DNA of 64,000 bases from Flavobacteriaceae bacterium PS02336 (GTDB lineage Bacteria; Bacteroidota; Bacteroidia; Flavobacteriales; Flavobacteriaceae), in contig JASCOF010000009.1 in the NCBI GenBank assembly GCA_029960065.1, forward strand, positions 1 to 64,000, given 5' to 3'. Of this stretch, positions 1-64,000 are shown one piece after another (position 1 is the first letter of the stretch; every line of letters begins with the position of its first letter). The translations under genes were made by a program, and so were the position numbers. The notes beneath the pieces were generated by a model. The model saw only the letters and a program-made list of their open reading frames with translations, was not told where the DNA came from and did not search any database.

Positions 1-66
1 CGAGACGGCTGTCAATTCAATATGTCTACGAACGTGTATTTCTTTTTGTTCCGCCTGTATCTCAAA
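1..66 (-). other. Probable leader transcribed leftward from three tandem promoters
   Basis: This stretch lies immediately downstream, on the minus strand, of three strong promoters and holds no supported gene. Tandem strong promoters with a GC-rich start region are typical of rRNA operons in Bacteroidota, so a 16S rRNA leader is the most likely content. No rRNA body sequence is inside the window, so the assignment is an inference. Confidence 0.4.
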
Positions 67-73
67 GCGGGTG

Positions 74-104
74 CAAAACTAAAAATTCTTTTTGTTTCCT
101 GCAA
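74..104 (-). promoter_or_regulatory. Promoter P1 (proximal) of a leftward tandem set
   Basis: Read on the minus strand, TTG at 104-102 is followed by a 20-base spacer and TAGTTTTG at 81-74, matching the Bacteroidota primary sigma consensus TTG-N~19-TAnnTTTG. The start region reads GCACCCGC, as in the two upstream copies. It is the last of three promoters before the left window edge. Confidence 0.75.
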
Positions 105-200
105 GAAAAATTTAAAGTTTTTTTTGATTTTTTTTTTCAATCTCATTTTCTCTAATTCTCCTCCCAGTATCTCAATGAACTTTCCCTGTTTTGCGGGGTG

Positions 201-231
201 CAAATGTAAAAAGCATTTTCAAATCTCGCAA
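201..231 (-). promoter_or_regulatory. Promoter P2 (middle) of a leftward tandem set
   Basis: On the minus strand TTG (231-229), a 20-base spacer and TACATTTG (208-201) match the Bacteroidota promoter consensus. The following bases GCACCCCGC and a downstream TTCATTGAGATACTGG segment closely resemble those after P3, so the unit looks duplicated about every 120-127 bases. Confidence 0.75.
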
Positions 232-321
232 GCTTTTTCTAATCTTTTTTCTGAAAATTTCTTCTCATTTAATCAGTGTGCCTGCCAGTATTTCAGTGAA
301 CGTCTTTCGCTGTTGCGGGTG

Positions 322-351
322 CAAAAGTAGACAACAATTCCAGTTACGCAA
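322..351 (-). promoter_or_regulatory. Promoter P3 (distal) of a leftward tandem set
   Basis: On the minus strand TTG (351-349), a 19-base spacer and TACTTTTG (329-322) fit the Bacteroidota consensus exactly, followed by GCACCCGC at the expected start region. Phased A-tracts lie directly upstream, as expected for a very strong promoter. Confidence 0.8.
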
Positions 352-354
352 GAC

Positions 355-403
355 TTTTTAAGCACTTTTTTTACCCTTTTTTTACCCTTTTTTTAAACTT
401 TTT
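355..403 (-). promoter_or_regulatory. Phased A-tract (UP-element-like) region
   Basis: Five T-tracts (A-tracts on the transcribed strand) sit at 355-359, 366-372, 377-383, 388-394 and 399-403, a repeat of 11 bases or about one helical turn. They lie directly upstream of P3. Such phasing bends DNA and, in other bacteria, A-rich DNA at this place contacts the RNA polymerase alpha subunit. Confidence 0.6.
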
Positions 404-578
404 CTTAAACCGCTGATAACGCATTCTTTAGAAATCACATTTTTTTGATACTGCGTAAGTATTTTCTCAATTAAGACATGATTTTCTTATTCTGCAGCAC
501 TCTGCTTATCCAATTTTTGAGAACTTTTCATTTTGAAAGCGGTTTTAGGAACAGATGGTATCTTTTGAAAACCGATGC

Positions 579-658
579 CATAGCCCCGATAGAAGTGGAA
601 ATCCTTTTGTGCCGGGGTTCGGCACAAAAGATTGGAACGGATAGCGGGAAACTGCTCC
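579..658 (+). ncRNA. Flavobacterial repeated structured-RNA-like element (possibly Flavo-1 type)
   Basis: The stretch starts with the conserved-looking TAGCCCCGATAGAAG and holds a perfect 10-bp stem, CTTTTGTGCC (604-613) with GGCACAAAAG (621-630), around a GGGGTTC loop, then GGAACGGATAGCGGGA and a CTCC end. I recall this arrangement (agccccgat, variable hairpin, ggatagcggga) as occurring many times between genes in flavobacterial genomes. It may be the Flavo-1 conserved RNA, but I cannot confirm that without a covariance model. The strand is chosen from the order of the conserved parts. Confidence 0.5.
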
Positions 659-661
659 TTA

Positions 662-734
662 TTATATATGTATAAAAGGGCTTCGACTTCGCTCAGCCTG
701 ACAATCTAAGTTTTCTACTTATATATGTACAAAA
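662..734. repeat. REP-like motif flanked by short direct repeats
   Basis: A GGGCTTCGACTTCGCTCAGC...CTGACA motif at 678-703 resembles the extragenic palindrome-type repeat (cttcgactccgctcag) common in Bacteroidota. It is bracketed by TTATATATGTATAAAA (662-677) and TTATATATGTACAAAA (719-734), which differ at one base. Confidence 0.5.
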
Positions 735-768
735 AACAAACCCGGCAGATTTCTAAAAACTGCTGGGC
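735..768 (-). terminator. Rho-independent terminator of the DUF4294 gene
   Basis: On the minus strand GCCCAGCAG pairs with CTGCCGGGT (one G-U pair) around an 11-base loop, followed by TTGTTTTTT. It lies 25 bases past the stop codon. Confidence 0.7.
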
Positions 769-792
769 TGGATTCTATATTATATAGTATAG

Positions 793-1476
793 TTATTTCT
801 TATTTAACTCCTTTGCTCTTTCCTGCCATTTATTGGATAAGTCATCATAATCTACTGCGTTGGCTGCCTTCTGATTTGGTAATCGTCCTGATTCGAATGC
901 TCGAACTAAAATTGTTTCTATTAAATAATCTTCGTTTACATCGTATGGTTTATACTCTGTTTTTAAACTTATGTCAAATAGATTTGCGGTTGTGTTAGAA
1001 ACAAAAGCTTTGAATCCACTTTTTAGTGTCTTGATTAATTCATAAGTTGTAATTCCAGTTTGACGATGAATTAGCTTTACCAAAATCTGGCCTTGTTTTC
1101 TGGAAAGCTTTTTTAGTCTTTCTTCGAATTCGTTATTTAAGTAATCTTCTACAATTTTGAAGTACTTTTTCTTTTCACGATTTGTTTTTAAACGCGCCAT
1201 TCCGTTATTCAATGCTGTTAATCTATCAGAAGCTAATCTGGCGTATGGGTAAACTTTGTAAACTCTATTTTGAAGAATTAGAAATTGTTTCATTTCCTCT
1301 GCATTCATCTTCTCACCTTTAGAAATAATTATTTCGGGCAATTGAATGGTATCATTTAAAATAGAATCTTGTTCTGTTAGTATATATCCCATTTGCTGGT
1401 TCTCTTTTGGAGTAACTTGGGCATGACATGAAAAGGAAACTAGCAGTATAAATAAAATAAAGGTGGTTAATCTCAT
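793..1476 (-). CDS. DUF4294 domain-containing exported protein
   Basis: This 227-residue protein has an N-terminal signal peptide (residues 1-20, ending CHAQ). It then matches the Bacteroidota-specific DUF4294 family, recognised from the stretch KMNAEEMKQFLILQNRVYKV and the following YPYARLASDRLTALN. No enzymatic motif is visible and the function is unknown; it is expected to be periplasmic. It is divergent from the M42 peptidase gene, an arrangement I believe recurs in flavobacteria, with about 80 bases between them. The family call is fairly safe; no role can be given. Confidence 0.8.
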   Translation of the reverse strand: MRLTTFILFILLVSFSCHAQVTPKENQQMGYILTEQDSILNDTIQLPEIIISKGEKMNAEEMKQFLILQNRVYKVYPYARLASDRLTALNNGMARLKTNREKKKYFKIVEDYLNNEFEERLKKLSRKQGQILVKLIHRQTGITTYELIKTLKSGFKAFVSNTTANLFDISLKTEYKPYDVNEDYLIETILVRAFESGRLPNQKAANAVDYDDLSNKWQERAKELNKK

Positions 1477-1557
1477 TGAATCATAATTTAAATGTAAAAT
1501 TATATATTTATATACAACTCTAATACCAAATTTCTATTTTAGCGGAAAAATATTTTT

Positions 1558-2646
1558 ATGAGTACAAAATCTATCTTAAAAGATACCTCTATAGCATTCT
1601 TAGAAAGCTACCTTAATAATGCCTCACCTACTGGTTACGAAAGCGAAGGACAAAAACTTTGGATGAATTATTTACAACCTTACGTTGATACTTTTATAAC
1701 CGACACTTACGGAACTGCTGTGGGTGTAATTAATCCTGATGCTCCTTATAAAGTCGTTATTGAAGGACATGCTGATGAAATTTCATGGTACGTAAATTAT
1801 ATTACTGAGGACGGCTTATTATATGTGGTTAGAAATGGCGGCTCTGATCATCAGATTGCTCCTTCAAAGCGTGTTCATATTCATACTAAAAAAGGAATTG
1901 TTAATGGTGTTTTTGGATGGCCAGCGATTCATACCAGATTGCGTGACAAAGAAGAAGTGCCAAAAACCAGTAATATTTTTATCGATTTAGGATGTGAAAA
2001 CAAAGAACAAGTAGAGGCGCTTGGAGTTCACGTAGGATGTGTTATAACATATCCTGACGAATTTATGGTTTTGAATGAAAATAAATTCGTTTGTCGTGCT
2101 ATTGACAATAGAATGGGTGGTTTTATGATTGCTGAAGTTGCTCGTTTACTACACGAAAACAAAAAGAAACTTCCTTTCGGATTGTATATTGTAAATTCTG
2201 TTCAAGAAGAGATTGGACTTCGCGGAGCAGAAATGATTGCACACAGAATAAAACCAAATGTAGCTATTGTGACAGATGTGTGTCATGATACTACTACTCC
2301 AATGATCGACAAAAAGGTTGAAGGTGATTTAAAAATGGGTAAAGGACCTGTTATTGCGTACTCTCCAGCTGTTCAAAATAACTTACGTGATTTAATTGTA
2401 GAAACTGCTCAAACAAATGAAATTCCTTTTCAACGTCATGCAACTTCTCGATCAACAGGAACAGATACAGATGCTTTTGCTTACAGTAACGGCGGAGTAC
2501 CATCTGCATTAATCTCTCTTCCTCTACGCTATATGCATACAACAGTTGAAATGGTTCATAGAGATGACGTTGAAAATGTCATCAAATTGATTTATGAATC
2601 TCTGTTAAAAATTGAAAACAACGAGACTTTCTCTTATTTCAAATAA
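1558..2646 (+). CDS. M42 family metallopeptidase (glutamyl/deblocking aminopeptidase type)
   Basis: A 362-residue cytosolic aminopeptidase of family M42, which removes N-terminal residues from short peptides and usually forms a 12-subunit shell with two metal ions per subunit. The metal and catalytic motifs are in order: EGHADEIS (His71, Asp73), AIDNRMGG (Asp183), QEEIGLRG (Glu217/Glu218), VTDVCHDT and RYMHTTVEMV (His327). Length is normal for the family. It has no signal peptide. A perfect 12-bp hairpin follows its stop, so it is probably a single-gene transcript, separate from the two-component genes downstream. Confidence 0.9.
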   Translation: MSTKSILKDTSIAFLESYLNNASPTGYESEGQKLWMNYLQPYVDTFITDTYGTAVGVINPDAPYKVVIEGHADEISWYVNYITEDGLLYVVRNGGSDHQIAPSKRVHIHTKKGIVNGVFGWPAIHTRLRDKEEVPKTSNIFIDLGCENKEQVEALGVHVGCVITYPDEFMVLNENKFVCRAIDNRMGGFMIAEVARLLHENKKKLPFGLYIVNSVQEEIGLRGAEMIAHRIKPNVAIVTDVCHDTTTPMIDKKVEGDLKMGKGPVIAYSPAVQNNLRDLIVETAQTNEIPFQRHATSRSTGTDTDAFAYSNGGVPSALISLPLRYMHTTVEMVHRDDVENVIKLIYESLLKIENNETFSYFK

Positions 2647-2661
2647 ATATATCTTTAACGT

Positions 2662-2692
2662 AAATCTGGTTGAATACTCATCAACCAGATTT
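2662..2692 (+). terminator. Hairpin after the M42 peptidase gene
   Basis: AAATCTGGTTGA and TCAACCAGATTT form a perfect 12-bp stem with a 7-base loop, 15 bases past the peptidase stop. The T-tract after it is weak (TTATAAATAA), so termination strength is uncertain. It also lies just upstream of the response regulator. Confidence 0.5.
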
Positions 2693-2709
2693 ATAAATAA
2701 TACATCAAA

Positions 2710-3390
2710 ATGAAAATACTACTACTCGAAGACGATTTTACTTTATCTAAAGAAATCTCAACATTCTTTACTACAAAGAATTTCGAGTGTGTTCCTTATT
2801 ATGATGGTTCGCTACTGCTAAAAAAATATTTTCCATACGAATATGATTTAATCGTTCTCGATATTAATGTTCCTGGGCTAAATGGAATTGATGTATGCAA
2901 AGGCATTCGTGAAATCGATAAAAAAACACCTATTATTATGCTGACCGCTTTTAGTGAAATTGAAGATAAATTATCTTCTTTTGATAATGGTGCTGATGAT
3001 TATTTGGTAAAACCGTTTCATTTTGACGAACTATATGCCCGAGTGCAATCCTTATTAAGGAGAAAAGATGTGCCTCAGGTTGTCGAAAACAAGATTATTA
3101 TACATGACCTTGAAATTCTCGAAGACGAAATGCAGGTTTTTAGATCTGGAGAAGAAATTAAACTAACTCCTAAAGAATTTAAATTAATCTTAATTTTAGC
3201 TCACGCAAAAGGAAAAGTTTTATCGAAACAGTTCATAGCAGAAAAACTTTGGGATTATCATATCGAAACCAATCAAAATACTATTGAGGTTTATATTAAT
3301 TTTTTAAGAAAAAAAATTGACAAAGATCATAATATCAAATTGATACGAACAAAAGTAGGTTATGGTTATTATTTAAGCGATCAGGAATGA
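2710..3390 (+). CDS. OmpR/PhoB-family response regulator
   Basis: This 226-residue regulator has a receiver domain (about residues 1-115; acidic pocket LLLEDD, phospho-acceptor Asp51 in VLDINVPG, KPFHFDEL near the end). A C-terminal winged helix (about 130-224; LTPKEFKLILIL, NTIEVYINFLRKKID, VGYGYYL) follows. It overlaps the kinase gene downstream by ATGA, so the two are translationally coupled. The pair sits just upstream of a czcCBA-type efflux operon, and four TTTTAAG repeats before that operon are a likely binding site. A role as metal-responsive activator (CusR/CzcR-like) is inferred from position. Confidence 0.9.
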   Translation: MKILLLEDDFTLSKEISTFFTTKNFECVPYYDGSLLLKKYFPYEYDLIVLDINVPGLNGIDVCKGIREIDKKTPIIMLTAFSEIEDKLSSFDNGADDYLVKPFHFDELYARVQSLLRRKDVPQVVENKIIIHDLEILEDEMQVFRSGEEIKLTPKEFKLILILAHAKGKVLSKQFIAEKLWDYHIETNQNTIEVYINFLRKKIDKDHNIKLIRTKVGYGYYLSDQE

Positions 3391-4748
3391 CATTAAAAAA
3401 TCGGATATCACTATTAGTTAGTTTACTGTTTACCATTCTTTTTGGACTGGCATCAACGGTGATATTCATTTTATATTCTAATTATCGAAAAGAAGAATTT
3501 CGTGATCGACTGGAGATCAAAGCCTTATCTAATATAAAACTTTTAGTTAACGTTAAACAGATAGATAATCAACTTTTAAAAATAATTGATCAAAATTCTA
3601 TTAATAAATTATACGATGAAAAAACTTTGGTTTTTGATTCTAATTATAAACTGATTTACAGCAGTATTGATGATGCTAAAATTAATTGGTCTGTTGACGA
3701 TTTAAAATATTTAAAAAAAAACAAGACTTTTTTTAAACAGCAGGGCGATTATGAAGTTTACGGTGTCTTTTACGATACAAATGATAAAGATTTTTATGCT
3801 TTAATTTCTGCAACCGATGATTATGGAAAAAAGAAATTGCTTTTTTTACGATATACCTTAGTTGTATCATACATCTTTTTTACTTGTTTATGCTGGGTTA
3901 TAACTTCGTTTACTGTAAAAAAAGCAATGAATCCTTTAAATGCTTTTCATCAAAAGATAAAAAACATAAACGAAAATAACCTCGATACCAGAATTGAATC
4001 CAAAAGCACTAAAAATGAAATCGACTTAATTGCTGACGAGTTTAATTTTATGATGGATCGCATTGAAGTCTCGTATCAAAAACAAAAAGAATTTACAGCA
4101 CATGCTTCGCATGAATTAAGAACGCCACTTTCTAGAATGACTTCTCAAATCGAAAATGTAGTTGCTGATCCAGATACCAAACCTAAAAACAAATCTTTCT
4201 TAAATACTATATTAACTGATGTTAATCATTTGAGTGAATTAATTAATTCTTTATTAATACTTTCAAAAATCGACAATAGTGAAGCCGAAAATCATGAAGT
4301 ACAGCGAATAGATGAAATCTTATTTTCTTCTATCGAAAAAATAAATAAGACCTTTCCAGACTTCGTAATTCTTTTTGAAATGGAGGAAAGTGAAGATCTT
4401 GATACTGCTCTAGAAATTAAAGGAAATAAAAATCTTCTAGAAATCGCTTTAAGCAATATTCTTAAAAATGCCTGTGTATACTCAGACAATAAACAAGCAA
4501 AGGTAAAAATAAGTACAGATCGTTACCATCTTATTGTATCTGTTTCAAACTCAGGTGACACCTTAAGTGAAGAAGAACAAAAGAACCTTTTTCAGCCTTT
4601 TATGCGTGGTAAAAATGCGAAAGGAACAGCTGGCTTTGGACTAGGATTAAGAATTGTTCAAAGAATCCTAACGCTGCACAAAGCAAACATAACTTACTCA
4701 ATACCAAATATTAACACGAATTTATTTCAGATCTTTTTTAATTTATAA
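3387..4748 (+). CDS. Sensor histidine kinase, likely metal-sensing
   Basis: A 453-residue membrane kinase with transmembrane helices at about 9-31 and 150-176 enclosing a 120-residue periplasmic sensor region. A HAMP linker, a HisKA domain with His242 in AHASHELRTPLSRM, and an ATPase domain (N-box Asn361 in NILKNACVYS; GFGLGLRI) follow. It starts within the stop codon of the response regulator. The architecture is that of CusS/CzcS-type kinases, and the efflux operon follows after 83 bases. The metal ligand cannot be read from sequence: the periplasmic region is not rich in His or Cys. Confidence 0.88.
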   Translation: MTLKNRISLLVSLLFTILFGLASTVIFILYSNYRKEEFRDRLEIKALSNIKLLVNVKQIDNQLLKIIDQNSINKLYDEKTLVFDSNYKLIYSSIDDAKINWSVDDLKYLKKNKTFFKQQGDYEVYGVFYDTNDKDFYALISATDDYGKKKLLFLRYTLVVSYIFFTCLCWVITSFTVKKAMNPLNAFHQKIKNINENNLDTRIESKSTKNEIDLIADEFNFMMDRIEVSYQKQKEFTAHASHELRTPLSRMTSQIENVVADPDTKPKNKSFLNTILTDVNHLSELINSLLILSKIDNSEAENHEVQRIDEILFSSIEKINKTFPDFVILFEMEESEDLDTALEIKGNKNLLEIALSNILKNACVYSDNKQAKVKISTDRYHLIVSVSNSGDTLSEEEQKNLFQPFMRGKNAKGTAGFGLGLRIVQRILTLHKANITYSIPNINTNLFQIFFNL

Positions 4749-4752
4749 GCAA

Positions 4753-4794
4753 TTTTAAGCTATTTTTAAGGTAGATTTTAAGGTCTCTTAAAGT
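4753..4794 (+). promoter_or_regulatory. Four-repeat operator candidate and promoter of the efflux operon
   Basis: TTTTAAG occurs at 4753, 4764 and 4776, with a related TCTTAAAG at 4786, a spacing of 11, 12 and 10-11 bases (one helical turn), as expected for direct-repeat sites of OmpR/PhoB regulators. A near-consensus minus-7 element CATATTTG lies at 4809-4816, and no TTG is present at the right distance upstream. That fits an activator-dependent promoter for the tolC-like/mfp/rnd genes. Confidence 0.55.
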
Positions 4795-4831
4795 CTGGTG
4801 ATAGCATATTTGTATAATTAAAAATGATACA

Positions 4832-6079
4832 ATGAAAAAGTTATTCGCATTGCTGTTATTTGCACTTCTCAATCAAGCTGCAATAGCTCAAAAAACAGTC
4901 ACGCTTGAAGACTGTGAAAGTCAATTCTTAAAAAAGAATCTTTTTTTACTGGCATCTCAATATAACATAGATGCGTCGAAGGCACTAACTATTCAGGCAC
5001 GTATCTGGGACAATCCCACACTCTCAGCTGAATTGAATGCGTATAATCCAGAAAGGGATAAGTTTTTTGATGTCGGAAAAGAGGGGCAGAAAGTTTTTGC
5101 AATTGAACAGCTTATTTATCTTGGCGGTAAAAAACGTAATGAAGTAAAACTGGCTCAAACCAATGAAAAGCTGGCAGAACTTCAGTTTAACGATTTACTG
5201 CGTACCTTAAAACTGCAATTGCGAAAAAGCTTTTACACCGTATATTACAATACTAAGAATCTTGAAAATACGGACAAACAACTTGCTCATATCGAAAATC
5301 TAATCAACTCGTACTCTATTCAGGCTCAAAAAGGAAACATTCCTTTAAAAGATGTTGTTCGTTTACAGTCATTGTATCTGAATTTCAAAAACGAAAGACT
5401 AGAAGTTATCAATAACAACATCGAAGAACAGGCAAATTTAAAACTGCTTTTAAATGAAACTGAAAATGTAGTTCCTGTTGTAAGCAAAGATGATTCAAAT
5501 AAGTACTTAAAATTAATTGAATTCGATCTTAAAAGCTTTGAAGAGCAAGCCATTGCAAATCGACCTGATTATTTAGCCAAACAAAAAGAAATTGATGCAA
5601 ATGAGTTAAATGTAAAATTGCAAAAATCACTTTCAATTCCAGACATTACTCTTGGTGCAAATTATGACCAGCGAAGCGGCGCTTTTAATAACGAAGCCAA
5701 TTTAACAGTTGGTATTCCTTTACCTCTTTGGAATCAGAATAAAGGAAATATTAAATATGCGAAAACCATTTTGGAACAATCTAAAATTGAGAAACAAAAC
5801 TTTGAATTGCAGCTCAAAACAGAAATCACATCGGCTTGGACCAAATGGGACGAATCCAGACAAAATTATGCTGTTATAAAACCAACAGTTAATTCTGATT
5901 TTGAAGCTGTTTACAACGGAATGCTTACGAATTTTCAGAAACGCAACGTCAGCCTTTTAGAATTTACCGATTTCATGGAGAGCTACAATCAAGCTATAAT
6001 TCAATTAAACGAATTGAAGAAAAAAGTAGTAATAGCAGGTGAAGAATTAAACAGTACCATCAACAAAGATTTATTTTAA
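4832..6079 (+). CDS. TolC-family outer membrane efflux protein (CzcC-like)
   Basis: A 415-residue outer membrane channel subunit with a signal peptide (residues 1-20, ending AIAQ) and two TolC repeats rich in long amphipathic helices. The segment TLGANYDQRSGAFNNEANLT followed by VGIPLPLWNQNKG is typical of the second repeat of CzcC/CusC proteins. It is first in an operon with the membrane fusion protein 12 bases downstream and the RND pump after that. With them it should form a tripartite pump that moves divalent or monovalent heavy metal ions out of the cell. Confidence 0.88.
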   Translation: MKKLFALLLFALLNQAAIAQKTVTLEDCESQFLKKNLFLLASQYNIDASKALTIQARIWDNPTLSAELNAYNPERDKFFDVGKEGQKVFAIEQLIYLGGKKRNEVKLAQTNEKLAELQFNDLLRTLKLQLRKSFYTVYYNTKNLENTDKQLAHIENLINSYSIQAQKGNIPLKDVVRLQSLYLNFKNERLEVINNNIEEQANLKLLLNETENVVPVVSKDDSNKYLKLIEFDLKSFEEQAIANRPDYLAKQKEIDANELNVKLQKSLSIPDITLGANYDQRSGAFNNEANLTVGIPLPLWNQNKGNIKYAKTILEQSKIEKQNFELQLKTEITSAWTKWDESRQNYAVIKPTVNSDFEAVYNGMLTNFQKRNVSLLEFTDFMESYNQAIIQLNELKKKVVIAGEELNSTINKDLF

Positions 6080-6091
6080 AAAGATATAAAA

Positions 6092-7177
6092 ATGAAACAT
6101 ATATTATTCTTAGGAGTTGCAATTGTAAGTTTATCTCTCACAAGCTGCAAAAAAGAAGTGGTGAACCCAGAAACAAATACATCTTTTGTTTTAAGCGATG
6201 CAATGCTGAAAACGACAACAACAGCCGAAGCTAAAACACAGCCATTAAAAAACGAACTAAGTTTTTACGGAAAAATCACAGCTGATAATAATAAAATGAT
6301 TGACGTTTATCCGTTAGTTGGAGGAAATGTAATGAAAGTAAACGTTGAACTTGGTGATTACGTTAAAAAAGGACAAGTGCTGGCAACTATAAAAAGTACT
6401 GATGTAGCCGATTTTGAAAAACAATCTATTGATGCAAAAAGTGATTTGCTTGTCGCGAAAAACAATTTAAAAGTAGCTCAGGAATTATTTGATGGCAAAC
6501 TGAATTCTGAAAGTGACGTGCTGCAAGCTAAATCTGAAGTAAACAAAGCGCAGTCTCAGTTAAGTAAAATTCAGGAAACTTATAAAATTTACAATATTAA
6601 GGCAGGCTCTATTTATGAAGTAACAGCTCCAATCAGTGGTTTTATCATTCAGAAAAGCATCAATCAAGATATGCTTTTACGTAACGACCGTTCTGAAAAT
6701 ATTTTTGATATTGCTGAAATCAGCGAGGTTTGGGCAATGGCAAACATTAACGAAATTGATATCAATAAAGTAAAACTAGGAACAAGTGCTTCTGTTACTA
6801 CTTTAAGTTATCCAGATAAAACGTTCAACGGAAAAGTTGATAAAATCTACAATGTAATCGATCCCGAAACTAAAGCCATGCAGGCAAGAATAAAACTGAG
6901 TAATACAGATTACCTTCTAAAACCAGATATGAATGCCAATATCAAATTGTCTTTCAATGAAAATCAATCTATGATAGCTGTACCAAGTAAAGCAATTGTA
7001 TTTGATAAAAGTAAAAACTTTGTTGTAGTGTTTAAGGATCGTAATAATATAGAAACAAGACAAGTTGAAGTTTACAGGGTTGTTGGAGATACTACTTATA
7101 TCTCAAGTGGTTTAAAAGAAAATGAAAAAGTAATCACAAACAATCAGCTATTTATTTATGGTGCTTTAAATAATTAA
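6092..7177 (+). CDS. Efflux RND periplasmic adaptor (membrane fusion lipoprotein, CzcB-like)
   Basis: A 361-residue adaptor with a lipoprotein signal (LTSC, Cys19), so it is anchored to a membrane facing the periplasm. A barrel-sandwich hybrid half (VYPLVGGNVMKVNVELGDYV), a coiled hairpin (about 110-170), the second lipoyl half (VTAPISGFIIQKSINQDM) and beta-barrel domains follow. It links the TolC-like protein upstream to the RND pump 3 bases downstream. No His-rich metal-binding tail is present, so metal specificity is open. Confidence 0.88.
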   Translation: MKHILFLGVAIVSLSLTSCKKEVVNPETNTSFVLSDAMLKTTTTAEAKTQPLKNELSFYGKITADNNKMIDVYPLVGGNVMKVNVELGDYVKKGQVLATIKSTDVADFEKQSIDAKSDLLVAKNNLKVAQELFDGKLNSESDVLQAKSEVNKAQSQLSKIQETYKIYNIKAGSIYEVTAPISGFIIQKSINQDMLLRNDRSENIFDIAEISEVWAMANINEIDINKVKLGTSASVTTLSYPDKTFNGKVDKIYNVIDPETKAMQARIKLSNTDYLLKPDMNANIKLSFNENQSMIAVPSKAIVFDKSKNFVVVFKDRNNIETRQVEVYRVVGDTTYISSGLKENEKVITNNQLFIYGALNN

Positions 7178-7180
7178 GAC

Positions 7181-10100
7181 ATGAACAAATTCATAAAAAA
7201 TATTATTGCTTTTTCCTTAAAGAATAAAGCATTTACCTTCTTTTGGGTTGGATTATTGGCTGTTGCTGGATTTATTTCCTTCAAAAATATGCCCATTGAT
7301 GCTTTTCCTGATGTTACCAATACGCAGATTATTATTATTACGCAATGGAATGGAAAAAGTGCTGAAGAAGTAGAACGCTTTGTAACGTCTCCTATTGAAA
7401 TCTCAATGAACTCTGTTCAGAAAAAAACAAGTGTTCGAAGCATTACCATGTTTGGATTATCGGTTATTAAAATCATTTTTGATGATGGTGTAGACGATAC
7501 TTTCGCGCGTTTTCAAGTAAATAATTTATTAAAAAATGTTTCTCTTCCTGATGATGTCGAACCAGACGTTCAGCCTCCCTATGGTCCTACTGGCGAAATT
7601 TTTAGATATATTGTAAAAAGCGACAGCAGAGACAGCCGAGAATTATTGACTTATCAAAACTGGGTAATTGATAAACAACTTCGTTCTTTACCTGGAGTTG
7701 CAGATTTAAATGTCTTTGGAGGTCAGACCAAAACTTATGAAGTAGGTGTTGATCCAATTAAATTGGCAAAATATAATATTACACCTTTGCAGGTTTACAA
7801 TGCTGTTAACGCAGGAAACATAAATGTTGGAGGAGATGTCATTGAGAAAAATGGACAGGCTTTTGTTGTGCGAGGGGTTGGATTGCTAAAATCTAAAGAA
7901 GATATTGGAAATATTATTGTTGATGATGCAGCTGGAAATCCAATTTTAGTCAAAAATCTAGCTGATGTTTACGAAAGTTCTATGCCAAGAGTTGGTCAAA
8001 CCGGTATTGGAAATAATGATGATGCTGTCGAAGGAATTGTTGTAATGCGTAAAGGCGAAAATCCACAGGAGACTCTTGCCCTGATAAAAGCAAAAATTAA
8101 GGATTTAAATGATAATGTTCTTCCGAAAGACATCAAAATTGAGACTTTTTACGATCGTGATAACTTAATGAATTTCACGACCGAAACGGTGATGCATAAT
8201 TTATTTGAAGGTATTATTCTGGTAACTTGTGTGGTATTTCTTTTCATGGCAGACTGGCGAACAACTTTCACCGTTTCTATCGTAATTCCGCTTTCGTTAT
8301 TATTTGCATTTTTATGCCTTAAAATAATGGGAATGAGCGCCAACTTATTAAGTTTAGGTGCAGTCGATTTCGGAATTATCATTGATGGAGCAGTTGTAAT
8401 GGTTGAAGGTCTTTTTGTGGTTCTCGATCATCGAGCGCATCAGTTAGGAATGGAAAAATTCAATAAAATTGCCAAAGGAAGCTTAATCAAGAAAACAGGA
8501 ACAGAAATGGGTAAAGCCATCTTCTTTTCTAAATTGATTATTATTACAGCCTTACTTCCTATATTCTCTTTCCAGAAAGTAGAAGGAAAAATGTTCTCTC
8601 CCCTAGCCTTTACATTAGGTTTTGCTTTATTAGGAGCATTAATTTTCACACTGACTTTGGTTCCTGTTCTTTCTCATATTTTATTAAACAAAAATGTAAG
8701 AGAAAAACATAATCCGTTTGTGAACTTTTGGGACAGAATTGTTTCTAAAGGTTTTGCTTGGACATTCAAACATAAAGTACAAACTCTAGTTGCATCTTTA
8801 GGATTGTTGGCGGCCGTATTCTTTTCTGCCGGATTTTTAGGAACAGAATTTTTACCACAGCTAAATGAAGGTGCTTTATGGGTTACAGCAGAATTGCCAA
8901 TGAGTACTTCATTGCCAGAAAGTGTTAAAACCGCTGCGATGATTAGAAAAGACTTGGAAAGTTTTCCTGAGGTTAAAAATGTGCTGTCACAAACTGGACG
9001 AAGCAATGATGGAACCGATCCTAACGGTTTTGGATTTATTCAGCTTCAAGTGGATTTAAAACCAAAAGCAGACTGGACACGTAAAATTTCTATGGATGAG
9101 CTGATTAATGAAATGGATACCAAGTTAAAAGTGCATCAAGGAATTACCTATAATTATTCGCAGCCTGTAATTGATAACGTTGCAGAATCTGTTGCAGGAT
9201 TTAAAGCTTCTAATGCAGTAAAAATTTACGGCGATGATTTAAACAAATTAGATCAGCTTGCTAATGAAGTTTTGGCTCAAATAAAAGATATTCCAGGAAT
9301 AAAAGATGCTGGAATTCTACGAAATGTTGGACAGCCAGAAATTAGTGTAGTTCTTGATCGAGAAAAAATGGCTGCTTACGGCGTAACATTAAGTGATGCG
9401 CAAGCCGTTTTAGAATTAGCATTTGGAGGAAAAACAGCAACTGAAAAATACGAAGATGAAAAGAAATTTGATGTTCGTGTTCGTTTTTCAAAAGAATACA
9501 GAAAAGATGAAAAAGATTTGGAGGAAATTAAAGTTCCAACAATAAGCGGAATCAAAATTCCTCTAAAAGAGATTTGTGATATAAAAACCATTACTGGACC
9601 GGCATTTATTTATAGAGATAATACAAAACGTTTTATAGGAGTTAAATTCTCTGTTCGAGATCGAGATTTGGGAAGTACAATTGCAGAAGCGCAGTCAAAA
9701 GTGAATAAACTAAAACTTCCTGCAGGTTATACAACAGGATGGACTGGAGAATTTGAAAATCAGGTTCGTGCAAGTGCGCGTCTGGCTCAAGTTGTACCAA
9801 TAAGTTTGATTGGAATTTTTGTCCTGCTGTTTATCTTGTTTGGAAACTTTAAAGATTCACTTCTGGTTTTGGCCAATGTTCCATTTGCAATTATTGGTGG
9901 AATTATTGCCTTACATCTTACAGGAATGAATTTCGGAATCTCAGCTGGAGTTGGATTTATTGCCCTTTTAGGAATTTGTATTCAAAATGGAGTTATACTA
10001 ATATCAGAATTCCATCATAATTTAAAGGCGAAATTTTCATTAGAAGAATCCATTTTCATGGGAGTAAAAGCGAGAACGAGAGCCGTAGTAATGACCGCAT

Positions 10101-10279
10101 TAATGGCTTCTATTGGGTTATTGCCCGCTGCAATCTCTACAGGAATTGGATCTGAATCTCAAAAACCATTAGCAATTGTAATTATCGGAGGATTGATGAC
10201 TGCAACTGTTCTAACCTTATTAGTTTTCCCAATATTGTTCTGGATTTTCAATAGAAAAAAACATGAACCAATAGAATAA
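7181..10279 (+). CDS. CusA/CzcA-family heavy metal efflux RND pump
   Basis: A 1032-residue inner membrane proton antiporter of the heavy metal efflux RND class. It has the usual 12-helix, two-large-loop layout and starts with FWVGLLAVAGFISFKNMPID. The proton-relay acidic residues of TM4 are present in the CzcA spacing: Asp396, Asp402 and Glu409 in GAVDFGIIIDGAVVMVE. The second half carries GNFKDSLLVLANVPFAIIGG and GVGFIALLGICIQNG. It ends an operon of three pump genes and is followed by a clear terminator. Divalent-cation (CzcA-type) transport is favoured by the DFG...DGAVVMVE pattern, but this is inference. Confidence 0.92.
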   Translation: MNKFIKNIIAFSLKNKAFTFFWVGLLAVAGFISFKNMPIDAFPDVTNTQIIIITQWNGKSAEEVERFVTSPIEISMNSVQKKTSVRSITMFGLSVIKIIFDDGVDDTFARFQVNNLLKNVSLPDDVEPDVQPPYGPTGEIFRYIVKSDSRDSRELLTYQNWVIDKQLRSLPGVADLNVFGGQTKTYEVGVDPIKLAKYNITPLQVYNAVNAGNINVGGDVIEKNGQAFVVRGVGLLKSKEDIGNIIVDDAAGNPILVKNLADVYESSMPRVGQTGIGNNDDAVEGIVVMRKGENPQETLALIKAKIKDLNDNVLPKDIKIETFYDRDNLMNFTTETVMHNLFEGIILVTCVVFLFMADWRTTFTVSIVIPLSLLFAFLCLKIMGMSANLLSLGAVDFGIIIDGAVVMVEGLFVVLDHRAHQLGMEKFNKIAKGSLIKKTGTEMGKAIFFSKLIIITALLPIFSFQKVEGKMFSPLAFTLGFALLGALIFTLTLVPVLSHILLNKNVREKHNPFVNFWDRIVSKGFAWTFKHKVQTLVASLGLLAAVFFSAGFLGTEFLPQLNEGALWVTAELPMSTSLPESVKTAAMIRKDLESFPEVKNVLSQTGRSNDGTDPNGFGFIQLQVDLKPKADWTRKISMDELINEMDTKLKVHQGITYNYSQPVIDNVAESVAGFKASNAVKIYGDDLNKLDQLANEVLAQIKDIPGIKDAGILRNVGQPEISVVLDREKMAAYGVTLSDAQAVLELAFGGKTATEKYEDEKKFDVRVRFSKEYRKDEKDLEEIKVPTISGIKIPLKEICDIKTITGPAFIYRDNTKRFIGVKFSVRDRDLGSTIAEAQSKVNKLKLPAGYTTGWTGEFENQVRASARLAQVVPISLIGIFVLLFILFGNFKDSLLVLANVPFAIIGGIIALHLTGMNFGISAGVGFIALLGICIQNGVILISEFHHNLKAKFSLEESIFMGVKARTRAVVMTALMASIGLLPAAISTGIGSESQKPLAIVIIGGLMTATVLTLLVFPILFWIFNRKKHEPIE

Positions 10280-10326
10280 AGATTTATTTTTTTAGTTTTT
10301 TAAATCAAATTGTTGGATTTAAGAGC

Positions 10327-10362
10327 GGAAAGCATCATTACTTGTAATGGTGCTTTTCTGTT
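10327..10362 (+). terminator. Terminator of the efflux operon
   Basis: GGAAAGCATCATTAC and GTAATGGTGCTTTTC form a 15-base stem with G-U pairs around a 2-base loop, followed by TGTTTT. Confidence 0.75.
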
Positions 10363-10377
10363 TTATAAAAACAAAAA

Positions 10378-10408
10378 AAAATGACCTTTTGCTCAGAAAG
10401 GTCATTTT
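10378..10408 (-). terminator. Terminator of the first ankyrin gene
   Basis: AAATGACCTTT and AAAGGTCATTT form a perfect stem; on the minus strand it is followed by a run of eight or more T. It lies between the convergent pump and ankyrin genes. Confidence 0.75.
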
Positions 10409-10435
10409 AGTACTAACTCAAAACTCTTTAAAATC

Positions 10436-10819
10436 TTATTTCAAATCTTTCAGAATCGCAATTGATTCTGCAGCATTTGATAACTGTGCATATTTTAATG
10501 CAGTATATCCTTTTTCATTTTTTTCACTAGGACGTGCACCGCTAGCTAATAAAATTTTAATGATTTCATGTTTATTGTAACGTGCAGCAATCATTAAAGG
10601 CGTAAGATCGTCATCTGACATTTCGTTTACGTCTGCACCATATTCGATAAACTTTTTAACAGTATCGATGTCTCCTTTGCTAATTGCAACATTTAATGGG
10701 TTTGCTGCATAGCTTCCTAATTCAACTTGATTTTTTTCAAATGAAACTCCATTTGAAGCCACTGCTACATTTCCAAATGTTACTAAGGCTAATCCTAAAT
10801 AAATAACTGATTTTTTCAT
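10436..10819 (-). CDS. Exported ankyrin-repeat protein A
   Basis: A 127-residue protein with a signal peptide (about residues 1-22) and three ankyrin repeats (about 40-127; recognisable NPLNVAISKGDIDTVKKFIE, LTPLMIAARYNKHEIIKILL and YTALKYAQLSNAAESIAIL). Ankyrin repeats bind other proteins, and small exported versions are common in flavobacteria, but no partner is evident. It is a close paralogue of the next minus-strand protein, with the same length, repeat number and leader sequence, so the two come from a tandem duplication. It has its own terminator. Confidence 0.85.
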   Translation of the reverse strand: MKKSVIYLGLALVTFGNVAVASNGVSFEKNQVELGSYAANPLNVAISKGDIDTVKKFIEYGADVNEMSDDDLTPLMIAARYNKHEIIKILLASGARPSEKNEKGYTALKYAQLSNAAESIAILKDLK

Positions 10820-11198
10820 AATGATTGATTGTTGTTAAATGATTGATTATTGATGATTTTTAATTTCTATGTAAAGGTACTTATATTTTTGTATTATGCA
10901 TTACAAAGTACCATGTTTTAACCAATTCTTAACACTTACTTAATAACTACATAATTTAAAGACCTGAACATTACCAAATTGATGGTTTTGCTATAATAGA
11001 CGCGTAAAAACATAAATTGTTACAATAATTCTGAAAAAAAACACATTTATTTTTGATCTCTTTGTTTGTGGTCTGCATAAAGGGTTCATTTTTCTATAAT
11101 GCTATTCAAAAAAAAACATAACAAGGCTCATAATCAATAGATTAAATATTTTAAAAAGGAAATTTTTCATTTAAAAAAGCAACTATAAAAACAAAAAG
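10820..11198. other. Long intergenic region between the two ankyrin genes
   Basis: No gene is supported here. The part next to gene A (10820-10862) is its leader, rich in TGATTGAT and TGATGATT words shared with the leader of gene B. The rest is AT-rich and without open frames of note. No consensus promoter with both elements is visible, although TACCTTTA-like and TACTTTG-like boxes occur on the minus strand near 10873-10912. Confidence 0.4.
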
Positions 11199-11231
11199 AA
11201 AAGCATCGTGCCTCGAAAGTGATGCTTTTCA
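11199..11231 (-). terminator. Terminator of the second ankyrin gene
   Basis: GAAAAGCATC and GATGCTTTTC form a perfect 10-bp stem with a 13-base loop; on the minus strand T-rich sequence follows. Confidence 0.7.
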
Positions 11232-11252
11232 TTTTAGATTTAATTACAAGAT

Positions 11253-11633
11253 TTATTTTAAACCTTTTAAAACAGCTGCAGATTCTTCTGATTTTGCATA
11301 CCTGGCATAATCCAATGCTTTTAATCCATGTTCGTTTTCAATTGATGGTTTAGCTCCATTTGCTAATAGTATTTTAACGATTTCTACATAATTATAGCGA
11401 GCAGCCAACATTAAAGGCGTCATGTTTCTTATAATTTTATTGACATCTCCGCCATACTCGATAATTTTTTTTACACTTTCAATATCACCTTTGCTTACAG
11501 CCACATGTAAGGGCGATGATAAATAAGCGGAAATTTCCATTTGATTTTTTACATTAAACTTCTGATTGGAGGTAAATGCAAAGTTTGTAAATACGACTAA
11601 AGCCGTTCCTAAAATAACTACTGTCTTTTTCAT
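11253..11633 (-). CDS. Exported ankyrin-repeat protein B
   Basis: A 126-residue protein with a signal peptide and three ankyrin repeats (SPLHVAVSKGDIESVKKIIE, MTPLMLAARYNYVEIVKILL, LKALDYARYAKSEESAAVL). It aligns end to end with ankyrin protein A, differing mostly in the N-terminal 45 residues and repeat surface positions, and even the untranslated leader is alike. The two are separated by over 400 bases and each has its own terminator, so they are probably expressed separately. The function is unknown; binding of a periplasmic or surface protein is the general expectation. Confidence 0.85.
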   Translation of the reverse strand: MKKTVVILGTALVVFTNFAFTSNQKFNVKNQMEISAYLSSPLHVAVSKGDIESVKKIIEYGGDVNKIIRNMTPLMLAARYNYVEIVKILLANGAKPSIENEHGLKALDYARYAKSEESAAVLKGLK

Positions 11634-11750
11634 GATTGATTGTTTGTTAAAATTGATTGATGATTTGATGATTTCTTAATAGACGCATATTATGAGTAAA
11701 ACGTTGCACTAAAAATGAAAAAAAATATATTTCTTTCTAATAGCACTTAA

Positions 11751-11781
11751 AAAAAAACGCAATCCAAATAATTGAATTGCG
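11751..11781 (-). terminator. Terminator of the GH26 gene
   Basis: CGCAATCCAA pairs with TTGAATTGCG (one mismatch) and seven T follow on the minus strand. Confidence 0.7.
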
Positions 11782-11808
11782 CTCGTTTTTAATTTTAAAG
11801 TGTATTTA

Positions 11809-12942
11809 TTACAGCTTAAAGTTTTTAGAATAAATATTTTTCAAATCTTTTTCAAACAAAGTAAATGGATCATTATAAAATTTAATAAAATCCGTTTCAC
11901 TTACTTGACCAGGAAATGGCGCATAATAGTGTGTAGGACTTGTTACATCATTTCGCCAAACCAAAACATAAGCCAATTGTAAATTATCAGATTTTAAAGT
12001 TTTAAGTAAAACTTCTGTCCACCATTTTTCATTTGGAATAGATTCGAGACCAGTTTCTGTAAATGCGGCTAACTTTTTCTTTTTGACTGCCAAATCCGAA
12101 AATATTTTAAGTTTCTTTAAACCTGCCTCAAGATCATATTTGTCATCACGTCCAAAATCTCCGTAATCATCCATTCCTAGTAAATCAACATATTCATCGC
12201 CAGGATAACGCTCTAAATATTCTGTCTCAGAATTAAATCTGTTATCGGGCGAAAAAGCATAAATAAAATTATGAACTCCCAAAGTGTCTTTGAGATAAGA
12301 AACTGTAAACTGCCAAACCGCTATAAAATCTTCACGAGAAGTATGTGATTTTCCCCACCAAAACCAATCTCCGTCAAATTCATGATAAGGTCTGAAAATC
12401 ATTGGAGAAAGTTTTCCGTCTTTAGCTTTTACCGAATGCGCGAAATCGGCAATTGACTTTAAAATTTCTTTGTATTTTTCATGATGAGAACCTCCTGGTT
12501 TTATCAAAGACATTGAGGCAGTCGAAATACCATCTTTCCAATAAAAACCTCCATCAGATGCAGGATTATTAAAATGCCATGAAACTGTTGTAATTCCTCC
12601 CCTTTCATAAGTTTGAATAACATTATTTCTTAAAACTTCCTTCGCATTTTCTATTTCATCTTTTGACCGACCAGAAAAATCACTAAAATCAATACCAACA
12701 ACCGCAGGATGAGAACCCGTAACCGATTTTACATCCGACCGATCTTGCTCATTATTCCAGTCGTGTCCATATTCCAAAGCATGCTGATGCCCAAAAAGAA
12801 TATGATTTTTTGAAATTGTTTTTAAATTCTGATAAAGATTCTTGGTTTCTTTTGTTGCATTTTTATCTAGCTGCGCAAAAAGAAAATGCCCTGCTGTAAG
12901 ACATACAAATAGCACGGCATTTTTTGAGATTATAAATTTCAT
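11809..12942 (-). CDS. Glycoside hydrolase family 26, likely beta-mannanase
   Basis: A 377-residue exported enzyme with a signal peptide (about 1-24, ending LFAQ) and one GH26 TIM-barrel domain. The family motifs are intact: FRPYHEFDGDWFWWG, with His187 and the acid/base Glu188, and AAFTETGLES with the nucleophile Glu296. It should cleave beta-1,4-mannan or related mannosides outside the cytoplasm. No type IX C-terminal sorting domain or carbohydrate-binding module is present, so it is probably periplasmic or outer-membrane associated. It begins 33 bases after purC on the same strand with no SusCD genes nearby, an unusual context for a glycan-degrading enzyme. Confidence 0.88.
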   Translation of the reverse strand: MKFIISKNAVLFVCLTAGHFLFAQLDKNATKETKNLYQNLKTISKNHILFGHQHALEYGHDWNNEQDRSDVKSVTGSHPAVVGIDFSDFSGRSKDEIENAKEVLRNNVIQTYERGGITTVSWHFNNPASDGGFYWKDGISTASMSLIKPGGSHHEKYKEILKSIADFAHSVKAKDGKLSPMIFRPYHEFDGDWFWWGKSHTSREDFIAVWQFTVSYLKDTLGVHNFIYAFSPDNRFNSETEYLERYPGDEYVDLLGMDDYGDFGRDDKYDLEAGLKKLKIFSDLAVKKKKLAAFTETGLESIPNEKWWTEVLLKTLKSDNLQLAYVLVWRNDVTSPTHYYAPFPGQVSETDFIKFYNDPFTLFEKDLKNIYSKNFKL

Positions 12943-12975
12943 GGTTTAAATAGTTAGTTTTAAACCCGAAAATTA

Positions 12976-13929
12976 CTATTTAGATGATAAGTAATCTAAT
13001 ACATTTTTTTCAATACGTTGATCTATATTGTCAATATCAGCTTTTACAAATTTTTCTCCTAAGATATTCTCGTACAATTCGATATATCTTTCAGAAACAG
13101 ATGCGATATATTCATCTGACATATCAGGAATTTGTTGTCCTTCCTGACCTTGAAAACCATTTTCAATTAACCAGCGGCGAACAAATTCTTTTGATAATTG
13201 TTTTTGCTCTTCTCCTTTTTCCTGTCTTTCTGCATATCCGTCAGCATAAAAATAACGAGAAGAATCTGGCGTATGAATTTCATCAATTAAAACAATAACG
13301 CCGTCTTTTGTTTTTCCGAATTCATATTTTGTATCTACTAAAATTAATCCTCGAGAAGCTGCAATTTCAGTTCCTCTTTGAAATAAAGCGCGCGTATATT
13401 TTTCTAAAACTAAATAATCTTCTTCAGTAACAATTCCTTTTGCTAAAATGTCTTCACGAGAAATATCTTCATCATGAGAACCGTTATCTGCTTTTGTAGT
13501 TGGTGTAATAATTGGTTCTGGAAATTTATCATTTTCTTTCAAACCTTCTGCCATTGCAACACCACAGATTTGTTTTCTTCCTGCAGCATATTCACGAGCA
13601 GCGTGTCCCGACAAATAACCGCGAATTACCATTTCTACTTTAAAAGGCTCACACAAATGTCCAACAGCAACGTTTGGATCTGGAGTTGCAATTAACCAGT
13701 TTGGAACAATATCTTGAGTTAATTCCATAAACTTAGTGGCAATCTGATTCAAGATTTGTCCTTTGTATGGAATTCCCTTTGGCAAAACTACATCAAACGC
13801 CGAAAGTCTGTCGGTTGCTACCATTACTAAAAGTTCGTCGTTAATATTGTAAACTTCTCTAACTTTTCCGCGGTAAACTGATTTCTGATTCGGGAAATTA
13901 AAATTTGTAGTTGTGATTGTATTGCTCAT
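12976..13929 (-). CDS. purC: Phosphoribosylaminoimidazole-succinocarboxamide synthase
   Basis: A 317-residue SAICAR synthetase of de novo purine synthesis, joining CAIR and aspartate with ATP in the cytoplasm. Family signatures include [11 protein letters not shown] near the N-terminus, [34 protein letters not shown], and [14 protein letters not shown] followed by [13 protein letters not shown]. The length is that of the longer yeast-like form usual in Bacteroidota. A consensus promoter lies just upstream. The GH26 gene follows after 33 bases and may be read through. Confidence 0.95.
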
Positions 13930-13960
13930 TTTTTTGCTGTGTTGTTTTTTTTTATGCTTG

Positions 13961-13991
13961 CAAATTTAAAACTATTTAAAAGAGCAAGCAA
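13961..13991 (-). promoter_or_regulatory. purC promoter
   Basis: On the minus strand TTG (13991-13989), a 20-base spacer and TAAATTTG (13968-13961) match the Bacteroidota consensus; the start codon is 32 bases downstream of the box. Confidence 0.7.
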
Positions 13992-13995
13992 GAAA

Positions 13996-14029
13996 GTATT
14001 CAGTTTTCAGTCACAGTTTTCAGTTTTAA
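13996..14029. repeat. Heptamer array, GTTTTCA type
   Basis: Units GTATTCA, GTTTTCA, GTCACA, GTTTTCA and GTTTTAA follow head to tail with a 7-base step, broken once by a 6-base unit. Similar units occur at 19850-19882. It lies between the S9 peptidase stop and the purC promoter. Confidence 0.65.
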
Positions 14030-14060
14030 TCCTGCGACTGAAAATCGTGAATTAAAATTA

Positions 14061-16406
14061 TTATTTTAAAAGTGTCTCATTAAATAAATTCAATATTCTG
14101 CTGTATTCATCAATCCAAGAATAGGTTTCTTTAAAACCGTGGGCTTCAACTGGAAAAGATGCTAAACTCCAATTCTTTTTCTGCAGTTCGATAAAACGCT
14201 GTGACAAACGCACAATATCTTTATATTCCACATTATCATCTACCATTCCGTGAAGCATCACAAGGTTTCCTTTTAAATTATCAGCATAATAAATTGGTGA
14301 ACTTTTTTTATAAGCTTCTGGATCTGTTTCCGGAAAGTTTAAAATATTACCAGTATATCCGTGGTTGTAATGTGCCCAGTCCGTTACAGAACGCAATGCC
14401 GCACCCGATTTAAATTCGCCTGGAGTTGTCAGCATTCCCATTAAAGTAATAAAACCTCCGTAAGAGCCGCCATAAATTCCTACTCTATTGGCATCAATAC
14501 CATATTTTTCGACCAAATATTTTTTGCCATCAAGATGATCTGATAAATCTTTTCCTCCCATAAAACGATAAATTCCGGTTCTAAAATCGCGTCCGTAACC
14601 GTCACTTCCTCTGTAATCAATGTCTAAAACAGTATATCCTAAATCAGTCAGCAAATTATGAAACATATATTCTCTGTAGTAATTGCTCCAGAAATTATGC
14701 GCGTTTTGAAGATAACCTGCGCCATGCACAAAAATTATTGCTGCTTTATTGGCATTTTCTGTTTTTGGAGTATACAATCTCGCATTAACAGGCGTTCCGT
14801 CTTGCGCTTTAAAAGTAATTACCTCAGGTTCTCTCCATTTGTATTTTTTGAAATCTTCTGAAACCGAAGAAGAAATCTGCTGTAAAACTGCATTCTTTTT
14901 ATTCTCACCAATATAAAAATCCCAAGGAATATTTTTATACGAATAACGAACCAAAAGTGATTTTTCATCTGGAGACAAAATTACTTCGTGTGCGCCATTT
15001 TTAGTTAAAATTGGCTGTAAAGTTCCATCTGCAACAGTAAGTTTATAGAACTCTCTGTTTCCTGCATGTGTAGTATTTGTAGTTAAATAAAATGTCTTTT
15101 TATCTTTAGATAAAGTAAGATCGCGCACTTCCCAGTTCCCTTTTGTAAGCTGTGTTTTCTTTTTAGTTTTTACATTCAGCGTATATAAATGCGAATAACC
15201 CGTAGCTTCAGACTGAAAATAAATAGTTTCATTATCAGCCAAAAAGCCTAAATTTCCCGAAGAAAAGGAATGAGATGGAATTCCAGGTCCAGCAATCCAT
15301 GCGTCATCATGCTGGTGTTCAATTTCTTCAAATGTGCCTTTATCTAGATTTAAACTTACCAGCCAACGATCTTTATTATCTTGACTTCTGATGTCTATAA
15401 TTGCAAGCGACCCGTCTTCATTATATATAGGAGCTTGAGGAACTATTAATTTGTCTTCTTTGGATTTATTCTTTAACTTATCGTACAATTCAAAGTATTT
15501 TGGATTATCCTGAATATGACTTAAAGTCGAAAAATTCACATAATAAACAGAATCTTTTGCCACAGAATAAATTCCGAATCTTGTTTTAAAAAAATTCTTC
15601 GTCGAAACTTTTTCTTTCGTTTCTGGACTTTGATTATAACCGTCGGCCGTTATAAAAACTTCCATTTTTTCTCTCTTAATTTCTGGTTCTTCAACCAAAA
15701 TAAAAGTGGCAAAACTACCATTTGGATTTACCTGAAGTCCTGCAAACTGATCATTCCCATATAAATATTGTTTTGCAAAATCAGATTTAACTGCTTTACT
15801 TTTATCAAGATTCCATTGTTTTTTTGCTTCTTTATCTCGTATAAACTGGAATAATTCTTTTTGCTGTACAGCTAAAAAAGATTCAGTATCTGCTTTTAAG
15901 TCTTTTTTTATTCCTTTGCTGAAATTGGTAATTTGTAAAATCGTACCTGCTTTGGTATCGTATTTAAAAATATTGTCATTTTGCTCGTAAAACAATACGC
16001 CGGCCTGAGTACCTAATTGTAAATTGGATAATCTTGAAGATTGCTGAATTAACTTTTTTGTTGTTTTAGATTGAATAGAATACGAAAACAAACTTCCATT
16101 ATCCAAATAATAAACCAAATCTGATCCTGGTTTAGTTTTAAAATCAAGTTGAGAAAAAGCAGCTTCTTTTGGAGCCACAATTTCAGGCTTTGACATTCCT
16201 TTTTGCCAGTAAAAGGTACTCGGTCCTAATTCGTCTTTTGGATTCCATTCAAAATATACTTTTTTACCATCTAAAGACCAGCGTCCGTTTGTTGGTTGAT
16301 TTCCAATAAAAGATTCGCCTTTCATTATTTCTTCTAATTTCAATTCTTGGGAATTTCCTAAAATAGAAAGAAATAAAAAGGCGGCGGTAAAAATGTTTTT
16401 TGTCAT
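14061..16406 (-). CDS. S9 family serine peptidase (prolyl oligopeptidase / DPP IV type)
   Basis: A 781-residue exported peptidase with a signal peptide (about 1-20, ending LGNSQ), a beta-propeller of the DPP IV N-terminal type (about 30-500) and an alpha/beta hydrolase domain (about 540-781). The catalytic Ser648 lies in IYGGSYGGF, the Asp in HGMVDDNVEY and the His in VEAHGFKE. It should cleave peptides after proline or a small residue in the periplasm. I chose the ATG giving MTKNIF; a longer frame exists only from a TTG 24 bases upstream and would precede the signal peptide with charged residues. A TATTTTTG box lies at 16435-16428. Confidence 0.9.
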   Translation of the reverse strand: MTKNIFTAAFLFLSILGNSQELKLEEIMKGESFIGNQPTNGRWSLDGKKVYFEWNPKDELGPSTFYWQKGMSKPEIVAPKEAAFSQLDFKTKPGSDLVYYLDNGSLFSYSIQSKTTKKLIQQSSRLSNLQLGTQAGVLFYEQNDNIFKYDTKAGTILQITNFSKGIKKDLKADTESFLAVQQKELFQFIRDKEAKKQWNLDKSKAVKSDFAKQYLYGNDQFAGLQVNPNGSFATFILVEEPEIKREKMEVFITADGYNQSPETKEKVSTKNFFKTRFGIYSVAKDSVYYVNFSTLSHIQDNPKYFELYDKLKNKSKEDKLIVPQAPIYNEDGSLAIIDIRSQDNKDRWLVSLNLDKGTFEEIEHQHDDAWIAGPGIPSHSFSSGNLGFLADNETIYFQSEATGYSHLYTLNVKTKKKTQLTKGNWEVRDLTLSKDKKTFYLTTNTTHAGNREFYKLTVADGTLQPILTKNGAHEVILSPDEKSLLVRYSYKNIPWDFYIGENKKNAVLQQISSSVSEDFKKYKWREPEVITFKAQDGTPVNARLYTPKTENANKAAIIFVHGAGYLQNAHNFWSNYYREYMFHNLLTDLGYTVLDIDYRGSDGYGRDFRTGIYRFMGGKDLSDHLDGKKYLVEKYGIDANRVGIYGGSYGGFITLMGMLTTPGEFKSGAALRSVTDWAHYNHGYTGNILNFPETDPEAYKKSSPIYYADNLKGNLVMLHGMVDDNVEYKDIVRLSQRFIELQKKNWSLASFPVEAHGFKETYSWIDEYSRILNLFNETLLK

Positions 16407-16427
16407 AGTAGATGTCTTTTGAGAAAA

Positions 16428-16435
16428 CAAAAATA
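16428..16435 (-). promoter_or_regulatory. Minus-7 box of the S9 peptidase gene
   Basis: On the minus strand TATTTTTG fits TAnnTTTG, 21 bases before the chosen ATG. No TTG is seen at the usual distance upstream, so this is a partial match. Its position inside the longer frame supports the downstream ATG. Confidence 0.45.
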
Positions 16436-16511
16436 CACGCTGAAAACTTCTAAAAAAATGTTTTGCCTATTTCCTTGCGAAATTCTTCACATTAAACACA
16501 CTTAACAAAAA

Positions 16512-16539
16512 AATCCTTGAAGAAAATTCTCCAAGGATT
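16512..16539 (-). terminator. Terminator of the HAD phosphatase gene
   Basis: AATCCTTG and CAAGGATT form a perfect stem; on the minus strand TTTTTTTG follows the hairpin. Confidence 0.65.
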
Positions 16540-16600
16540 CTGTTTTTTGCTGAAAAGTCTAATTATTCTAAAAAGTAAATTTTGACTTTTTATTTTGATT

Positions 16601-17431
16601 TTAGCTCGCCGCGAATTCTTTATCTAATATTTTTGAAGCAATATACCTTGCTACACCATCTTCAGCATTTGTTTTAATCACTTCTAAATTTGGCAGAGTT
16701 TCTTTTAAAACTGCTGGTGCATTACCCATAATTAAACCTTTTCCAGATGCCGACAACATTTGAACATCATTAAATCCGTCGCCAAAAGAGACGGCTTGAT
16801 CTAAAGTATAACCTTCTTTTTCTAAAACTTGTTCAATTGCAACTGCTTTATCTATAGATTTATCCATAAATTCTAAACAAGTTGGCAAACTAAAAGCGTG
16901 ATGCAAATGCTCTGAAGAATTGGCTAAAACGTCATCTTTTAATTTTACTAATTTTTCGTGATCGTCACATGAAAAGAAAATTTTAATCGCTCCAAAATCT
17001 TCTAAATTTTTATAGTCTACTAATTCTGGACGATATTTTAATTCTGCTTGAAAAGAGTTCAATCTTTCATTCCATTTGTTGGTCTGCCAAACATTTTCTT
17101 TAAATAAAACTACAGTAATTGCTGGATCGATTTCAACATTTAAAGCCGCTTTAACCACATCGCTGTCTAAGTTAAAAGCAAAAAGCTGTTCTTTATTTGG
17201 TGAATGGATTCTAGCTCCGTTTGAACTTACTAAGTAAACAGGAACTTCAAGCGTTTCTATAATCGCCATTGCATCTAGATGATGACGACCAGTTGCGACA
17301 ACAATTAAATAACCTTGATTGTGAAGTTCTTGAAAAATGGATTTAGTATAATCTGAAATTCTGTGTTGTGGGTTGAGTAAAGTTCCGTCAAGGTCACTTA
17401 CTACAACTTTTATATTTTTAAGTTTTGTCAT
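16601..17431 (-). CDS. Cof-type HAD-superfamily hydrolase
   Basis: A 276-residue cytosolic phosphatase of the haloacid dehalogenase superfamily, Cof/YbiV-like (type IIB cap). Motif I is VVSDLDGTLLNP with the nucleophile Asp, motif II is VVATGRH, and motif IV is SFGDGFNDVQML. Substrates of this group are sugar phosphates and other small phosphates, and the exact one cannot be read. I chose the ATG giving MTKLKN over a start four codons upstream because the motif I spacing then matches the family; the distance is small and either is possible. A full consensus promoter lies upstream. Confidence 0.88.
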   Translation of the reverse strand: MTKLKNIKVVVSDLDGTLLNPQHRISDYTKSIFQELHNQGYLIVVATGRHHLDAMAIIETLEVPVYLVSSNGARIHSPNKEQLFAFNLDSDVVKAALNVEIDPAITVVLFKENVWQTNKWNERLNSFQAELKYRPELVDYKNLEDFGAIKIFFSCDDHEKLVKLKDDVLANSSEHLHHAFSLPTCLEFMDKSIDKAVAIEQVLEKEGYTLDQAVSFGDGFNDVQMLSASGKGLIMGNAPAVLKETLPNLEVIKTNAEDGVARYIASKILDKEFAAS

Positions 17432-17457
17432 ATTAATTATCAAATATCGATGATAGG

Positions 17458-17488
17458 CAAATTTAAGGTTTTAAGCTCGTTTAGACAA
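17458..17488 (-). promoter_or_regulatory. Promoter of the HAD phosphatase gene
   Basis: On the minus strand TTG (17488-17486), a 20-base spacer and TAAATTTG (17465-17458) match the consensus, 27 bases before the chosen start codon. Confidence 0.7.
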
Positions 17489-17531
17489 AGATTCCAAGCT
17501 TTGAAAGTCAAAATTGAGGCAAGTTTATTAT

Positions 17532-17555
17532 TTATTTAACTATTCGGTTAAATAA
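17532..17555. terminator. AT-rich hairpin after the DUF1801 gene
   Basis: TTATTTAAC and GTTAAATAA form a perfect 9-bp stem with a 6-base loop. The stem is AT-rich and the T-tract is weak, so it may only be a minor terminator. Confidence 0.35.
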
Positions 17556-17569
17556 TGCTTTTTAGATAA

Positions 17570-17932
17570 TTAAATCTTAACAATTCCAGATTTGTATAAA
17601 TTTACGGCTTTCTGAATTACAAATTCAATTTGTTCTAAAAGTAAATCTTCTTTACTATCAAACATCATGATTTTCATTCGTGAACGTTTTTCTTGAATGA
17701 GAAAAGGTTCATCAAAGTGTTTCCCTTCCACAATTCCAATGTAAGGTTGTTTAAGTTTTTTATGAATCCATAAATAACAGAACATTTTTCCTTTATAACA
17801 AAAAAATGGCATTCCGTATTTTAATGTATTTGTAATGTCTTTATCTTGTTTAAGAATGATTTCTTTTAATGCCAAAAATATCCCTTTTATGGGTTCTTCC
17901 TGGTTTAGGTAGAAATCGTCTAGTTGTTTCAT
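17570..17932 (-). CDS. DUF1801 domain-containing protein
   Basis: A 120-residue cytosolic protein resembling the DUF1801/YdhG-like fold, recognised from LKYGMPFFCYKGKMFCYLWI and the DIT preceding it. I chose the start giving MKQLDDFYLN because it falls 11 bases after the stop of the upstream gene; a frame extending to 17968 would overlap that gene and add an untypical N-terminus. No catalytic motif is visible and the function is unknown. It is probably cotranscribed with the exported protein upstream. Confidence 0.75.
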   Translation of the reverse strand: MKQLDDFYLNQEEPIKGIFLALKEIILKQDKDITNTLKYGMPFFCYKGKMFCYLWIHKKLKQPYIGIVEGKHFDEPFLIQEKRSRMKIMMFDSKEDLLLEQIEFVIQKAVNLYKSGIVKI

Positions 17933-17943
17933 CGTTTTATAAT

Positions 17944-18633
17944 TTAATAAATAAAACCATCTTTCCAATCAATAATTTCTTTTGGATGATCTTTATCATT
18001 TGGATAATTCATTTTTACAAATTTAAACTGTTCTTTAGTCATCAATACAATTCTTCCATCGTTACCACAACTAATTGGATAAAATTGTTCATCACTGCCT
18101 TGAATTTTAAGTTCGTTATTTAGCATTACAATAAAATTTAAATAGGCTATAGTCCAATCATAATTGCCAAAATTATTATCGAAAGCTACATATTCATTAC
18201 CGTTTAATTTTATCTTATGGAGTAAATGCTTATCATTCTGATCTTCGAATTCATCTGATATTAAAAGTTTTAAATTTAATTTATCAAATGAAGCTTTTAC
18301 AGTTTCTAAATATTGAATTAATCCTTTTCCCTCAAATAATGTTTCAGAATCAATAAAATAAAATCTATTGTCGGTAAAACTTAAATCCTCTCTCATGTGG
18401 CCTTCAAAAAAACTTAATTCGTCGTAAGATTTTTCAAAATCTTCTTTTGTAATTTTTAAATCCTTTTTATCTGTTAGATTGAAAAATTTTAATTTATTAA
18501 GTTCTGAAACAATTTCTCTTCCTGATAATTTCTTGATGTAATTATCTGAGCTTTTCTTTTCACTTTTTTGAGCATAAATCCTAAATGCAAAAAAAAACAC
18601 AAGACCTATTACAAATATAATTTTACTTTCCAT
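17944..18633 (-). CDS. Exported protein of unknown function
   Basis: I do not recognise this 229-residue protein. It has a hydrophobic signal peptide (about 1-21, FVIGLVFFFAFRIYAQ), then a soluble, Lys/Asp/Asn-rich region. The C-terminal part (SCGNDGRIVLMTKEQFKFVK, then WKDGFIY) recalls small SMI1/KNR4- or immunity-like proteins, but this is not a match I can defend. It precedes the DUF1801 gene by 11 bases. There are no toxin genes nearby. Confidence 0.6.
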   Translation of the reverse strand: MESKIIFVIGLVFFFAFRIYAQKSEKKSSDNYIKKLSGREIVSELNKLKFFNLTDKKDLKITKEDFEKSYDELSFFEGHMREDLSFTDNRFYFIDSETLFEGKGLIQYLETVKASFDKLNLKLLISDEFEDQNDKHLLHKIKLNGNEYVAFDNNFGNYDWTIAYLNFIVMLNNELKIQGSDEQFYPISCGNDGRIVLMTKEQFKFVKMNYPNDKDHPKEIIDWKDGFIY

Positions 18634-18739
18634 TAATAAAATTGACCTCTTCTTTCTTGTTTATATTATTCAAAAAAAATATTCGTTTTACACCTTTCAA
18701 AAAGACAAGTGCAAAACGAATATTCTTCAATTGTATTTA

Positions 18740-18798
18740 GCCACAGATTAAAGGGTTAAAATGATTTTATAATCTGTGAAAATCATTTAATCTGTGGC
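18740..18798. repeat. Nested inverted repeat, gccacagatt type
   Basis: GCCACAGATTAAA (18740-18752) and TTTAATCTGTGGC (18786-18798) are perfect inverted copies, with a second inner pair AAAATGATTTT / AAAATCATTT. The gccacagatt word is a familiar intergenic repeat in Flavobacterium. It lies between phoH and the exported unknown, and could also act as a terminator for phoH. Confidence 0.55.
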
Positions 18799-18835
18799 AA
18801 ATTCATTTCACTTTTTACATTTTCATTTCACAAAT

Positions 18836-19786
18836 TTAATCGTGATTCTCAATTTGTTTATAAGCGTCAATTACCTTTTTCACTAATCTATGACGAACGA
18901 TATCTTTATCATCAAGATAAATGATTCCAATTCCTTCAATGTCTTTTAGAACCAAAATTGCTTCTTTAAGACCCGAAATAGTTCTTCTTGGTAAATCGAC
19001 CTGTCCAGGATCACCCGTAATCATAAATTTGGCGTTTTTTCCCATACGAGTCAAAAACATTTTCATTTGTGAATGGGTTGTATTTTGTGCTTCATCAAGG
19101 ATTACAAAGGCATTGTCAAGCGTTCGCCCACGCATAAAGGCAAGCGGCGCAATTTGAATAATTCCTTTTAAGATGTAATCTTCGAGTTTTTCATTCGGAA
19201 GCATATCACGCAGCGCATCGTAAAGCGGCTGCATATAAGGATCTAATTTTTCTTTCATATCCCCAGGAAGAAATCCGAGATTTTCTCCGGCTTCAACCGC
19301 TGGACGTGTCAGGATGATCCTCTTAACTTCTTTATCTTTTAACATTTTAACCGCCATAGCGACACCGGTATATGTTTTTCCGGTTCCAGCAGGACCAATG
19401 GCAAAGACCATATCATTTTTCTTAATAGTATCAACCAGCAATTGCTGATTTGGTGTCATCGCCTTAATAATCTTGCCGCCAACACCATGAACTAAAATTT
19501 TGTCATGATCGTAACCTCTTTTTTCTTCTTGGCCATCACTCATAATTACACGTTCAATTACATTGTCATCAATATTATTATAACGTGTAAAATGAAGCAT
19601 TAATCGTTGAAATCTTTTTTCGAATTCGTCTAAAACTTCTTTTTCGCCAAATGCTTTTAAAGTTGTCCCTCGTGCTACGATTTTAAGCTTTGGGTAGTAC
19701 TTTTTAATGATTTCTAAATGGCTGTCCTGCGCGCCCCAAAACTCTTTTGGAGCAATATCTACTAGCTCGATTATTCTTTCGTTCAA
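18836..19786 (-). CDS. PhoH family ATPase
   Basis: A 316-residue cytosolic PhoH-like NTPase, thought to act in RNA metabolism. It has an N-terminal small domain (KH-like, about 1-100), then Walker A GPAGTGKT (131-138), RPAVEAGENLGFLPGD, Walker B FVILDEAQN and MFLTRMGKNAKFMITGDPGQ. The start codon is TTG (NERIIELVDIAPKEF follows); no in-frame ATG is available before the conserved N-terminus, so the TTG is likely genuine. It is divergent from the SAM hydroxide adenosyltransferase gene. Confidence 0.9.
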   Translation of the reverse strand: MNERIIELVDIAPKEFWGAQDSHLEIIKKYYPKLKIVARGTTLKAFGEKEVLDEFEKRFQRLMLHFTRYNNIDDNVIERVIMSDGQEEKRGYDHDKILVHGVGGKIIKAMTPNQQLLVDTIKKNDMVFAIGPAGTGKTYTGVAMAVKMLKDKEVKRIILTRPAVEAGENLGFLPGDMKEKLDPYMQPLYDALRDMLPNEKLEDYILKGIIQIAPLAFMRGRTLDNAFVILDEAQNTTHSQMKMFLTRMGKNAKFMITGDPGQVDLPRRTISGLKEAILVLKDIEGIGIIYLDDKDIVRHRLVKKVIDAYKQIENHD

Positions 19787-19849
19787 ATGAAGTAGTTTTA
19801 AATTAAATAATTCCTTTTATTATTTTAGGGGTTGTCGGGTCTTTCTTAA

Positions 19850-19882
19850 GTCACAGTATTCAGTTGCAGTTTTCAGTTTTTT
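19850..19882. repeat. Heptamer array, GTTTTCA type (second copy)
   Basis: Units GTCACA, GTATTCA, GTTGCA, GTTTTCA and GTTTTTT lie head to tail, the same words as at 13996-14029 in a different order. It lies in the divergent phoH / SAM hydrolase intergenic region, where no other feature besides a minus-7 box was found. Confidence 0.6.
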
Positions 19883-19982
19883 GTTTCTTTAACTAAATCA
19901 GTGTTTCTGAATAGTGTAACAGGCAAATACTTTTAAAAACACAATTTGTCTTTTCTTTCTTTCAATTTGTGTTTACTATTAT

Positions 19983-19990
19983 TAGCTTTG
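19983..19990 (+). promoter_or_regulatory. Minus-7 box upstream of the SAM hydroxide adenosyltransferase gene
   Basis: TAGCTTTG fits TAnnTTTG, 59 bases before the start codon. No TTG is found at the usual spacing, so only half of the promoter is recognisable. Confidence 0.4.
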
Positions 19991-20049
19991 CATTTCTCAA
20001 ATTTAATGAAAATTAGATTTAAATACTATCAATAGTTATAAACAAAAAT

Positions 20050-20877
20050 ATGTCAATAATTACCCTTACTACAGACTACGGCTTAAAAGATCACTTTGTG
20101 GGGTCGCTGAAGGGTAAAATACTTTCTGAAAATCCAGAGGTTCAAATCATTGACATCTCTCACGACATCGATCCCTTTAATACTGCCGAAGCAAGTTATG
20201 TTATTGGCGCTTCTTATTTGAGCTTTCCAAAAGGCACAGTTCACCTTATTGGTGTCGATATTGAGCGTAATAAAGAGAACCAGCATATCGCCATGCAATG
20301 GAACGATCACTACTTTATTTGTGCCGATAACGGAATTTTAAGTATGCTTACGCAGAAGATTGTGCCGCAGAAAATTGTCGCCATTAATATTCACGATCGT
20401 TTTCCAATTGAATCTACCGATTTAGATATATTTGTTCAAGTGGCTTCACATCTAGCTAAAGGCGGTTTATTGAATGTAATTGGAAAAGAAATTACGGCTG
20501 TAAAAGAAGCGACAGAATTGCAGGCTATTGTAGCTGATGATGGAAATTCGATAAAAGGGTATGTCATTTATATTGACCATTTTGGAAACGTTGTTACTAA
20601 TATTTCTAAAAAACAATTCTTAGAAATTTCACGCGGACGCCCTTATGAAATCCCTATGAAACCAAAAAGCATCAAAACAATTCTGCCAAATTATTCGGCA
20701 ATTGCAACTTCTGATAAATATCCGATCAAAACCTATGAAGGTGAAAAACTAGCAATCTTCAATGAAGCAGGTTTTTTGGAAATTGCCATTTTTAGAAGTA
20801 ATCCTTCTAAAGTAGGTTCTGCCAATAGTCTTCTTGGTTTAAATTATCGTGATGTGATTACGATTAAGTTCTCCTAA
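20050..20877 (+). CDS. S-adenosyl-L-methionine hydroxide adenosyltransferase (DUF62)
   Basis: A 275-residue cytosolic enzyme of the SAM-dependent halogenase-like family, which in ordinary bacteria uses water/hydroxide to split SAM into adenosine and methionine. It begins with ITLTTDYGLKDHFVGSLKGK, has ISHDIDPFNTAEASYVIG and carries the later YVIYIDHFGNVVTNISKKQF. The family relies on an Asp-Arg-His triad, of which candidates are present (for example HDRFPIE). The length and motifs match the hydroxide branch and not the fluorinase/chlorinase branch, which have an extra loop. The physiological role of this family is not settled. Confidence 0.9.
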   Translation: MSIITLTTDYGLKDHFVGSLKGKILSENPEVQIIDISHDIDPFNTAEASYVIGASYLSFPKGTVHLIGVDIERNKENQHIAMQWNDHYFICADNGILSMLTQKIVPQKIVAINIHDRFPIESTDLDIFVQVASHLAKGGLLNVIGKEITAVKEATELQAIVADDGNSIKGYVIYIDHFGNVVTNISKKQFLEISRGRPYEIPMKPKSIKTILPNYSAIATSDKYPIKTYEGEKLAIFNEAGFLEIAIFRSNPSKVGSANSLLGLNYRDVITIKFS

Positions 20878-20950
20878 ATTAATTTTAGATTTTAGATTTG
20901 TTTGCTCGCAGATTTTGCTGATTGAGCAGATTTATATTGATTTTCATTAT

Positions 20951-21030
20951 AAATATAGCCCGTGGTTTCAACCACGGGGACGCATTATTATAAACGTTGT
21001 GTTCCCGTGGTTGAAACCACGGGCTATATT
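20951..21030. repeat. REPIN-like pair of palindromic repeats (cccgtggtttcaaccacggg)
   Basis: Two copies of a palindrome (CCCGTGGTT-TC-AACCACGGG) lie in inverted orientation 20 bases apart, each with AAATATAG on the outer side, so the outer 28 bases form a perfect long inverted repeat. This is the layout of REPINs, mobilised by REP-associated tyrosine transposases. No such transposase gene is in the window. Confidence 0.8.
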
Positions 21031-21112
21031 TGAAAAACTTGTTCTGATTAAAATTTGAAAAACATGATTTTATAATATTTCGTTTTTTATATAAAACAAC
21101 AATCAAATTTGG

Positions 21113-21120
21113 TATTTTTG
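21113..21120 (+). promoter_or_regulatory. Minus-7 box of the monooxygenase-like gene
   Basis: TATTTTTG followed by CGCACC resembles the start region of strong Bacteroidota promoters. No TTG is found 17-23 bases upstream. If used, the transcript carries the AATCTAA heptamers in its leader. Confidence 0.45.
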
Positions 21121-21150
21121 CGCACCTGTAAGACTTTAGACAATTCAAAA

Positions 21151-21178
21151 AATCTAAAATCTAAAATCAGAAATCTAA
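21151..21178. repeat. Heptamer array, AATCTAA type
   Basis: Units AATCTAA, AATCTAA, AATCAGA and AATCTAA run head to tail without a break, ending 10 bases before the monooxygenase-like start codon. TTTTAGATTTTAGA at 20883-20896 is the inverted counterpart. Confidence 0.7.
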
Positions 21179-21188
21179 AATTGAATAC

Positions 21189-21485
21189 ATGTTTGTCCGA
21201 ATAGTAAAAATGAGTTTTCACGAAGAAAAAATTCCTGAATTTCTAGAGAATTTTGAATCTGTGAAAGATAAAATACGAAATGCAGATGGAAACCGTTTTT
21301 TAGAATTGTATCAAGATAAAAATGATAAATGCATCTTTTTCACTTACAGTTACTGGGAAACAGAAGAAGATTTAGAAAATTACAGAAATTCTGAATTATT
21401 TAATACTGTTTGGGATTTCACAAAGAAACTATTCAATGCAAAACCAGAAGCGTGGAGCGTTGATAAATTGGTTAGCTTAAATTAA
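21189..21485 (+). CDS. Antibiotic biosynthesis monooxygenase-domain (ABM) protein
   Basis: A 98-residue cytosolic protein with a dimeric alpha/beta-barrel (ABM-like) fold. The family is recognisable from VRIVKMSFHEEKIPEFLENF, LELYQDKNDKCIFFTYSYWE and VWDFTKKLFNAKPEAWSVDK. Members include quinol and heme monooxygenases, but many are uncharacterised and no cofactor ligand can be assigned here. It stands between two repeat blocks, upstream of gldF. Confidence 0.75.
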   Translation: MFVRIVKMSFHEEKIPEFLENFESVKDKIRNADGNRFLELYQDKNDKCIFFTYSYWETEEDLENYRNSELFNTVWDFTKKLFNAKPEAWSVDKLVSLN

Positions 21486-21493
21486 AATGATAT

Positions 21494-21574
21494 TTAACCG
21501 CAAAGAACGCAAGTTTTCTTCTTAAAAAGCTTTATAGAAAACGCTAAGTAAAACTTTGCGTTCTTTGCGGTTAA
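21494..21574. repeat. Long inverted repeat, aaccgcaaagaacgcaa type
   Basis: The 19-base TTAACCGCAAAGAACGCAA (21494-21512) and its exact reverse complement (21556-21574) enclose 43 bases. A related, more elaborate element is at 25415-25536. It ends 20 bases before the gldF start, so in a gldF transcript it would form a long leader hairpin. Confidence 0.75.
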
Positions 21575-21594
21575 AAAAACTTGAAACAAAATAT

Positions 21595-22320
21595 ATGAAG
21601 TCTATAATATTACGAGAAATAAAATCCTTTTTTGGTTCGCCGATAGGTTATTTAGTCATTGCGATTTTCTTAATCAGCAACGGACTATTTTTATGGGTAT
21701 TTGAAGGAGATTATAACATTTTAAATTCAGGTTATGCCGATTTAACTCCGTTTTTTACTTTGGCGCCATGGATTTTGATTTTCTTAATTCCAGCCGTAAC
21801 CATGAGAAGTTTCTCTGACGAAAAAAAGCAAGGAACTTTAGAATTGTTATTGACAAAACCTTTATCAATCTGGGAAATTGTAAATGGTAAGTTTTTCGGT
21901 TCGCTCCTATTAATTATTCTGGCAATTATTCCAACATTGATTTACGTAAAAGTAATTTCAGATTTAGGTTCGCCAGAAGGAAATATTGACATGGGAAGCA
22001 CAATTGGTTCTTACTTCGGATTGTTATTTTTAATTGCTTCCTATTCAGCAATCGGAATCTTCACTTCTACCCTTTCAGAGAATCAGATTGTCGCTTTTAT
22101 TATTGCCGTTTTCTTATGTTTCTTCTTTTATTTTGGTTTTGAAGGTTTAGCGGCTTTAATTCCTGGTTCAAACAATTTTATTGCTGTGTTGGGAATGCAG
22201 AATCATTTTAAAAGTATGAGTCGAGGTGTAATCGATACCAGAGACATTATCTATTTTTTAAGCATCACCATCGCTTTTCTATCTTTTACTGTTTATCAAT
22301 TAAAATCTTTTAAAGCGTAA
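21595..22320 (+). CDS. gldF: Gliding-associated ABC transporter permease GldF
   Basis: A 241-residue inner membrane ABC-2-type permease with six predicted membrane segments and the motif DEKKQGTLELLLTKPLSIWE typical of this group. Together with GldG and the ATPase GldA it forms a transporter required for gliding in several flavobacteria. I chose the ATG giving MKSIILREIK; the frame extending upstream runs into the inverted repeat and adds a basic, untypical segment. It overlaps gldG by one base (TAATG), so they are translationally coupled. No gldA is in the window. Confidence 0.92.
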   Translation: MKSIILREIKSFFGSPIGYLVIAIFLISNGLFLWVFEGDYNILNSGYADLTPFFTLAPWILIFLIPAVTMRSFSDEKKQGTLELLLTKPLSIWEIVNGKFFGSLLLIILAIIPTLIYVKVISDLGSPEGNIDMGSTIGSYFGLLFLIASYSAIGIFTSTLSENQIVAFIIAVFLCFFFYFGFEGLAALIPGSNNFIAVLGMQNHFKSMSRGVIDTRDIIYFLSITIAFLSFTVYQLKSFKA

Positions 22321-24005
22321 TGAAAGCATCTACAAAGCAAAATTTAAAAACATTAGGGATTACTCTATTTATTTTAGTTGTTTTAAATGTACTTGGAACT
22401 TTATTTTTTCATCGTTTTGATTTAACAAAAGACCAACGTTATACTTTATCTCCAACATCATTAGGAATTGTAAAGCAAGTTCAGAATCCGTTGTCTATAA
22501 AAATTTATATGGCTGGTGAACTTCCTGCCGATTTTAGACGTTTACAACAGGAAACTAAACAATTACTAGAAGAATTTCAGGCTTACAATAAAAATATTGT
22601 TTTCGAATTTGTTGATCCTTTAGAAAATGAAGATGAAAGCGATGAACTAACAAAATCTCTTTTCCAAAAAGGATTAACTCCAATAAATATTACAGTTGAC
22701 GATAAAGGAAAACAGTCTCAGGCGATGGTTTTTCCTTGGGCAGTTGCAGTTTATAATGGTAAAGAAGTAAATATTCCGTTGTTGAAAAACATAATGGGTG
22801 CTTCGACTACTCAAAAAGTAATTGGATCAATTCAGCACTTGGAATATTCGATTGCTGATGCTATCAATAAAGTGACTAAAACCAAACAGAAAAAAGTTGC
22901 TATCATAAAAGGAAATGGTGAATTAAAAGAAAGCCACATCGCAAAAATGCTGATGCAGATTCATGAAAGTTATCTTATCGGACCTTTTACATTAGATTCT
23001 GTTGCTAAAAATCCGACTGCTACTTTAAATGAATTGAAGAAATACGATTTAGCAATAATATCAAAACCAACTGAGAGATTCTCTGACGAAGAAAAAGAAG
23101 TTCTCGATCAATATATTATGAATGGCGGAAAAACACTTTGGTTAATCGACCAAGTTGCTGCCGATATGGACAGTTTATATAATGATGCAGGTGCAACTTT
23201 GGCCTATCCGAGAGATTTAAACCTTAATGATATGTTCTTCAAATACGGATTCAGAATTAATCCAGATTTAGTAAAAGACGAACAAGGAACACCAATAAAA
23301 CTGGCAACCGGCGAACAAGGAAGTGCCACGCAATACCAAGATTTTGTGTGGAAGTTTGCACCGCAGGTTTTTCCAACAAGCCAGCATCCAATTGTAAAAA
23401 ACCTAGGCGGTATTAAATTTGATTTCGCGAGTCCAATAGATACTTTGAAAAATGGAATCAAAAAAACGGTTTTATTACAATCATCGCAATATTCAAAGAC
23501 TATTGGTTCTCCAGCAGAAATTAGTCTTAATATGGTAACTGAAAAAACAACACCAAAAGACTACATCAATAAAGGAAATATAAATCTTGCCGTTTTATTA
23601 GAAGGAAATTTCCATTCTGCTTTTGAAAACAGGGTACTGCCTTTCAAAGACAATTCTTTTACTGCAAAAGGAAAACCAAATAAAATGATTGTAGTTGCCG
23701 ATGGAGATATTGCCAGAAACCAGTTGGACAAAAACAGAATGCCGGTAGAATTAGGTTACGATCAAAGAACTGGAAATCTTTACGACAATAAAGACTTTAT
23801 CATGAATTGTATTAATTATCTGCTTGACGATACCGGACTTATTAACATTAGAAGCAAAGATGTAGAACTGCCTTTATTAGACAAAGAAAAAGTTTATGAA
23901 AGCTACAGCATTACGCAATTCATAACTATCGGAGTTCCAATTCTAATTTTATTGGTTTTTGGACTAGTTTTTACATTTGTAAGAAAAAGAAAATACAGCA
24001 AATAG
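22320..24005 (+). CDS. gldG: Gliding-associated ABC transporter substrate-binding protein GldG
   Basis: A 561-residue protein with an N-terminal membrane anchor (about 10-30), a large periplasmic region of the GldG/ABC-type uncharacterised transport family (RYTLSPTSLGIVKQVQNPLS, IKGNGELKESHIAKML, YDLAIISKPTERFSDEEKEV) and a C-terminal transmembrane helix (about 535-555, followed by RKRKYSK). It acts with GldF in the transporter needed for gliding motility. dnaN follows after 107 bases with its own minus-7 box. Confidence 0.93.
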   Translation: MKASTKQNLKTLGITLFILVVLNVLGTLFFHRFDLTKDQRYTLSPTSLGIVKQVQNPLSIKIYMAGELPADFRRLQQETKQLLEEFQAYNKNIVFEFVDPLENEDESDELTKSLFQKGLTPINITVDDKGKQSQAMVFPWAVAVYNGKEVNIPLLKNIMGASTTQKVIGSIQHLEYSIADAINKVTKTKQKKVAIIKGNGELKESHIAKMLMQIHESYLIGPFTLDSVAKNPTATLNELKKYDLAIISKPTERFSDEEKEVLDQYIMNGGKTLWLIDQVAADMDSLYNDAGATLAYPRDLNLNDMFFKYGFRINPDLVKDEQGTPIKLATGEQGSATQYQDFVWKFAPQVFPTSQHPIVKNLGGIKFDFASPIDTLKNGIKKTVLLQSSQYSKTIGSPAEISLNMVTEKTTPKDYINKGNINLAVLLEGNFHSAFENRVLPFKDNSFTAKGKPNKMIVVADGDIARNQLDKNRMPVELGYDQRTGNLYDNKDFIMNCINYLLDDTGLINIRSKDVELPLLDKEKVYESYSITQFITIGVPILILLVFGLVFTFVRKRKYSK

Positions 24006-24045
24006 ATGTTAATAAAAAAATGTGATACTTTAGATAGTTTAAGAT

Positions 24046-24053
24046 ATATTTGT
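24046..24053 (+). promoter_or_regulatory. Minus-7 box of dnaN
   Basis: TATATTTG is an exact TAnnTTTG match, 59 bases before the chosen dnaN start. It lies downstream of gldG, so dnaN is probably transcribed on its own. The minus-33 side is weak (no TTG at the right spacing). Confidence 0.5.
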
Positions 24054-24112
24054 AATCCGTATATTTAGCCGTTTATTTGCTAAAGCATCCATCAAAAAAT
24101 AAAATAAAACAG

Positions 24113-25231
24113 ATGAAATTTATAGTATCGAGTTCGTACTTATTAAAACAATTACAAGTTTTAGGTAGTGTAATCAACAGCAACAATACGTTGCCAATTT
24201 TAGACAACTTTTTATTTGAACTAAACAATAATGAGTTAACAGTTTCAGCTTCAGATCTTGAAACAACAATGTCTGCTACATTATCGATCGATTCTACAAG
24301 CAAAGGTAGCGTGGCTGTGCCAGCAAAACTTTTACTTGAAATTTTAAAAACATTCCCAGAACAGCCGTTGACTTTTACTGTTGAAGATAACAACACAGTA
24401 GAAATCAGCTCTAACTCTGGTAAATATGCATTAGCTTACGCAGCTGGGGAAGAATTCCCAAAAGCAGTAAGTCTTGAAGATCCGTCTGTTACACTTGTTC
24501 CTGCTGAAGTTTTAGCAACTGCGGTAAGCAAAACTATCTTTGCTGCCGGAAATGACGATTTACGTCCGGTAATGTCTGGAGTTTTTTTCCAGTTTTCACC
24601 AGAAGGATTAATTTTCGTAGCTACAGATGCTCATAAATTGGTAAAATATTCACGTACAGACGTAAAAGCTTCTCAAGTTGCTGATTTTATTATGCCTAAA
24701 AAGCCTTTAAATATCTTAAAAAGTATTTTAGGTTCTTCTGATGCAGAAGTAAAAATTGAATACAACGATTCAAATGCGACTTTCTCATTTGACAATTATA
24801 TCTTAATGTGTCGTTTAATCGACGGAAAATACCCAAATTACGAAGCGGTAATTCCAAAAGAGAATCCAAATAAATTAATGATTGACCGTTCTTTATTTTT
24901 AAGTTCTGTTAAACGTGTTGCGATTTTCTCAAACAAAACTACACACCAAATTCGTTTGAAAATTGCTGGAGCTGAATTAAACGTTTCTGCAGAAGACATC
25001 GATTACTCAAACAAAGCAGAAGAAAGATTGACTTGTGATTACCAAGGAGATGATCTTCAAATTGGTTTCAACTCTCGTTTCTTAACAGAAATGTTAACAA
25101 ACCTGCAGTCTGACATGATTATGCTTGAAATGTCATTACCAAACAGAGCAGGAATTTTAACTCCTGTAGATGGTCTAGAAGAAGGAGAAACTGTTACTAT
25201 GCTTGTAATGCCTGTAATGTTAAATAGTTAA
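24113..25231 (+). CDS. dnaN: DNA polymerase III subunit beta (sliding clamp)
   Basis: A 372-residue ring-forming processivity clamp that tethers DNA polymerase to the template. It has three similar domains and family signatures such as MKFIVSSSYLLKQLQVLGSV, LTVSASDLETTMSA, DLRPVMSGVFFQF and the C-terminal GLEEGETVTMLVMPVML. I chose the ATG giving MKFIVSS; the upstream frame adds 12 residues not found in the family. It sits after gldFG and away from dnaA, as is usual in flavobacteria. Confidence 0.96.
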   Translation: MKFIVSSSYLLKQLQVLGSVINSNNTLPILDNFLFELNNNELTVSASDLETTMSATLSIDSTSKGSVAVPAKLLLEILKTFPEQPLTFTVEDNNTVEISSNSGKYALAYAAGEEFPKAVSLEDPSVTLVPAEVLATAVSKTIFAAGNDDLRPVMSGVFFQFSPEGLIFVATDAHKLVKYSRTDVKASQVADFIMPKKPLNILKSILGSSDAEVKIEYNDSNATFSFDNYILMCRLIDGKYPNYEAVIPKENPNKLMIDRSLFLSSVKRVAIFSNKTTHQIRLKIAGAELNVSAEDIDYSNKAEERLTCDYQGDDLQIGFNSRFLTEMLTNLQSDMIMLEMSLPNRAGILTPVDGLEEGETVTMLVMPVMLNS

Positions 25232-25337
25232 CATTAAAGTTTCTTTCTGTTACAGGGATATTTTTTAGTTTTAAATAAAAGATATATCATTGTAAAAAAA
25301 AGATATCGCTATTAACCAACCATTTTTTATACCTAGA

Positions 25338-25370
25338 AACCGCAATTCCTATAAAGAGTTGCGGTTTTTT
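25338..25370 (+). terminator. dnaN terminator
   Basis: AACCGCAA and TTGCGGTT form a perfect 8-bp stem followed by a T-rich tail (TTTTATTT). Confidence 0.75.
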
Positions 25371-25414
25371 ATTTGGGGTTAATTTTGTTTTAGATTGATA
25401 TACTATATGTATAA

Positions 25415-25536
25415 TTTAAACGCAAAGAGCGCAAAGGTTTTACGCAAAGTTCGCAAAGGTTTACACAAAGCTTTGCGAACTTTGCGTTTTCTATACACTG
25501 TCTAAATCAAAAAAACTTGCGCCCTTTGCGTTTAAA
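25415..25536. repeat. Nested inverted repeat, acgcaaag type
   Basis: The outer arms TTTAAACGCAAAGAGCGCAA and its near-exact reverse complement (one mismatch) at 25517-25536 enclose an inner perfect 17-base pair, ACGCAAAGTTCGCAAAG (25442-25458) with CTTTGCGAACTTTGCGT (25471-25487). It shares the CGCAAAG word and the following AAAACTTGAAACA with the element before gldF. Confidence 0.75.
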
Positions 25537-25573
25537 TTCAGCACAATCCAAAAACTTGAAACAACAAATTTTG

Positions 25574-25581
25574 TATCTTTG
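25574..25581 (+). promoter_or_regulatory. Minus-7 box adjoining the DsbA-like start codon
   Basis: TATCTTTG fits TAnnTTTG and ends 5 bases before the ATG, so the transcript would be leaderless or nearly so. The nearest TTG (25556-25558) gives a 15-base spacer, shorter than usual. Confidence 0.45.
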
Positions 25582-25586
25582 AATTT

Positions 25587-26216
25587 ATGAAAATAGAAAT
25601 TTGGTCGGACATCATGTGTCCGTTTTGTTATATCGGAAAAAGACAGTTGGAAACAGCGCTTGCAGTGTTTCCTAATGACGAATTTGAAATTGAATGGAAA
25701 AGCTTTCAGCTTGATCCAACTATTACATCACAGCCTGATACAGACGTTTACACGTTTTTAGCAGAAAGAAAAGGCATGTCGATTGAACAATCTAAAGAAA
25801 TGCATAAAGGTGTTGCAGAACGCGCCAAAAGTGTTGGTTTAGATTATAATTTTGACAAAGCGATTATCTCGAATTCTTTAAATGCACATAGAATTATTCA
25901 GCTTGCTAAAACCAAAAATATGGGTGACCGCATGGAAGAAATATTCTTTAAAGCTTATTTTACAGATGGAGAAGATTTAAACAACGGTCAGACTTTAATC
26001 AAATTAGGAATTCAGGCCGGTTTAGAAGAAAACGAAATTAGAGAAGTGCTAGAAAGCGAAACTTTATTTGTAAAAGAAGTAGAATCAGATATTAAAGAAG
26101 CTGGAGAAATTGGTGTGCAAGGTGTACCATTTTTTGTCTTTGACCGTAAGTACGCAGTTTCTGGCGCACAGCCAATTGAAACTTTTATAAAAACTATTCA
26201 GGAAGTTCTGAAATAA
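25587..26216 (+). CDS. DsbA family (FrnE-like) thiol oxidoreductase
   Basis: A 209-residue cytosolic protein of the DsbA superfamily, FrnE/2-hydroxychromene isomerase-like branch. It has no signal peptide. The active-site CPFC is near the N-terminus in WSDIMCPFCYIGKRQLE, and the C-terminal GVQGVPFFVFDRKYAVSGAQ contains the expected cis-proline (GVP). Similar proteins act as disulfide isomerases linked to oxidative-stress tolerance, but the substrate is unknown. A strong bidirectional hairpin follows. Confidence 0.88.
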   Translation: MKIEIWSDIMCPFCYIGKRQLETALAVFPNDEFEIEWKSFQLDPTITSQPDTDVYTFLAERKGMSIEQSKEMHKGVAERAKSVGLDYNFDKAIISNSLNAHRIIQLAKTKNMGDRMEEIFFKAYFTDGEDLNNGQTLIKLGIQAGLEENEIREVLESETLFVKEVESDIKEAGEIGVQGVPFFVFDRKYAVSGAQPIETFIKTIQEVLK

Positions 26217-26238
26217 ACATAAAACATTAATTAAACGT

Positions 26239-26274
26239 AAAAGCGTGCTGTCTACATTTAGACAGCACGCTTTT
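26239..26274. terminator. Bidirectional terminator
   Basis: A perfect 16-bp stem (AAAAGCGTGCTGTCTA with TAGACAGCACGCTTTT) with a 4-base loop and A/T runs on both sides separates the convergent DsbA-like gene and the small minus-strand gene. Confidence 0.85.
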
Positions 26275-26303
26275 ATTATTTAGTCTTTTAATAAACTAAA
26301 AAA

Positions 26304-26435
26304 TTAATGACCCGCTCTACCTTTTGAATCTGTCGATTTTGTTGTAGTGCTTTTTCCTCTAGAACCAGAATTTGATTTTTGAGTTTTTCCAGAATCTTTC
26401 ATTCCAGATTTCGAATCTTTTCTTGAAGTTTCCAT
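26304..26435 (-). CDS. Small Lys/Ser/Gly-rich protein (43 residues)
   Basis: This short frame reads METSRKDSKSGMKDSGKTQK and continues SNSGSRGKSTTTKSTDSKGR to AGH. It is very rich in Ser, Lys, Gly and Thr, strongly basic, lacks hydrophobic residues and is surely disordered. Small proteins of this type occur in many flavobacteria and recall stress-related or nucleic-acid-binding small basic proteins, but I cannot name a family. Support comes from a bidirectional terminator just past its stop and from its isolated position. No promoter was identified. Confidence 0.55.
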   Translation of the reverse strand: METSRKDSKSGMKDSGKTQKSNSGSRGKSTTTKSTDSKGRAGH

Positions 26436-26654
26436 GATATATAATTTTTTAAATTATTGATATACAAAGTTGCAAAATCCATTACAGTACTTTTTACAGA
26501 ATTATACTTGACTTTTATAAAATAAAAATTTTAGAAAAATTAAGACAGAAACAAATCATGTAACATTAGAAACAAATTTTATAATTTTTTTAAGCATCTA
26601 ATTTTCAATTTTGTATAGTAAGTTGAAGAGTACTAATTAAAATTATAAGCAGCT

Positions 26655-26978
26655 ATGAAAACATGTAATGACAACCGACAAACTGCAATAAGAAACAATT
26701 TTAAATGCAGTAAACCAGATCATATTGACACTGCTCATGAAAATGAAGCAATGGATGAAGAATTTACAAATGGACAGAATTCTGATGCTTCCACTTATAG
26801 AAATGAATGCAATTCATTTGATAATGATTCATATGAAATTATAGAAAGTGGTTTAAACATAGCTGAAGATAATACTCCTTTTTCAACTTATGATGAATCC
26901 AATCCTTATGATAGTTATAATCTAGATCATGAAGATGAAAAATACAACTGCATCAATTATAGAAATTTCGAACATTAA
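26655..26978 (+). CDS. Acidic hypothetical protein
   Basis: I do not recognise this 107-residue protein. It is strongly acidic and rich in Asn, Asp, Glu, Ser and Tyr (for example TYDESNPYDSYNLDHEDEKY near the end), has no signal peptide or membrane segment and is probably largely disordered. There are three Cys residues. It precedes a tiny membrane-protein frame and the ligase-associated repair cluster on the same strand. The composition could also arise in a rapidly evolving lineage-specific gene. Confidence 0.5.
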   Translation: MKTCNDNRQTAIRNNFKCSKPDHIDTAHENEAMDEEFTNGQNSDASTYRNECNSFDNDSYEIIESGLNIAEDNTPFSTYDESNPYDSYNLDHEDEKYNCINYRNFEH

Positions 26979-26993
26979 CTAAATTCAGCAATT

Positions 26994-27101
26994 ATGTCGT
27001 CAAAATATAAATATTCCTTCGCAATGCTGCATTTCATAAACGTGTTTACGTTTGTTTTCAGCATCTCACTTATTGCTTATCTGATCATTGCAACAAGCTG
27101 A
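26994..27101 (+). CDS. Small single-pass membrane protein candidate (35 residues)
   Basis: The frame reads MSSKYKYSFAMLHFINVFTF then VFSISLIAYLIIATS, with one predicted membrane helix (about 11-33) after a basic N-terminus. It starts 15 bases after the acidic hypothetical gene and ends 27 bases before the exonuclease gene, so it may be the first or second gene of that operon. The short length means it could be chance; no database match can be given. Confidence 0.4.
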   Translation: MSSKYKYSFAMLHFINVFTFVFSISLIAYLIIATS

Positions 27102-27128
27102 TAAATTATAGTTATCTAATTTTAAAAC

Positions 27129-28139
27129 ATGAATCCACCCCTACTACAATTTAACGATAAAGGTATTTACTGCCAGCAGGCAGATGTTTATCTTGATCCA
27201 TGGCGTCCGGTTACGAATGCCATTATCACGCACGGTCATTCTGATCATGCAAGGTGGGGACATCAAAATTATATTACACATCATACCAATGTACCGATTA
27301 TAAAACATCGTCTTGGCGATATTAGTGTTACTGGAAAAGACTGGAATGAAACTTTTACCGTAAACGGCGTAAAATTCTCTCTTCATCCAGCAGGTCATAT
27401 TATTGGTTCAGCACAAATAAGAGTCGAATACAAAGGTGAAATCTGGGTTTTTACAGGAGATTATAAAACGGAAGATGACGGCATTTCCGTTCCTTATGAA
27501 GTTGTTAAATGCCATTCTTTTATAACCGAATGCACATTTGGGCTTCCTGCTTTTAAATGGGAACCTCAATCAGATGTAACAACCGATATTAATAATTGGT
27601 GGGCAGAAAATCGTTCAGAAGGAAAAACGTCTATACTATTTGGATATTCCTTAGGAAAAGCACAAAGATTACTAAAATATTTAGATCCAAATATTGGTCG
27701 AATTTACACACATGGCGCAATCGAAAACATGACCGAAATCGTTCGTCCGTTAATTGATTTACCTGCAACCATAAGAATTACTCCAGAAACTAAGAAAGAA
27801 GATTTACTAGGAAATATAGTTCTCGCACCGCCGAGCGCACATGGAAGTACTTGGATTAGAAGAATGACACCTTTTGTAACAGGTTCTGCTAGCGGCTGGA
27901 TGGCTTTTCGAGGTGCAAGACGAAGACGTGCCGTTGACCGCGGATTTGTTTTAAGCGATCACTGCGATTGGACTGGATTATTAGAAAGCATTAAAGCAAC
28001 CGGAGCTGAAAGAGTAATTTGTACACACGGCTATTCGGATATATTTTCAAAATACTTGAGAGAATTAGGTTATGATGCCAGAACAGCAAATACACAATAC
28101 GAAGGAGAAACAAACGACGTAACTAATGATGAATTGTGA
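27129..28139 (+). CDS. Ligase-associated DNA damage response exonuclease
   Basis: A 336-residue metallo-beta-lactamase-fold nuclease of the ligase-associated repair cluster (Exo; related to SNM1/Artemis and CPSF-type nucleases). The metal-binding motif HGHSDHARWG (His35, His37, Asp39, His40) is intact, followed by HPAGHIIGSAQIRVEY, VFTGDYKTEDDG and the late FVLSDHCDWTGLL. In the studied Pseudomonas cluster the homologue is a manganese-dependent DNA nuclease. It is first in an operon with the ligase, helicase and phosphoesterase genes. Confidence 0.9.
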   Translation: MNPPLLQFNDKGIYCQQADVYLDPWRPVTNAIITHGHSDHARWGHQNYITHHTNVPIIKHRLGDISVTGKDWNETFTVNGVKFSLHPAGHIIGSAQIRVEYKGEIWVFTGDYKTEDDGISVPYEVVKCHSFITECTFGLPAFKWEPQSDVTTDINNWWAENRSEGKTSILFGYSLGKAQRLLKYLDPNIGRIYTHGAIENMTEIVRPLIDLPATIRITPETKKEDLLGNIVLAPPSAHGSTWIRRMTPFVTGSASGWMAFRGARRRRAVDRGFVLSDHCDWTGLLESIKATGAERVICTHGYSDIFSKYLRELGYDARTANTQYEGETNDVTNDEL

Positions 28140-28149
28140 ATTATTATAA

Positions 28150-28219
28150 GTTATGAGTTGTGAGTTAATGGGTAAATCATTAACCAAACCACAAACCATC
28201 AACTATAAACTATCAACCA
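28150..28219. repeat. Heptamer array, AGTTATG/ATCAACC type
   Basis: The 70 bases divide into ten 7-base units: AGTTATG, AGTTGTG, AGTTAAT, GGGTAAA, TCATTAA, CCAAACC, ACAAACC, ATCAACT, ATAAACT and ATCAACC. The first half is roughly the reverse complement of the second, so it could fold as a hairpin. It fills most of the gap between the exonuclease and ligase genes. Confidence 0.6.
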
Positions 28220-28228
28220 ATATAAAAA

Positions 28229-29830
28229 ATGAAAAACTTTGCCGAGCTTATAAAAACCTTAGATAGTTCTAATAAAACATCGGTAAAAGTTGATGCTTTG
28301 ACTAGCTATTTTTTAAAAGCCAGTGATGAAGATAAAGTTTGGACGATTGCCATACTTTCACATCGCCGTCCTCCTCGCCCTGTCAATACTACTTTGTTGC
28401 GTCTGTGGGCAAATGAATTGGCAAACATTCCGCTTTGGCTGTTTGAAGAAAGTTATCATATTGTAGGCGATTTGGCAGAAACTATTGCTTTGGTTATTCC
28501 CACTACAAAAGAACATTCTGATAAAAGTCTGACTGAATTTTTACAAGAAATTATTGCTTTAAAAAAGAAAGATGATTTTGAGAAAAAAGAATATCTACAG
28601 ACAAATTGGCTCAATTTAAATTATTACGAACGATTCGTTTTTACGAAGTTAATCACAGGCAGTTTTAGAATTGGTTTAAGTCAGAAATTAATGACTCGTG
28701 CGCTTTCTAAAGCTGAGAATATTGATGAAGATACGCTTGCTTATAAATTAATGGGCGATTGGAATCCGAATAAGATTACGTTTCAAGAATTGATTTTAGA
28801 CGAAAGAAGCAGTGATTATTTATCAAAACCTTATCCTTTTTATTTGGCTTATCCAATTGAAGGAGAAGTTTCATCTTTAGGAAATCCAGAAGACTGGAGC
28901 GCCGAACATAAATGGGACGGCATACGTTCTCAAACCATTATTCGAGATAATGAAATTTATGTCTGGAGCCGTGGCGAAGAATTGGTAACCGATAAATATC
29001 CTGAATTTCAAACTTTCATCGGAAATATTCCAAACGGAACTGTCATTGACGGCGAAATTCTTCCATTTATAGACGATCAAATTGGTACTTTTAATGATTT
29101 ACAAACTCGAATTGGACGAAAAAATGTATCAGCTTCTGTTTTGAAAAATTCTCCAGTTATTATAAAAGCTTACGATTTATTGGAATGGCAGGGAAATGAT
29201 ATTCGGAATCTGCCTTACGAAGAACGCCGTACCTTATTAGAACAATTATTTACTACTTTAATTGGAAAAGAAATTCCGTTACAGCTTTCCGAAAGATTTA
29301 CTTTTTCCACTTGGGAAGAAGTTGCTGAAGAAAGATTGAAATCTCGTGAAATGAAAAGCGAAGGTTTAATGCTGAAACGCAAAGATTCTCCGTATTTGGT
29401 AGGAAGAAAAAAAGGCGATTGGTGGAAATGGAAAATAGAACCTTTAACCATAGATGCGGTCCTCACCTACGCCATGCGCGGTCACGGGCGACAATCGAAT
29501 TTATTTACCGATTATACTTTTGCCCTTTGGCAGGAAAATGAAAATAAAGAACGAGAACTTGTCACTTTCGCGAAAGCGTATTCCGGTTTAACCGATGCAG
29601 AATTTAGAATGGTAGACGATTTCATTAAAAAAAATACTTTAGAACGATTTGGACCCGTTAGAAGTGTAACACCAAAATTGGTTTTTGAAATTGGTTTTGA
29701 AGGAATTGCTCTTTCAAAAAGACATAAAAGCGGTGTCGCAACCCGTTTTCCAAGAATTTTAAGATGGCGTCACGATAAAAAAATTGATGAAGCCAATTCT
29801 ATAGAAGATTTAAAAAATATGATTGTATAA
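28229..29830 (+). CDS. ATP-dependent DNA ligase of the damage-response cluster
   Basis: A 533-residue ATP-dependent ligase with an N-terminal DNA-binding domain (about 1-200), a nucleotidyltransferase domain whose motif I is EHKWDGIRSQ with adenylated Lys228, the downstream motifs VIDGEILPF, SEGLMLKRKDSPY and WWKWKIEPL, and a C-terminal OB fold. It seals nicks in duplex DNA. It is the ligase after which the cluster is named (cisplatin-damage-response type). The stop codon directly abuts the helicase start codon. Confidence 0.92.
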   Translation: MKNFAELIKTLDSSNKTSVKVDALTSYFLKASDEDKVWTIAILSHRRPPRPVNTTLLRLWANELANIPLWLFEESYHIVGDLAETIALVIPTTKEHSDKSLTEFLQEIIALKKKDDFEKKEYLQTNWLNLNYYERFVFTKLITGSFRIGLSQKLMTRALSKAENIDEDTLAYKLMGDWNPNKITFQELILDERSSDYLSKPYPFYLAYPIEGEVSSLGNPEDWSAEHKWDGIRSQTIIRDNEIYVWSRGEELVTDKYPEFQTFIGNIPNGTVIDGEILPFIDDQIGTFNDLQTRIGRKNVSASVLKNSPVIIKAYDLLEWQGNDIRNLPYEERRTLLEQLFTTLIGKEIPLQLSERFTFSTWEEVAEERLKSREMKSEGLMLKRKDSPYLVGRKKGDWWKWKIEPLTIDAVLTYAMRGHGRQSNLFTDYTFALWQENENKERELVTFAKAYSGLTDAEFRMVDDFIKKNTLERFGPVRSVTPKLVFEIGFEGIALSKRHKSGVATRFPRILRWRHDKKIDEANSIEDLKNMIV

Positions 29831-32290
29831 ATGAACAGAGAGCAGTTATTTACGATAGCCAGCGATTGGTTTGAAAGTCAGGGATGGAAACCTTTTCCCT
29901 TCCAGACGCAGACATGGACTGCTTTTTTGCAAGGAAAAAACGGCTTATTGAATGCTCCAACTGGAAGCGGAAAAACGTATGCCCTTTGGCTTCCAATCAT
30001 TTTAAATTACATCAAAGAAAATCCGAATTACAAAACCAAACATATTGCAGGTTTAAAAGCCATTTGGATCACGCCTCTCCGTTCGTTATCTGTCGAAATC
30101 AAACAAGCAGCAGAAAGAGTAATTAACGATTTAGACATTCAAATGACAGTTGGAATCCGTTCTGGAGATACTTCGGCAGCTGAAAGAGCCAAACAAAAAG
30201 GAAAAATGCCTGATTTGCTGATTACAACTCCAGAAAGTCTGCAATTGCTTCTGGCTTCAAAGGGATATGAAACCACTTTTAAAAACTGCAGTTCGATCGT
30301 AATTGACGAATGGCACGAATTATTAGGAACCAAACGAGGCGTTCAAGTAGAACTAGGATTATCAAGGCTTAAAACTATAGCCAAAAATATTCGTATTTGG
30401 GGAATTTCAGCCACAATTGGCAATTTACAGCAAGCGCAGGAAGTTTTACTTGGAGTGGATTCTGAAGCCTACAATAACTCTGTTTTAATAAAAGCGGTTA
30501 TCAATAAAAAGATCAAAGTAGTTTCTATAATTCCAGAAAAAATGGATGCTTATCCGTGGCGCGGACACATGGGACTGCATTTGATTGATGAAGTGGCAAA
30601 AATTATAAAAGCCAGTAAAACAACACTTGTTTTTACCAATGTTCGTTCGGCTTGTGAAATCTGGTACCAAAGACTATTAGAAAAGTATCCTGAATTTGCT
30701 GGCGAAATGGCCATGCATCACGGAAGTATTGACCGAGAAACCAGACTTTGGGTAGAAAATGCTATTCGTAATGAAGAATTAAAAGTAGTAGTTTGTACTT
30801 CGAGTCTCGATTTGGGAGTTGACTTTGCTCCTGTCGAATCTATTGTTCAGGTTGGAGGTCCAAAAGGAGTCGCGCGATTTATGCAAAGAGCAGGAAGAAG
30901 CGGTCATCAGCCGGGAAAAGAAAGTGTGATTTATTTTCTAGCTACACATGCGATTGAATTGATAGAAGCTTCTGCCTTAAAAAAAGCTGTCGAACACAGC
31001 GTTATCGAAGATCGCGTTCCATATTTGAACAGTTGGGATGTTTTAGTTCAATATCTCAACACTTTAGCTGTTTCTGATGGTTTTTTTCCAGATCAAATTT
31101 TTAAGGAAGTTCAAGGAACTTTTAGTTATCAAACCATTACAAAAGAAAACTGGAACTGGATTCTCAATTTCATTACCAACGGAAGTCAGAGTTTGCAAGC
31201 TTATGACGAATTCAAAAAAGTAGAAATTGACGAAAACGGCTGTTATAAAATTAATAACCGAATGATTGCCACACATCACCGAATGCAGATTGGAACTATT
31301 GTAGGCGATGCGGTTTTGAATGTGAAATTTATGAGTGGCGGCTATATCGGAACGATTGAAGAATGGTTTATTTCCAAATTAAAACCGGGTGATACTTTTA
31401 TCTTTGCAGGAAAAAAACTCGAATTATTCCGTATCCGAAATATGCAGGTTTTGGTCAAAAAAGCAAGTCCAAAAAAGGAATCAAAAATTGCAAGCTGGAT
31501 GGGCGGCCGTTTGGCTTTATCTTCTCAAATGAGCGAATTACTGCGTCAGGAACTGTATCGCGCCAATACCGATGATCTTTCGCTAGAATTGAAAGCTTTA
31601 CAGCCTTTATTTAAAAGACAGCGAAAAGAATCAATCGTACCAAGTAATGACGAATTTTTAATCGAAACTTTTAAAACCAGAGAAGGATTTCATGCCATTT
31701 TTTATCCGTTTGAAGGGCGTTTTGTTCATGAAGCTTTAGCTAGTTTATTGGCTTATCGAATTAGTTTATTACAATCTATTAGTTTTTCTTTGGCTTATAA
31801 TGATTACGGATTTGAATTACTTTCGGATCAAGAAATTGATATTGAAGCGGTTTTGGATAATAATTTATTTTCTACAGAATATGTACATCATGATTTACAG
31901 AAAAGTTTAAATTCAACCGAAATGGCAAGAAGAAAATTTCGAGATATTGCAGTAATTGCTGGATTGGTTTTTACGGGAATGCCAGGAAAAATGGTCAAAA
32001 CTAAACATTTGCAAAGTGGTTCTCAATTGTTGTTTGAAGTTTTCAGAGATTTTGAACCAGACAACTTATTATTGCATCAAGCCTATCGCGAAACATTTGA
32101 ACATCAGCTCGAAGAAGGACGTTTGATTTTAGCTTTAGAAAGAATTGCAAACCAAAATATCGTTTGGAAACAATGTTTAAAACCTACTCCGTTTAGTTTC
32201 CCAATTATAACCGATCGTTTGAGAGAAAAACTTTCGAGTGAAACTTTAGCCGAAAGAATTCAAAAAATGACGGCCTCTTACATGAAATAA
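29831..32290 (+). CDS. Ligase-associated DEXH-box helicase (Lhr-core type)
   Basis: An 819-residue superfamily 2 helicase of the Lhr-core type, a 3'-to-5' single-strand DNA translocase. Motif I is APTGSGKT (42-49), motif II is VIDEWHELL (Asp159, Glu160, Trp161, His162; unusual DEWH), motif III is ISATIG and motif VI is QRAGRSGHQ. A winged helix and core C-terminal region (about 400-819) follow. It lacks the long C-terminal extension of E. coli Lhr. Translation should be coupled to the ligase since its ATG follows the stop immediately. Confidence 0.92.
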   Translation: MNREQLFTIASDWFESQGWKPFPFQTQTWTAFLQGKNGLLNAPTGSGKTYALWLPIILNYIKENPNYKTKHIAGLKAIWITPLRSLSVEIKQAAERVINDLDIQMTVGIRSGDTSAAERAKQKGKMPDLLITTPESLQLLLASKGYETTFKNCSSIVIDEWHELLGTKRGVQVELGLSRLKTIAKNIRIWGISATIGNLQQAQEVLLGVDSEAYNNSVLIKAVINKKIKVVSIIPEKMDAYPWRGHMGLHLIDEVAKIIKASKTTLVFTNVRSACEIWYQRLLEKYPEFAGEMAMHHGSIDRETRLWVENAIRNEELKVVVCTSSLDLGVDFAPVESIVQVGGPKGVARFMQRAGRSGHQPGKESVIYFLATHAIELIEASALKKAVEHSVIEDRVPYLNSWDVLVQYLNTLAVSDGFFPDQIFKEVQGTFSYQTITKENWNWILNFITNGSQSLQAYDEFKKVEIDENGCYKINNRMIATHHRMQIGTIVGDAVLNVKFMSGGYIGTIEEWFISKLKPGDTFIFAGKKLELFRIRNMQVLVKKASPKKESKIASWMGGRLALSSQMSELLRQELYRANTDDLSLELKALQPLFKRQRKESIVPSNDEFLIETFKTREGFHAIFYPFEGRFVHEALASLLAYRISLLQSISFSLAYNDYGFELLSDQEIDIEAVLDNNLFSTEYVHHDLQKSLNSTEMARRKFRDIAVIAGLVFTGMPGKMVKTKHLQSGSQLLFEVFRDFEPDNLLLHQAYRETFEHQLEEGRLILALERIANQNIVWKQCLKPTPFSFPIITDRLREKLSSETLAERIQKMTASYMK

Positions 32291-32296
32291 ATCTTT

Positions 32297-32932
32297 ATGA
32301 ATATTCAATTAAAAAACGAAAACTTTATACTTCATCCAAGCGGTGCCATTTTTTGGGAAAAGCAAAAAACTATAATTATTTCTGATGTCCATTTAGGAAA
32401 AGTAACGCATTTTAGAAAACACGGAATTGCGATTCCAGAAAATGCAATTTCTGAAAATTTTAGAAAGATCACGGAAGTTTTAGATTATTTTATTCCCGAA
32501 AAAATCATCTTTTTAGGCGATTTATTCCACAGTACCAAAAATACAGAATGGGATTTATTTGAAAAATGGATTTTAGAAAACAATCACGAAACGTATTTAA
32601 TTACTGGAAATCATGATATTATTGATGAAAGTCATTATAAAAAAATCGGCGTTATTGTTACAGAACTTTTAGAAATTGATAATTTCTTTTTTACACATCA
32701 TCCAACAGAAAAAATAGATTTATTTAATTTTTCAGGACATATCCATCCTGGAATTGTCTTGCGTGGTTTGGGTTTACAGACTTTAAAGCTTCGTTGTTTC
32801 TTTTGTAAACCCAATCAAATAATCCTTCCCGCATTTGGAGAATTTACTGGGAAATATTTTCTTAAACCCACTTTAGAAGATACAATTTATGCCATTGCAG
32901 GAAATGAAGTGATTTTGATTAATAAAGAATAA
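32297..32932 (+). CDS. pdeM: Ligase-associated DNA damage response phosphoesterase PdeM
   Basis: A 211-residue calcineurin-like metallophosphoesterase with all the family motifs: SDVHLGK (Asp30, His32), LGDLFHS, TGNHD and HIHPG. It belongs to the Pe/PdeM group at the end of the ligase-associated repair cluster. It starts 6 bases after the helicase. The homologues have nuclease or phosphodiesterase activity on nucleic acids, and the exact substrate is not settled. Confidence 0.9.
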   Translation: MNIQLKNENFILHPSGAIFWEKQKTIIISDVHLGKVTHFRKHGIAIPENAISENFRKITEVLDYFIPEKIIFLGDLFHSTKNTEWDLFEKWILENNHETYLITGNHDIIDESHYKKIGVIVTELLEIDNFFFTHHPTEKIDLFNFSGHIHPGIVLRGLGLQTLKLRCFFCKPNQIILPAFGEFTGKYFLKPTLEDTIYAIAGNEVILINKE

Positions 32933-33060
32933 TACAACAACCTACAAAACATATCTATTTAACAATCAATAAATTATACGGATTTATTATCAAAAATAAA
33001 AGAATTATCTTTCATAATTTAGGCTTAATTTAGTTTGAACAAACATTTAAAGCTTAGAAA

Positions 33061-35001
33061 ATGAAGAATATTACATCAAAATTTGACAAAGTTCTCAACA
33101 ATTCTACGACCTACGGAAATGTTAATCATGAACCAGATTCGAGTACCGAAACACCATTGAACACCCCAGAAAAATCAATGCCGTTCTCTGATCAGATTGG
33201 AAATTACCAGCGCAATATTGGAATTCCCCTCAAATCTTACGAAAACAGCAAAATTTATATTGTTGGAAGCGGTATTGCCGGAATGGCTGCTGCTTATTAT
33301 TTTATTCGAGACGGAAGAATTCCAGCCAAGAATATAACCTTTCTAGAACAGCTTCATATTGACGGTGGTTCGCTAGATGGTTCTGGAAATCCAAAAGACG
33401 GTTATATGATTCGCGGCGGGCGCGAAATGGATATGACTTATGAAAATCTTTGGGATATTTTTCAGGATATTCCAGCCTTAGAACTACCGCCTCCTTACAC
33501 TGTTTTAGATGAATATCGATTAATTAATGATAATGATTCCAACTATTCTAAAGCAAGGTTAATTCATAAAAACGGAGAAATCAAAGACTTCAGCAAATTT
33601 GGTTTAAACAAAAAAGATCAGCTGGCAATTGTTAAACTTCTATTGAAACGAAAAGACGAACTAGACGATTTGACTATTGCCGATTATTTTAGCGAATCGT
33701 TCTTAGAAAGCAATTTTTGGACTTTTTGGAGAACGATGTTTGCGTTTGAAAACTGGCATAGTTTATTGGAATTGAAACTTTACATGCATCGTTTTTTACA
33801 TGCTATTGACGGATTAAATGATCTCTCTTCACTCGTATTTCCAAAATACAATCAGTACGATACTTTTGTCACGCCGCTGCGAAAATTCCTTGAAGAGAAA
33901 GGTGTTAATATCAAATTTCATACACTTATCAAAGATTTAGTTATTCAAAGTAATACTGAAGGTAAAGTTGTTGAAGGCATTATTACTGAACACGAAGGAA
34001 GAGAAAATAGAACGCCAATTGGCAAAGATGATTTTGTCATTGTTACTACAGGTTCCATGACTGAAGATACTTTTTATGGAGACAATAAAACCGCTCCAAT
34101 TATTGGTATTGACAACTCCACAAGCGGTAAAAGTCCGGGCTGGATGCTTTGGAAAAACCTTGCAGCAAAATCACCTGTTTTTGGAAAACCAGAAAAATTC
34201 TGCACGAATATTGAAAAATCTTCTTGGGAGTCGGTGACGCTGACTTGTAAGCCATCAGCCTTTGTAGAAAAATTAAAAGAGTATTCTGTAAACGATCCCT
34301 ATTCTGGAAAAACAGTGACAGGCGGCATTATCACAATCACAGATTCAAACTGGCTGATGAGTTTTACCTGCAACAGACAGCCGCATTTTCCAGATCAGCC
34401 GGATGATATTTTAGTACTTTGGGTTTATGCTTTGTTTATGGATAAACCTGGAAATTATATCAAAAAAGTAATGCCGGAATGTACTGGAGATGAAATTCTT
34501 ACTGAACTTTCTTTTCATCTTGGCATTTTAGATAAACTCGATAATATCATAGAAAACACTATAGTTAGAACTGCTTTTATGCCTTATATCACTTCGATGT
34601 TTATGCCGAGAGCAAAAGGAGACCGACCAAGAGTTGTTCCTGAAGGATGTAAAAATCTTGGATTAATAGGTCAGTTTGTAGAAACCAATAATGATGTGGT
34701 TTTTACTATGGAAAGTTCGATTAGAACAGCTAGAATTGCGGTTTATAAATTACTGAATTTGAACAAACAAGTTCCAGATATTAATCCGCTGCAATATGAT
34801 ATCCGACATTTATTGAAAGCAGTACGGACACTTAATGATGGAAAAGCATTCTTAGGCGAAGTCATTCTGCATAAAGTTTTAAGAGGCACTTATTTTGAAC
34901 ATGTTTTGCCGCCAATTGAAGAAGACAAAGAAGAACACGAATCTTTTTTTACCGAGCAAGCAAACCGATTTAAAGATTGGATAAAAGGAATAAAAGATTA
35001 A
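33061..35001 (+). CDS. ohyA: Oleate hydratase
   Basis: A 646-residue FAD-dependent hydratase (MCRA family) that adds water to the cis-9 double bond of oleic acid to give 10-hydroxystearate, detoxifying free fatty acids. The FAD motif [13 protein letters not shown] (69-80) is intact. Glu122 (in [14 protein letters not shown]) and Tyr241 (in [14 protein letters not shown]) are at exactly the numbers of the catalytic pair described for the Elizabethkingia meningoseptica enzyme. It is a single gene with a bidirectional hairpin after it. Confidence 0.95.
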
Positions 35002-35057
35002 ATCCTAAAATTCAAATTTTAAATACTTTAAAGCCTTTTATTTAAAGTATTAATCTA

Positions 35058-35089
35058 AAAACCCAGTAAAACTAAATTTACTGGGTTTT
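35058..35089. terminator. Bidirectional terminator between oleate hydratase and efflux genes
   Basis: AAAACCCAGTAAA and TTTACTGGGTTTT form a perfect 13-bp stem with a 6-base loop between the convergent genes. Confidence 0.8.
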
Positions 35090-35126
35090 CTTGTTTAACT
35101 CTAAATTTTAATCAGGGTTTAAAAAT

Positions 35127-36257
35127 TTATTGTTCATCATTATTCATAGCAGACATCAATAAAGTATAAGCATTTTTTACAACAATTTTAGAAGAATTAT
35201 CAATCTCATTTGAAGTAATCTGGCAGAAACCTTCATTTTTAACACCAGCTTTAACTTCTACCATTTGGAACTGGTTGTTTCCAAGATCCGTAAATATATA
35301 AAATTTACCCTGCCATCGCACAACTGCATCTTCAGGAACTGTTAGCGCTTTCTGGTTTTCAACCTCAATCTCTGCATTAACAAATAAACCAGGCAGAAGA
35401 GCACGATTATAAGTATTTACTTTACAGATAATTTCAGCCGCACGGTCTCCGTTTAAACTCTGATTAATAAAAGCAATTTTTGCTGGATATTTCTTTGCAT
35501 CTGAATTGTTCGCAAACGCCATTACGTTTTGTCCGATAGATAAAGAAGCCACATCTTTTTCAAAAGCATTTAAGGTCAGAACGATGTCTTTTTTATCAAT
35601 TAACTCGAAAAGCATATCTGTTGAATTTACATATTTTCCGATGTTTACATTTACTTTAGAAACCAAACCATTAATAGGCGAAACTACTTTTATGGTTTTA
35701 CTAATAGTATTTACGTTCAATGCTTTAACATTAATTCCTAATAAATTTAATTTTTGTTCTAAAGAAGAAATTGTAATGCGCTGTGTTCGCATTTCGGTTG
35801 TAATCTGTTCTAGAACTTTATCGCTGCTCGCTTTACTGGCATTTAGTTCTTTCTGTCTTTTAAATTCATTTTGAGCCAGTTCAAATTTTTCTTTAGCCAT
35901 AAGATAATCCTGCTGTAATTCGATAAACTGCATATCTTCTAAAACGGCTAAAACCTGTCCTTTCTGTACATTCATTCCCGCAATTAAATTGGTGCTTTTA
36001 ACATATCCTCCTAACGGAATACTAATACTGACCACGCTTTTTGGAGGAACAGTTACAGTTCCTTGAAGCTGCAAAATCTCTTTTACATTTTTAAGTGCAG
36101 GATTCCCTGTTTCTAAAGCTGCATTTTTAACTTGTTCGCTCGTTAATTTTATGATGTTAATGCTCTTTACTTCGGCATCTTTATTTTCTTCCTTTTTTTT
36201 ATCACCGCATGAGAACAATACTAATGCACCTGCAAACGCTGCTACATATTTTTTCAT
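35127..36257 (-). CDS. Efflux RND periplasmic adaptor (CusB/CzcB-like lipoprotein)
   Basis: A 376-residue membrane fusion lipoprotein (lipobox-like LFSC, Cys17) with barrel-sandwich hybrid halves (VSISIPLGGYVKSTNLIAGM; VVSPINGLVSKVNVNIGKYV), a coiled hairpin (about 125-180) and beta-barrel domains. It is last in a minus-strand operon and starts one base after the stop of the fused RND pump gene, so translation is probably coupled. With the pump it should form a metal efflux complex. Little similarity to the first system's adaptor is visible outside the shared fold motifs. Confidence 0.87.
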   Translation of the reverse strand: MKKYVAAFAGALVLFSCGDKKKEENKDAEVKSINIIKLTSEQVKNAALETGNPALKNVKEILQLQGTVTVPPKSVVSISIPLGGYVKSTNLIAGMNVQKGQVLAVLEDMQFIELQQDYLMAKEKFELAQNEFKRQKELNASKASSDKVLEQITTEMRTQRITISSLEQKLNLLGINVKALNVNTISKTIKVVSPINGLVSKVNVNIGKYVNSTDMLFELIDKKDIVLTLNAFEKDVASLSIGQNVMAFANNSDAKKYPAKIAFINQSLNGDRAAEIICKVNTYNRALLPGLFVNAEIEVENQKALTVPEDAVVRWQGKFYIFTDLGNNQFQMVEVKAGVKNEGFCQITSNEIDNSSKIVVKNAYTLLMSAMNNDEQ

Positions 36258-36258
36258 A

Positions 36259-39200
36259 TTAAATATTATTAAGATTCTGCAGCGTAATTACTGCTTTGTT
36301 ATAGTCATTTAATGCGTCTAGATATTGGTTTTTAATTGTAATGGCTTGATTTACTACTAAAACCCATTGCAGGTAATCAATATCACCATTTTGCAATTGG
36401 CTGTTAGAAGCTTCAATAATAGTCTGGGCATTTTTTAATCCTTCTTTTTCATAGTATTCTAAACTTTCCTGATATTTTTTTACTTCGCGATCGGCGTTGT
36501 CAATAGTCGTTTTGACTTCTATTATAGCGGCTTCAGAAAGTACGACATAACTTTCGTACTCGGCTTTAGCTGCTCTTTTTCGTTCGGACTGACTTGTAAA
36601 GAAAATGGGAATTGAAAGACCTGCATTTATATAATTAAATCTTTGTGAATTATCATAATAAACCTCCTGACCTGAAGCATTAGTTTGACTTCCAATAATA
36701 CTTAGATTGTTATAACCAAATGTGATTTCAGGGAGCATTTTGGCACTTTCTATTTTCCATCTCCATTTTGCAGCTTCAGATTCATACTGTGAGCGCTGCA
36801 CGACAGGAAGGCTTTCTGTTTTAAGATTTTCAATTGAAGAATGTTTTAAAACCGCCTTCAATTTGTCTTTCTTTGGAGTATGTTCTGTTTTGTCTTGCAA
36901 AACAGAATTAAAAGAATTCAGTGCAATTTCGATATCTCTATTAACCATTACGAGCTGATTACTGTAAAATTGTCTAGCAGATTGTGAAGCACTTTTTTCT
37001 AAAACATTGGCTTCTCCAGCCTTAAATCTTAGATCCGATTTTTTTTCCATAATTCTATAAATGGAATCGGCATAAACTAATAATTCTTTTTTGCTGTTCA
37101 GCCACAAATAATCATAGTAAAGTGTTCGAACCCTAGTTTTAATTTCCTGCGAAGTCAATTGTACTTCGGCTTTAGCCTTATTAAAATCGGCTTTTAATGC
37201 TTTTTTCTGATTGCTGTAAACGGTTGGAAAAGCAATAGTCTGACTGATTCCAAATCGAGTATCTTTCTGCGCACTGTTAAACTGTCCATAATCGGCATCG
37301 ATTTGTGTCTGCGGTAAATTATAAGCCGTTTTCTGCAGATGACTTTTGGACTGTTCATTTAACTTTGCCGATTTAATTGTTCTGTTATTCTGAACAGCGA
37401 TTGAAATAGATTCTTCTAGTGAAATTGGTAATTGCTGTGCATTCACCATATTACCAACAAAAAGAATGCTTAATAAAATGGTTATATTATTCATTTGTTT
37501 TTTTCTTTTTTTAGAAAATCCTTTACCGTGAAAAGTCATTAAATAAATGGCTGGAAGTACAAAAAGCGTCAATAAAGTTGCTGTAACCAATCCGCCGATT
37601 ACTACAGTTGCCAGCGGACGCTGTACCTCTGCTCCTGCTCCATTACTCAAAGCCATTGGAAGAAATCCCAGAGAAGCAACAGCTGCTGTCATTAACACAG
37701 GACGTAATCTATTCTTTGTTCCCAAAATAATAATATCAAAAGCACTCATAATTTCTCCTTGTTTTTGGATTCGGTTAAATTCAGATATTAAAACAATACC
37801 GTTTAAAACTGCAACACCAAAAAGGGCAATAAAACCAACTCCCGCAGAAATACTAAAAGGCATATCGCGAAGCGTTAATGTAAACACACCGCCAATTGCA
37901 GATAACGGAATGGCAGTAAAAATGATAATTCCTTCTTTAAATGATCTAAAAGCAAAATATAGCAGAGCGAAAATCATTAATAAAGCGGCTGGAACAGCAA
38001 TACCAAGTCTAGCTTTTGCTTGCTGCAGATTTTCGAAAGCACCGCCGTAAGTGATGTAATAACCTGGATCAAATTTGATCTGCTGATTTACTTTTTGCTG
38101 TAATTCTTCAACAATAGACTGCACATCTCGACCACGAACATTAAATCCAACAATGATTCTTCTTTTGGCGTTTTCCCGCTGAATCTGGTTTGGTCCTTCC
38201 ACTTCTCCAACATTTGCCACTTGATAAAGCGGAATCTGCATTCCTGAAGGAGTTGCAATCAAAAGATTTCGAACATCTTCAATTCCTTTTCTTCCGTTAT
38301 CTTCTACACGAACGACCATATCAAATCGTTTTTCTCCTTCGTAAATACTTCCTGCAACGGCTCCAGCAAAAGCAACATTAATTGTTGTATTCACATCTGC
38401 TACACGCAAACCGTATTTTGCCATTTCTGCCCAATTGTAATCAATCACAATCTGAGGCATTCCCGTTACTTTTTCTACATATAAATCGGCCGCACCTTGA
38501 ACGGTTTTGCTAATTGAACCTAATTTTTCAGCATATTCGGAAAGCTTTTGAAGATCTTCACCATAGATTTTACAAACCAAATCTTGTTTAGCTCCCGTCA
38601 TTAATTCATTAAAACGCATTTGAACCGGAAATTGAAATCCTGTAGTAACACCAGGTGCAATTCTTTTTACGGTTTTAGTCATTTTATCGGCTAACTCTGG
38701 AAATGAAGAAGCACTTGTCCATTCTGATTTATCTTTCAAAACAATAATCATATCACCGCCTTCAATTGGCATCGGATCGGTTGGGATTTCGGCACTTCCA
38801 ATTCTTGAAACTACTTGCTGTACTTCTGGAAATTCTTTCTTTAATTGTCTCGAAATTTTCTCAATAGTTTCGGTTGTAGTAGAGAGATTGGTTCCTAAAA
38901 GCAGACGCGTTTCAACCGCAAAATCTCCTTCTTCTAACTGTGGAATAAACTCTCCTCCCATTCTTCCAAACAATAAAAGAGCGATTCCGAAAAGTACAAA
39001 TGCTGCTATAACAATTGCTTTTCTAAAACTTAAAGCTTTTGTAAGCCAGCCTTCGTAAACATTCTCTAATCTCGCCATAATTCGATCTGAAAGATTCTTT
39101 TTATGGCTGATTTTTTTACTTAGAAATAAAGCGCTGACCATTGGCACATAAGTAAGCGATAGAATAAAAGCTCCTAAAATGGCAAAGGCAACTGTCTGTG

Positions 39201-40635
39201 CCATTGGTTTAAACATCTTTCCTTCAATTCCTTGTAAGGAAAGTATCGGCAGATAAACGATTAGAATAATGATTTGTCCAAATACTGCGGCATTCATCAT
39301 ACGTGCGGCAGATCCATTCACTTCTTTATCCATTTCTTCCTGAGAAATATTTTCTACAGCTTTGTATTTTTTAGAACTGTGAAGATGATGCAGAATCGCT
39401 TCAACAATAATTACGGCACCATCTACAATTAATCCGAAATCTAATGCTCCAAGACTCATTAAATTACCGCTTACGCCAAAAGTATTCATCATAATAATAG
39501 CAAAAAGCATCGCTAACGGAATAACAGACGCTACAATAAATCCTGCTCTAAGATTTCCGAGGAATAAAACCAGAATCAGTACGACAATTAAAGCACCTTC
39601 GATTAAATTCTTTTCGACTGTTCCAATGGCATTGTCTACCATTTTTGTTCTGTCTAGAAAAGGTTCAATTTTTAAACCTTCGGGAAGAATTTTTTCAATC
39701 TCTGCAATTTTGTCTTTTACATTGACAATAACATTATTGGCGTTTTCACCTTTCAGCATCATTACGATTCCGCCAACAGATTCTCCAAATTCATCCGTAG
39801 TTAAAGCGCCGTAACGTATTGCAGAAGACATCTTAACATCGGCTATATCTTTAACTAAAATCGGAAGACCGCCTTGTGTGCTTTTAACTACAATGTTTTC
39901 AATATCTTCAATGCTTTTTGCTAAACCTGTACTTCTAATATAGGAAACCGTTGGTCCTTTTTCGATATAAGCTCCTCCCGTATTTTCGTTACTGCTGTTT
40001 AAGGCGGTAAAAACTTCACTTATGGTTAAATTCTGAGCTTTCAGTCTGGCTGGATTTACAGCAATTTCATATTGTTTTAATTTACCGCCAAAAGTAGAAA
40101 CATCTGCAATTCCGGCAGTTCCTAAAAGCTGTCTTCTGATTGTCCAATCTTGAATAGTTCTTAAATCTTCTAATGAATATTTTTCCTCGTATCCAGGTTT
40201 TGGTTTTAAAACATATTGATAGATTTCTCCTAAACCAGTTGTAACCGGCGCCATTTCTGGTTTGTTGGCATTTCGGTCAATTTCTACCTGCTGTAATCTC
40301 TCGGTAATTTGCTGTCTTGCCCAATACACCTCGGCATCGTCTTCAAAAACAACACTTACTAATGAAAGTCCGAAGCGGGAAATACTTCTGCTTTCTTTAA
40401 GATGCGGAATATTACTAATCGCCTGTTCAATCGGGAAGGTGATTAACCTTTCTACGTCTTCGGCTCCAAGAGAAGGTGCGGTGGTAATAATTTGTACCTG
40501 ATTGTTTGTGATGTCTGGCACGGCATCAATTGGTAATTGTGTAACCTCATACACACCGTAGATAATCCACAGCAATGTAAAGATTCCAATTGCCAGTTTG
40601 TTCTTAACTGAGAACTGAATTACTTTATTAAGCAT
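36259..40635 (-). CDS. CusA/CzcA heavy metal RND pump fused to a TolC-like channel
   Basis: A 1458-residue fusion. Residues 1-1047 are a complete heavy metal RND pump with the proton-relay residues Asp399, Asp405 and Glu412 in GALDFGLIVDGAVIIVEAI. At residue 1048 a new protein-like start follows KKRKKQ, with a hydrophobic signal-peptide-like stretch NITILLSILFVGNMVNAQ, and a full TolC-family outer membrane protein continues to the end (1071-1458). Such CusA-CusC fusions are known in Bacteroidota. The internal signal segment could let the polypeptide cross the membrane after TM12 or be cleaved to free the TolC part. It works with the adaptor gene downstream. Confidence 0.9.
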   Translation of the reverse strand: MLNKVIQFSVKNKLAIGIFTLLWIIYGVYEVTQLPIDAVPDITNNQVQIITTAPSLGAEDVERLITFPIEQAISNIPHLKESRSISRFGLSLVSVVFEDDAEVYWARQQITERLQQVEIDRNANKPEMAPVTTGLGEIYQYVLKPKPGYEEKYSLEDLRTIQDWTIRRQLLGTAGIADVSTFGGKLKQYEIAVNPARLKAQNLTISEVFTALNSSNENTGGAYIEKGPTVSYIRSTGLAKSIEDIENIVVKSTQGGLPILVKDIADVKMSSAIRYGALTTDEFGESVGGIVMMLKGENANNVIVNVKDKIAEIEKILPEGLKIEPFLDRTKMVDNAIGTVEKNLIEGALIVVLILVLFLGNLRAGFIVASVIPLAMLFAIIMMNTFGVSGNLMSLGALDFGLIVDGAVIIVEAILHHLHSSKKYKAVENISQEEMDKEVNGSAARMMNAAVFGQIIILIVYLPILSLQGIEGKMFKPMAQTVAFAILGAFILSLTYVPMVSALFLSKKISHKKNLSDRIMARLENVYEGWLTKALSFRKAIVIAAFVLFGIALLLFGRMGGEFIPQLEEGDFAVETRLLLGTNLSTTTETIEKISRQLKKEFPEVQQVVSRIGSAEIPTDPMPIEGGDMIIVLKDKSEWTSASSFPELADKMTKTVKRIAPGVTTGFQFPVQMRFNELMTGAKQDLVCKIYGEDLQKLSEYAEKLGSISKTVQGAADLYVEKVTGMPQIVIDYNWAEMAKYGLRVADVNTTINVAFAGAVAGSIYEGEKRFDMVVRVEDNGRKGIEDVRNLLIATPSGMQIPLYQVANVGEVEGPNQIQRENAKRRIIVGFNVRGRDVQSIVEELQQKVNQQIKFDPGYYITYGGAFENLQQAKARLGIAVPAALLMIFALLYFAFRSFKEGIIIFTAIPLSAIGGVFTLTLRDMPFSISAGVGFIALFGVAVLNGIVLISEFNRIQKQGEIMSAFDIIILGTKNRLRPVLMTAAVASLGFLPMALSNGAGAEVQRPLATVVIGGLVTATLLTLFVLPAIYLMTFHGKGFSKKRKKQMNNITILLSILFVGNMVNAQQLPISLEESISIAVQNNRTIKSAKLNEQSKSHLQKTAYNLPQTQIDADYGQFNSAQKDTRFGISQTIAFPTVYSNQKKALKADFNKAKAEVQLTSQEIKTRVRTLYYDYLWLNSKKELLVYADSIYRIMEKKSDLRFKAGEANVLEKSASQSARQFYSNQLVMVNRDIEIALNSFNSVLQDKTEHTPKKDKLKAVLKHSSIENLKTESLPVVQRSQYESEAAKWRWKIESAKMLPEITFGYNNLSIIGSQTNASGQEVYYDNSQRFNYINAGLSIPIFFTSQSERKRAAKAEYESYVVLSEAAIIEVKTTIDNADREVKKYQESLEYYEKEGLKNAQTIIEASNSQLQNGDIDYLQWVLVVNQAITIKNQYLDALNDYNKAVITLQNLNNI

Positions 40636-40712
40636 ACTATATTAATTAAAAAATAATAAATGAGCGACCAAAACGAAAAGTCTCAGCCACAGCAAAAAAA
40701 TTTAAAAATTAA

Positions 40713-41090
40713 TTATGCTACCGGAGGTCTAAATAAAGAAAGTAAATTTGGATCTGAATGAAGATCAGATCTGTAAGTTGGGATTTTTAATTGAGGTAAG
40801 TCTGGATTAAAAGGAAGCGGCAATAAATCTTTGTCGTCTAAAATAAAAACAAAATGAAGCGAACTGCTGCTAATTGTTTTAAAAGGAAGCTGCATATCGC
40901 GATCCGCATCATTGTCTTTTAAATCTTCTCCCCAATAGTGCATGGACAGAAAGTCTATAAAACTTAAATCCATTAATTGTTTGTGCTCTTGATAGTGTTC
41001 AATGAGTATTGGCAGTTTATAAAACTGCTGTACAAAACTGCTGTTTGAAGCTATTAGAAAAATAAATATGTAGACAATTTGTTTTCGCAC
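40713..41090 (-). CDS. Exported protein upstream of the second metal efflux operon
   Basis: A 125-residue unknown with a signal peptide (about 1-20), ending in a Pro/Leu-rich, disordered region (LPLPFNPDLPQLKIPTYRSD). Proteins of this length are regularly found just before fused CusA pumps in Bacteroidota, so a metal-related periplasmic role is suspected, though there is no metal motif. The start codon is GTG, and the minus-7 box TAAATTTG ends only 4 bases before it. It is probably the first gene of the efflux operon, 77 bases ahead of the pump. Confidence 0.6.
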   Translation of the reverse strand: MRKQIVYIFIFLIASNSSFVQQFYKLPILIEHYQEHKQLMDLSFIDFLSMHYWGEDLKDNDADRDMQLPFKTISSSSLHFVFILDDKDLLPLPFNPDLPQLKIPTYRSDLHSDPNLLSLFRPPVA

Positions 41091-41094
41091 AAGG

Positions 41095-41102
41095 CAAATT
41101 TA
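41095..41102 (-). promoter_or_regulatory. Minus-7 box of the second efflux operon
   Basis: On the minus strand TAAATTTG matches TAnnTTTG and ends 4 bases before the GTG start of the small exported protein, so the transcript may be leaderless. No TTG lies at the right distance upstream. Confidence 0.45.
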
Positions 41103-41189
41103 ACCCAAATTATATAATTTTCACTATTAAAAATAGTTTCAATATATCTTTTAACAATTTAGAAATAGTAGAATCTGTATATGAATAAA

Positions 41190-41230
41190 AAAATCGAGTT
41201 AAATTCCTTTTTGAATTCTAACTCGATTTT
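41190..41230 (-). terminator. Terminator of the four-gene unknown cluster
   Basis: AAAATCGAGTTA and TAACTCGATTTT form a perfect 12-bp stem with a 17-base loop; on the minus strand a T-run follows. It lies just past the stop of the lipoprotein gene. Confidence 0.75.
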
Positions 41231-41234
41231 ACGT

Positions 41235-41777
41235 TTAAAACTTGTTGTATTCTACTCCATTTGCATCAGCGTAAGGAAGCAGCAAATCTATTACTTTGTT
41301 ATATTTTTGATCCAGCGCTACTCCTTTTGTATCATCAAGCTGTTTAGCAGCGTTGTCGATTTCTTCATCACTTTTTCCTTCGTCAATCATTTTGGCAATC
41401 ATCATAAAGTCGCTATTTTGAATTTCATCTGCATATTCAAACAATTCGATTCCAGCTTTTATGATTGGTTCTGCTTCTTTTGTTGGATTTAGATTTTTTA
41501 TTCTTCTAATATCTTCTTTAAAAGTATTGGCATAAGCAAATTTAACTACTTCTATACAAGTTGCTTTTTTCATGGCTTTTCCATCTTCTGTCGGAAGCTG
41601 TAAAGTTCCGTTTGCTTTATGTTGTCGGAATTCTTTAAAAACCCTTTCAAAACTCGATGGAATTTTATTGGTATTTAATCCAACGGTATTAAAAATTTGA
41701 TCTGGACTGTCTTTCACAAAATTGCAGGAAACCGCAGTAATAAATAATAATAAAAATGCGAACCCTCTAATACTCAT
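41235..41777 (-). CDS. Lipoprotein of unknown function
   Basis: A 180-residue lipoprotein (lipobox AVSC, Cys18). The rest is helical and acidic and holds EFRQHKANGTLQLPTEDGKA and ADEIQNSDFMMIAKMIDEGK, but no recognised domain. It is the last of four adjacent minus-strand genes with very short gaps, divergent from a LytS-type kinase. Cell-envelope location is safe; the role is not known. Confidence 0.65.
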   Translation of the reverse strand: MSIRGFAFLLLFITAVSCNFVKDSPDQIFNTVGLNTNKIPSSFERVFKEFRQHKANGTLQLPTEDGKAMKKATCIEVVKFAYANTFKEDIRRIKNLNPTKEAEPIIKAGIELFEYADEIQNSDFMMIAKMIDEGKSDEEIDNAAKQLDDTKGVALDQKYNKVIDLLLPYADANGVEYNKF

Positions 41778-41799
41778 AAAATGTATTTTTAATATAGTT

Positions 41800-42321
41800 T
41801 TAATTATTAAGCTCGAGATGTACTTTCGCTATTAATTGCTCAATTTTCTGTAAAATAAAATTCTCGTATGCTTTTTGAATTTCTCCACTTTTTCGTCCAG
41901 AACTAAACCCTTCACTTATTTTATAATTTTTGACAAACTGACTCTTATCAGCACCTAAAGCGTAGTACCAGCTTCCCATTTCTGAATGGGTAAAAATAAC
42001 TGCTTCATTCAATTTCATTATTTTCTTTCTTGAAAACAGAGGATGCTTCTTATACACTGAATTCGTAGAAACATCAAATATATAATGAATTTTTGAACCA
42101 ATCTTAATATCATAAAAACTATGTAAAACAAAGTATATCAATAAAATACAAATAGCCCAATACATTGTCTCGTCCAACTGATTTTCAAAAAACATCAAAA
42201 CTGCTAGTCCTGCTATTATTCCTCCTAAAAACCAGTAGGACAACTGCACTGAAGTTTTATTAGGATGTAAAGTAAATATATTTATAGTACATTCAATACT
42301 ATATCTTTCGCGAATGTTCAT
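41800..42321 (-). CDS. Two-helix membrane protein with a PH-like tail, copy 1
   Basis: A 173-residue protein with two transmembrane helices (about 28-46 and 50-70) followed by a soluble part (80-173) with the strand-rich pattern of a bacterial PH-like domain (KIGSKIHYIFDVSTNSVYKK, KIMKLNEAVIFTH). It overlaps the upstream gene by 23 bases in a different frame. The same overall plan (two helices, then a soluble beta-rich region) is seen in the neighbouring gene. The function is unknown. Confidence 0.55.
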   Translation of the reverse strand: MNIRERYSIECTINIFTLHPNKTSVQLSYWFLGGIIAGLAVLMFFENQLDETMYWAICILLIYFVLHSFYDIKIGSKIHYIFDVSTNSVYKKHPLFSRKKIMKLNEAVIFTHSEMGSWYYALGADKSQFVKNYKISEGFSSGRKSGEIQKAYENFILQKIEQLIAKVHLELNN

Positions 42322-42766
42322 TTAATTTTAAAATTTCGTTAATTTCATTAATAAGCCGCTGCATTGACCTTGTTGTAAAGCCTTGTGCAATTCCAATACA
42401 TTTTTCTTTGTCATTTTTGAGATAATATAAATTCAAAGAAACATTTGTGGTAATCAGATTCTGTTTGACCTTTACCAATTCAAAATTCACAAAATCAGCA
42501 AACGGAATTTCCATTGGTTTATTGATTAATCCATTTTTAATTATAAATGTTTCTTTATCAAGATCCACAGCAAAATTCTGTGACCAGATAGAAATAAAAC
42601 ACAAAACCGTCAAGATTCCGAAAATCCAGATCATTGTCGTGTTTTTATTGTAAATACCGCCAATTGTAAACGCCAGCATTCCAATCACAACCAACAAACC
42701 AAAGCCGTATTGCCTTTTCATGACAAATTGGTTTCCGTTTTTCTCAAATTTCTTTAGTTCAGTCAT
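42299..42766 (-). CDS. Two-helix membrane protein with a PH-like tail, copy 2
   Basis: A 155-residue protein with two transmembrane helices (about 18-38 and 44-62), then FAVDLDKETFIIKNGLINKP and EIPFADFVNFELVKVKQNLI, a PH-like/DUF-type soluble domain. The C-terminus is helical (TTRSMQRLINEINEILKLNE). It is 3 bases downstream of the exported protein and overlaps copy 1. The plan resembles copy 1 but sequence identity is low. Cytoplasmic-membrane location is likely; function unknown. Confidence 0.55.
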   Translation of the reverse strand: MTELKKFEKNGNQFVMKRQYGFGLLVVIGMLAFTIGGIYNKNTTMIWIFGILTVLCFISIWSQNFAVDLDKETFIIKNGLINKPMEIPFADFVNFELVKVKQNLITTNVSLNLYYLKNDKEKCIGIAQGFTTRSMQRLINEINEILKLNEHSRKI

Positions 42767-42769
42767 GTC

Positions 42770-43219
42770 TTAATCGATTTTAACGCCATCAATAATAAGC
42801 GAATCACAAATAAGCGACATATAAGAGCTGTTGTAATCTGCGGTAATTTGATCACTCATAGAGTCGATTCTACCTTTTGTAAAATCAAATTTTCTCGTCG
42901 CTTGTTTGCCATATGAATCAGTCATCGTAATCTGGCCGTCAATTCCTGCTTTGTTTTTCATTAAAGCAGTCAGTAAAACAATGTCCTGTTTTTCGAAATC
43001 AAGAGAGAAATAATAATTGTTCTTACTTTCATTGGTTTCAGAATTAACCACAGATTTTGTAAAAGAAAATGTGGCCGATCTAACTGGAGCTTTTACCAGT
43101 TTGTTTCCATCTTTTAAAGAAATTTCAATTTTAATACGTTTGTCATCTTGTTGTGCAAACGTCAAAGCAGAGAAAAAAAGACTTGAAATAATTGTTATTG
43201 TAAAAAAAATCTTATTCAT
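42770..43219 (-). CDS. Exported small protein, first gene of the four-gene cluster
   Basis: A 149-residue protein with a signal peptide (about 1-22, ending TFAQ) and a beta-rich body (IKIEISLKDGNKLVKAPVRS, YYFSLDFEKQDIVLLTALMK). I do not recognise a family. It leads three further small envelope genes within 1.5 kb and is divergent, across 272 bases, from the LytS/LytTR two-component pair, so regulation by that pair is possible. Confidence 0.6.
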   Translation of the reverse strand: MNKIFFTITIISSLFFSALTFAQQDDKRIKIEISLKDGNKLVKAPVRSATFSFTKSVVNSETNESKNNYYFSLDFEKQDIVLLTALMKNKAGIDGQITMTDSYGKQATRKFDFTKGRIDSMSDQITADYNSSYMSLICDSLIIDGVKID

Positions 43220-43491
43220 AAATTTAAGGTTTTAAAAAAAAATTAATAACAACAAGATTACTACTAAGAACAGCTCACGGCAATTCGGAATTGGCAAACG
43301 GAGGTTTTAGATTTTTATTTGGTAATTCTATATTCTTATTGTGAAAATGCATTTTTGAAATGATTTATAAAACATGGTTTACAAAGGTTTTTACCAGCAA
43401 AATTCCGAACTGATTTTTTTGGTCAGTCACTGCTCAATTTGTACTTTGGCTTGACTTACGACTTTATAAGCACGAAAAAAAAAATAATCTG

Positions 43492-45483
43492 ATGAATACT
43501 AGAATTACGAAATGGCTATTTTGCTTACTGATTTTGTTCTTTTCGAATTTGAATGCACAGCAAATGTCTTCTATAGAAAAAATAGCCGCTTATGGGTATT
43601 CCAAACGTTTTTCAGATTCTTCTGCCTCTAAAAAAATACAGCTTCAGGCATTGGCTCTAGCTAAAAAGAAAAATAATATCGATGACGAAGTAATCTGTTA
43701 TTCTTATCTGGCTCTTACACAAAGACGCCTGCTTCATTTAAAAGAGTTTGCCCGATATGCAGACACCGCTTTTATTTTAGCTGAAAAAACAAATAAAATA
43801 AGAGTTAAAGCTTTTGCTTCGCTCGCGCAAGGAACCTTAAAATCTTATATTGAAGACAAACCTCAGGCTTTGGATCATCTTTTAAAAGCTTATGAACTTT
43901 TTTCTAAAATAAAAGCGCACGATCAATGTGCTAAAATAGCCTCTGATATATCGTATTTATTTTCTCCTGCTTCGCCAGAAAAAGTAAAAAAATATGCTGA
44001 AGAAGCTTTACAGCACGCAGCAAAAGCTGGTGATCCAGAAAGCCAATTGTACGCCAGACTTGCTTATGGCGGTTATTTGACGGATAGATTAGACTCTGGA
44101 TATAAAGCGGAATGGATAACTGCACTGAATTTCTTTAAGGAAACAGTGGCTTTGGCTGAAAAAAATACGTCGCAAATAGTCAGCAAAAGCAATATTGGAA
44201 TTGCTTATATCAATCTGGCAGATCTTTATTCTAAAGGTCCAAAACCAATTGATGAAACGGCAATGCTTAACAATCTTAGAAAAGCAACGGTAATTGCTCA
44301 AAAGTATAATGTAAAAATTATTTATAGAAGTGCGATAGGACTCCAAGGAATGTATTTTACCGAAAAAGGAGAATATGCAAAAGCTGAATTATTATTTATT
44401 GAAGGAATTAAATATCAGCTCAGTCTTCCGTATACTGATAATTATTTATTAGCCACTTTTTACAGCTGTTTAAAAGATGTTTCTATAAAAAGAAATGATT
44501 ATAAAGCTTATTATGGCTATGATACTTTATATGCTAAATACAATCAGTTAAAATATAACGAAAGCACGCAGAAACTTTTACAGAATGCCGATGCGAGGTA
44601 TGAATCTTCTAAAAAACTAGAACGCATCAAACAGCTGGAACTGGAAAATGAATTGCAACAAAAAAACAAACTTTTAGGTTACGGAATTGCTGGTGTTTTA
44701 TTAATCGGACTCATCTTTATGTTTCGTTCTTATTATTTTAGACAGCGATATTATCTCAATCGTGAAGAAGTATTAAAGCAGGAACAAGCCAACAACGATC
44801 TGAAAATACAGTTAATGGAAAAAGAAACGATCGAAAACCTAGCGGCAAGACTTTCTCTTGAAAGAAGATTACTGCGGTCTCAGATGGATCCGCATTTTAT
44901 TTTTAATGCCTTAGGAAATATTCAGAGTATGATTTTGCAGCAAGATACGATTCCGGCGGTTTCTTATCTTAATAAATTTGCCAAACTCACACGTCAGATT
45001 TTAGAACAATCTAGAAAAGAAACCATTTCGCTGGAAGAAGAAATTGGGACTTTAAAAAACTACATCGAATTGCAGCAACTGCGACTTAATAATAGTTTTG
45101 ATTATGAAATTATATGTGATGAATCTGTTGAATACGACATTCTCATTCCGCCTTTATTATTGCAGCCTTTTATCGAAAATGCTGTAGAACATGGACTAAA
45201 ACCAAAATCTAAAGATGAAAAAGGAATATTAGAAATCCATTTTACACAGCAAACCGATCAAAAAAATCTAATCTGTACTATAAAAGATAACGGCATTGGA
45301 CTTGCCGCGTCTCGTAAACTGAAAATAAATAAAAATCATCAGTCTTTATCTACAACCATAACAGACGAAAGGTTAGCAAAAATGCAGAAAGAACATCCAA
45401 ATGCTGGTTTTAAAGTTTTAGAAAGAGAAGCTAAAAATGGCGAAAGCGGCTGTATCGTAATTATTAATATTCCAATCCTATAA
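43492..45483 (+). CDS. LytS-type sensor histidine kinase with TPR-like sensor
   Basis: A 663-residue membrane kinase with a signal peptide (about 1-23), a helical TPR-like periplasmic region (about 40-380), one transmembrane helix (about 395-415, GIAGVLLIGLIFMF), a coiled coil and a His_kinase domain with MDPHFIFNALGNIQSM (His468), then the ATPase domain (LLQPFIENAVEHGL, IKDNGIGL). This layout is common in Bacteroidota and pairs with LytTR regulators. The regulator gene follows after 5 bases. The signal is unknown. Confidence 0.9.
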   Translation: MNTRITKWLFCLLILFFSNLNAQQMSSIEKIAAYGYSKRFSDSSASKKIQLQALALAKKKNNIDDEVICYSYLALTQRRLLHLKEFARYADTAFILAEKTNKIRVKAFASLAQGTLKSYIEDKPQALDHLLKAYELFSKIKAHDQCAKIASDISYLFSPASPEKVKKYAEEALQHAAKAGDPESQLYARLAYGGYLTDRLDSGYKAEWITALNFFKETVALAEKNTSQIVSKSNIGIAYINLADLYSKGPKPIDETAMLNNLRKATVIAQKYNVKIIYRSAIGLQGMYFTEKGEYAKAELLFIEGIKYQLSLPYTDNYLLATFYSCLKDVSIKRNDYKAYYGYDTLYAKYNQLKYNESTQKLLQNADARYESSKKLERIKQLELENELQQKNKLLGYGIAGVLLIGLIFMFRSYYFRQRYYLNREEVLKQEQANNDLKIQLMEKETIENLAARLSLERRLLRSQMDPHFIFNALGNIQSMILQQDTIPAVSYLNKFAKLTRQILEQSRKETISLEEEIGTLKNYIELQQLRLNNSFDYEIICDESVEYDILIPPLLLQPFIENAVEHGLKPKSKDEKGILEIHFTQQTDQKNLICTIKDNGIGLAASRKLKINKNHQSLSTTITDERLAKMQKEHPNAGFKVLEREAKNGESGCIVIINIPIL

Positions 45484-45488
45484 AAAAA

Positions 45489-46232
45489 ATGTATAAAACC
45501 ATTATTATTGAAGACGAACAACGCATACGCGAAGCCTTATCTATTATGCTTGAAATGGTTGCGCTGGACCAAGTTCAAATTATCGCTTACGCGGAAAGTG
45601 TCCAAGAAGCCGTAAAATTAATCGACCGATTAAAACCAGATTTAGTCTTTATGGATATTATGCTCCAAAACGGAACTGGATTTGATGTTTTGCAACAGAT
45701 TTCATTTAACTCGTTTCATCTCATTTTTACAACTGCTTACCAACAGCATGCTATAAATGCATTTAAGTATAGTGCGATAGATTATTTATTAAAGCCAATT
45801 GATCCCGAAGAATTGAAAACTGCCATAGACCGAATTTCGCTTTTGCAGGAACGTGTTTTAGAAAAACAGCAGTTAACAGAATTGCAGCATAATCTCTCTA
45901 AAACACCTGACCGCATTATACTGCCAACCCAAGAAGCTATGTATGTTGTTAAACTGCAACAGATTTTAAGATGTGAAACTTCGGGTTCTTACACTACTTT
46001 TTTTCTAACAGACGGAAGGAAAATAATGGTTTCAAAGCCTTTAAAGAATTACGAAGACCTATTAGAGCCTCCTCTGTTTTTCAGGATTCATCAATCCCAT
46101 TTAATCAATATTAATTCAATTGTTAGTTACTCGCGTGAAGGAATGGTACATATGAATGATAAATCTGTTGTTCCAATTTCGAGAGGAAAAAAAGAACAGT
46201 TTTTTAAATTGATGAAAGACAATCATAATTGA
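45489..46232 (+). CDS. LytTR-family response regulator (partner of the LytS-like kinase)
   Basis: A 247-residue regulator with a receiver domain (about 1-120; phospho-acceptor Asp56 in VFMDIMLQNG; KPIDPEEL near the end) and a C-terminal LytTR DNA-binding domain (about 145-245; FFRIHQSHLININSIV, PISRGKKEQFFKL). It is cotranscribed with the kinase. Targets are unknown; the four divergent small envelope genes and the downstream membrane protein are nearby candidates. Confidence 0.9.
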   Translation: MYKTIIIEDEQRIREALSIMLEMVALDQVQIIAYAESVQEAVKLIDRLKPDLVFMDIMLQNGTGFDVLQQISFNSFHLIFTTAYQQHAINAFKYSAIDYLLKPIDPEELKTAIDRISLLQERVLEKQQLTELQHNLSKTPDRIILPTQEAMYVVKLQQILRCETSGSYTTFFLTDGRKIMVSKPLKNYEDLLEPPLFFRIHQSHLININSIVSYSREGMVHMNDKSVVPISRGKKEQFFKLMKDNHN

Positions 46233-46283
46233 TAATTGATAATGGATAATTGTTAATTGTTAATTGTCAATTATCAATTGTCA
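46228..46283. repeat. Heptamer array, ATTGATA/ATTGTCA type
   Basis: Eight consecutive 7-base units: ATTGATA, ATTGATA, ATGGATA, ATTGTTA, ATTGTTA, ATTGTCA, ATTATCA and ATTGTCA. The two ends are near reverse complements, so it can fold into a hairpin. It begins inside the last codons of the LytTR gene and runs into the intergenic region. Confidence 0.75.
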
Positions 46284-46384
46284 ATTAAAACTTTCTCAAT
46301 ACCAACTCAAAACGACCATAGACAAAGCGGCTATTTTTCCATCGGTTTACAGTATCTACTTTTGAAGTAATAAATACTAAAACG

Positions 46385-46714
46385 ATGAATAATAAAACCC
46401 TTTCTATTCTTAGCTACATCACTATTATTGGTTGGATCGTAGCATTTATTAAGAGCAAAGATTTAACTCCTAAAAGTGATTTGGTAGGATACCATTTAAA
46501 ACAAGGATTCGGAATTTTTCTGGTTTCTTTAATTGTAAATATTGCCTTATCAGTGGTAGTAATGGCGGTTCCCTCTCTTTATTTTCTGAGTTATATTGGT
46601 TACGTGCTTTTTATTTTATGGATTTTCGGAATCATAAATGCCGCAAACGAACAGAAAAAGCCCATTCCAGTAATTGGAAAAATCTTTGAGGACAAATTTG
46701 ATTTTATCAGCTAA
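46385..46714 (+). CDS. DUF4870/Tic20-like small membrane protein
   Basis: A 109-residue membrane protein with three hydrophobic segments (about 6-23, 42-62, 66-88). The segment LVGYHLKQGFGIFLVSLIVN and the end PIPVIGKIFEDKF match the DUF4870 (Tic20-like) family of small membrane proteins. It follows the LytTR gene by 150 bases. The function is unknown. Confidence 0.7.
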   Translation: MNNKTLSILSYITIIGWIVAFIKSKDLTPKSDLVGYHLKQGFGIFLVSLIVNIALSVVVMAVPSLYFLSYIGYVLFILWIFGIINAANEQKKPIPVIGKIFEDKFDFIS

Positions 46715-46896
46715 TCTGATCTGCCTTTTTTAGCTGACGTTTTTATTTTTTGGATGTAGGATTTGATTCTCAAAGAATTTCAGTAGTTTCCGTGGGATCA
46801 AACTGAGCAGTATTTGAGAATCTTTCTATTTTCTAAATTCTAAATTTTATTTCCTTTATTCTATATTTCTTTATTCTGTATTCTATTCTCTATTGT

Positions 46897-46973
46897 CTTT
46901 CCACTTTCCACTTTCCACTTTCCACTTCCCTCTTTCATCTTTCATCTTTCATCTTTCATCTTTCATCTTTCCT
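46897..46973. repeat. Heptamer array, CTTTCCA/CTTTCAT type
   Basis: Eleven perfect-length 7-base units without a break: four CTTTCCA, one CTTCCCT, five CTTTCAT and one CTTTCCT. The array ends directly at the stop codon of the HxlR gene (minus strand). A TTCTAAATTCTAAA pair at 46831-46844 has the same period. The strand is purely pyrimidine over the whole array. Confidence 0.85.
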
Positions 46974-47267
46974 CTAACACAATCCTTCTAACTGCTGGAA
47001 AACTGGAATTAAAGCTTTTCCTTTATCCGTAAGATTATATTCAATATGCAACGGCTTTAACCTGATTGTTGTTTTTTCTAACAGCCCTTCTTCTTCCAGT
47101 TCTTTTAATGCATTGGCTAACGATTGTTTGTTTGAGCCTTGAATTTGTCTCAGCAAAGTATTAAACCGTAAAGGAGATTCTACTGCTAAACGAAAAATTT
47201 CTGCTTTCCATTTTCCGGATAACATTTTTAAAAGTCTTTGAGCCGGACAAGTTTCTACTTCTTCCAT
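46974..47267 (-). CDS. HxlR-family transcriptional regulator
   Basis: A 97-residue winged-helix regulator of the HxlR family (CPAQRLLKMLSGKWKAEIFR, LRFNTLLRQIQGSNKQSLAN, LKELEEEGLLEKTTIRLKPL). The N-terminal Cys7 sits at the position used for redox sensing by some members (HypR/QorR-like), so it may sense electrophiles or oxidants. The upstream perfect dyad AGTCAA-N6-TTGACT is a likely operator. It faces a small membrane-protein gene on the other strand. Its stop codon borders the heptamer array. Confidence 0.88.
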   Translation of the reverse strand: MEEVETCPAQRLLKMLSGKWKAEIFRLAVESPLRFNTLLRQIQGSNKQSLANALKELEEEGLLEKTTIRLKPLHIEYNLTDKGKALIPVFQQLEGLC

Positions 47268-47280
47268 AATTTTACAGGGT

Positions 47281-47298
47281 AGTCAAAAAAAATTGACT
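47281..47298. promoter_or_regulatory. Candidate HxlR operator
   Basis: AGTCAA and TTGACT are perfect inverted halves around an A6 spacer. It lies 13 bases before the HxlR start codon on one side and 59 bases before the small membrane-protein gene on the other, which suits control of both. Confidence 0.5.
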
Positions 47299-47357
47299 TA
47301 TTGTTTCGGAATCTTTTTTAATTAAATTTTGTGCAAAATGTAATGTAAAAATAGAAA

Positions 47358-47489
47358 ATGAAATCAAAGAAACCTAGTGAAATGAGCATGGAAGAACTGC
47401 TTAAAGCTCAAAAAACAATTAATACTGTTGTAATTTTCTTGATCAGTGCATCGTTAGTATTATTTTTTATCATACTATTTCTATTTTAA
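47358..47489 (+). CDS. Small single-pass membrane protein (43 residues)
   Basis: The frame reads MKSKKPSEMSMEELLKAQKT followed by INTVVIFLISASLVLFFIIL and FLF: a charged N-terminus with a short helix and one C-terminal membrane helix. I recall similar N-termini (Lys-rich, then SEM...EELLK) in small flavobacterial membrane proteins, which supports it being real. It is divergent from HxlR across a candidate operator, so it may be its target. Confidence 0.6.
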   Translation: MKSKKPSEMSMEELLKAQKTINTVVIFLISASLVLFFIILFLF

Positions 47490-47633
47490 AAAAATCAGAA
47501 AAAAAAATCGAGTTCAGAGGATTATAATTCAAATCTGACGATAATATGGACTAATACGTCTAATTTAATTTTTTGTTGATGAAAAGTTTTATAAAAAAAA
47601 TTAAATTTGATCTCCCTAAATAAGCCCATAAAT

Positions 47634-49991
47634 ATGATTTTTCAAAAAAGACCTCTCTATTTTTTACCTCTATTTTTCCTTCTTTTACTTGCTCTTCCTA
47701 GTAATGCCCAGGAACAGAAACCACCTGTCAAAAAAGAAAGCCCAGGAAGATTATTTAACGATAGTACAGCAACCGACAGTGATTATTTGATGGCAATTGA
47801 AAAAGCCGGAGAAGTATTAGAATCTGCTTACAACGATATTGATTTTGCTGGTGACACCCGTCATCTTTTTGGCGAAATGAAACGTACCGAAAGTAAACTT
47901 GAACTTATTCTAGCCAGTTTAAAAGGTGCAAACCCAAATGTGCGTAACCAGCAGATGTACCGTACTGTTTTACAAGAAATTCAGCAGGAATTAGAAGAAC
48001 AGAATAAAGAAATCAATACCCGTAATCTTGATTTGGAGAAAATTAAAAAACGTGTAATTGAACTGCGAAATGATAAAGCTTTGATGGGCTTGATTCGTGA
48101 TACTATTCGTCGTAAGCAATTTAAAAAAGAATTTGCAGATCTTAGAAAAAGATATGTGGGTACTGACAGCTTAATGACTAAAAATCAAACGGTTTTAAAC
48201 AATAAAAAAAGAATAACAGTACAGCGTAAAATTGCAGTTTCGAGTGCATTAGTAACGGTTGAAAACAAATTAGAAAAATCTGGAATCAATATTTTTAAGA
48301 AAGAATATCCCGCATTATGGCAGATCAGCGATTCGGCTGTAAAGAAAAAAGTAACCCATAATATTAAAGCCAAAGTTATTATCGAAGAAAATGTTGCCGC
48401 TTATTATCTAAGTTACAAAGCCGGCGGATTGCTTACAATATTTTTCTTTATGGGGCTTTTATTCTGGTATATTTCCCGAAACATTAAATTCTTGAAAGCA
48501 AATGGTTATGCTGAAAGTCTTTCCCTTTTAAATTTCAAATATCTAAACCGAGGTGTTTTACTTCCGGTTCTTGTAATTGCTTTAAATATTGCTGTTGTCA
48601 CCAACTTATATGCACCCGCTTTATTTTTAGAATTATTGCAGTTACTTCTGCTTGGAACTTTAACCGTACTTTTTAAAAATCAATGGTCAGGAGTTTCTAT
48701 GCGAAACTGGCTTTTTCTTATTGGACTATTCTTTGCACTTTGTTTCCTTGATTTATTTATCACTATCGGGCTATTACAGCGTTTTGCTTTTGTAGCAATT
48801 AATGTTTTAGGAATTCGTTATGGTTTGGTTCAAATTAAAACGTTAAAAGAAGAACTTTATATCAAAGGTTTTTTCAAATGGGCAAGCATTATCTTTATTG
48901 GATTAAACGTATTGTCTATACTTTTTAATTTATTCGGAAGAGTTTCGCTTTCCAATATGTTAAGCCTTACAGCATTTATTTCGCTTACGCAGATTGTTGC
49001 TTTGAGTGTTTTACTAAAGATTATTCTTGAAATTATTCTTTTGCAGATTTACACCACAAGAGTAAAAAGAGGTATTGTGAAAATGTTCGATTACGAAAAT
49101 TTATCAGATACATTAAAAAAACCGTTTATTATTGTAGTCAGCTATATGTGGATTATTGTAATTGCTTCAAACTTGAATATTTGGGAGTCGCTTCGTGCAT
49201 CTTTTCAAAAGCTGTTAAGTCATCCCAATACAATTGGAAGCATTACATTTACTTTAGGTAATATTGTTTTATTCTTCATTATTATTTGGGCAGCGCATCT
49301 GCTTCAAAATTATGTTGCTTATTTCTTTGGTGAAATTGATGAAGATAACGAAGAAAATATTAATAAAAGACAGCATTCTAAATTACTGATTACAAGATTA
49401 GTAGTTTTAATAAGCGGTTATCTACTCGCTGTTGCAGCGTCTGGAATGCCTTTGGACAAACTAAGTATTCTATTAGGAGCTTTAGGAGTTGGTGTTGGAC
49501 TTGGGCTTCAAAACATTGTCAATAATTTTGTATCTGGAATTATCTTGATTTTTGATAAACCCATTCAGATTGGCGATGTTGTAGAAATTAGTTCAGAATC
49601 AGGTCGTGTTAAATCTATGGGACTTAGAACAACTAAAATCAATGCGCCAAACGGTGCCGAAATCATTATTCCGAATGGTAATTTATTGTCTCAAAACATT
49701 ACCAACTGGACCTATACCGATAATTTTAAACTAGTAGAAGTCACTTTTGAAATCGTAGGCGAAACTGTTCCAGAAGAAATTAATTTAATAGTAAACGAAA
49801 CGCTGGCAAATCTTCCGATGGTAAACAATTCAAAACCATCTCAGATCTATTACAGCGCTATTTCTGACGGAAAATACAAACTTCTGATTAAATTCTGGTG
49901 CAGCATTTACAGAACCGAAGAAACGATAAGTTTGGCGAGACAGGAACTTTATGTTAGTTTCAAAAATAAAGGTTTGAACTTCTCGAGTTAA
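47634..49991 (+). CDS. MscS-family mechanosensitive ion channel, large form
   Basis: A 785-residue channel protein with a signal peptide (about 1-26, ending SNAQ), a coiled periplasmic domain (about 40-260) and many membrane helices. The MscS pore and beta domain (GALGVGVGLGLQNIVNNFVS; FDKPIQIGDVVE; APNGAEIIIPNGNLLSQN) follow. It should open under membrane tension to release solutes, like the large MscK-type members. I chose the ATG giving MIFQKRPLYF; a TTG start 27 bases upstream would put a polar segment ahead of the signal peptide. A terminator follows. Confidence 0.9.
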   Translation: MIFQKRPLYFLPLFFLLLLALPSNAQEQKPPVKKESPGRLFNDSTATDSDYLMAIEKAGEVLESAYNDIDFAGDTRHLFGEMKRTESKLELILASLKGANPNVRNQQMYRTVLQEIQQELEEQNKEINTRNLDLEKIKKRVIELRNDKALMGLIRDTIRRKQFKKEFADLRKRYVGTDSLMTKNQTVLNNKKRITVQRKIAVSSALVTVENKLEKSGINIFKKEYPALWQISDSAVKKKVTHNIKAKVIIEENVAAYYLSYKAGGLLTIFFFMGLLFWYISRNIKFLKANGYAESLSLLNFKYLNRGVLLPVLVIALNIAVVTNLYAPALFLELLQLLLLGTLTVLFKNQWSGVSMRNWLFLIGLFFALCFLDLFITIGLLQRFAFVAINVLGIRYGLVQIKTLKEELYIKGFFKWASIIFIGLNVLSILFNLFGRVSLSNMLSLTAFISLTQIVALSVLLKIILEIILLQIYTTRVKRGIVKMFDYENLSDTLKKPFIIVVSYMWIIVIASNLNIWESLRASFQKLLSHPNTIGSITFTLGNIVLFFIIIWAAHLLQNYVAYFFGEIDEDNEENINKRQHSKLLITRLVVLISGYLLAVAASGMPLDKLSILLGALGVGVGLGLQNIVNNFVSGIILIFDKPIQIGDVVEISSESGRVKSMGLRTTKINAPNGAEIIIPNGNLLSQNITNWTYTDNFKLVEVTFEIVGETVPEEINLIVNETLANLPMVNNSKPSQIYYSAISDGKYKLLIKFWCSIYRTEETISLARQELYVSFKNKGLNFSS

Positions 49992-50019
49992 GGAAATAAA
50001 CCAAAATTATCTCTAAAGA

Positions 50020-50052
50020 AAACTGATACTTTTTCAAGCATCAGTTTTTTTT
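50020..50052 (+). terminator. Terminator of the mscS gene
   Basis: AAACTGATACTT pairs with AAGCATCAGTTT (one A/C mismatch) around a short loop and is followed by a run of T. Confidence 0.7.
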
Positions 50053-50203
50053 TTGCGATTACTTTAGATTGCATAAGTCCTTTCTGAAACTGTTTAGCAG
50101 AATTCAGAACAAAGAATAACTGATTCAGAACAAATCACTCTGTTAATTATAATCTATTTTATAAATTTATAATCTTAATCTATTCTTTTTAATCTTTCAT
50201 CTA

Positions 50204-51904
50204 GTGAGATTTCGTTTCAGCTTTTTTTTAATTCTTACAGTCTTAAGTTCTTTTGGACAGCCTTCTTTTGAAGCCTTAAAAAATGATCTTGAGCAGAAAA
50301 TAATACACTGTAATTTTAAAGAAGCTTTAAATATCATTAATGCAAAAAGTGATTTATATCAAGGTTCTGCAAAAGTTGAATTGGACATCATGAAAATGAA
50401 AATTTTAACTGAGTTAGGACTTTATGACGAAGCTTTTAAACTTTCTCAAAATCTAGTCCGCAATTCTCAAACCAACCCAGAGCAGAAACTTAAGATTCAT
50501 GTTGAAAGAGCCTTAGTTTTTGAAATTAATAACGACTATTCCTCATGCATAAAAGAATTATATAAAGCCGAGAATCTGATTTTAAAATATCCGCAGCTAA
50601 AATTTAAAAACTATACCAATTTTCTTATTCGGAAATCTTCGTATTATCGTGTCAGCGGTTCATCAAAAATAGCGTACAATCTGGCATTGCAAGCAGAAAA
50701 GTATGCTAAAATGGTAAATGATACCCTAAATATGCCTGTTGTACAGCTCATAATAGGACTCGGTAATCGAAAAACAAACCCTGAAAAAGAGTTAAAACAT
50801 TACCAGCGAGCGCTCTATTTATATAAAAAACAGCGTCATTATGAAGCCGTTATTTCTATGTTTACTAATTTAAGTTTCTTTTATCTGAACAAAAAAAATT
50901 ATCAAACAGCTGCTGTATATATTGATTCTGCGCTGAATATTGTGTCAAAATCAAACGTTCTGACTTATACAGCCGATGTTTACCAGCTTAAAAGCACAAT
51001 ACTGGAAAAACAGCACAAAGCAGATTCCGCTCTTTATTATTACAAAACGGCTTCGGAATATTATAAAAAATATTACAGTGAGCAGCGAAATCTTAAAGTT
51101 AAGGAATTGGAAACGCAGTATAATTTTGAAAAAGAAAAAACAGAAAAACAGTCTCTTAAAAAAGACATTAGAAACACGCGTATCTTAAATACAACGCTGA
51201 TTGTCTCGGTTTTTGTCCTTGCTTTATTTATACGTCAAGTTATGAGAAACAAGAAAAAAATCGAAAAACAAAAGAAAAAAATATCAGAAAACAATACCGC
51301 ACTGAAAACAAGTCTTGAAGAAAAGCAGTTTTTGGTTCAGGAATTAAACCACCGCGTTAAAAATAATCTAGCCGTAATTTTAAGTCTTATTGATTTTCAA
51401 AAAGATCAGGAAAAAAATGAAGATTATAAATACCGATTTGATGATTTATATCAGCGTATTAAAACCATCATGATCGCTCATGAACTCTATACTTATAGCG
51501 TAAATTATAATGATAATGCATTGGTTGAAGTCCGAAATTATCTGCTTAAGATTTTTGAAACCCATCAAAATAGCAGTATCAGAACATTTACTTTTATCAA
51601 TAATATGGAAGCAATCTATTTTTCTGTAGACAAAATACTTTCTCTTGGACTGCTTGTAAACGAGCTGGTAACAAACTCTATAAAACATGCGCAGCCATCT
51701 GATGAACTGGTTTTAAATATTGAATTAAACAAAACAGATGAGAATCAAATAGAAATAGTGTATTCTGACAACGGAACTGTTTTTAATTTTGAAAAGAATA
51801 ATGATTCGCTGGGACTTATTATTATTGAAGGAATGGTAAAACAATTAAAAGGAAATTATACTAGAGAAAAAGCCAATTATAAAATCGTATTTCCAAATGA
51901 CTGA
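50204..51904 (+). CDS. HisKA_2-type sensor histidine kinase with TPR region
   Basis: A 566-residue kinase starting at GTG (MRFRFSFFLILTVLSSFGQ follows, a good signal peptide). A TPR-like helical region (about 25-310), one transmembrane helix (about 327-345), a coiled coil and a HisKA_2 dimerisation domain with LNHRVKNNLAVILSL (phospho-acceptor His383) come next. The ATPase domain has LGLLVNELVTNSIKHAQPS. HisKA_2 kinases with this N-terminus are common in Bacteroidota. The LytTR regulator downstream overlaps by 8 bases, so the two act together. The signal is unknown; the next gene is a large adhesin. Confidence 0.88.
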   Translation: MRFRFSFFLILTVLSSFGQPSFEALKNDLEQKIIHCNFKEALNIINAKSDLYQGSAKVELDIMKMKILTELGLYDEAFKLSQNLVRNSQTNPEQKLKIHVERALVFEINNDYSSCIKELYKAENLILKYPQLKFKNYTNFLIRKSSYYRVSGSSKIAYNLALQAEKYAKMVNDTLNMPVVQLIIGLGNRKTNPEKELKHYQRALYLYKKQRHYEAVISMFTNLSFFYLNKKNYQTAAVYIDSALNIVSKSNVLTYTADVYQLKSTILEKQHKADSALYYYKTASEYYKKYYSEQRNLKVKELETQYNFEKEKTEKQSLKKDIRNTRILNTTLIVSVFVLALFIRQVMRNKKKIEKQKKKISENNTALKTSLEEKQFLVQELNHRVKNNLAVILSLIDFQKDQEKNEDYKYRFDDLYQRIKTIMIAHELYTYSVNYNDNALVEVRNYLLKIFETHQNSSIRTFTFINNMEAIYFSVDKILSLGLLVNELVTNSIKHAQPSDELVLNIELNKTDENQIEIVYSDNGTVFNFEKNNDSLGLIIIEGMVKQLKGNYTREKANYKIVFPND

Positions 51905-52547
51905 ACATAAAAGCAGAATATTAATAGTAGAAGACGAAGTTTTAATCGCATTATCTTTAAAAAAAATGCTGGAACCCGTTTTTACGGCAGAAACTGCCAA
52001 CAGTTATGAAGAAGCCAGAATGTTATTGTCTCATAAAATTTTTGATCTTGTTTTAATTGATATTTCCCTTTCTGGTGATAAAACTGGACTTGATTTAGCG
52101 GCGTTTATCAACACCGAGATTTCGATTCCTTTTATATTTACAACAGCCCTAACTGACCCTAGTACATTAGAAAAAGTAACAACTCTTCATCCATCTGCCT
52201 ATCTTTCTAAACCTGTAGAAAAAGTTAATCTTGTCACTGCTATTCACCTTGCTTTGGCAAACGAAGATTCTACCTTTAAAATTGAGCTCGGAAAACAGAT
52301 TTATTATTTTCAGTCTAAAGATTTTTTGTTTGCCGAAGCAGATCACGTCTATGTTGAAATTCATCTTAAATCTGGCAAAAATCAGATTCTAAGGACTACG
52401 ATGACTTATCTGGAAGAAGTTTTTCCTTCTAAATATTTTAAAAGAATTAACCGAAGCACAGCTGTCAACCCTTACCACGTGTCGAAAATTATCAACGACA
52501 AACTCCATGTGGAAGATCAGGTTTTTAAAATCTCTAAAAACTTCTGA
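51897..52547 (+). CDS. LytTR response regulator next to the adhesin gene
   Basis: A 216-residue regulator with a receiver domain (about 1-120; Asp55 in LVLIDISLSG) and a C-terminal LytTR DNA-binding region (about 125-215; FLFAEADHVYVEIHLKSGKN, FKRINRSTAVNPYHVSKIIN). The LytTR part is short but complete. The start overlaps the kinase by 8 bases. It is the likely output of that kinase, and the adhesin-OmpA genes 200 bases downstream are the obvious candidates for control, by position only. Confidence 0.88.
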   Translation: MTEHKSRILIVEDEVLIALSLKKMLEPVFTAETANSYEEARMLLSHKIFDLVLIDISLSGDKTGLDLAAFINTEISIPFIFTTALTDPSTLEKVTTLHPSAYLSKPVEKVNLVTAIHLALANEDSTFKIELGKQIYYFQSKDFLFAEADHVYVEIHLKSGKNQILRTTMTYLEEVFPSKYFKRINRSTAVNPYHVSKIINDKLHVEDQVFKISKNF

Positions 52548-52747
52548 TTTTATTTCAGAACAAAAAAAATAGGTTTCAGAACATTTTTTCAGCCTTGGCG
52601 CAGGAAAGTTTTAGTTTTAAACTCTGAATAAAACCAAATGCCCCTGTAAATTTCACATTTCTCCCGATGGAGAATTCTTCTTTTTTAATTTTCAGCCTTT
52701 TTACAGAAACGGTTTTATTAAAGCAATTTAATTCTAAAAAGACTGCT

Positions 52748-55700
52748 ATGAAAAAAAACTACTTAGTGCTAAAATTATGTTATCTCTTTATCTTTTTAAT
52801 CACTACATCCCATAATACATGGGCACAGACTTCAACTGAAACATTTGAGACAGAATCTAACGGTTCTAGCAGTTTTACAGATAATGGAGTCATTTTTAAT
52901 ATTATTTCTCATGTCAATACATTTGATATTGGGTATTATCCCGGAACAGGTTGGAACGGAACAGCAAACGACAATACATATATTGACAATAGTGGTTCTT
53001 TAAGCACTGGTGCCTCATTTAGTATTAAAACAACTTCAAACCTGTTTAGGGTAAACAGATTTTGGGTTTTCCTTGCAAATATCTATACCAATCAAAATTC
53101 AACAGGAACACTTACAATTACTGGTAAACTAAGTGGAATAACTAAATTCTCTCAGGCCAAAACTAACGGTTTTGCTACTTCATTAGGCACTACTAATGGT
53201 AATACCTTAATAGATCTTACCAATTTAAATGGACAAAACTATTCCAACATCATAATAGATGAACTTCAGATTACCGCAGGTGGAAACTATGCTTATTTGG
53301 CATTAGATGCTTTTACGTGGGTAAAAGATAGTAATATAGTATCGAGCTGTTTAAACTTTACAACCGAACAAACTAATATTGCATGCAATGGCGGAGCAAC
53401 TGGTATTGCAACGGTCACTCCAAGCGGTGGTACTCCACCCTATACATATCTTTGGTCTAATAATGCAACCACGTCAACAATTAGTGGTCTTACAGCAGGA
53501 AATTATAGTGTTACTATTACAGATGCTGCTTCATGTGAAAAAACACAAAGTTTTACAATAACTCAACCACCAGCTTTAAGTGCCTTTCAAAGGTTTATTA
53601 CCAATGTAACTTGTAATGGTGGTACAAATGGTTCTGCAGCTGTTAGTGTTACAGGAGGAACGGGAGCATATACCTACTTATGGAATACAACGCCTGTTCA
53701 AACAACTGCAACTGCAACAGGGCTTCCTGCAGGAACTTATACAGTAACAGTAAAAGATGGTAATAATTGTACAACGACACAAAGCTTCACTATAACACAA
53801 CCATCTGCTTTTACAGCAAGTATTGGAGCACAAACCAATGTTTCCTGCAACGGCGGAACTAATGGTTCTGCAACTGTTAACGTTACGGGAGGAACTGGGA
53901 CTTATACTTATTTATGGGCTCCTTCTGGAGGAACAGGTGCTACCGCTTCAGGTCTGACTGCTGGTACTTATACTGTAATTGTAAAAGATGCCAATTTATG
54001 TCAGACTACACAAAGTTTTACTATTACACAGCCTTCATTATTAGAAGCAACAATATCAAAAACGGATGTATTATGCAATGGAGGTTTAACTGGAACAGCA
54101 ACAGTAATTCCTACAGGTGGTTCGGGCAACTATACTTATATATGGAGTCCCTCAGGTGGTACAGCCCCCACAGCCACTGGACTACCAGTAGGAAACTACA
54201 GCTGTTTGATAACAGATGCAAAAGGCTGCAGTATTACCAAAACTATTACTATCAATCAGCCATCAGTATTAGGTGCAACCACTTCACAAATAAATGCTAC
54301 TTGTACTTCTAGTGGTCAAGCTTCTGTAACACCATTTGGCGGTGTAGGTGGTTATACCTTTTTATGGTCACCCAGCGGTGATACGACACAAGCAGTTACC
54401 AATTTGACAGCAGGAAATCATAGTTGTTTGATTACAGATGCCAATGGCTGCAGTATAACTAAAAACTTTACTATCACAACAACAAATACTTTAGTTGCCG
54501 CTGCTTTTCAAACTAATCTTTTATGTAATGGTGTTAATACAGGATCTGCTGCTGTAATTCCTTTGGGAGCTCCTGGTCCTTTTACTTATGTGTGGTCTCC
54601 ATCTGGAGGAAATGCAGATACAGCAACTAATCTATCTGCTGGTAATTATTCTGTAACTATTACGGCGTCAAACGGCTGTTCTATTGTCAAAAATTTTACA
54701 ATTACACAGCCTGCAGCAATTAATATTACTCCAAATCTACAAACAAATGTTACTTGCAATGGTGGAGCAAACGGTTCTGCAGGTGTTTCTGTAACTGGAG
54801 GAACGGGTGCTTATACTTATTCATGGTTTCCTTCGGGAGGAACTGCCGCTACAGCCTCAGGACTTAAAGCAGGAACTTATACCGTAACCGTGACCGATGC
54901 CAATTTATGTTCAAAAACGCAAAGCTTTACCATAACAGAACCAGCTATTCTAACAGCAGCTGTATCTCAAACAAATGTTTCATGCCATAATGGTTCCAAC
55001 GGAACAGCAACTGCTACTCCAGCAGGAGGAACTGGAACATATACTTATCTATGGACTCCTTCTGGAGGAACTAATGCAACAGCAAGTGGACTTGCCGCAG
55101 GAAATTATACCGTAACAATCAAAGATGCTAATTTGTGTCAAACAACGGCAAATGTTACTATAACCGAGCCTGATCAGCTTACTGCGGCAATATCCAAAAC
55201 AGATGTTTTATGTAATCAAGCAAATAACGGAACAGCAACGGTAATACCGACAGGAGGAACTGCACCTTATACCTTTTCTTGGTCTCCTTCAGGAGGAACT
55301 GCATCAACGGCAACGGGATTAAGTCCGAATAATTATACTGTAACAGTTACAGATGCTAAAGGATGTTTTACAACTAAAACCATTCAAATAACAGAACCTA
55401 ATATTCTTTCAATAACAGAATCTCATACAAATGTGTCATGCAACGCTGGAAATGACGGTTCTGCATCAGTAATTGTATCTGGCGGAACTGGCAGTTATAC
55501 CTACTCTTGGACACCATCTGGAGGAACTGCTCAAACAGTTTCAGGTCTTTCTGCTGGAACTTATACCGTAACAGCTACAGATACAAATGCTTGTTCTATA
55601 TCGAAAACCATAACAATTACAGAACCAGATGCCTTGACGGCCAGTATTACAGCTGTTAATGTTAGCTGTAATAATGGAAAAAATGGTTCTGCATCGGTAG

Positions 55701-57364
55701 CCGCTTCTGGCGGAACTGGTTCATACACTTATAATTGGGCACCATCTGGAGGAAATACTGAAACAGCTGAAGGTCTTGCTGCAGGAGCTTATACCGTAAC
55801 AATTACAGATACAAATTCTTGTTCTACAACAAAAACCATAACAATTACAGAGCCAGATGTATTAACCGTAAATAGTACAGCAATAGATGTTTCATGCTAT
55901 AATGGAAAGAATGGTTCAGCTTCTGTAACAGTTAACGGCGGAACTGCACCTTATATTTACTTATGGTCTCATAACGGTGCAACTACATCGAACGTAACCG
56001 ATCTTAAAGCAGGAACTTATGACGTAACGGTAACAGACAGTAATTCCTGTACATTATCTGCAACGATTCTTATAAATGAACCTGCCAATCCAGTAAATCT
56101 AAGTATTTCGACCATTTCAGGAGTAACAGTTTCTGGAGCAACATTATCAGCGACAGCTTCTTCTGACGGAATTAATACAGACAAAGGAGAATGTTTAACA
56201 GAAATTGGTTTTGTATATGCATCTCATGCAAATCCAACTATAGCAGATACAAAAATAAATGTTTCTGCTGCATTAGGAAACTTTACAACCTCAATAGCTG
56301 GACTAAGAGGAAACCGAACTTACTATGTAAAAACTTACGCGATTAATAACAGTGGCTTTATTAATTATGGAAATGAAATTAATTTTACTACAGAAAAATA
56401 TACTCTTAATATAACGGCATCTTCAGGACATGTAAAAGTTTACGGTACATCTGACCCGATATTCAATTATAGTGCTGCAGGTTTTGCTAACGGAGATACA
56501 AACTCCCTAATTACAGGACAGCTTTCTAGAGAAGCAGGAGAAAACGTTGGAAAATACAACATCACACAAGGAAATATAAGTGCTGGTGCCGATTACATAA
56601 TAGCCTTTACAACTTCCGAATTTGAAATTACAAAAGCAAATCAAAATATAACTTGGAACCAGACTTTAGAATTTGGCTGTGATGATGCAACAATTATAGC
56701 GCTAAATGCAGTATCAGATAGCGGACTGCCAGTTTCTTTTACTATTGCAAATGATGCAATCGGCAAAATTTCTGGATCAACATTAACAATCTTAAACTCT
56801 GGAAGCACAACAATTTCAGCATTCCAAAATGGAGATCAAAATCACAATGCGGCAGTTCCTGTAATTAAACCAGTAGAAATAAGTCAGGGCGAGCTTATAA
56901 AACAGCAATGGGCCGATGTTATCTTTTTTGACAATAAAAGCAACGAATTTAACGCTTGGCAGTGGTATAAAAACGGAAACGCTGTTACAGGAGCAACACG
57001 CCAGTATTACAGCGAAGAGCAACCTTTAAATGGTTCTTATTATGTTATTGCAAAAAATACAAACGGTAATTCAATTAAATCCTGCCCAATTGAAACCACA
57101 GGAACTGCATTCTCTCAGAGTTTGAAAATCCATCCGAATCCAATAAAACCATCAAGTGAATTCACTTTAGCATGTGATTTCAGCGAGTCACAGCTAAGCG
57201 GATCCGAAATTACCATTTTTGATGTTACAGGAAGATTAGTGCAGACTATCACAAATGTAAAACCTCAAAATCAGATCATTGCTCCTTCTCAGTCGGCCAT
57301 ATATGTTGTCGTTCTTTCGCTGCACAATGGTCAGAAAAAAACAATCAACTTATTGGTTAAGTAA
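52748..57364 (+). CDS. SprB-repeat type IX secreted adhesin-like protein
   Basis: A 1538-residue surface protein with a signal peptide (about 1-27, NTWAQ end), a beta-rich N-terminal domain (about 28-205) and twelve SprB repeats of about 76 residues (209-1115). Each repeat runs from a TNVSCNGG-like start through GTYTVTVTDANLC to a TITQP/TITEP end. An Fn3-like part, an MBG-type domain (about 1216-1300), an Ig-like region and a type A T9SS C-terminal sorting domain (LKIHPNP, then the late VVLSLHNGQ) follow. It should be exported by the gliding-linked type IX system. I chose MKKNYLVLKL because it heads the signal peptide; the longer frame adds 27 residues. Confidence 0.92.
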   Translation: MKKNYLVLKLCYLFIFLITTSHNTWAQTSTETFETESNGSSSFTDNGVIFNIISHVNTFDIGYYPGTGWNGTANDNTYIDNSGSLSTGASFSIKTTSNLFRVNRFWVFLANIYTNQNSTGTLTITGKLSGITKFSQAKTNGFATSLGTTNGNTLIDLTNLNGQNYSNIIIDELQITAGGNYAYLALDAFTWVKDSNIVSSCLNFTTEQTNIACNGGATGIATVTPSGGTPPYTYLWSNNATTSTISGLTAGNYSVTITDAASCEKTQSFTITQPPALSAFQRFITNVTCNGGTNGSAAVSVTGGTGAYTYLWNTTPVQTTATATGLPAGTYTVTVKDGNNCTTTQSFTITQPSAFTASIGAQTNVSCNGGTNGSATVNVTGGTGTYTYLWAPSGGTGATASGLTAGTYTVIVKDANLCQTTQSFTITQPSLLEATISKTDVLCNGGLTGTATVIPTGGSGNYTYIWSPSGGTAPTATGLPVGNYSCLITDAKGCSITKTITINQPSVLGATTSQINATCTSSGQASVTPFGGVGGYTFLWSPSGDTTQAVTNLTAGNHSCLITDANGCSITKNFTITTTNTLVAAAFQTNLLCNGVNTGSAAVIPLGAPGPFTYVWSPSGGNADTATNLSAGNYSVTITASNGCSIVKNFTITQPAAINITPNLQTNVTCNGGANGSAGVSVTGGTGAYTYSWFPSGGTAATASGLKAGTYTVTVTDANLCSKTQSFTITEPAILTAAVSQTNVSCHNGSNGTATATPAGGTGTYTYLWTPSGGTNATASGLAAGNYTVTIKDANLCQTTANVTITEPDQLTAAISKTDVLCNQANNGTATVIPTGGTAPYTFSWSPSGGTASTATGLSPNNYTVTVTDAKGCFTTKTIQITEPNILSITESHTNVSCNAGNDGSASVIVSGGTGSYTYSWTPSGGTAQTVSGLSAGTYTVTATDTNACSISKTITITEPDALTASITAVNVSCNNGKNGSASVAASGGTGSYTYNWAPSGGNTETAEGLAAGAYTVTITDTNSCSTTKTITITEPDVLTVNSTAIDVSCYNGKNGSASVTVNGGTAPYIYLWSHNGATTSNVTDLKAGTYDVTVTDSNSCTLSATILINEPANPVNLSISTISGVTVSGATLSATASSDGINTDKGECLTEIGFVYASHANPTIADTKINVSAALGNFTTSIAGLRGNRTYYVKTYAINNSGFINYGNEINFTTEKYTLNITASSGHVKVYGTSDPIFNYSAAGFANGDTNSLITGQLSREAGENVGKYNITQGNISAGADYIIAFTTSEFEITKANQNITWNQTLEFGCDDATIIALNAVSDSGLPVSFTIANDAIGKISGSTLTILNSGSTTISAFQNGDQNHNAAVPVIKPVEISQGELIKQQWADVIFFDNKSNEFNAWQWYKNGNAVTGATRQYYSEEQPLNGSYYVIAKNTNGNSIKSCPIETTGTAFSQSLKIHPNPIKPSSEFTLACDFSESQLSGSEITIFDVTGRLVQTITNVKPQNQIIAPSQSAIYVVVLSLHNGQKKTINLLVK

Positions 57365-57391
57365 ACTGAGATTCAATTAAAAAGGAAAAAA

Positions 57392-58708
57392 ATGAAAATT
57401 AAACTCACTATAGCAATACTAATATTACTTAACACCGCAATAAAAGCTCAGGAACTCCAGTTTAAGATTAATGGAGGACCGTCTGGAATTCTTTACGACA
57501 GTACGATTGGAAATGGTAAATTAAAATTTGGAGGAGGAATCGGTATCGGATATACTTATTTCTTCAGCACTCATTGGGGAATTTCATCAGGAATTGATCT
57601 CATGTACAATCAGAATAGTTTTGAACTGAATGACGGAAATACAATTAGTACGTACGAAGTTGACGATCAAACTTCTGCATTTGAGTATCGCGTAACACCT
57701 TCAAAATACAAAGAAGAACAGCATTTTATTACAGCAGCTATTCCGCTTTTAATACAGTATAAAACAGCTTTCGATTCTAACACGCAATGGTATTTTGGAT
57801 TTGGCGGTAAAATTCTGTTTCCAGGAAAACAGACCGTTAAGGCTTCCGCAGCAGAATTGCAACTAAGCGGTTTTTATCCTGATCTAAATTTATTGGTTGA
57901 TGATCTTCCCTCACATGGTTTCGGCCAAGTGACAAATTGGAAAGAGGAAACCAAAGCAAGTTTAGATCCAACAATTTTATTAAGTGCAGAAACCGGTCTT
58001 ACCTTTAAAATCAAAGAAAAAACACACCTTTACACTGGTGTTTATATCGATTATGGTTTAACCAATTTAGCAAAAGAAACTTCAGATGTTAATATTGTGA
58101 CTTACAATCCAAACGGAATTGATAATATTCAGGCAAATGGTACAATTGGAAATAAAAAAATTGTTCAGGACACACGTTATTTAACTGCTGGAATTCAAGT
58201 TAAACTAGGTTTCTCAGTAGCAAAAGACAAACCGCAGCCTGTACAGCAAAAAACAGAAACCATAACAGAAACAAAAGAAATACCAGTTCAAGAACCTCCT
58301 GTGCAGCAAAAAGTTGTTGAAACTGCTCCTGCAAAAACAGAACTGACATTGGAGGAAAGAAACTATATCGAGAAAAAACCGCTGGCCTTTCAAGAAGTTG
58401 GAAATACAAGCGTAACACCAGAACTTGCATCAAGATTAGACGAAATTGCTAAAATTCTGAATTCAAATAAAGACACCGATTTAAATATTACGGGATATAC
58501 CTGCGATATTGGAACTAAAATCCGCAATCTTGAAATCGGAATGAAGAGAGCACAGGCTGTGGCCGATTATTTAAAAACTAAAGGAATAGAATCTAAACGT
58601 ATGCATTTATTTTCAAAAGGAGAAAATAATCCTTTAGTTCCAAATATTCCAGCCGAAAATAAACCGCTCAACAGGAGAGTTTCCCTAACTCTTGTTGACG
58701 GAAATTAA
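57392..58708 (+). CDS. Outer membrane beta-barrel protein with OmpA C-terminal domain
   Basis: A 438-residue protein with a signal peptide (1-20, AIKAQ end), a beta-barrel (about 21-270; strands such as GYTYFFSTHWGISSGIDLMY and TAGIQVKLGFSV), a Pro/Gln/Glu-rich linker (about 275-315) and an OmpA-like peptidoglycan-binding domain (about 330-438; NITGYTCDIGTKIRN, GMKRAQAVADYLKTKGIESK, NRRVSLTL). It follows the adhesin gene after 27 bases. Such pairing suggests it helps to hold or assemble the adhesin at the surface, although SprB itself uses an SprF (PorP-type) partner. A strong terminator follows. Confidence 0.85.
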   Translation: MKIKLTIAILILLNTAIKAQELQFKINGGPSGILYDSTIGNGKLKFGGGIGIGYTYFFSTHWGISSGIDLMYNQNSFELNDGNTISTYEVDDQTSAFEYRVTPSKYKEEQHFITAAIPLLIQYKTAFDSNTQWYFGFGGKILFPGKQTVKASAAELQLSGFYPDLNLLVDDLPSHGFGQVTNWKEETKASLDPTILLSAETGLTFKIKEKTHLYTGVYIDYGLTNLAKETSDVNIVTYNPNGIDNIQANGTIGNKKIVQDTRYLTAGIQVKLGFSVAKDKPQPVQQKTETITETKEIPVQEPPVQQKVVETAPAKTELTLEERNYIEKKPLAFQEVGNTSVTPELASRLDEIAKILNSNKDTDLNITGYTCDIGTKIRNLEIGMKRAQAVADYLKTKGIESKRMHLFSKGENNPLVPNIPAENKPLNRRVSLTLVDGN

Positions 58709-58729
58709 TTCTAACACTTCCAAAATGTG

Positions 58730-58774
58730 AAAGCATGAAAATAGAGATTTGTTTCTCTTTTTCATGCTTTTTTT
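58730..58774 (+). terminator. Terminator of the adhesin/OmpA genes
   Basis: AAAGCATGAAAA pairs with TTTTCATGCTTT, with an additional AGAGA/TCTCT inner stem, and is followed by a T-run. Confidence 0.85.
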
Positions 58775-58843
58775 ATTCTCTAAATTATAAAGAATCAAAA
58801 ATCTCTCTCCACCGCGTAATATAAAAAAATAAAATTTTAACAG

Positions 58844-58859
58844 CATGATTTGAATCATG
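58844..58859. promoter_or_regulatory. FNR/CRP-type palindrome upstream of nadA
   Basis: CATGATT-TG-AATCATG is a perfect 7-bp dyad. The core ATGAT-TTGA-ATCAT matches the FNR consensus TTGAT-N4-ATCAA at 8 of 10 positions. A TACATTTA box (58881-58888) close to the minus-7 consensus lies downstream and would put the palindrome centre at about minus 43, the usual activator position. Confidence 0.55.
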
Positions 58860-58880
58860 TTTTGAAAGAAATGATGATAA

Positions 58881-58888
58881 TACATTTA
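58881..58888 (+). promoter_or_regulatory. Near-consensus minus-7 box of the nad operon
   Basis: TACATTTA differs from TAnnTTTG at one base. It is 16 bases after TTTG at 58861-58864 and 59 bases before nadA. A poor minus-33 spacing fits an activator-dependent promoter. Confidence 0.45.
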
Positions 58889-58946
58889 CCCTATTAAAAT
58901 ATATGCTTAACGCATTTCAAAACAAACATTGATTTAGATCTTAAAA

Positions 58947-59879
58947 ATGGACAAGAACATTTTAATACAGGGAATAATCCAATTAAAACGAGAAAAAAAT
59001 GCTGTAATTCTGTCGCATTATTACCAAGATGAAGACATTCAGAATATAGCAGATTTTATTGGAGATAGTCTTGAATTAGCAAAAAAAGCGCAAAGCACAG
59101 ATGCTCCCATAATTGTATTTGCGGGAGTTCATTTTATGGCAGAAACAGCTAAAATTTTAAACCCAGATAAAAAAGTTTTATTACCAGATTGGAAAGCTGG
59201 CTGTTCACTTGCTGACGGCTGTAATCCTAAAGATTTTGAATTGTTCAAAAGCCAGCATCCTAATCATGTTGTAGTGACTTATATAAATTGTTCTGCCGAA
59301 ATAAAAGCCATGAGCGATTTGGTTTGCACTTCGGCGAATGCAAAAAAAATAATCGGGTCTATACCCGCTGAACAAAAAATCATTTTTGCTCCAGATGAAA
59401 ATTTAGGTAATTATCTTCAAAAGGAAACCAAACGTGAACTGGTCTTATGGAAAGGCTCGTGTGTAGTACATGAAGCCTTTTCATTAGACAAACTAATTGA
59501 AATCTACAATAAAAATCCGAATGCCAAAATTGCAGCACATCCTGAGTCGGAAAGTCATATTTTAAAAGCAGCACATTACATCGGCTCCACTTCGGGTATT
59601 ATTAATTTCATTAAAACGGATCCTGCTGCCGTTTTCATTGTGGCTACAGAAGCCGGTATCCTGCATGAGCTTTCAAAAGCGGTACCTGATAAAACGCTGA
59701 TTCCGGCTCCTACCACAGAAGATAACAGCTGTGCCTGCAGCGAATGTGCTTTCATGAAAATGAACACACTCGAGAAACTGTACTTATGCCTAAAAAATGA
59801 AAGTCCAGAAATGCAGATTACAGAAAAACTCAGAATTGAAGCCTTAAAACCAATTGAAAAAATGCTCCAATTGTCATAA
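58947..59879 (+). CDS. nadA: Quinolinate synthase NadA
   Basis: A 310-residue enzyme that condenses iminoaspartate with dihydroxyacetone phosphate to quinolinate in NAD synthesis, using one [4Fe-4S] cluster. The three conserved cluster cysteines are present: Cys86 in KAGCSLADGC, Cys172 in KGSCVVHEAF and the C-terminal CACSEC group (Cys262, 264, 267). Oxygen and NO damage this cluster. It heads nadB (27 bases downstream), ric and nrdD on the same strand, and a palindromic operator lies upstream. Length is normal for the shorter NadA type. Confidence 0.95.
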   Translation: MDKNILIQGIIQLKREKNAVILSHYYQDEDIQNIADFIGDSLELAKKAQSTDAPIIVFAGVHFMAETAKILNPDKKVLLPDWKAGCSLADGCNPKDFELFKSQHPNHVVVTYINCSAEIKAMSDLVCTSANAKKIIGSIPAEQKIIFAPDENLGNYLQKETKRELVLWKGSCVVHEAFSLDKLIEIYNKNPNAKIAAHPESESHILKAAHYIGSTSGIINFIKTDPAAVFIVATEAGILHELSKAVPDKTLIPAPTTEDNSCACSECAFMKMNTLEKLYLCLKNESPEMQITEKLRIEALKPIEKMLQLS

Positions 59880-59906
59880 AATCAATAACGCTAAAATCAA
59901 AATAAC

Positions 59907-61418
59907 ATGATCACAACAGATATATTAATAATCGGTTCTGGTATTTCGGGATTATTTTTTGCTATGAAAACGGCAAAAAAACGTCCAGATTTATCTATTG
60001 TTATAATGACTAAAGAAACAGCCAGAAATACTAATACGCAACTCGCTCAAGGCGGAATTGCAGTTGTAACAGACCTGGTAAAAGACAGTTTTAACAAACA
60101 CATACATGATACACTTCGCTCTGGAGGCGGTTTATGTGATAAAGAAGTGGTCAATATGGTTATTAAACAAGCTCCAGAAAGACTTAAGGAATTGATTGAA
60201 ATTGGAACTTCTTTTGACAAAGACGAAAAAGGCAGATTGGATTTAGGACTTGAAGGAGGACATTCACAACATAGAATAGTACATCATAAAGACAGCTCCG
60301 GATTGGAAATTGAGCAAAAACTGCTCAAAATAGTCAAGAAAATGCCGAACATTGAACTTTGGGAAAACCATATGGTTATTGACTTGAATACCGAGACCAA
60401 GAAAAATAAAACTACTTGTACCGGAGCCTTCTTTTATGATAAAAAACACAATAGAATCAAATACATTAGAACCCGAACAATTGTTTTAAGCACAGGAGGA
60501 TGCGGTCAGCTTTTTGAAAACACAACTAACCCAAAAATTGCAACTGGCGACGGACTTGCGATGGCTGCGCGTGCGGGTGCTGAAATTGCAGATATGCAGT
60601 ACATTCAGTTTCATCCAACGGCTTTATGTGCGGGAAAAGAGAATCCGCTGTTTTTAATTTCTGAAGCTGTACGAGGTTTTGGTGCTCATGTTGTAAACGA
60701 AGACGGAAAAAGATTTTTATTTAAATATGATATTCGAGGAGAATTGGCTACTCGAGATATGGTATCAGATGCCATTAGTAAAGAACTTCAATTGAGTGGA
60801 AAAGACCATGTTTATTTAGATTGCAGACATTTAAATACGGCTTCATTTTACGCTCATTTTCCAATAATTGCGGCGCACTGTAATGAATTAGGCATAAAAC
60901 CAGAAAAAGATTTAATTCCGATTGTTCCCGCTGCTCATTATCAATGCGGCGGTATAAAAGTAGACCTAAATGGTGCAACTGCAATTCCGAATCTATATGC
61001 CATTGGCGAATGTGCCAGAACTGGATTGCACGGTAAAAATCGTCTAGCCTCCAATTCACTTTTAGAAGCTTTGGTTTTCGCACATCAAGCATCAGAGAAT
61101 GTCGACAGGACTATTGCAGGATTTATTTTTTCAACAAAAATCTTAATTCCGAAGTTTCCAAAGACACATCAAATTGATGATTACCTTGCTTTTGAAGTGC
61201 TAAAAAAAGAGCTGCAAAAATTGGTTACTTCTTTTTATACCAGTGAAGAACGTGATGCCGATTTGACTTTTGAAAAAATAAAAGAGCTTCATAATTATGC
61301 CGTTTCGCTTACAGCAGCACATGAAATTACAATTCCGTTTATAGAATTTTCAAATATGCTTGCTGTGTCTTTAATCATTGTTAAACAATGCAGAGCGGCG
61401 AACAAAGAAATGTGCTGA
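59907..61418 (+). CDS. nadB: L-aspartate oxidase NadB
   Basis: A 503-residue flavoprotein that oxidises aspartate to iminoaspartate, feeding NadA. It has the FAD motif GSGISG (10-15), TNTQLAQGGIAVV, GLEGGHSQHRIVH, the FHPTAL segment and CARTGLHGKNRLASNSLLEA, the usual NadB signature. NadB can use fumarate in place of oxygen, so it can work without air. It ends 22 bases before the chosen ric start. Confidence 0.95.
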   Translation: MITTDILIIGSGISGLFFAMKTAKKRPDLSIVIMTKETARNTNTQLAQGGIAVVTDLVKDSFNKHIHDTLRSGGGLCDKEVVNMVIKQAPERLKELIEIGTSFDKDEKGRLDLGLEGGHSQHRIVHHKDSSGLEIEQKLLKIVKKMPNIELWENHMVIDLNTETKKNKTTCTGAFFYDKKHNRIKYIRTRTIVLSTGGCGQLFENTTNPKIATGDGLAMAARAGAEIADMQYIQFHPTALCAGKENPLFLISEAVRGFGAHVVNEDGKRFLFKYDIRGELATRDMVSDAISKELQLSGKDHVYLDCRHLNTASFYAHFPIIAAHCNELGIKPEKDLIPIVPAAHYQCGGIKVDLNGATAIPNLYAIGECARTGLHGKNRLASNSLLEALVFAHQASENVDRTIAGFIFSTKILIPKFPKTHQIDDYLAFEVLKKELQKLVTSFYTSEERDADLTFEKIKELHNYAVSLTAAHEITIPFIEFSNMLAVSLIIVKQCRAANKEMC

Positions 61419-61440
61419 AACCAATAAATCCCCCACCTAT

Positions 61441-62172
61441 ATGAAACTAACAAACAAAACCACAATTGGTGAAATTGTTGCAGATGATTTTAGAACAGCG
61501 GCAATTTTTACAAAATACCATATCGATTTTTGCTGTAAAGGCTACCGCACAATTGAGGAGGTCTGCAAAAAAAGAGATATTGAAGAAAAAGTGCTTATCG
61601 AACATATCGAAAAAGCCAGAAACAGTTCTGCCAACCAGTCTTTTGATTATAAAACGTGGCCCGCAGATATGATTGCAGATTACATTACTAAAACGCATCA
61701 CAAATATGTTGAGGAAAAAGCTCCAATAATTATTCAATACTTAACCAAGCTATGCGGCGTTCACGGTGCCATTCATCCTGAACTTCATGAAATACATACC
61801 ATTTTTTCTAAATCTGTTTTGGATTTAACGGCTCACATGAAAAGAGAAGAACTAGTTGTCTTTCCTTTCATCAAAAAAATGAAATCGGCACAAAGCAAAG
61901 GAATTCCGTTTGAAATGCCTGCTTTTTTCAGCATCGAAAATCCGATAACAACTTTAAAAGAAGATCATATTACAGAAGGAGAACGATTTAGGAGAATTGC
62001 AGCATTAACTAATAATTACACTCCTCCAAACGAATCATGCACCACATACAAAGCGGCTTTTGCAATGCTGGAAGAATTTCATAAAGATTTGAAAAAACAC
62101 ATTCATATGGAGAATAATATTTTATTCCCGAAAGCAATTGAACTTGAAAAAACTTTCGAAAAAGTGTCTTAA
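61441..62172 (+). CDS. ric: Iron-sulfur cluster repair di-iron protein (Ric/YtfE/ScdA family)
   Basis: A 243-residue protein with an N-terminal DUF542/ScdA_N domain (about 1-60, with IDFCCKGYRTIEE) and a C-terminal hemerythrin-like domain (about 80-240) whose di-iron ligands appear in KTHHKYVEE, HGAIHPELHEIH, HMKREELVVFPF, DHITEGERFRRI and HIHMENNILFP. The family repairs Fe-S clusters damaged by NO or peroxide. I chose the ATG giving MKLTNKTTIG because the longer frame would overlap nadB. It sits between NadA/NadB and NrdD, all oxygen- or NO-sensitive or anaerobic enzymes. Confidence 0.93.
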   Translation: MKLTNKTTIGEIVADDFRTAAIFTKYHIDFCCKGYRTIEEVCKKRDIEEKVLIEHIEKARNSSANQSFDYKTWPADMIADYITKTHHKYVEEKAPIIIQYLTKLCGVHGAIHPELHEIHTIFSKSVLDLTAHMKREELVVFPFIKKMKSAQSKGIPFEMPAFFSIENPITTLKEDHITEGERFRRIAALTNNYTPPNESCTTYKAAFAMLEEFHKDLKKHIHMENNILFPKAIELEKTFEKVS

Positions 62173-62184
62173 ATAAGAATAACC

Positions 62185-64000
62185 ATGGAGAAATATGTCA
62201 TCAAACGCAACGGAGATTATAAACCTTTTGAGGCTTATAAAATTCAGGATGCAATTCAAAAAGCTTTTCAAAGTGTCAATAAAACTGTAGACAAGAAAAT
62301 CTATAAGATTGTGCTTTCTGATCTGGAAGTGAAATATTCCTGGCCGGTAGAAGAAATTCAGGATATCATTGAAAGAGTCCTTTTTGAAAATGGCTATTTC
62401 CAAACCATGCGATCGTTTATAATTTACCGCCATACGCGAAAATTGCAGCGCGAACATATTAATGGTTTTAGTGATGATACAACGTACATAGACAGCACAC
62501 AAACTGTTGAAGAATACATCAACCAGTCAGATTGGCGAATCAATGCCAATGCAAATATTTCATATTCTAACGCTGGATTGGTCAGTAATACCGCGGGAAA
62601 AGTAATTGCCAATTATTGGCTCGATAAAATTTATAACAAAGAAGAAGGTTCTGCTCATAGGAATGGCGACATACACATCCATGATTTGGATTGTCTTACC
62701 GGTTACTGCGCGGGATGGAGCTTGCGCGTGCTTTTGAACGAAGGATTTAATGGCGTGCGCGGCCGTGTCGAGAGCAGACCTCCTTCTCATTTTAGAGAAG
62801 CATTGGGACAAATGGCTAATTTTCTCGGAATTCTGCAAAGCGAATGGGCTGGCGCTCAAGCTTTCAGTTCTTTTGATACGTACCTTGCTCCTTATGTTTT
62901 TAAAGATCAGCTTTCGTATGAAGAAGTTTTAAAAGCAGTTAGAAGTTTTGTTTACAATCTTAATGTTCCAGCGCGTTGGGGACAATCGCCTTTTACAAAT
63001 ATTACTTTGGATTGGAATGTTCCTGATGATTTAAAACAACAGATCCCGACAAGAAACGATCAGCATTTATTTTTGAATGTTACAGATGAAAATATAATTG
63101 CTGAAGCTAAAAAAAGAGGCGCATCAAAATTAATAGATTTAAAATATGCTGATTTTCAAAAAGAAATGAATCTCATCAATAAAGCCTATTATACGATTAT
63201 GACCGAAGGTGACGCCAACGGACAACCGTTTACTTTCCCAATTCCGACAGTAAACATTACCGAAGATTTTGACTGGAATGGCGAAAACGTCGATTTGTTA
63301 TTTGAAAATACAGCTAAAATTGGTTCATCCTACTTTCAGAATTTTATTGGAAGCCAATATATTTTGGATGAAAATGGAAACCGAATCGAAAATCCAGAAG
63401 CTTACAAACCAAACGCAGTTCGAAGCATGTGCTGTAGATTACAGCTCGATTTAAGAGAATTACTAAAACGAGGAAACGGACTTTTTGGAAGTGCTGAAAT
63501 GACTGGAAGTATTGGTGTTGTGACCATCAATATGGCGCGTTTAGGCTATTTGCATAGAGGAAACATTATTAATCTATTTGCACATTTAGATGAATTATTG
63601 AAAATCGCCAAATCAACTTTGGAGAAAAAAAGAATATTTATTCAACAAATGTACGACCGCGGATTATATCCGTACACACAGCGTTATTTGAAACATTTTA
63701 GAAATCATTTTTCTACAATCGGTGTAAACGGAATGAACGAAATGGTGATCAATTTTTCGGAAGGAAAACAAAATATAACCTGCAATTCAGGAATCCATTT
63801 TGCCACAGAAATTCTGGATTATATTCGGTTGCGAATGAAAGAATTTCAAGAAGAAACCGGAAATCTTTACAATCTGGAAGCAACTCCAGCCGAAGGAACA
63901 ACCTATCGTTTTGCAAAAGAAGATAAAAAGCGTTTTCCAGACATTTTACAGGCTGGACAAAATGAGAATATTTATTATACCAATAGTTCACAAATTCCTG
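62185..64000 (+). CDS. nrdD: Anaerobic ribonucleoside-triphosphate reductase (partial, 3' end outside)
   Basis: The frame runs uninterrupted for 605 codons to the window edge. It starts with an ATP-cone domain (MEKYVIKRNGDYKPF, then KIQDAIQKAFQSV) and continues into the class III reductase core (NANISYSNAGLVSNTAGKVI, YWLDKIYNKEEGSAHRNGDI, HIHDLDCLTGYCAGWSLRVL, and FGSAEMTGSIGVVTINMARL further on). It makes deoxynucleotides without oxygen, using a glycyl radical whose site lies beyond the window. nrdG, the activase, is expected next. It starts 12 bases after ric, so it is in the same operon. Confidence 0.92.
   Translation, partial: MEKYVIKRNGDYKPFEAYKIQDAIQKAFQSVNKTVDKKIYKIVLSDLEVKYSWPVEEIQDIIERVLFENGYFQTMRSFIIYRHTRKLQREHINGFSDDTTYIDSTQTVEEYINQSDWRINANANISYSNAGLVSNTAGKVIANYWLDKIYNKEEGSAHRNGDIHIHDLDCLTGYCAGWSLRVLLNEGFNGVRGRVESRPPSHFREALGQMANFLGILQSEWAGAQAFSSFDTYLAPYVFKDQLSYEEVLKAVRSFVYNLNVPARWGQSPFTNITLDWNVPDDLKQQIPTRNDQHLFLNVTDENIIAEAKKRGASKLIDLKYADFQKEMNLINKAYYTIMTEGDANGQPFTFPIPTVNITEDFDWNGENVDLLFENTAKIGSSYFQNFIGSQYILDENGNRIENPEAYKPNAVRSMCCRLQLDLRELLKRGNGLFGSAEMTGSIGVVTINMARLGYLHRGNIINLFAHLDELLKIAKSTLEKKRIFIQQMYDRGLYPYTQRYLKHFRNHFSTIGVNGMNEMVINFSEGKQNITCNSGIHFATEILDYIRLRMKEFQEETGNLYNLEATPAEGTTYRFAKEDKKRFPDILQAGQNENIYYTNSSQIP

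Follow-up and report, generated by a model that had tools for sequence, protein, structure and literature searches.

In this window, the whole 64,000 nucleotide stretch of DNA that was analysed, the genes nadA, nadB, ric and nrdD follow an FNR-type palindrome, and they probably belong to an operon switched by a Crp/Fnr-family protein at low oxygen, and probably linked to NO, which would supply NAD and dNTPs without O2. Comparison across the genus shows that NrdD is split, the glycyl-radical loop being the product of a separate, strongly conserved 55 aa gene. The features are as follows.

58844..58859, no strand: FNR-type palindrome CATGATT-TG-AATCATG, CATGATTTGAATCATG (core ATGATTNNAATCAT), exact dyad of 16 bp
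58881..58888, + strand: TACATTTA, -7-like promoter element, 29 bp 3' of the dyad centre
58947..59879, + strand: nadA, quinolinate synthase (NF006878 and TIGR00550 above cut-off), the sole nadA in the genome
59907..61418, + strand: nadB, L-aspartate oxidase (TIGR00551 above cut-off)
61441..62172, + strand: ric, di-iron protein for Fe-S repair, 243 aa counted from its ATG (TIGR03652 above cut-off)
62185..64000, + strand: nrdD large chain, 707 aa (NF006126, TIGR02487), cut by the window edge and ending at C37:64308
C37:64289-64456, past the window: glycyl-radical peptide, 55 aa, RVMGYHRPV, overlapping the nrdD end in another frame
C37:64398-65126, past the window: nrdG2, TTG start as listed (TIGR02495, 197.6 bits)
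C37:65148-65594, past the window: CopD-like protein, 148 aa

Gene identities were judged by curated NCBIfam cut-offs, and nadA, nadB, ric and nrdD, as named in an earlier note on this DNA, all pass them. The operon runs beyond position 64000 with the glycyl-radical gene and nrdG, after which comes the CopD-like gene.

The box and promoter element upstream of nadA

A perfect dyad had been reported at about -43 from a predicted start, and CATGATTTGAATCATG is indeed exact at 58844-58859. The element TACATTTA was named after TAnnTTTG, the Bacteroidota -7-like consensus, and it places the dyad centre approximately 41–43 bp upstream of the start that is predicted from it, where a class II activator would bind. 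FNR class II sites are 14 bp palindromes, TTGAT/ATCAA, centred at about -41. The box here shares the 14 bp length, the ATCA arms, and the centre at about -41, but reads ATGAT/ATCAT, is accompanied by a Bacteroidota -7-like element, and has candidate regulators.

Within the 64 kb window alone, at 3 mismatches, the dyad is not enriched (6 found vs 7.7 expected). In the genome of 5,818,938 bases there is a single exact copy of CATGATTNNAATCATG among the matches listed, with 63 sites having no more than 2 mismatches to the dyad, where the reversed pattern, as a control, gives 14. The 14 bp core ATGATTNNAATCAT is found 6 times in the genome and its reversed control not at all. Five of these 6 exact cores have a -7-like element at 29–30 bp (binomial 3e-7 against the upstream background, for a spacing picked after inspection of the data).

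The core is present in the 350 nt stretches upstream of nadA in all 7 of the closest nadA genomes, this one included, but in none of 500 dinucleotide shuffles of them (mean and maximum 0). In all 7 the dyad centre is 29 bp from the -7-like element, a spacing that stays the same while the distance from the box to the ATG varies from 72 to 309 bp. In the other 21 nadA genomes the core is upstream of nadA in one and a looser form in two, which is not an enrichment (shuffles: mean 0.26, maximum 3). The looser box, WTGAYNNNNRTCAW, is matched in full no more than 350 nt from nadA, ric or nrdD in 14 of the 28 nadA genomes, a count in which ric or nrdD is absent from some of the stretches scanned; it is absent from the 350 nt stretches near these genes in G012, G023, G032, and G059. 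A chance palindrome is rejected, as regards the exact cores and the close relatives, by the shuffles and reversed control of 0 and by the fixed spacing. The earlier view that an FNR-type palindrome heads a low-oxygen or NO-type gene set is supported, with conservation before nadA in all of the closest relatives, and in half of the nadA genomes when the looser box is counted.

Other box sites, candidate regulators, and the signal

Among the 63 sites found at up to 2 mismatches, interpretation was limited to those with an exact core. Besides nadA, these are at hmp (flavohemoglobin), a globin pair (membrane protein and truncated globin), two probable outer-membrane genes, and one SDR gene. At all of these except the SDR gene the core is 29–30 bp before a -7-like element; the SDR gene core (L143) has no such element at that distance and is the outlier among the 6. 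By eye, the neighbourhoods of two one-mismatch sites (L133 and L134) gave no clear link. The porin box adjoins an MFS gene, which by eye is NarK-like.

A CRP/FNR-family regulator was sought in the genome, where there are 30 cNMP-binding-domain matches, 2 in proteins longer than 600 aa and the rest Crp/Fnr-sized. At least three Crp/Fnr-family proteins, among them the L007, L008 and L010 types, are candidate regulators of the box. A 4-Cys FNR-like protein has relatives of over 60% identity in 19 of the 61 genomes, but is missing from 7 of the 14 box-bearing genomes, which disfavours it as the sole regulator. In this genome a Crp gene of the L007 type lies near the globin pair, and at 6 of 55 loci the nadA stretch contains L007-like genes (39–44% identity).

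It is possible, if somewhat doubtful, that NO, or nitrosative damage to Fe-S clusters, is sensed in place of low oxygen. A heme- or Fe-S-based Crp/Fnr protein would then switch on hmp, the globin pair, ric, and the operon during nitrate or nitrite respiration, the NAD and dNTP enzymes being included as NO-sensitive. This would fit the exact cores that precede the flavohemoglobin and the globin pair, the presence of ric within the operon, the porin box beside the NarK-like MFS gene, and the placing of the L007-type genes. However, nrdDG and O2-independent quinolinate synthesis suit a lack of O2 rather than NO as such; low O2 and NO often coincide, and sequence cannot separate them.

Routes to NAD and the company of nadA and nrdD

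It had been suggested that these genes may be a second nad set. This is rejected for nadA, of which the genome holds a single copy, with one nadC. Markers of the kynurenine route are present, being 3-HAO (C22:421728) and TDO, tryptophan dioxygenase (C33:288714), and, judged from these two, the other NAD route of the genome is of the kynurenine type. Three steps of the kynurenine route need O2; NadB can use fumarate, and NadA forms quinolinate without O2.

Among 61 genomes of the genus, 25 have both nadA and nrdD, 3 nadA only, 2 nrdD only, and 31 neither (Fisher 1.8e-11, kinship ignored), and the 45 that are at least 98% complete divide similarly (19, 2, 2, and 22). In 22 of the 25 genomes having both, nadA is within 6.6 kb of nrdD, and there are several gene arrangements in these neighbourhoods, with NadA falling in separate clades (tree of 60 of 108 loci). 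One of the 3 genomes with nadA and no nrdD (G057) retains an nrdD remnant. The 3-HAO gene is in 54 of the 61 genomes, including all 33 without intact nadA. The 7 genomes lacking it all have nadA, and 6 of them nrdD; since nadA is the sole de novo route seen in these 7, it is not merely a backup there.

These distributions bear on the alternative that nadAB is the ordinary NAD route in part of the genus and that its position beside nrdDG is inherited and not functional. The 7 genomes with nadA and no 3-HAO would be in keeping with this, as would co-occurrence statistics that ignore kinship, but it is unlikely, given that 3-HAO is also in 21 of the 28 nadA genomes, that nadA presence follows nrdD, and that the arrangements vary and NadA falls in separate clades, with most members near nrdD.

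The preferred reading is that of a low-oxygen operon. As O2 falls, and probably also with NO, a candidate Crp/Fnr-family activator would bind ATGATT-NN-AATCAT about 41 bp before the start and, from this class II position, turn on nadA-nadB-ric-nrdD-(glycyl-radical peptide)-nrdG. NadA and NadB would keep NAD synthesis going where the O2-needing kynurenine route fails, because NadB can use fumarate and NadA needs no O2. NrdD and NrdG would supply dNTPs instead of an O2-dependent reductase, and Ric would mend Fe-S clusters damaged by NO or O2 and may, as the earlier note suggested, keep NadA active. Anaerobic fungi, described as missing the kynurenine route and as bypassing this O2-dependent route by NadA/NadB (PMC8262920), likewise obtain NAD without O2 from nadA and nadB, but this genome has markers of the two routes side by side, and its nadAB is with an anaerobic ribonucleotide reductase behind a regulator-type box.

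The separate glycyl-radical gene of NrdD

The 707 aa NrdD chain has an ATP-cone and the NRDD barrel (PF13597 548.7 bits, PF03477 68.9 bits, NF006126 1086 bits) and ends after the zinc site with no glycyl-radical motif. The finger-loop RSMCC, with C416/C417, and the zinc-site residues C671, C684, and C687 do not vary among 9 aligned rows, split and fused alike. Because the motif is missing from this chain and present in a 55 aa ORF, this NrdD is regarded as a split variant, and not the ordinary gene for which it had been taken. The peptide matches PF13597 at profile positions 530–562 of 562 (28.9 bits, cut-off 26.2), and a Pfam scan at E <= 0.001 gave NRDD only, with no GrcA or Gly_radical family match.

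The NrdD body ends without the motif in all 26 genus genomes with a readable nrdD end, and the peptide gene is present, one per genome, in exactly the 27 genomes having an nrdD match. Measured at 27 of 29 loci, the gap between body and peptide ranges between -23 and +215 nt and takes all three frames, and the peptide has its own conserved ATG and N-terminus. Its median dN/dS is 0.017 (from the 241 of 406 pairs for which an estimate was obtained; the peptide overlaps neighbouring genes in some genomes). Three peptide rows were dropped as misaligned from alignment A1. The split is also found on 5 of the 6 plasmids opened, where body and peptide are annotated as separate genes.

Of 80 viral contigs, 44 are fused, 16 are split with the peptide found, 11 have no motif in the flank, 8 are without a readable body, and 1 is cut, although this sorting used a crude motif, and some of the motif-less class, such as L370, L396, and L397, look fused by eye. 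Two other ORFs separate body from peptide in one viral contig. Alignment A4 comprised 32 of the 80 viral loci, hand-picked, plus five others, and the NrdD tree 34 hand-picked rows. The peptide gave one weak match in phage records and no match at E <= 10 in a PDB sequence search. Gene breakage, sequencing error, and a chain joined via frameshifting or read-through are all rejected as exceedingly improbable explanations of the split, since, although the peptide in this genome overlaps the nrdD end in the +1 frame, the gaps fall in all frames across loci, and the sharing of the split throughout the genus, the low dN/dS, the conserved start, the plasmid annotation, and the intervening viral ORFs likewise stand against it.

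In its ATP-cone, NRDD barrel, finger-loop cysteines, zinc site, adjoining NrdG2 activase, and the fold of a joined model, this enzyme is like the class III reductase of Prevotella copri (NrdD, 8p23/8p2s), from which it differs in having the glycyl-radical loop as a separate 55 aa polypeptide. GrcA/YfiD is described as a short free-standing glycyl-radical protein, a spare part of pyruvate formate-lyase (PMC8683613), and is also a small separate protein bearing this motif for a large enzyme. However, YfiD rescues an enzyme having its own domain, whereas the NrdD large chain has none and the peptide should therefore be obligatory; the only Pfam family of the peptide is, moreover, NRDD. In NrdJa/NrdJb, as described (PMC9669993), the C-terminal part of a ribonucleotide reductase catalytic chain is likewise in a second gene, but this is a class II enzyme, B12-dependent, with no glycyl radical. 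Andorfer et al. 2021 wrote that pyruvate formate-lyase is the one enzyme with validated spare parts, and speculated about others (PMC8683613). Searches of one open-licence collection of papers turned up no split NrdD.

We infer that the peptide would dock into the NrdD barrel beside C416/C417, take the radical from NrdG2, and be open to exchange. It may tentatively be seen as an exchangeable radical cartridge, in which O2 would cut the peptide alone, at the glycine, and the spent piece would be replaced by a fresh one. If so, respiratory bacteria and viruses would regain anaerobic dNTP synthesis after O2 without remaking an 80 kDa enzyme, and this would be, as far as searches show, the first exchangeable glycyl-radical subunit in a class III ribonucleotide reductase. 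A radical on its own small protein makes the exchange, repair, and activation of glycyl-radical enzymes directly testable.

For the structure model, body and peptide were joined through the natural read-through linker, and the alignment used contained fused enzymes, so that the docked position of the peptide comes partly from the input. An earlier model from 7 alignment rows (pLDDT 42) was set aside. The joined model has a mean pLDDT of 80, with 68–87 in the peptide part and below 50 in the linker, and residues 85–805 align with residues 85–735 of P. copri NrdD chain 8p2s_B (Z 34.7, 2.5 A over 557 residues).

The operon and its divided NrdD

The palindrome and the nadA-nadB-ric-nrdD series of the earlier note were correctly observed, with the features placed as follows.

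58844-58859, dyad CATGATTTGAATCATG, exact, with a single exact copy listed in this genome
3' of the dyad, nadA, nadB, ric and nrdD, each above its curated cut-off
past the window edge, same contig (244,170 bases), a 55-aa ORF, nrdG2 and a CopD-like gene

As read from the sequence, nadA is single and the gene order is nadA-nadB-ric-nrdD-peptide-nrdG2, the peptide being the 55-aa product. The proposal of a low-oxygen or NO module mostly stands, except in suggesting a second nad set, which is wrong in the case of nadA: the genome has one copy. Ahead of the dyad is a 1565-aa SprB-repeat protein (window 52667-57364), with 12 repeats above threshold and a secretion-system sorting tail, and next after it an OmpA/beta-barrel protein (57392-58708), a pair of the gliding/adhesin type.

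The most unusual feature, the split NrdD, is just outside the window edge. The 707-aa NrdD matches positions 2-529 of the 562 in NRDD, its chain ending just past CPKC, and the 55-aa ORF matches 530-562. Alignment with fused enzymes places the break after the zinc site and before the radical loop. Among the 27 genomes of the genus with an nrdD match, the glycyl-radical motif is absent from the end of the body in all 26 that are readable, and the peptide is present as a single copy in precisely these 27. Between nrdD stop and peptide start the distance varies from -23 to +215 nt, and all three frames occur; these values come from 27 of 29 loci, of which 29 two are from outside the genus. The peptide core shows strong purifying selection (median dN/dS 0.017). 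On this evidence nrdD is divided into a body gene and a peptide gene.

For a structure model, one Flavobacterium NrdD was read through in-frame stops into its own peptide and folded with 36 relatives (mean pLDDT 80, pTM 0.76); the linker is unfolded, while the peptide part (~770-805) is mostly confident. Residues 85-805 align by VIA-align to 85-735 of the Prevotella copri enzyme, 8p2s_B (Z 34.7, rmsd 2.5, 557 residues), for which the published description gives a glycyl-radical domain at 676-739 with Gly711 near Cys416 (PMC11226230). The match suggests that the peptide can occupy the place of that domain, although, because the alignment contained fused enzymes, the model indicates compatibility and not binding. 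The peptide is very likely an obligatory radical subunit of NrdD. That it is also an exchangeable cartridge, swapped after cleavage by oxygen, is a guess we hold at somewhat less than even chances. The nearest precedent is YfiD/GrcA of pyruvate formate-lyase, whose authors speculated on other enzymes (PMC8683613).

The box before nadA and its candidate regulators

The 14-bp core of the dyad, ATGATTNNAATCAT, was found by pattern search at six sites in the 5.82 Mb genome, hmp and the globin pair among them, and its reversed pattern at none. It is also conserved in close relatives, being upstream of nadA in all seven genomes whose nadA is closest (G000, G049, G015, G006, G042, G057, G004), while 500 shuffles never gave one. 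Across these seven the core lies 72 to 309 bp from the start codon, with a TAnnTTTG-like element (at least 5/6 letters) always 29 bp away. In the source genome such an element stands 29-30 bp from five of the six cores and is perfect at four. These five cores precede nadA, the flavohemoglobin gene hmp, the gene of a small membrane protein with that of a truncated globin next in line, a porin gene adjoining an apparently NarK-like MFS gene, and the gene of a probable outer-membrane protein of 212 aa, whose Pfam match falls slightly short of the cut-off. The sixth core precedes an SDR gene and lacks this spacing. The binomial probability is 3e-7 against upstream background, for a spacing picked after the fact. 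Over 28 nadA-bearing stretches, offset 29 is a clear peak of 13 hits, the next-best having 6 (16 exact cores, both strands read, seven nadA sites included). The box and its spacing are read directly from the sequence. Given the -7 consensus TAnnTTTG and class II activator geometry, the dyad centre would be at about -41.

The looser box WTGAYNNNNRTCAW is matched in full near nadA, ric or nrdD (no more than 350 nt away) in only 14 of the 28 nadA genomes, and in none of the related genomes G012, G023, G032 and G059. Immediately upstream of nadA, the remaining 21 genomes carry one exact core and two looser boxes, not above what shuffles can yield (looser box: mean 0.26, maximum 3).

A related palindrome, ATGACTNNNRTCAT, lies ~50-60 bp before nadA in other Flavobacteriaceae (Salegentibacter, UBA5534, Flagellimonas; L152:7928, L156:7935, L168:7929), in stretches from which nrdD is absent, and the box may predate the operon. 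In the other NadA clade an imperfect box, CTGATAnnTRTCAT, recurs upstream of nadA (positions relative to nadA: L118:-164, L119:-191, L121:-192, L123:-81, L125:-160), and also in genomes without 3-HAO (G044, G056, G030).

CRP/FNR-family genes, which the earlier note's reading needs, are available: the genome has thirty cNMP-domain matches, two in proteins over 600 aa. The FNR recognition helix is E-x-x-S-R, and the close E-x-x-I-R is seen by eye in three matches, L010, L008 and L007. L010 has four FNR-like cysteines (by eye) and its best NCBIfam match is Fnr, below cut-off; relatives above 60% identity occur in 19 of 61 genomes and are absent in seven of the 14 with the box. L008 adjoins an apparent cbb3-oxidase cluster and L007 the globin pair. 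Of 55 loci, 6 have a gene like L007 (39-44% identity) within the nadA stretch. The sole L008-like gene among the 55, 73% identical and at 3833-4510 of L127 (G031), is tail to tail with nadA in a nadA-nrdDG cluster.

NAD genes and nrdD in the genus

Among the 61 genomes of the genus, 28 have intact nadA (G029 has fragments), 54 have 3-HAO, 58 TDO and 27 nrdD, G046 being counted by its C-terminal peptide alone, at a contig end. Both nadA and nrdD occur in 25, nadA only in 3, nrdD only in 2 and neither in 31, counts uncorrected for kinship; in the 45 genomes at least 98% complete these are 19, 2, 2 and 22. All 33 genomes missing intact nadA have 3-HAO, 21 have nadA and 3-HAO together, and the 7 missing 3-HAO all have nadA, 6 of them nrdD also, so that by the two-marker test (3-HAO and TDO) nadAB is the sole NAD route seen in seven. 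This presence pattern is read from the sequences themselves.

The two genes lie within 6.6 kb in 22 of the 25 genomes with both, the others being 10.1 kb apart, 21 kb apart and on separate contigs. Orders vary (nadA-nadB-ric-nrdD-nrdG; nrdD-nrdG-nadA-nadB; divergent nadA and ric-nrdD-nrdG), and genus members do not form a single clade in the NadA tree. In the case of G057, nrdD has been lost, leaving a remnant without the peptide, and nadAB-ric is retained.

A published account describes three O2-dependent steps in the kynurenine route, and aspartate oxidases able to use fumarate (PMC8262920). Taken with the co-presence pattern, nadAB is best read as a putative O2-independent quinolinate supply accompanying anaerobic dNTP synthesis. 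The operon would be read as one transcript, switched on by an activator of the Crp/Fnr family in response to low O2 or NO, and would supply NAD and dNTP without O2, with Ric presumably mending Fe-S clusters.

Split NrdD beyond the genus

Across the phylum, 28 of 395 genomes have an NRDD match: ten split (8 of the genus, with G330 and G062 from other families), 17 fused and one a fragment. The peptide is matched by 28 plasmid records. Among six that were inspected, the Acidiphilium gene is fused, and the other five, from Sulfuricurvum, Bradyrhizobium, Paracoccus, Sulfuricystis and the unannotated Cupriavidus metallidurans record, are split. The small gene is annotated as nrdD in two records and hypothetical in one. 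Passages on C. metallidurans give Rmet_5137 and Rmet_5139 as NrdDG and leave the gene in between unnamed (PMC2864759); it would be the peptide.

In a 34-sequence NrdD tree, one supported clade (97/100) takes in the split sequences from bacteria, with fused Acidiphilium also inside it. Viral contigs with NrdD relatives have a separate peptide in 16 of 80 by a crude motif, ~2 kb from the body in L328. The viral L329 and L330 lie outside the split clade, and the motif is absent from their long ORFs. Some viral NrdD ORFs are 938 to 1461 aa long (L329, L330, L331, L337, L409, L410, L411) and perhaps hold inteins or other inserts, and four fused viral NrdDs (L347, L352, L376, L380) carry, by eye, an extra C-terminal thioredoxin/glutaredoxin-like stretch. 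On the Sulfuricurvum kujiense plasmid (L322), the split nrdD-nrdG has an NnrS-family gene on one side and napA on the other, and these may form a mobile set for anaerobic respiration.
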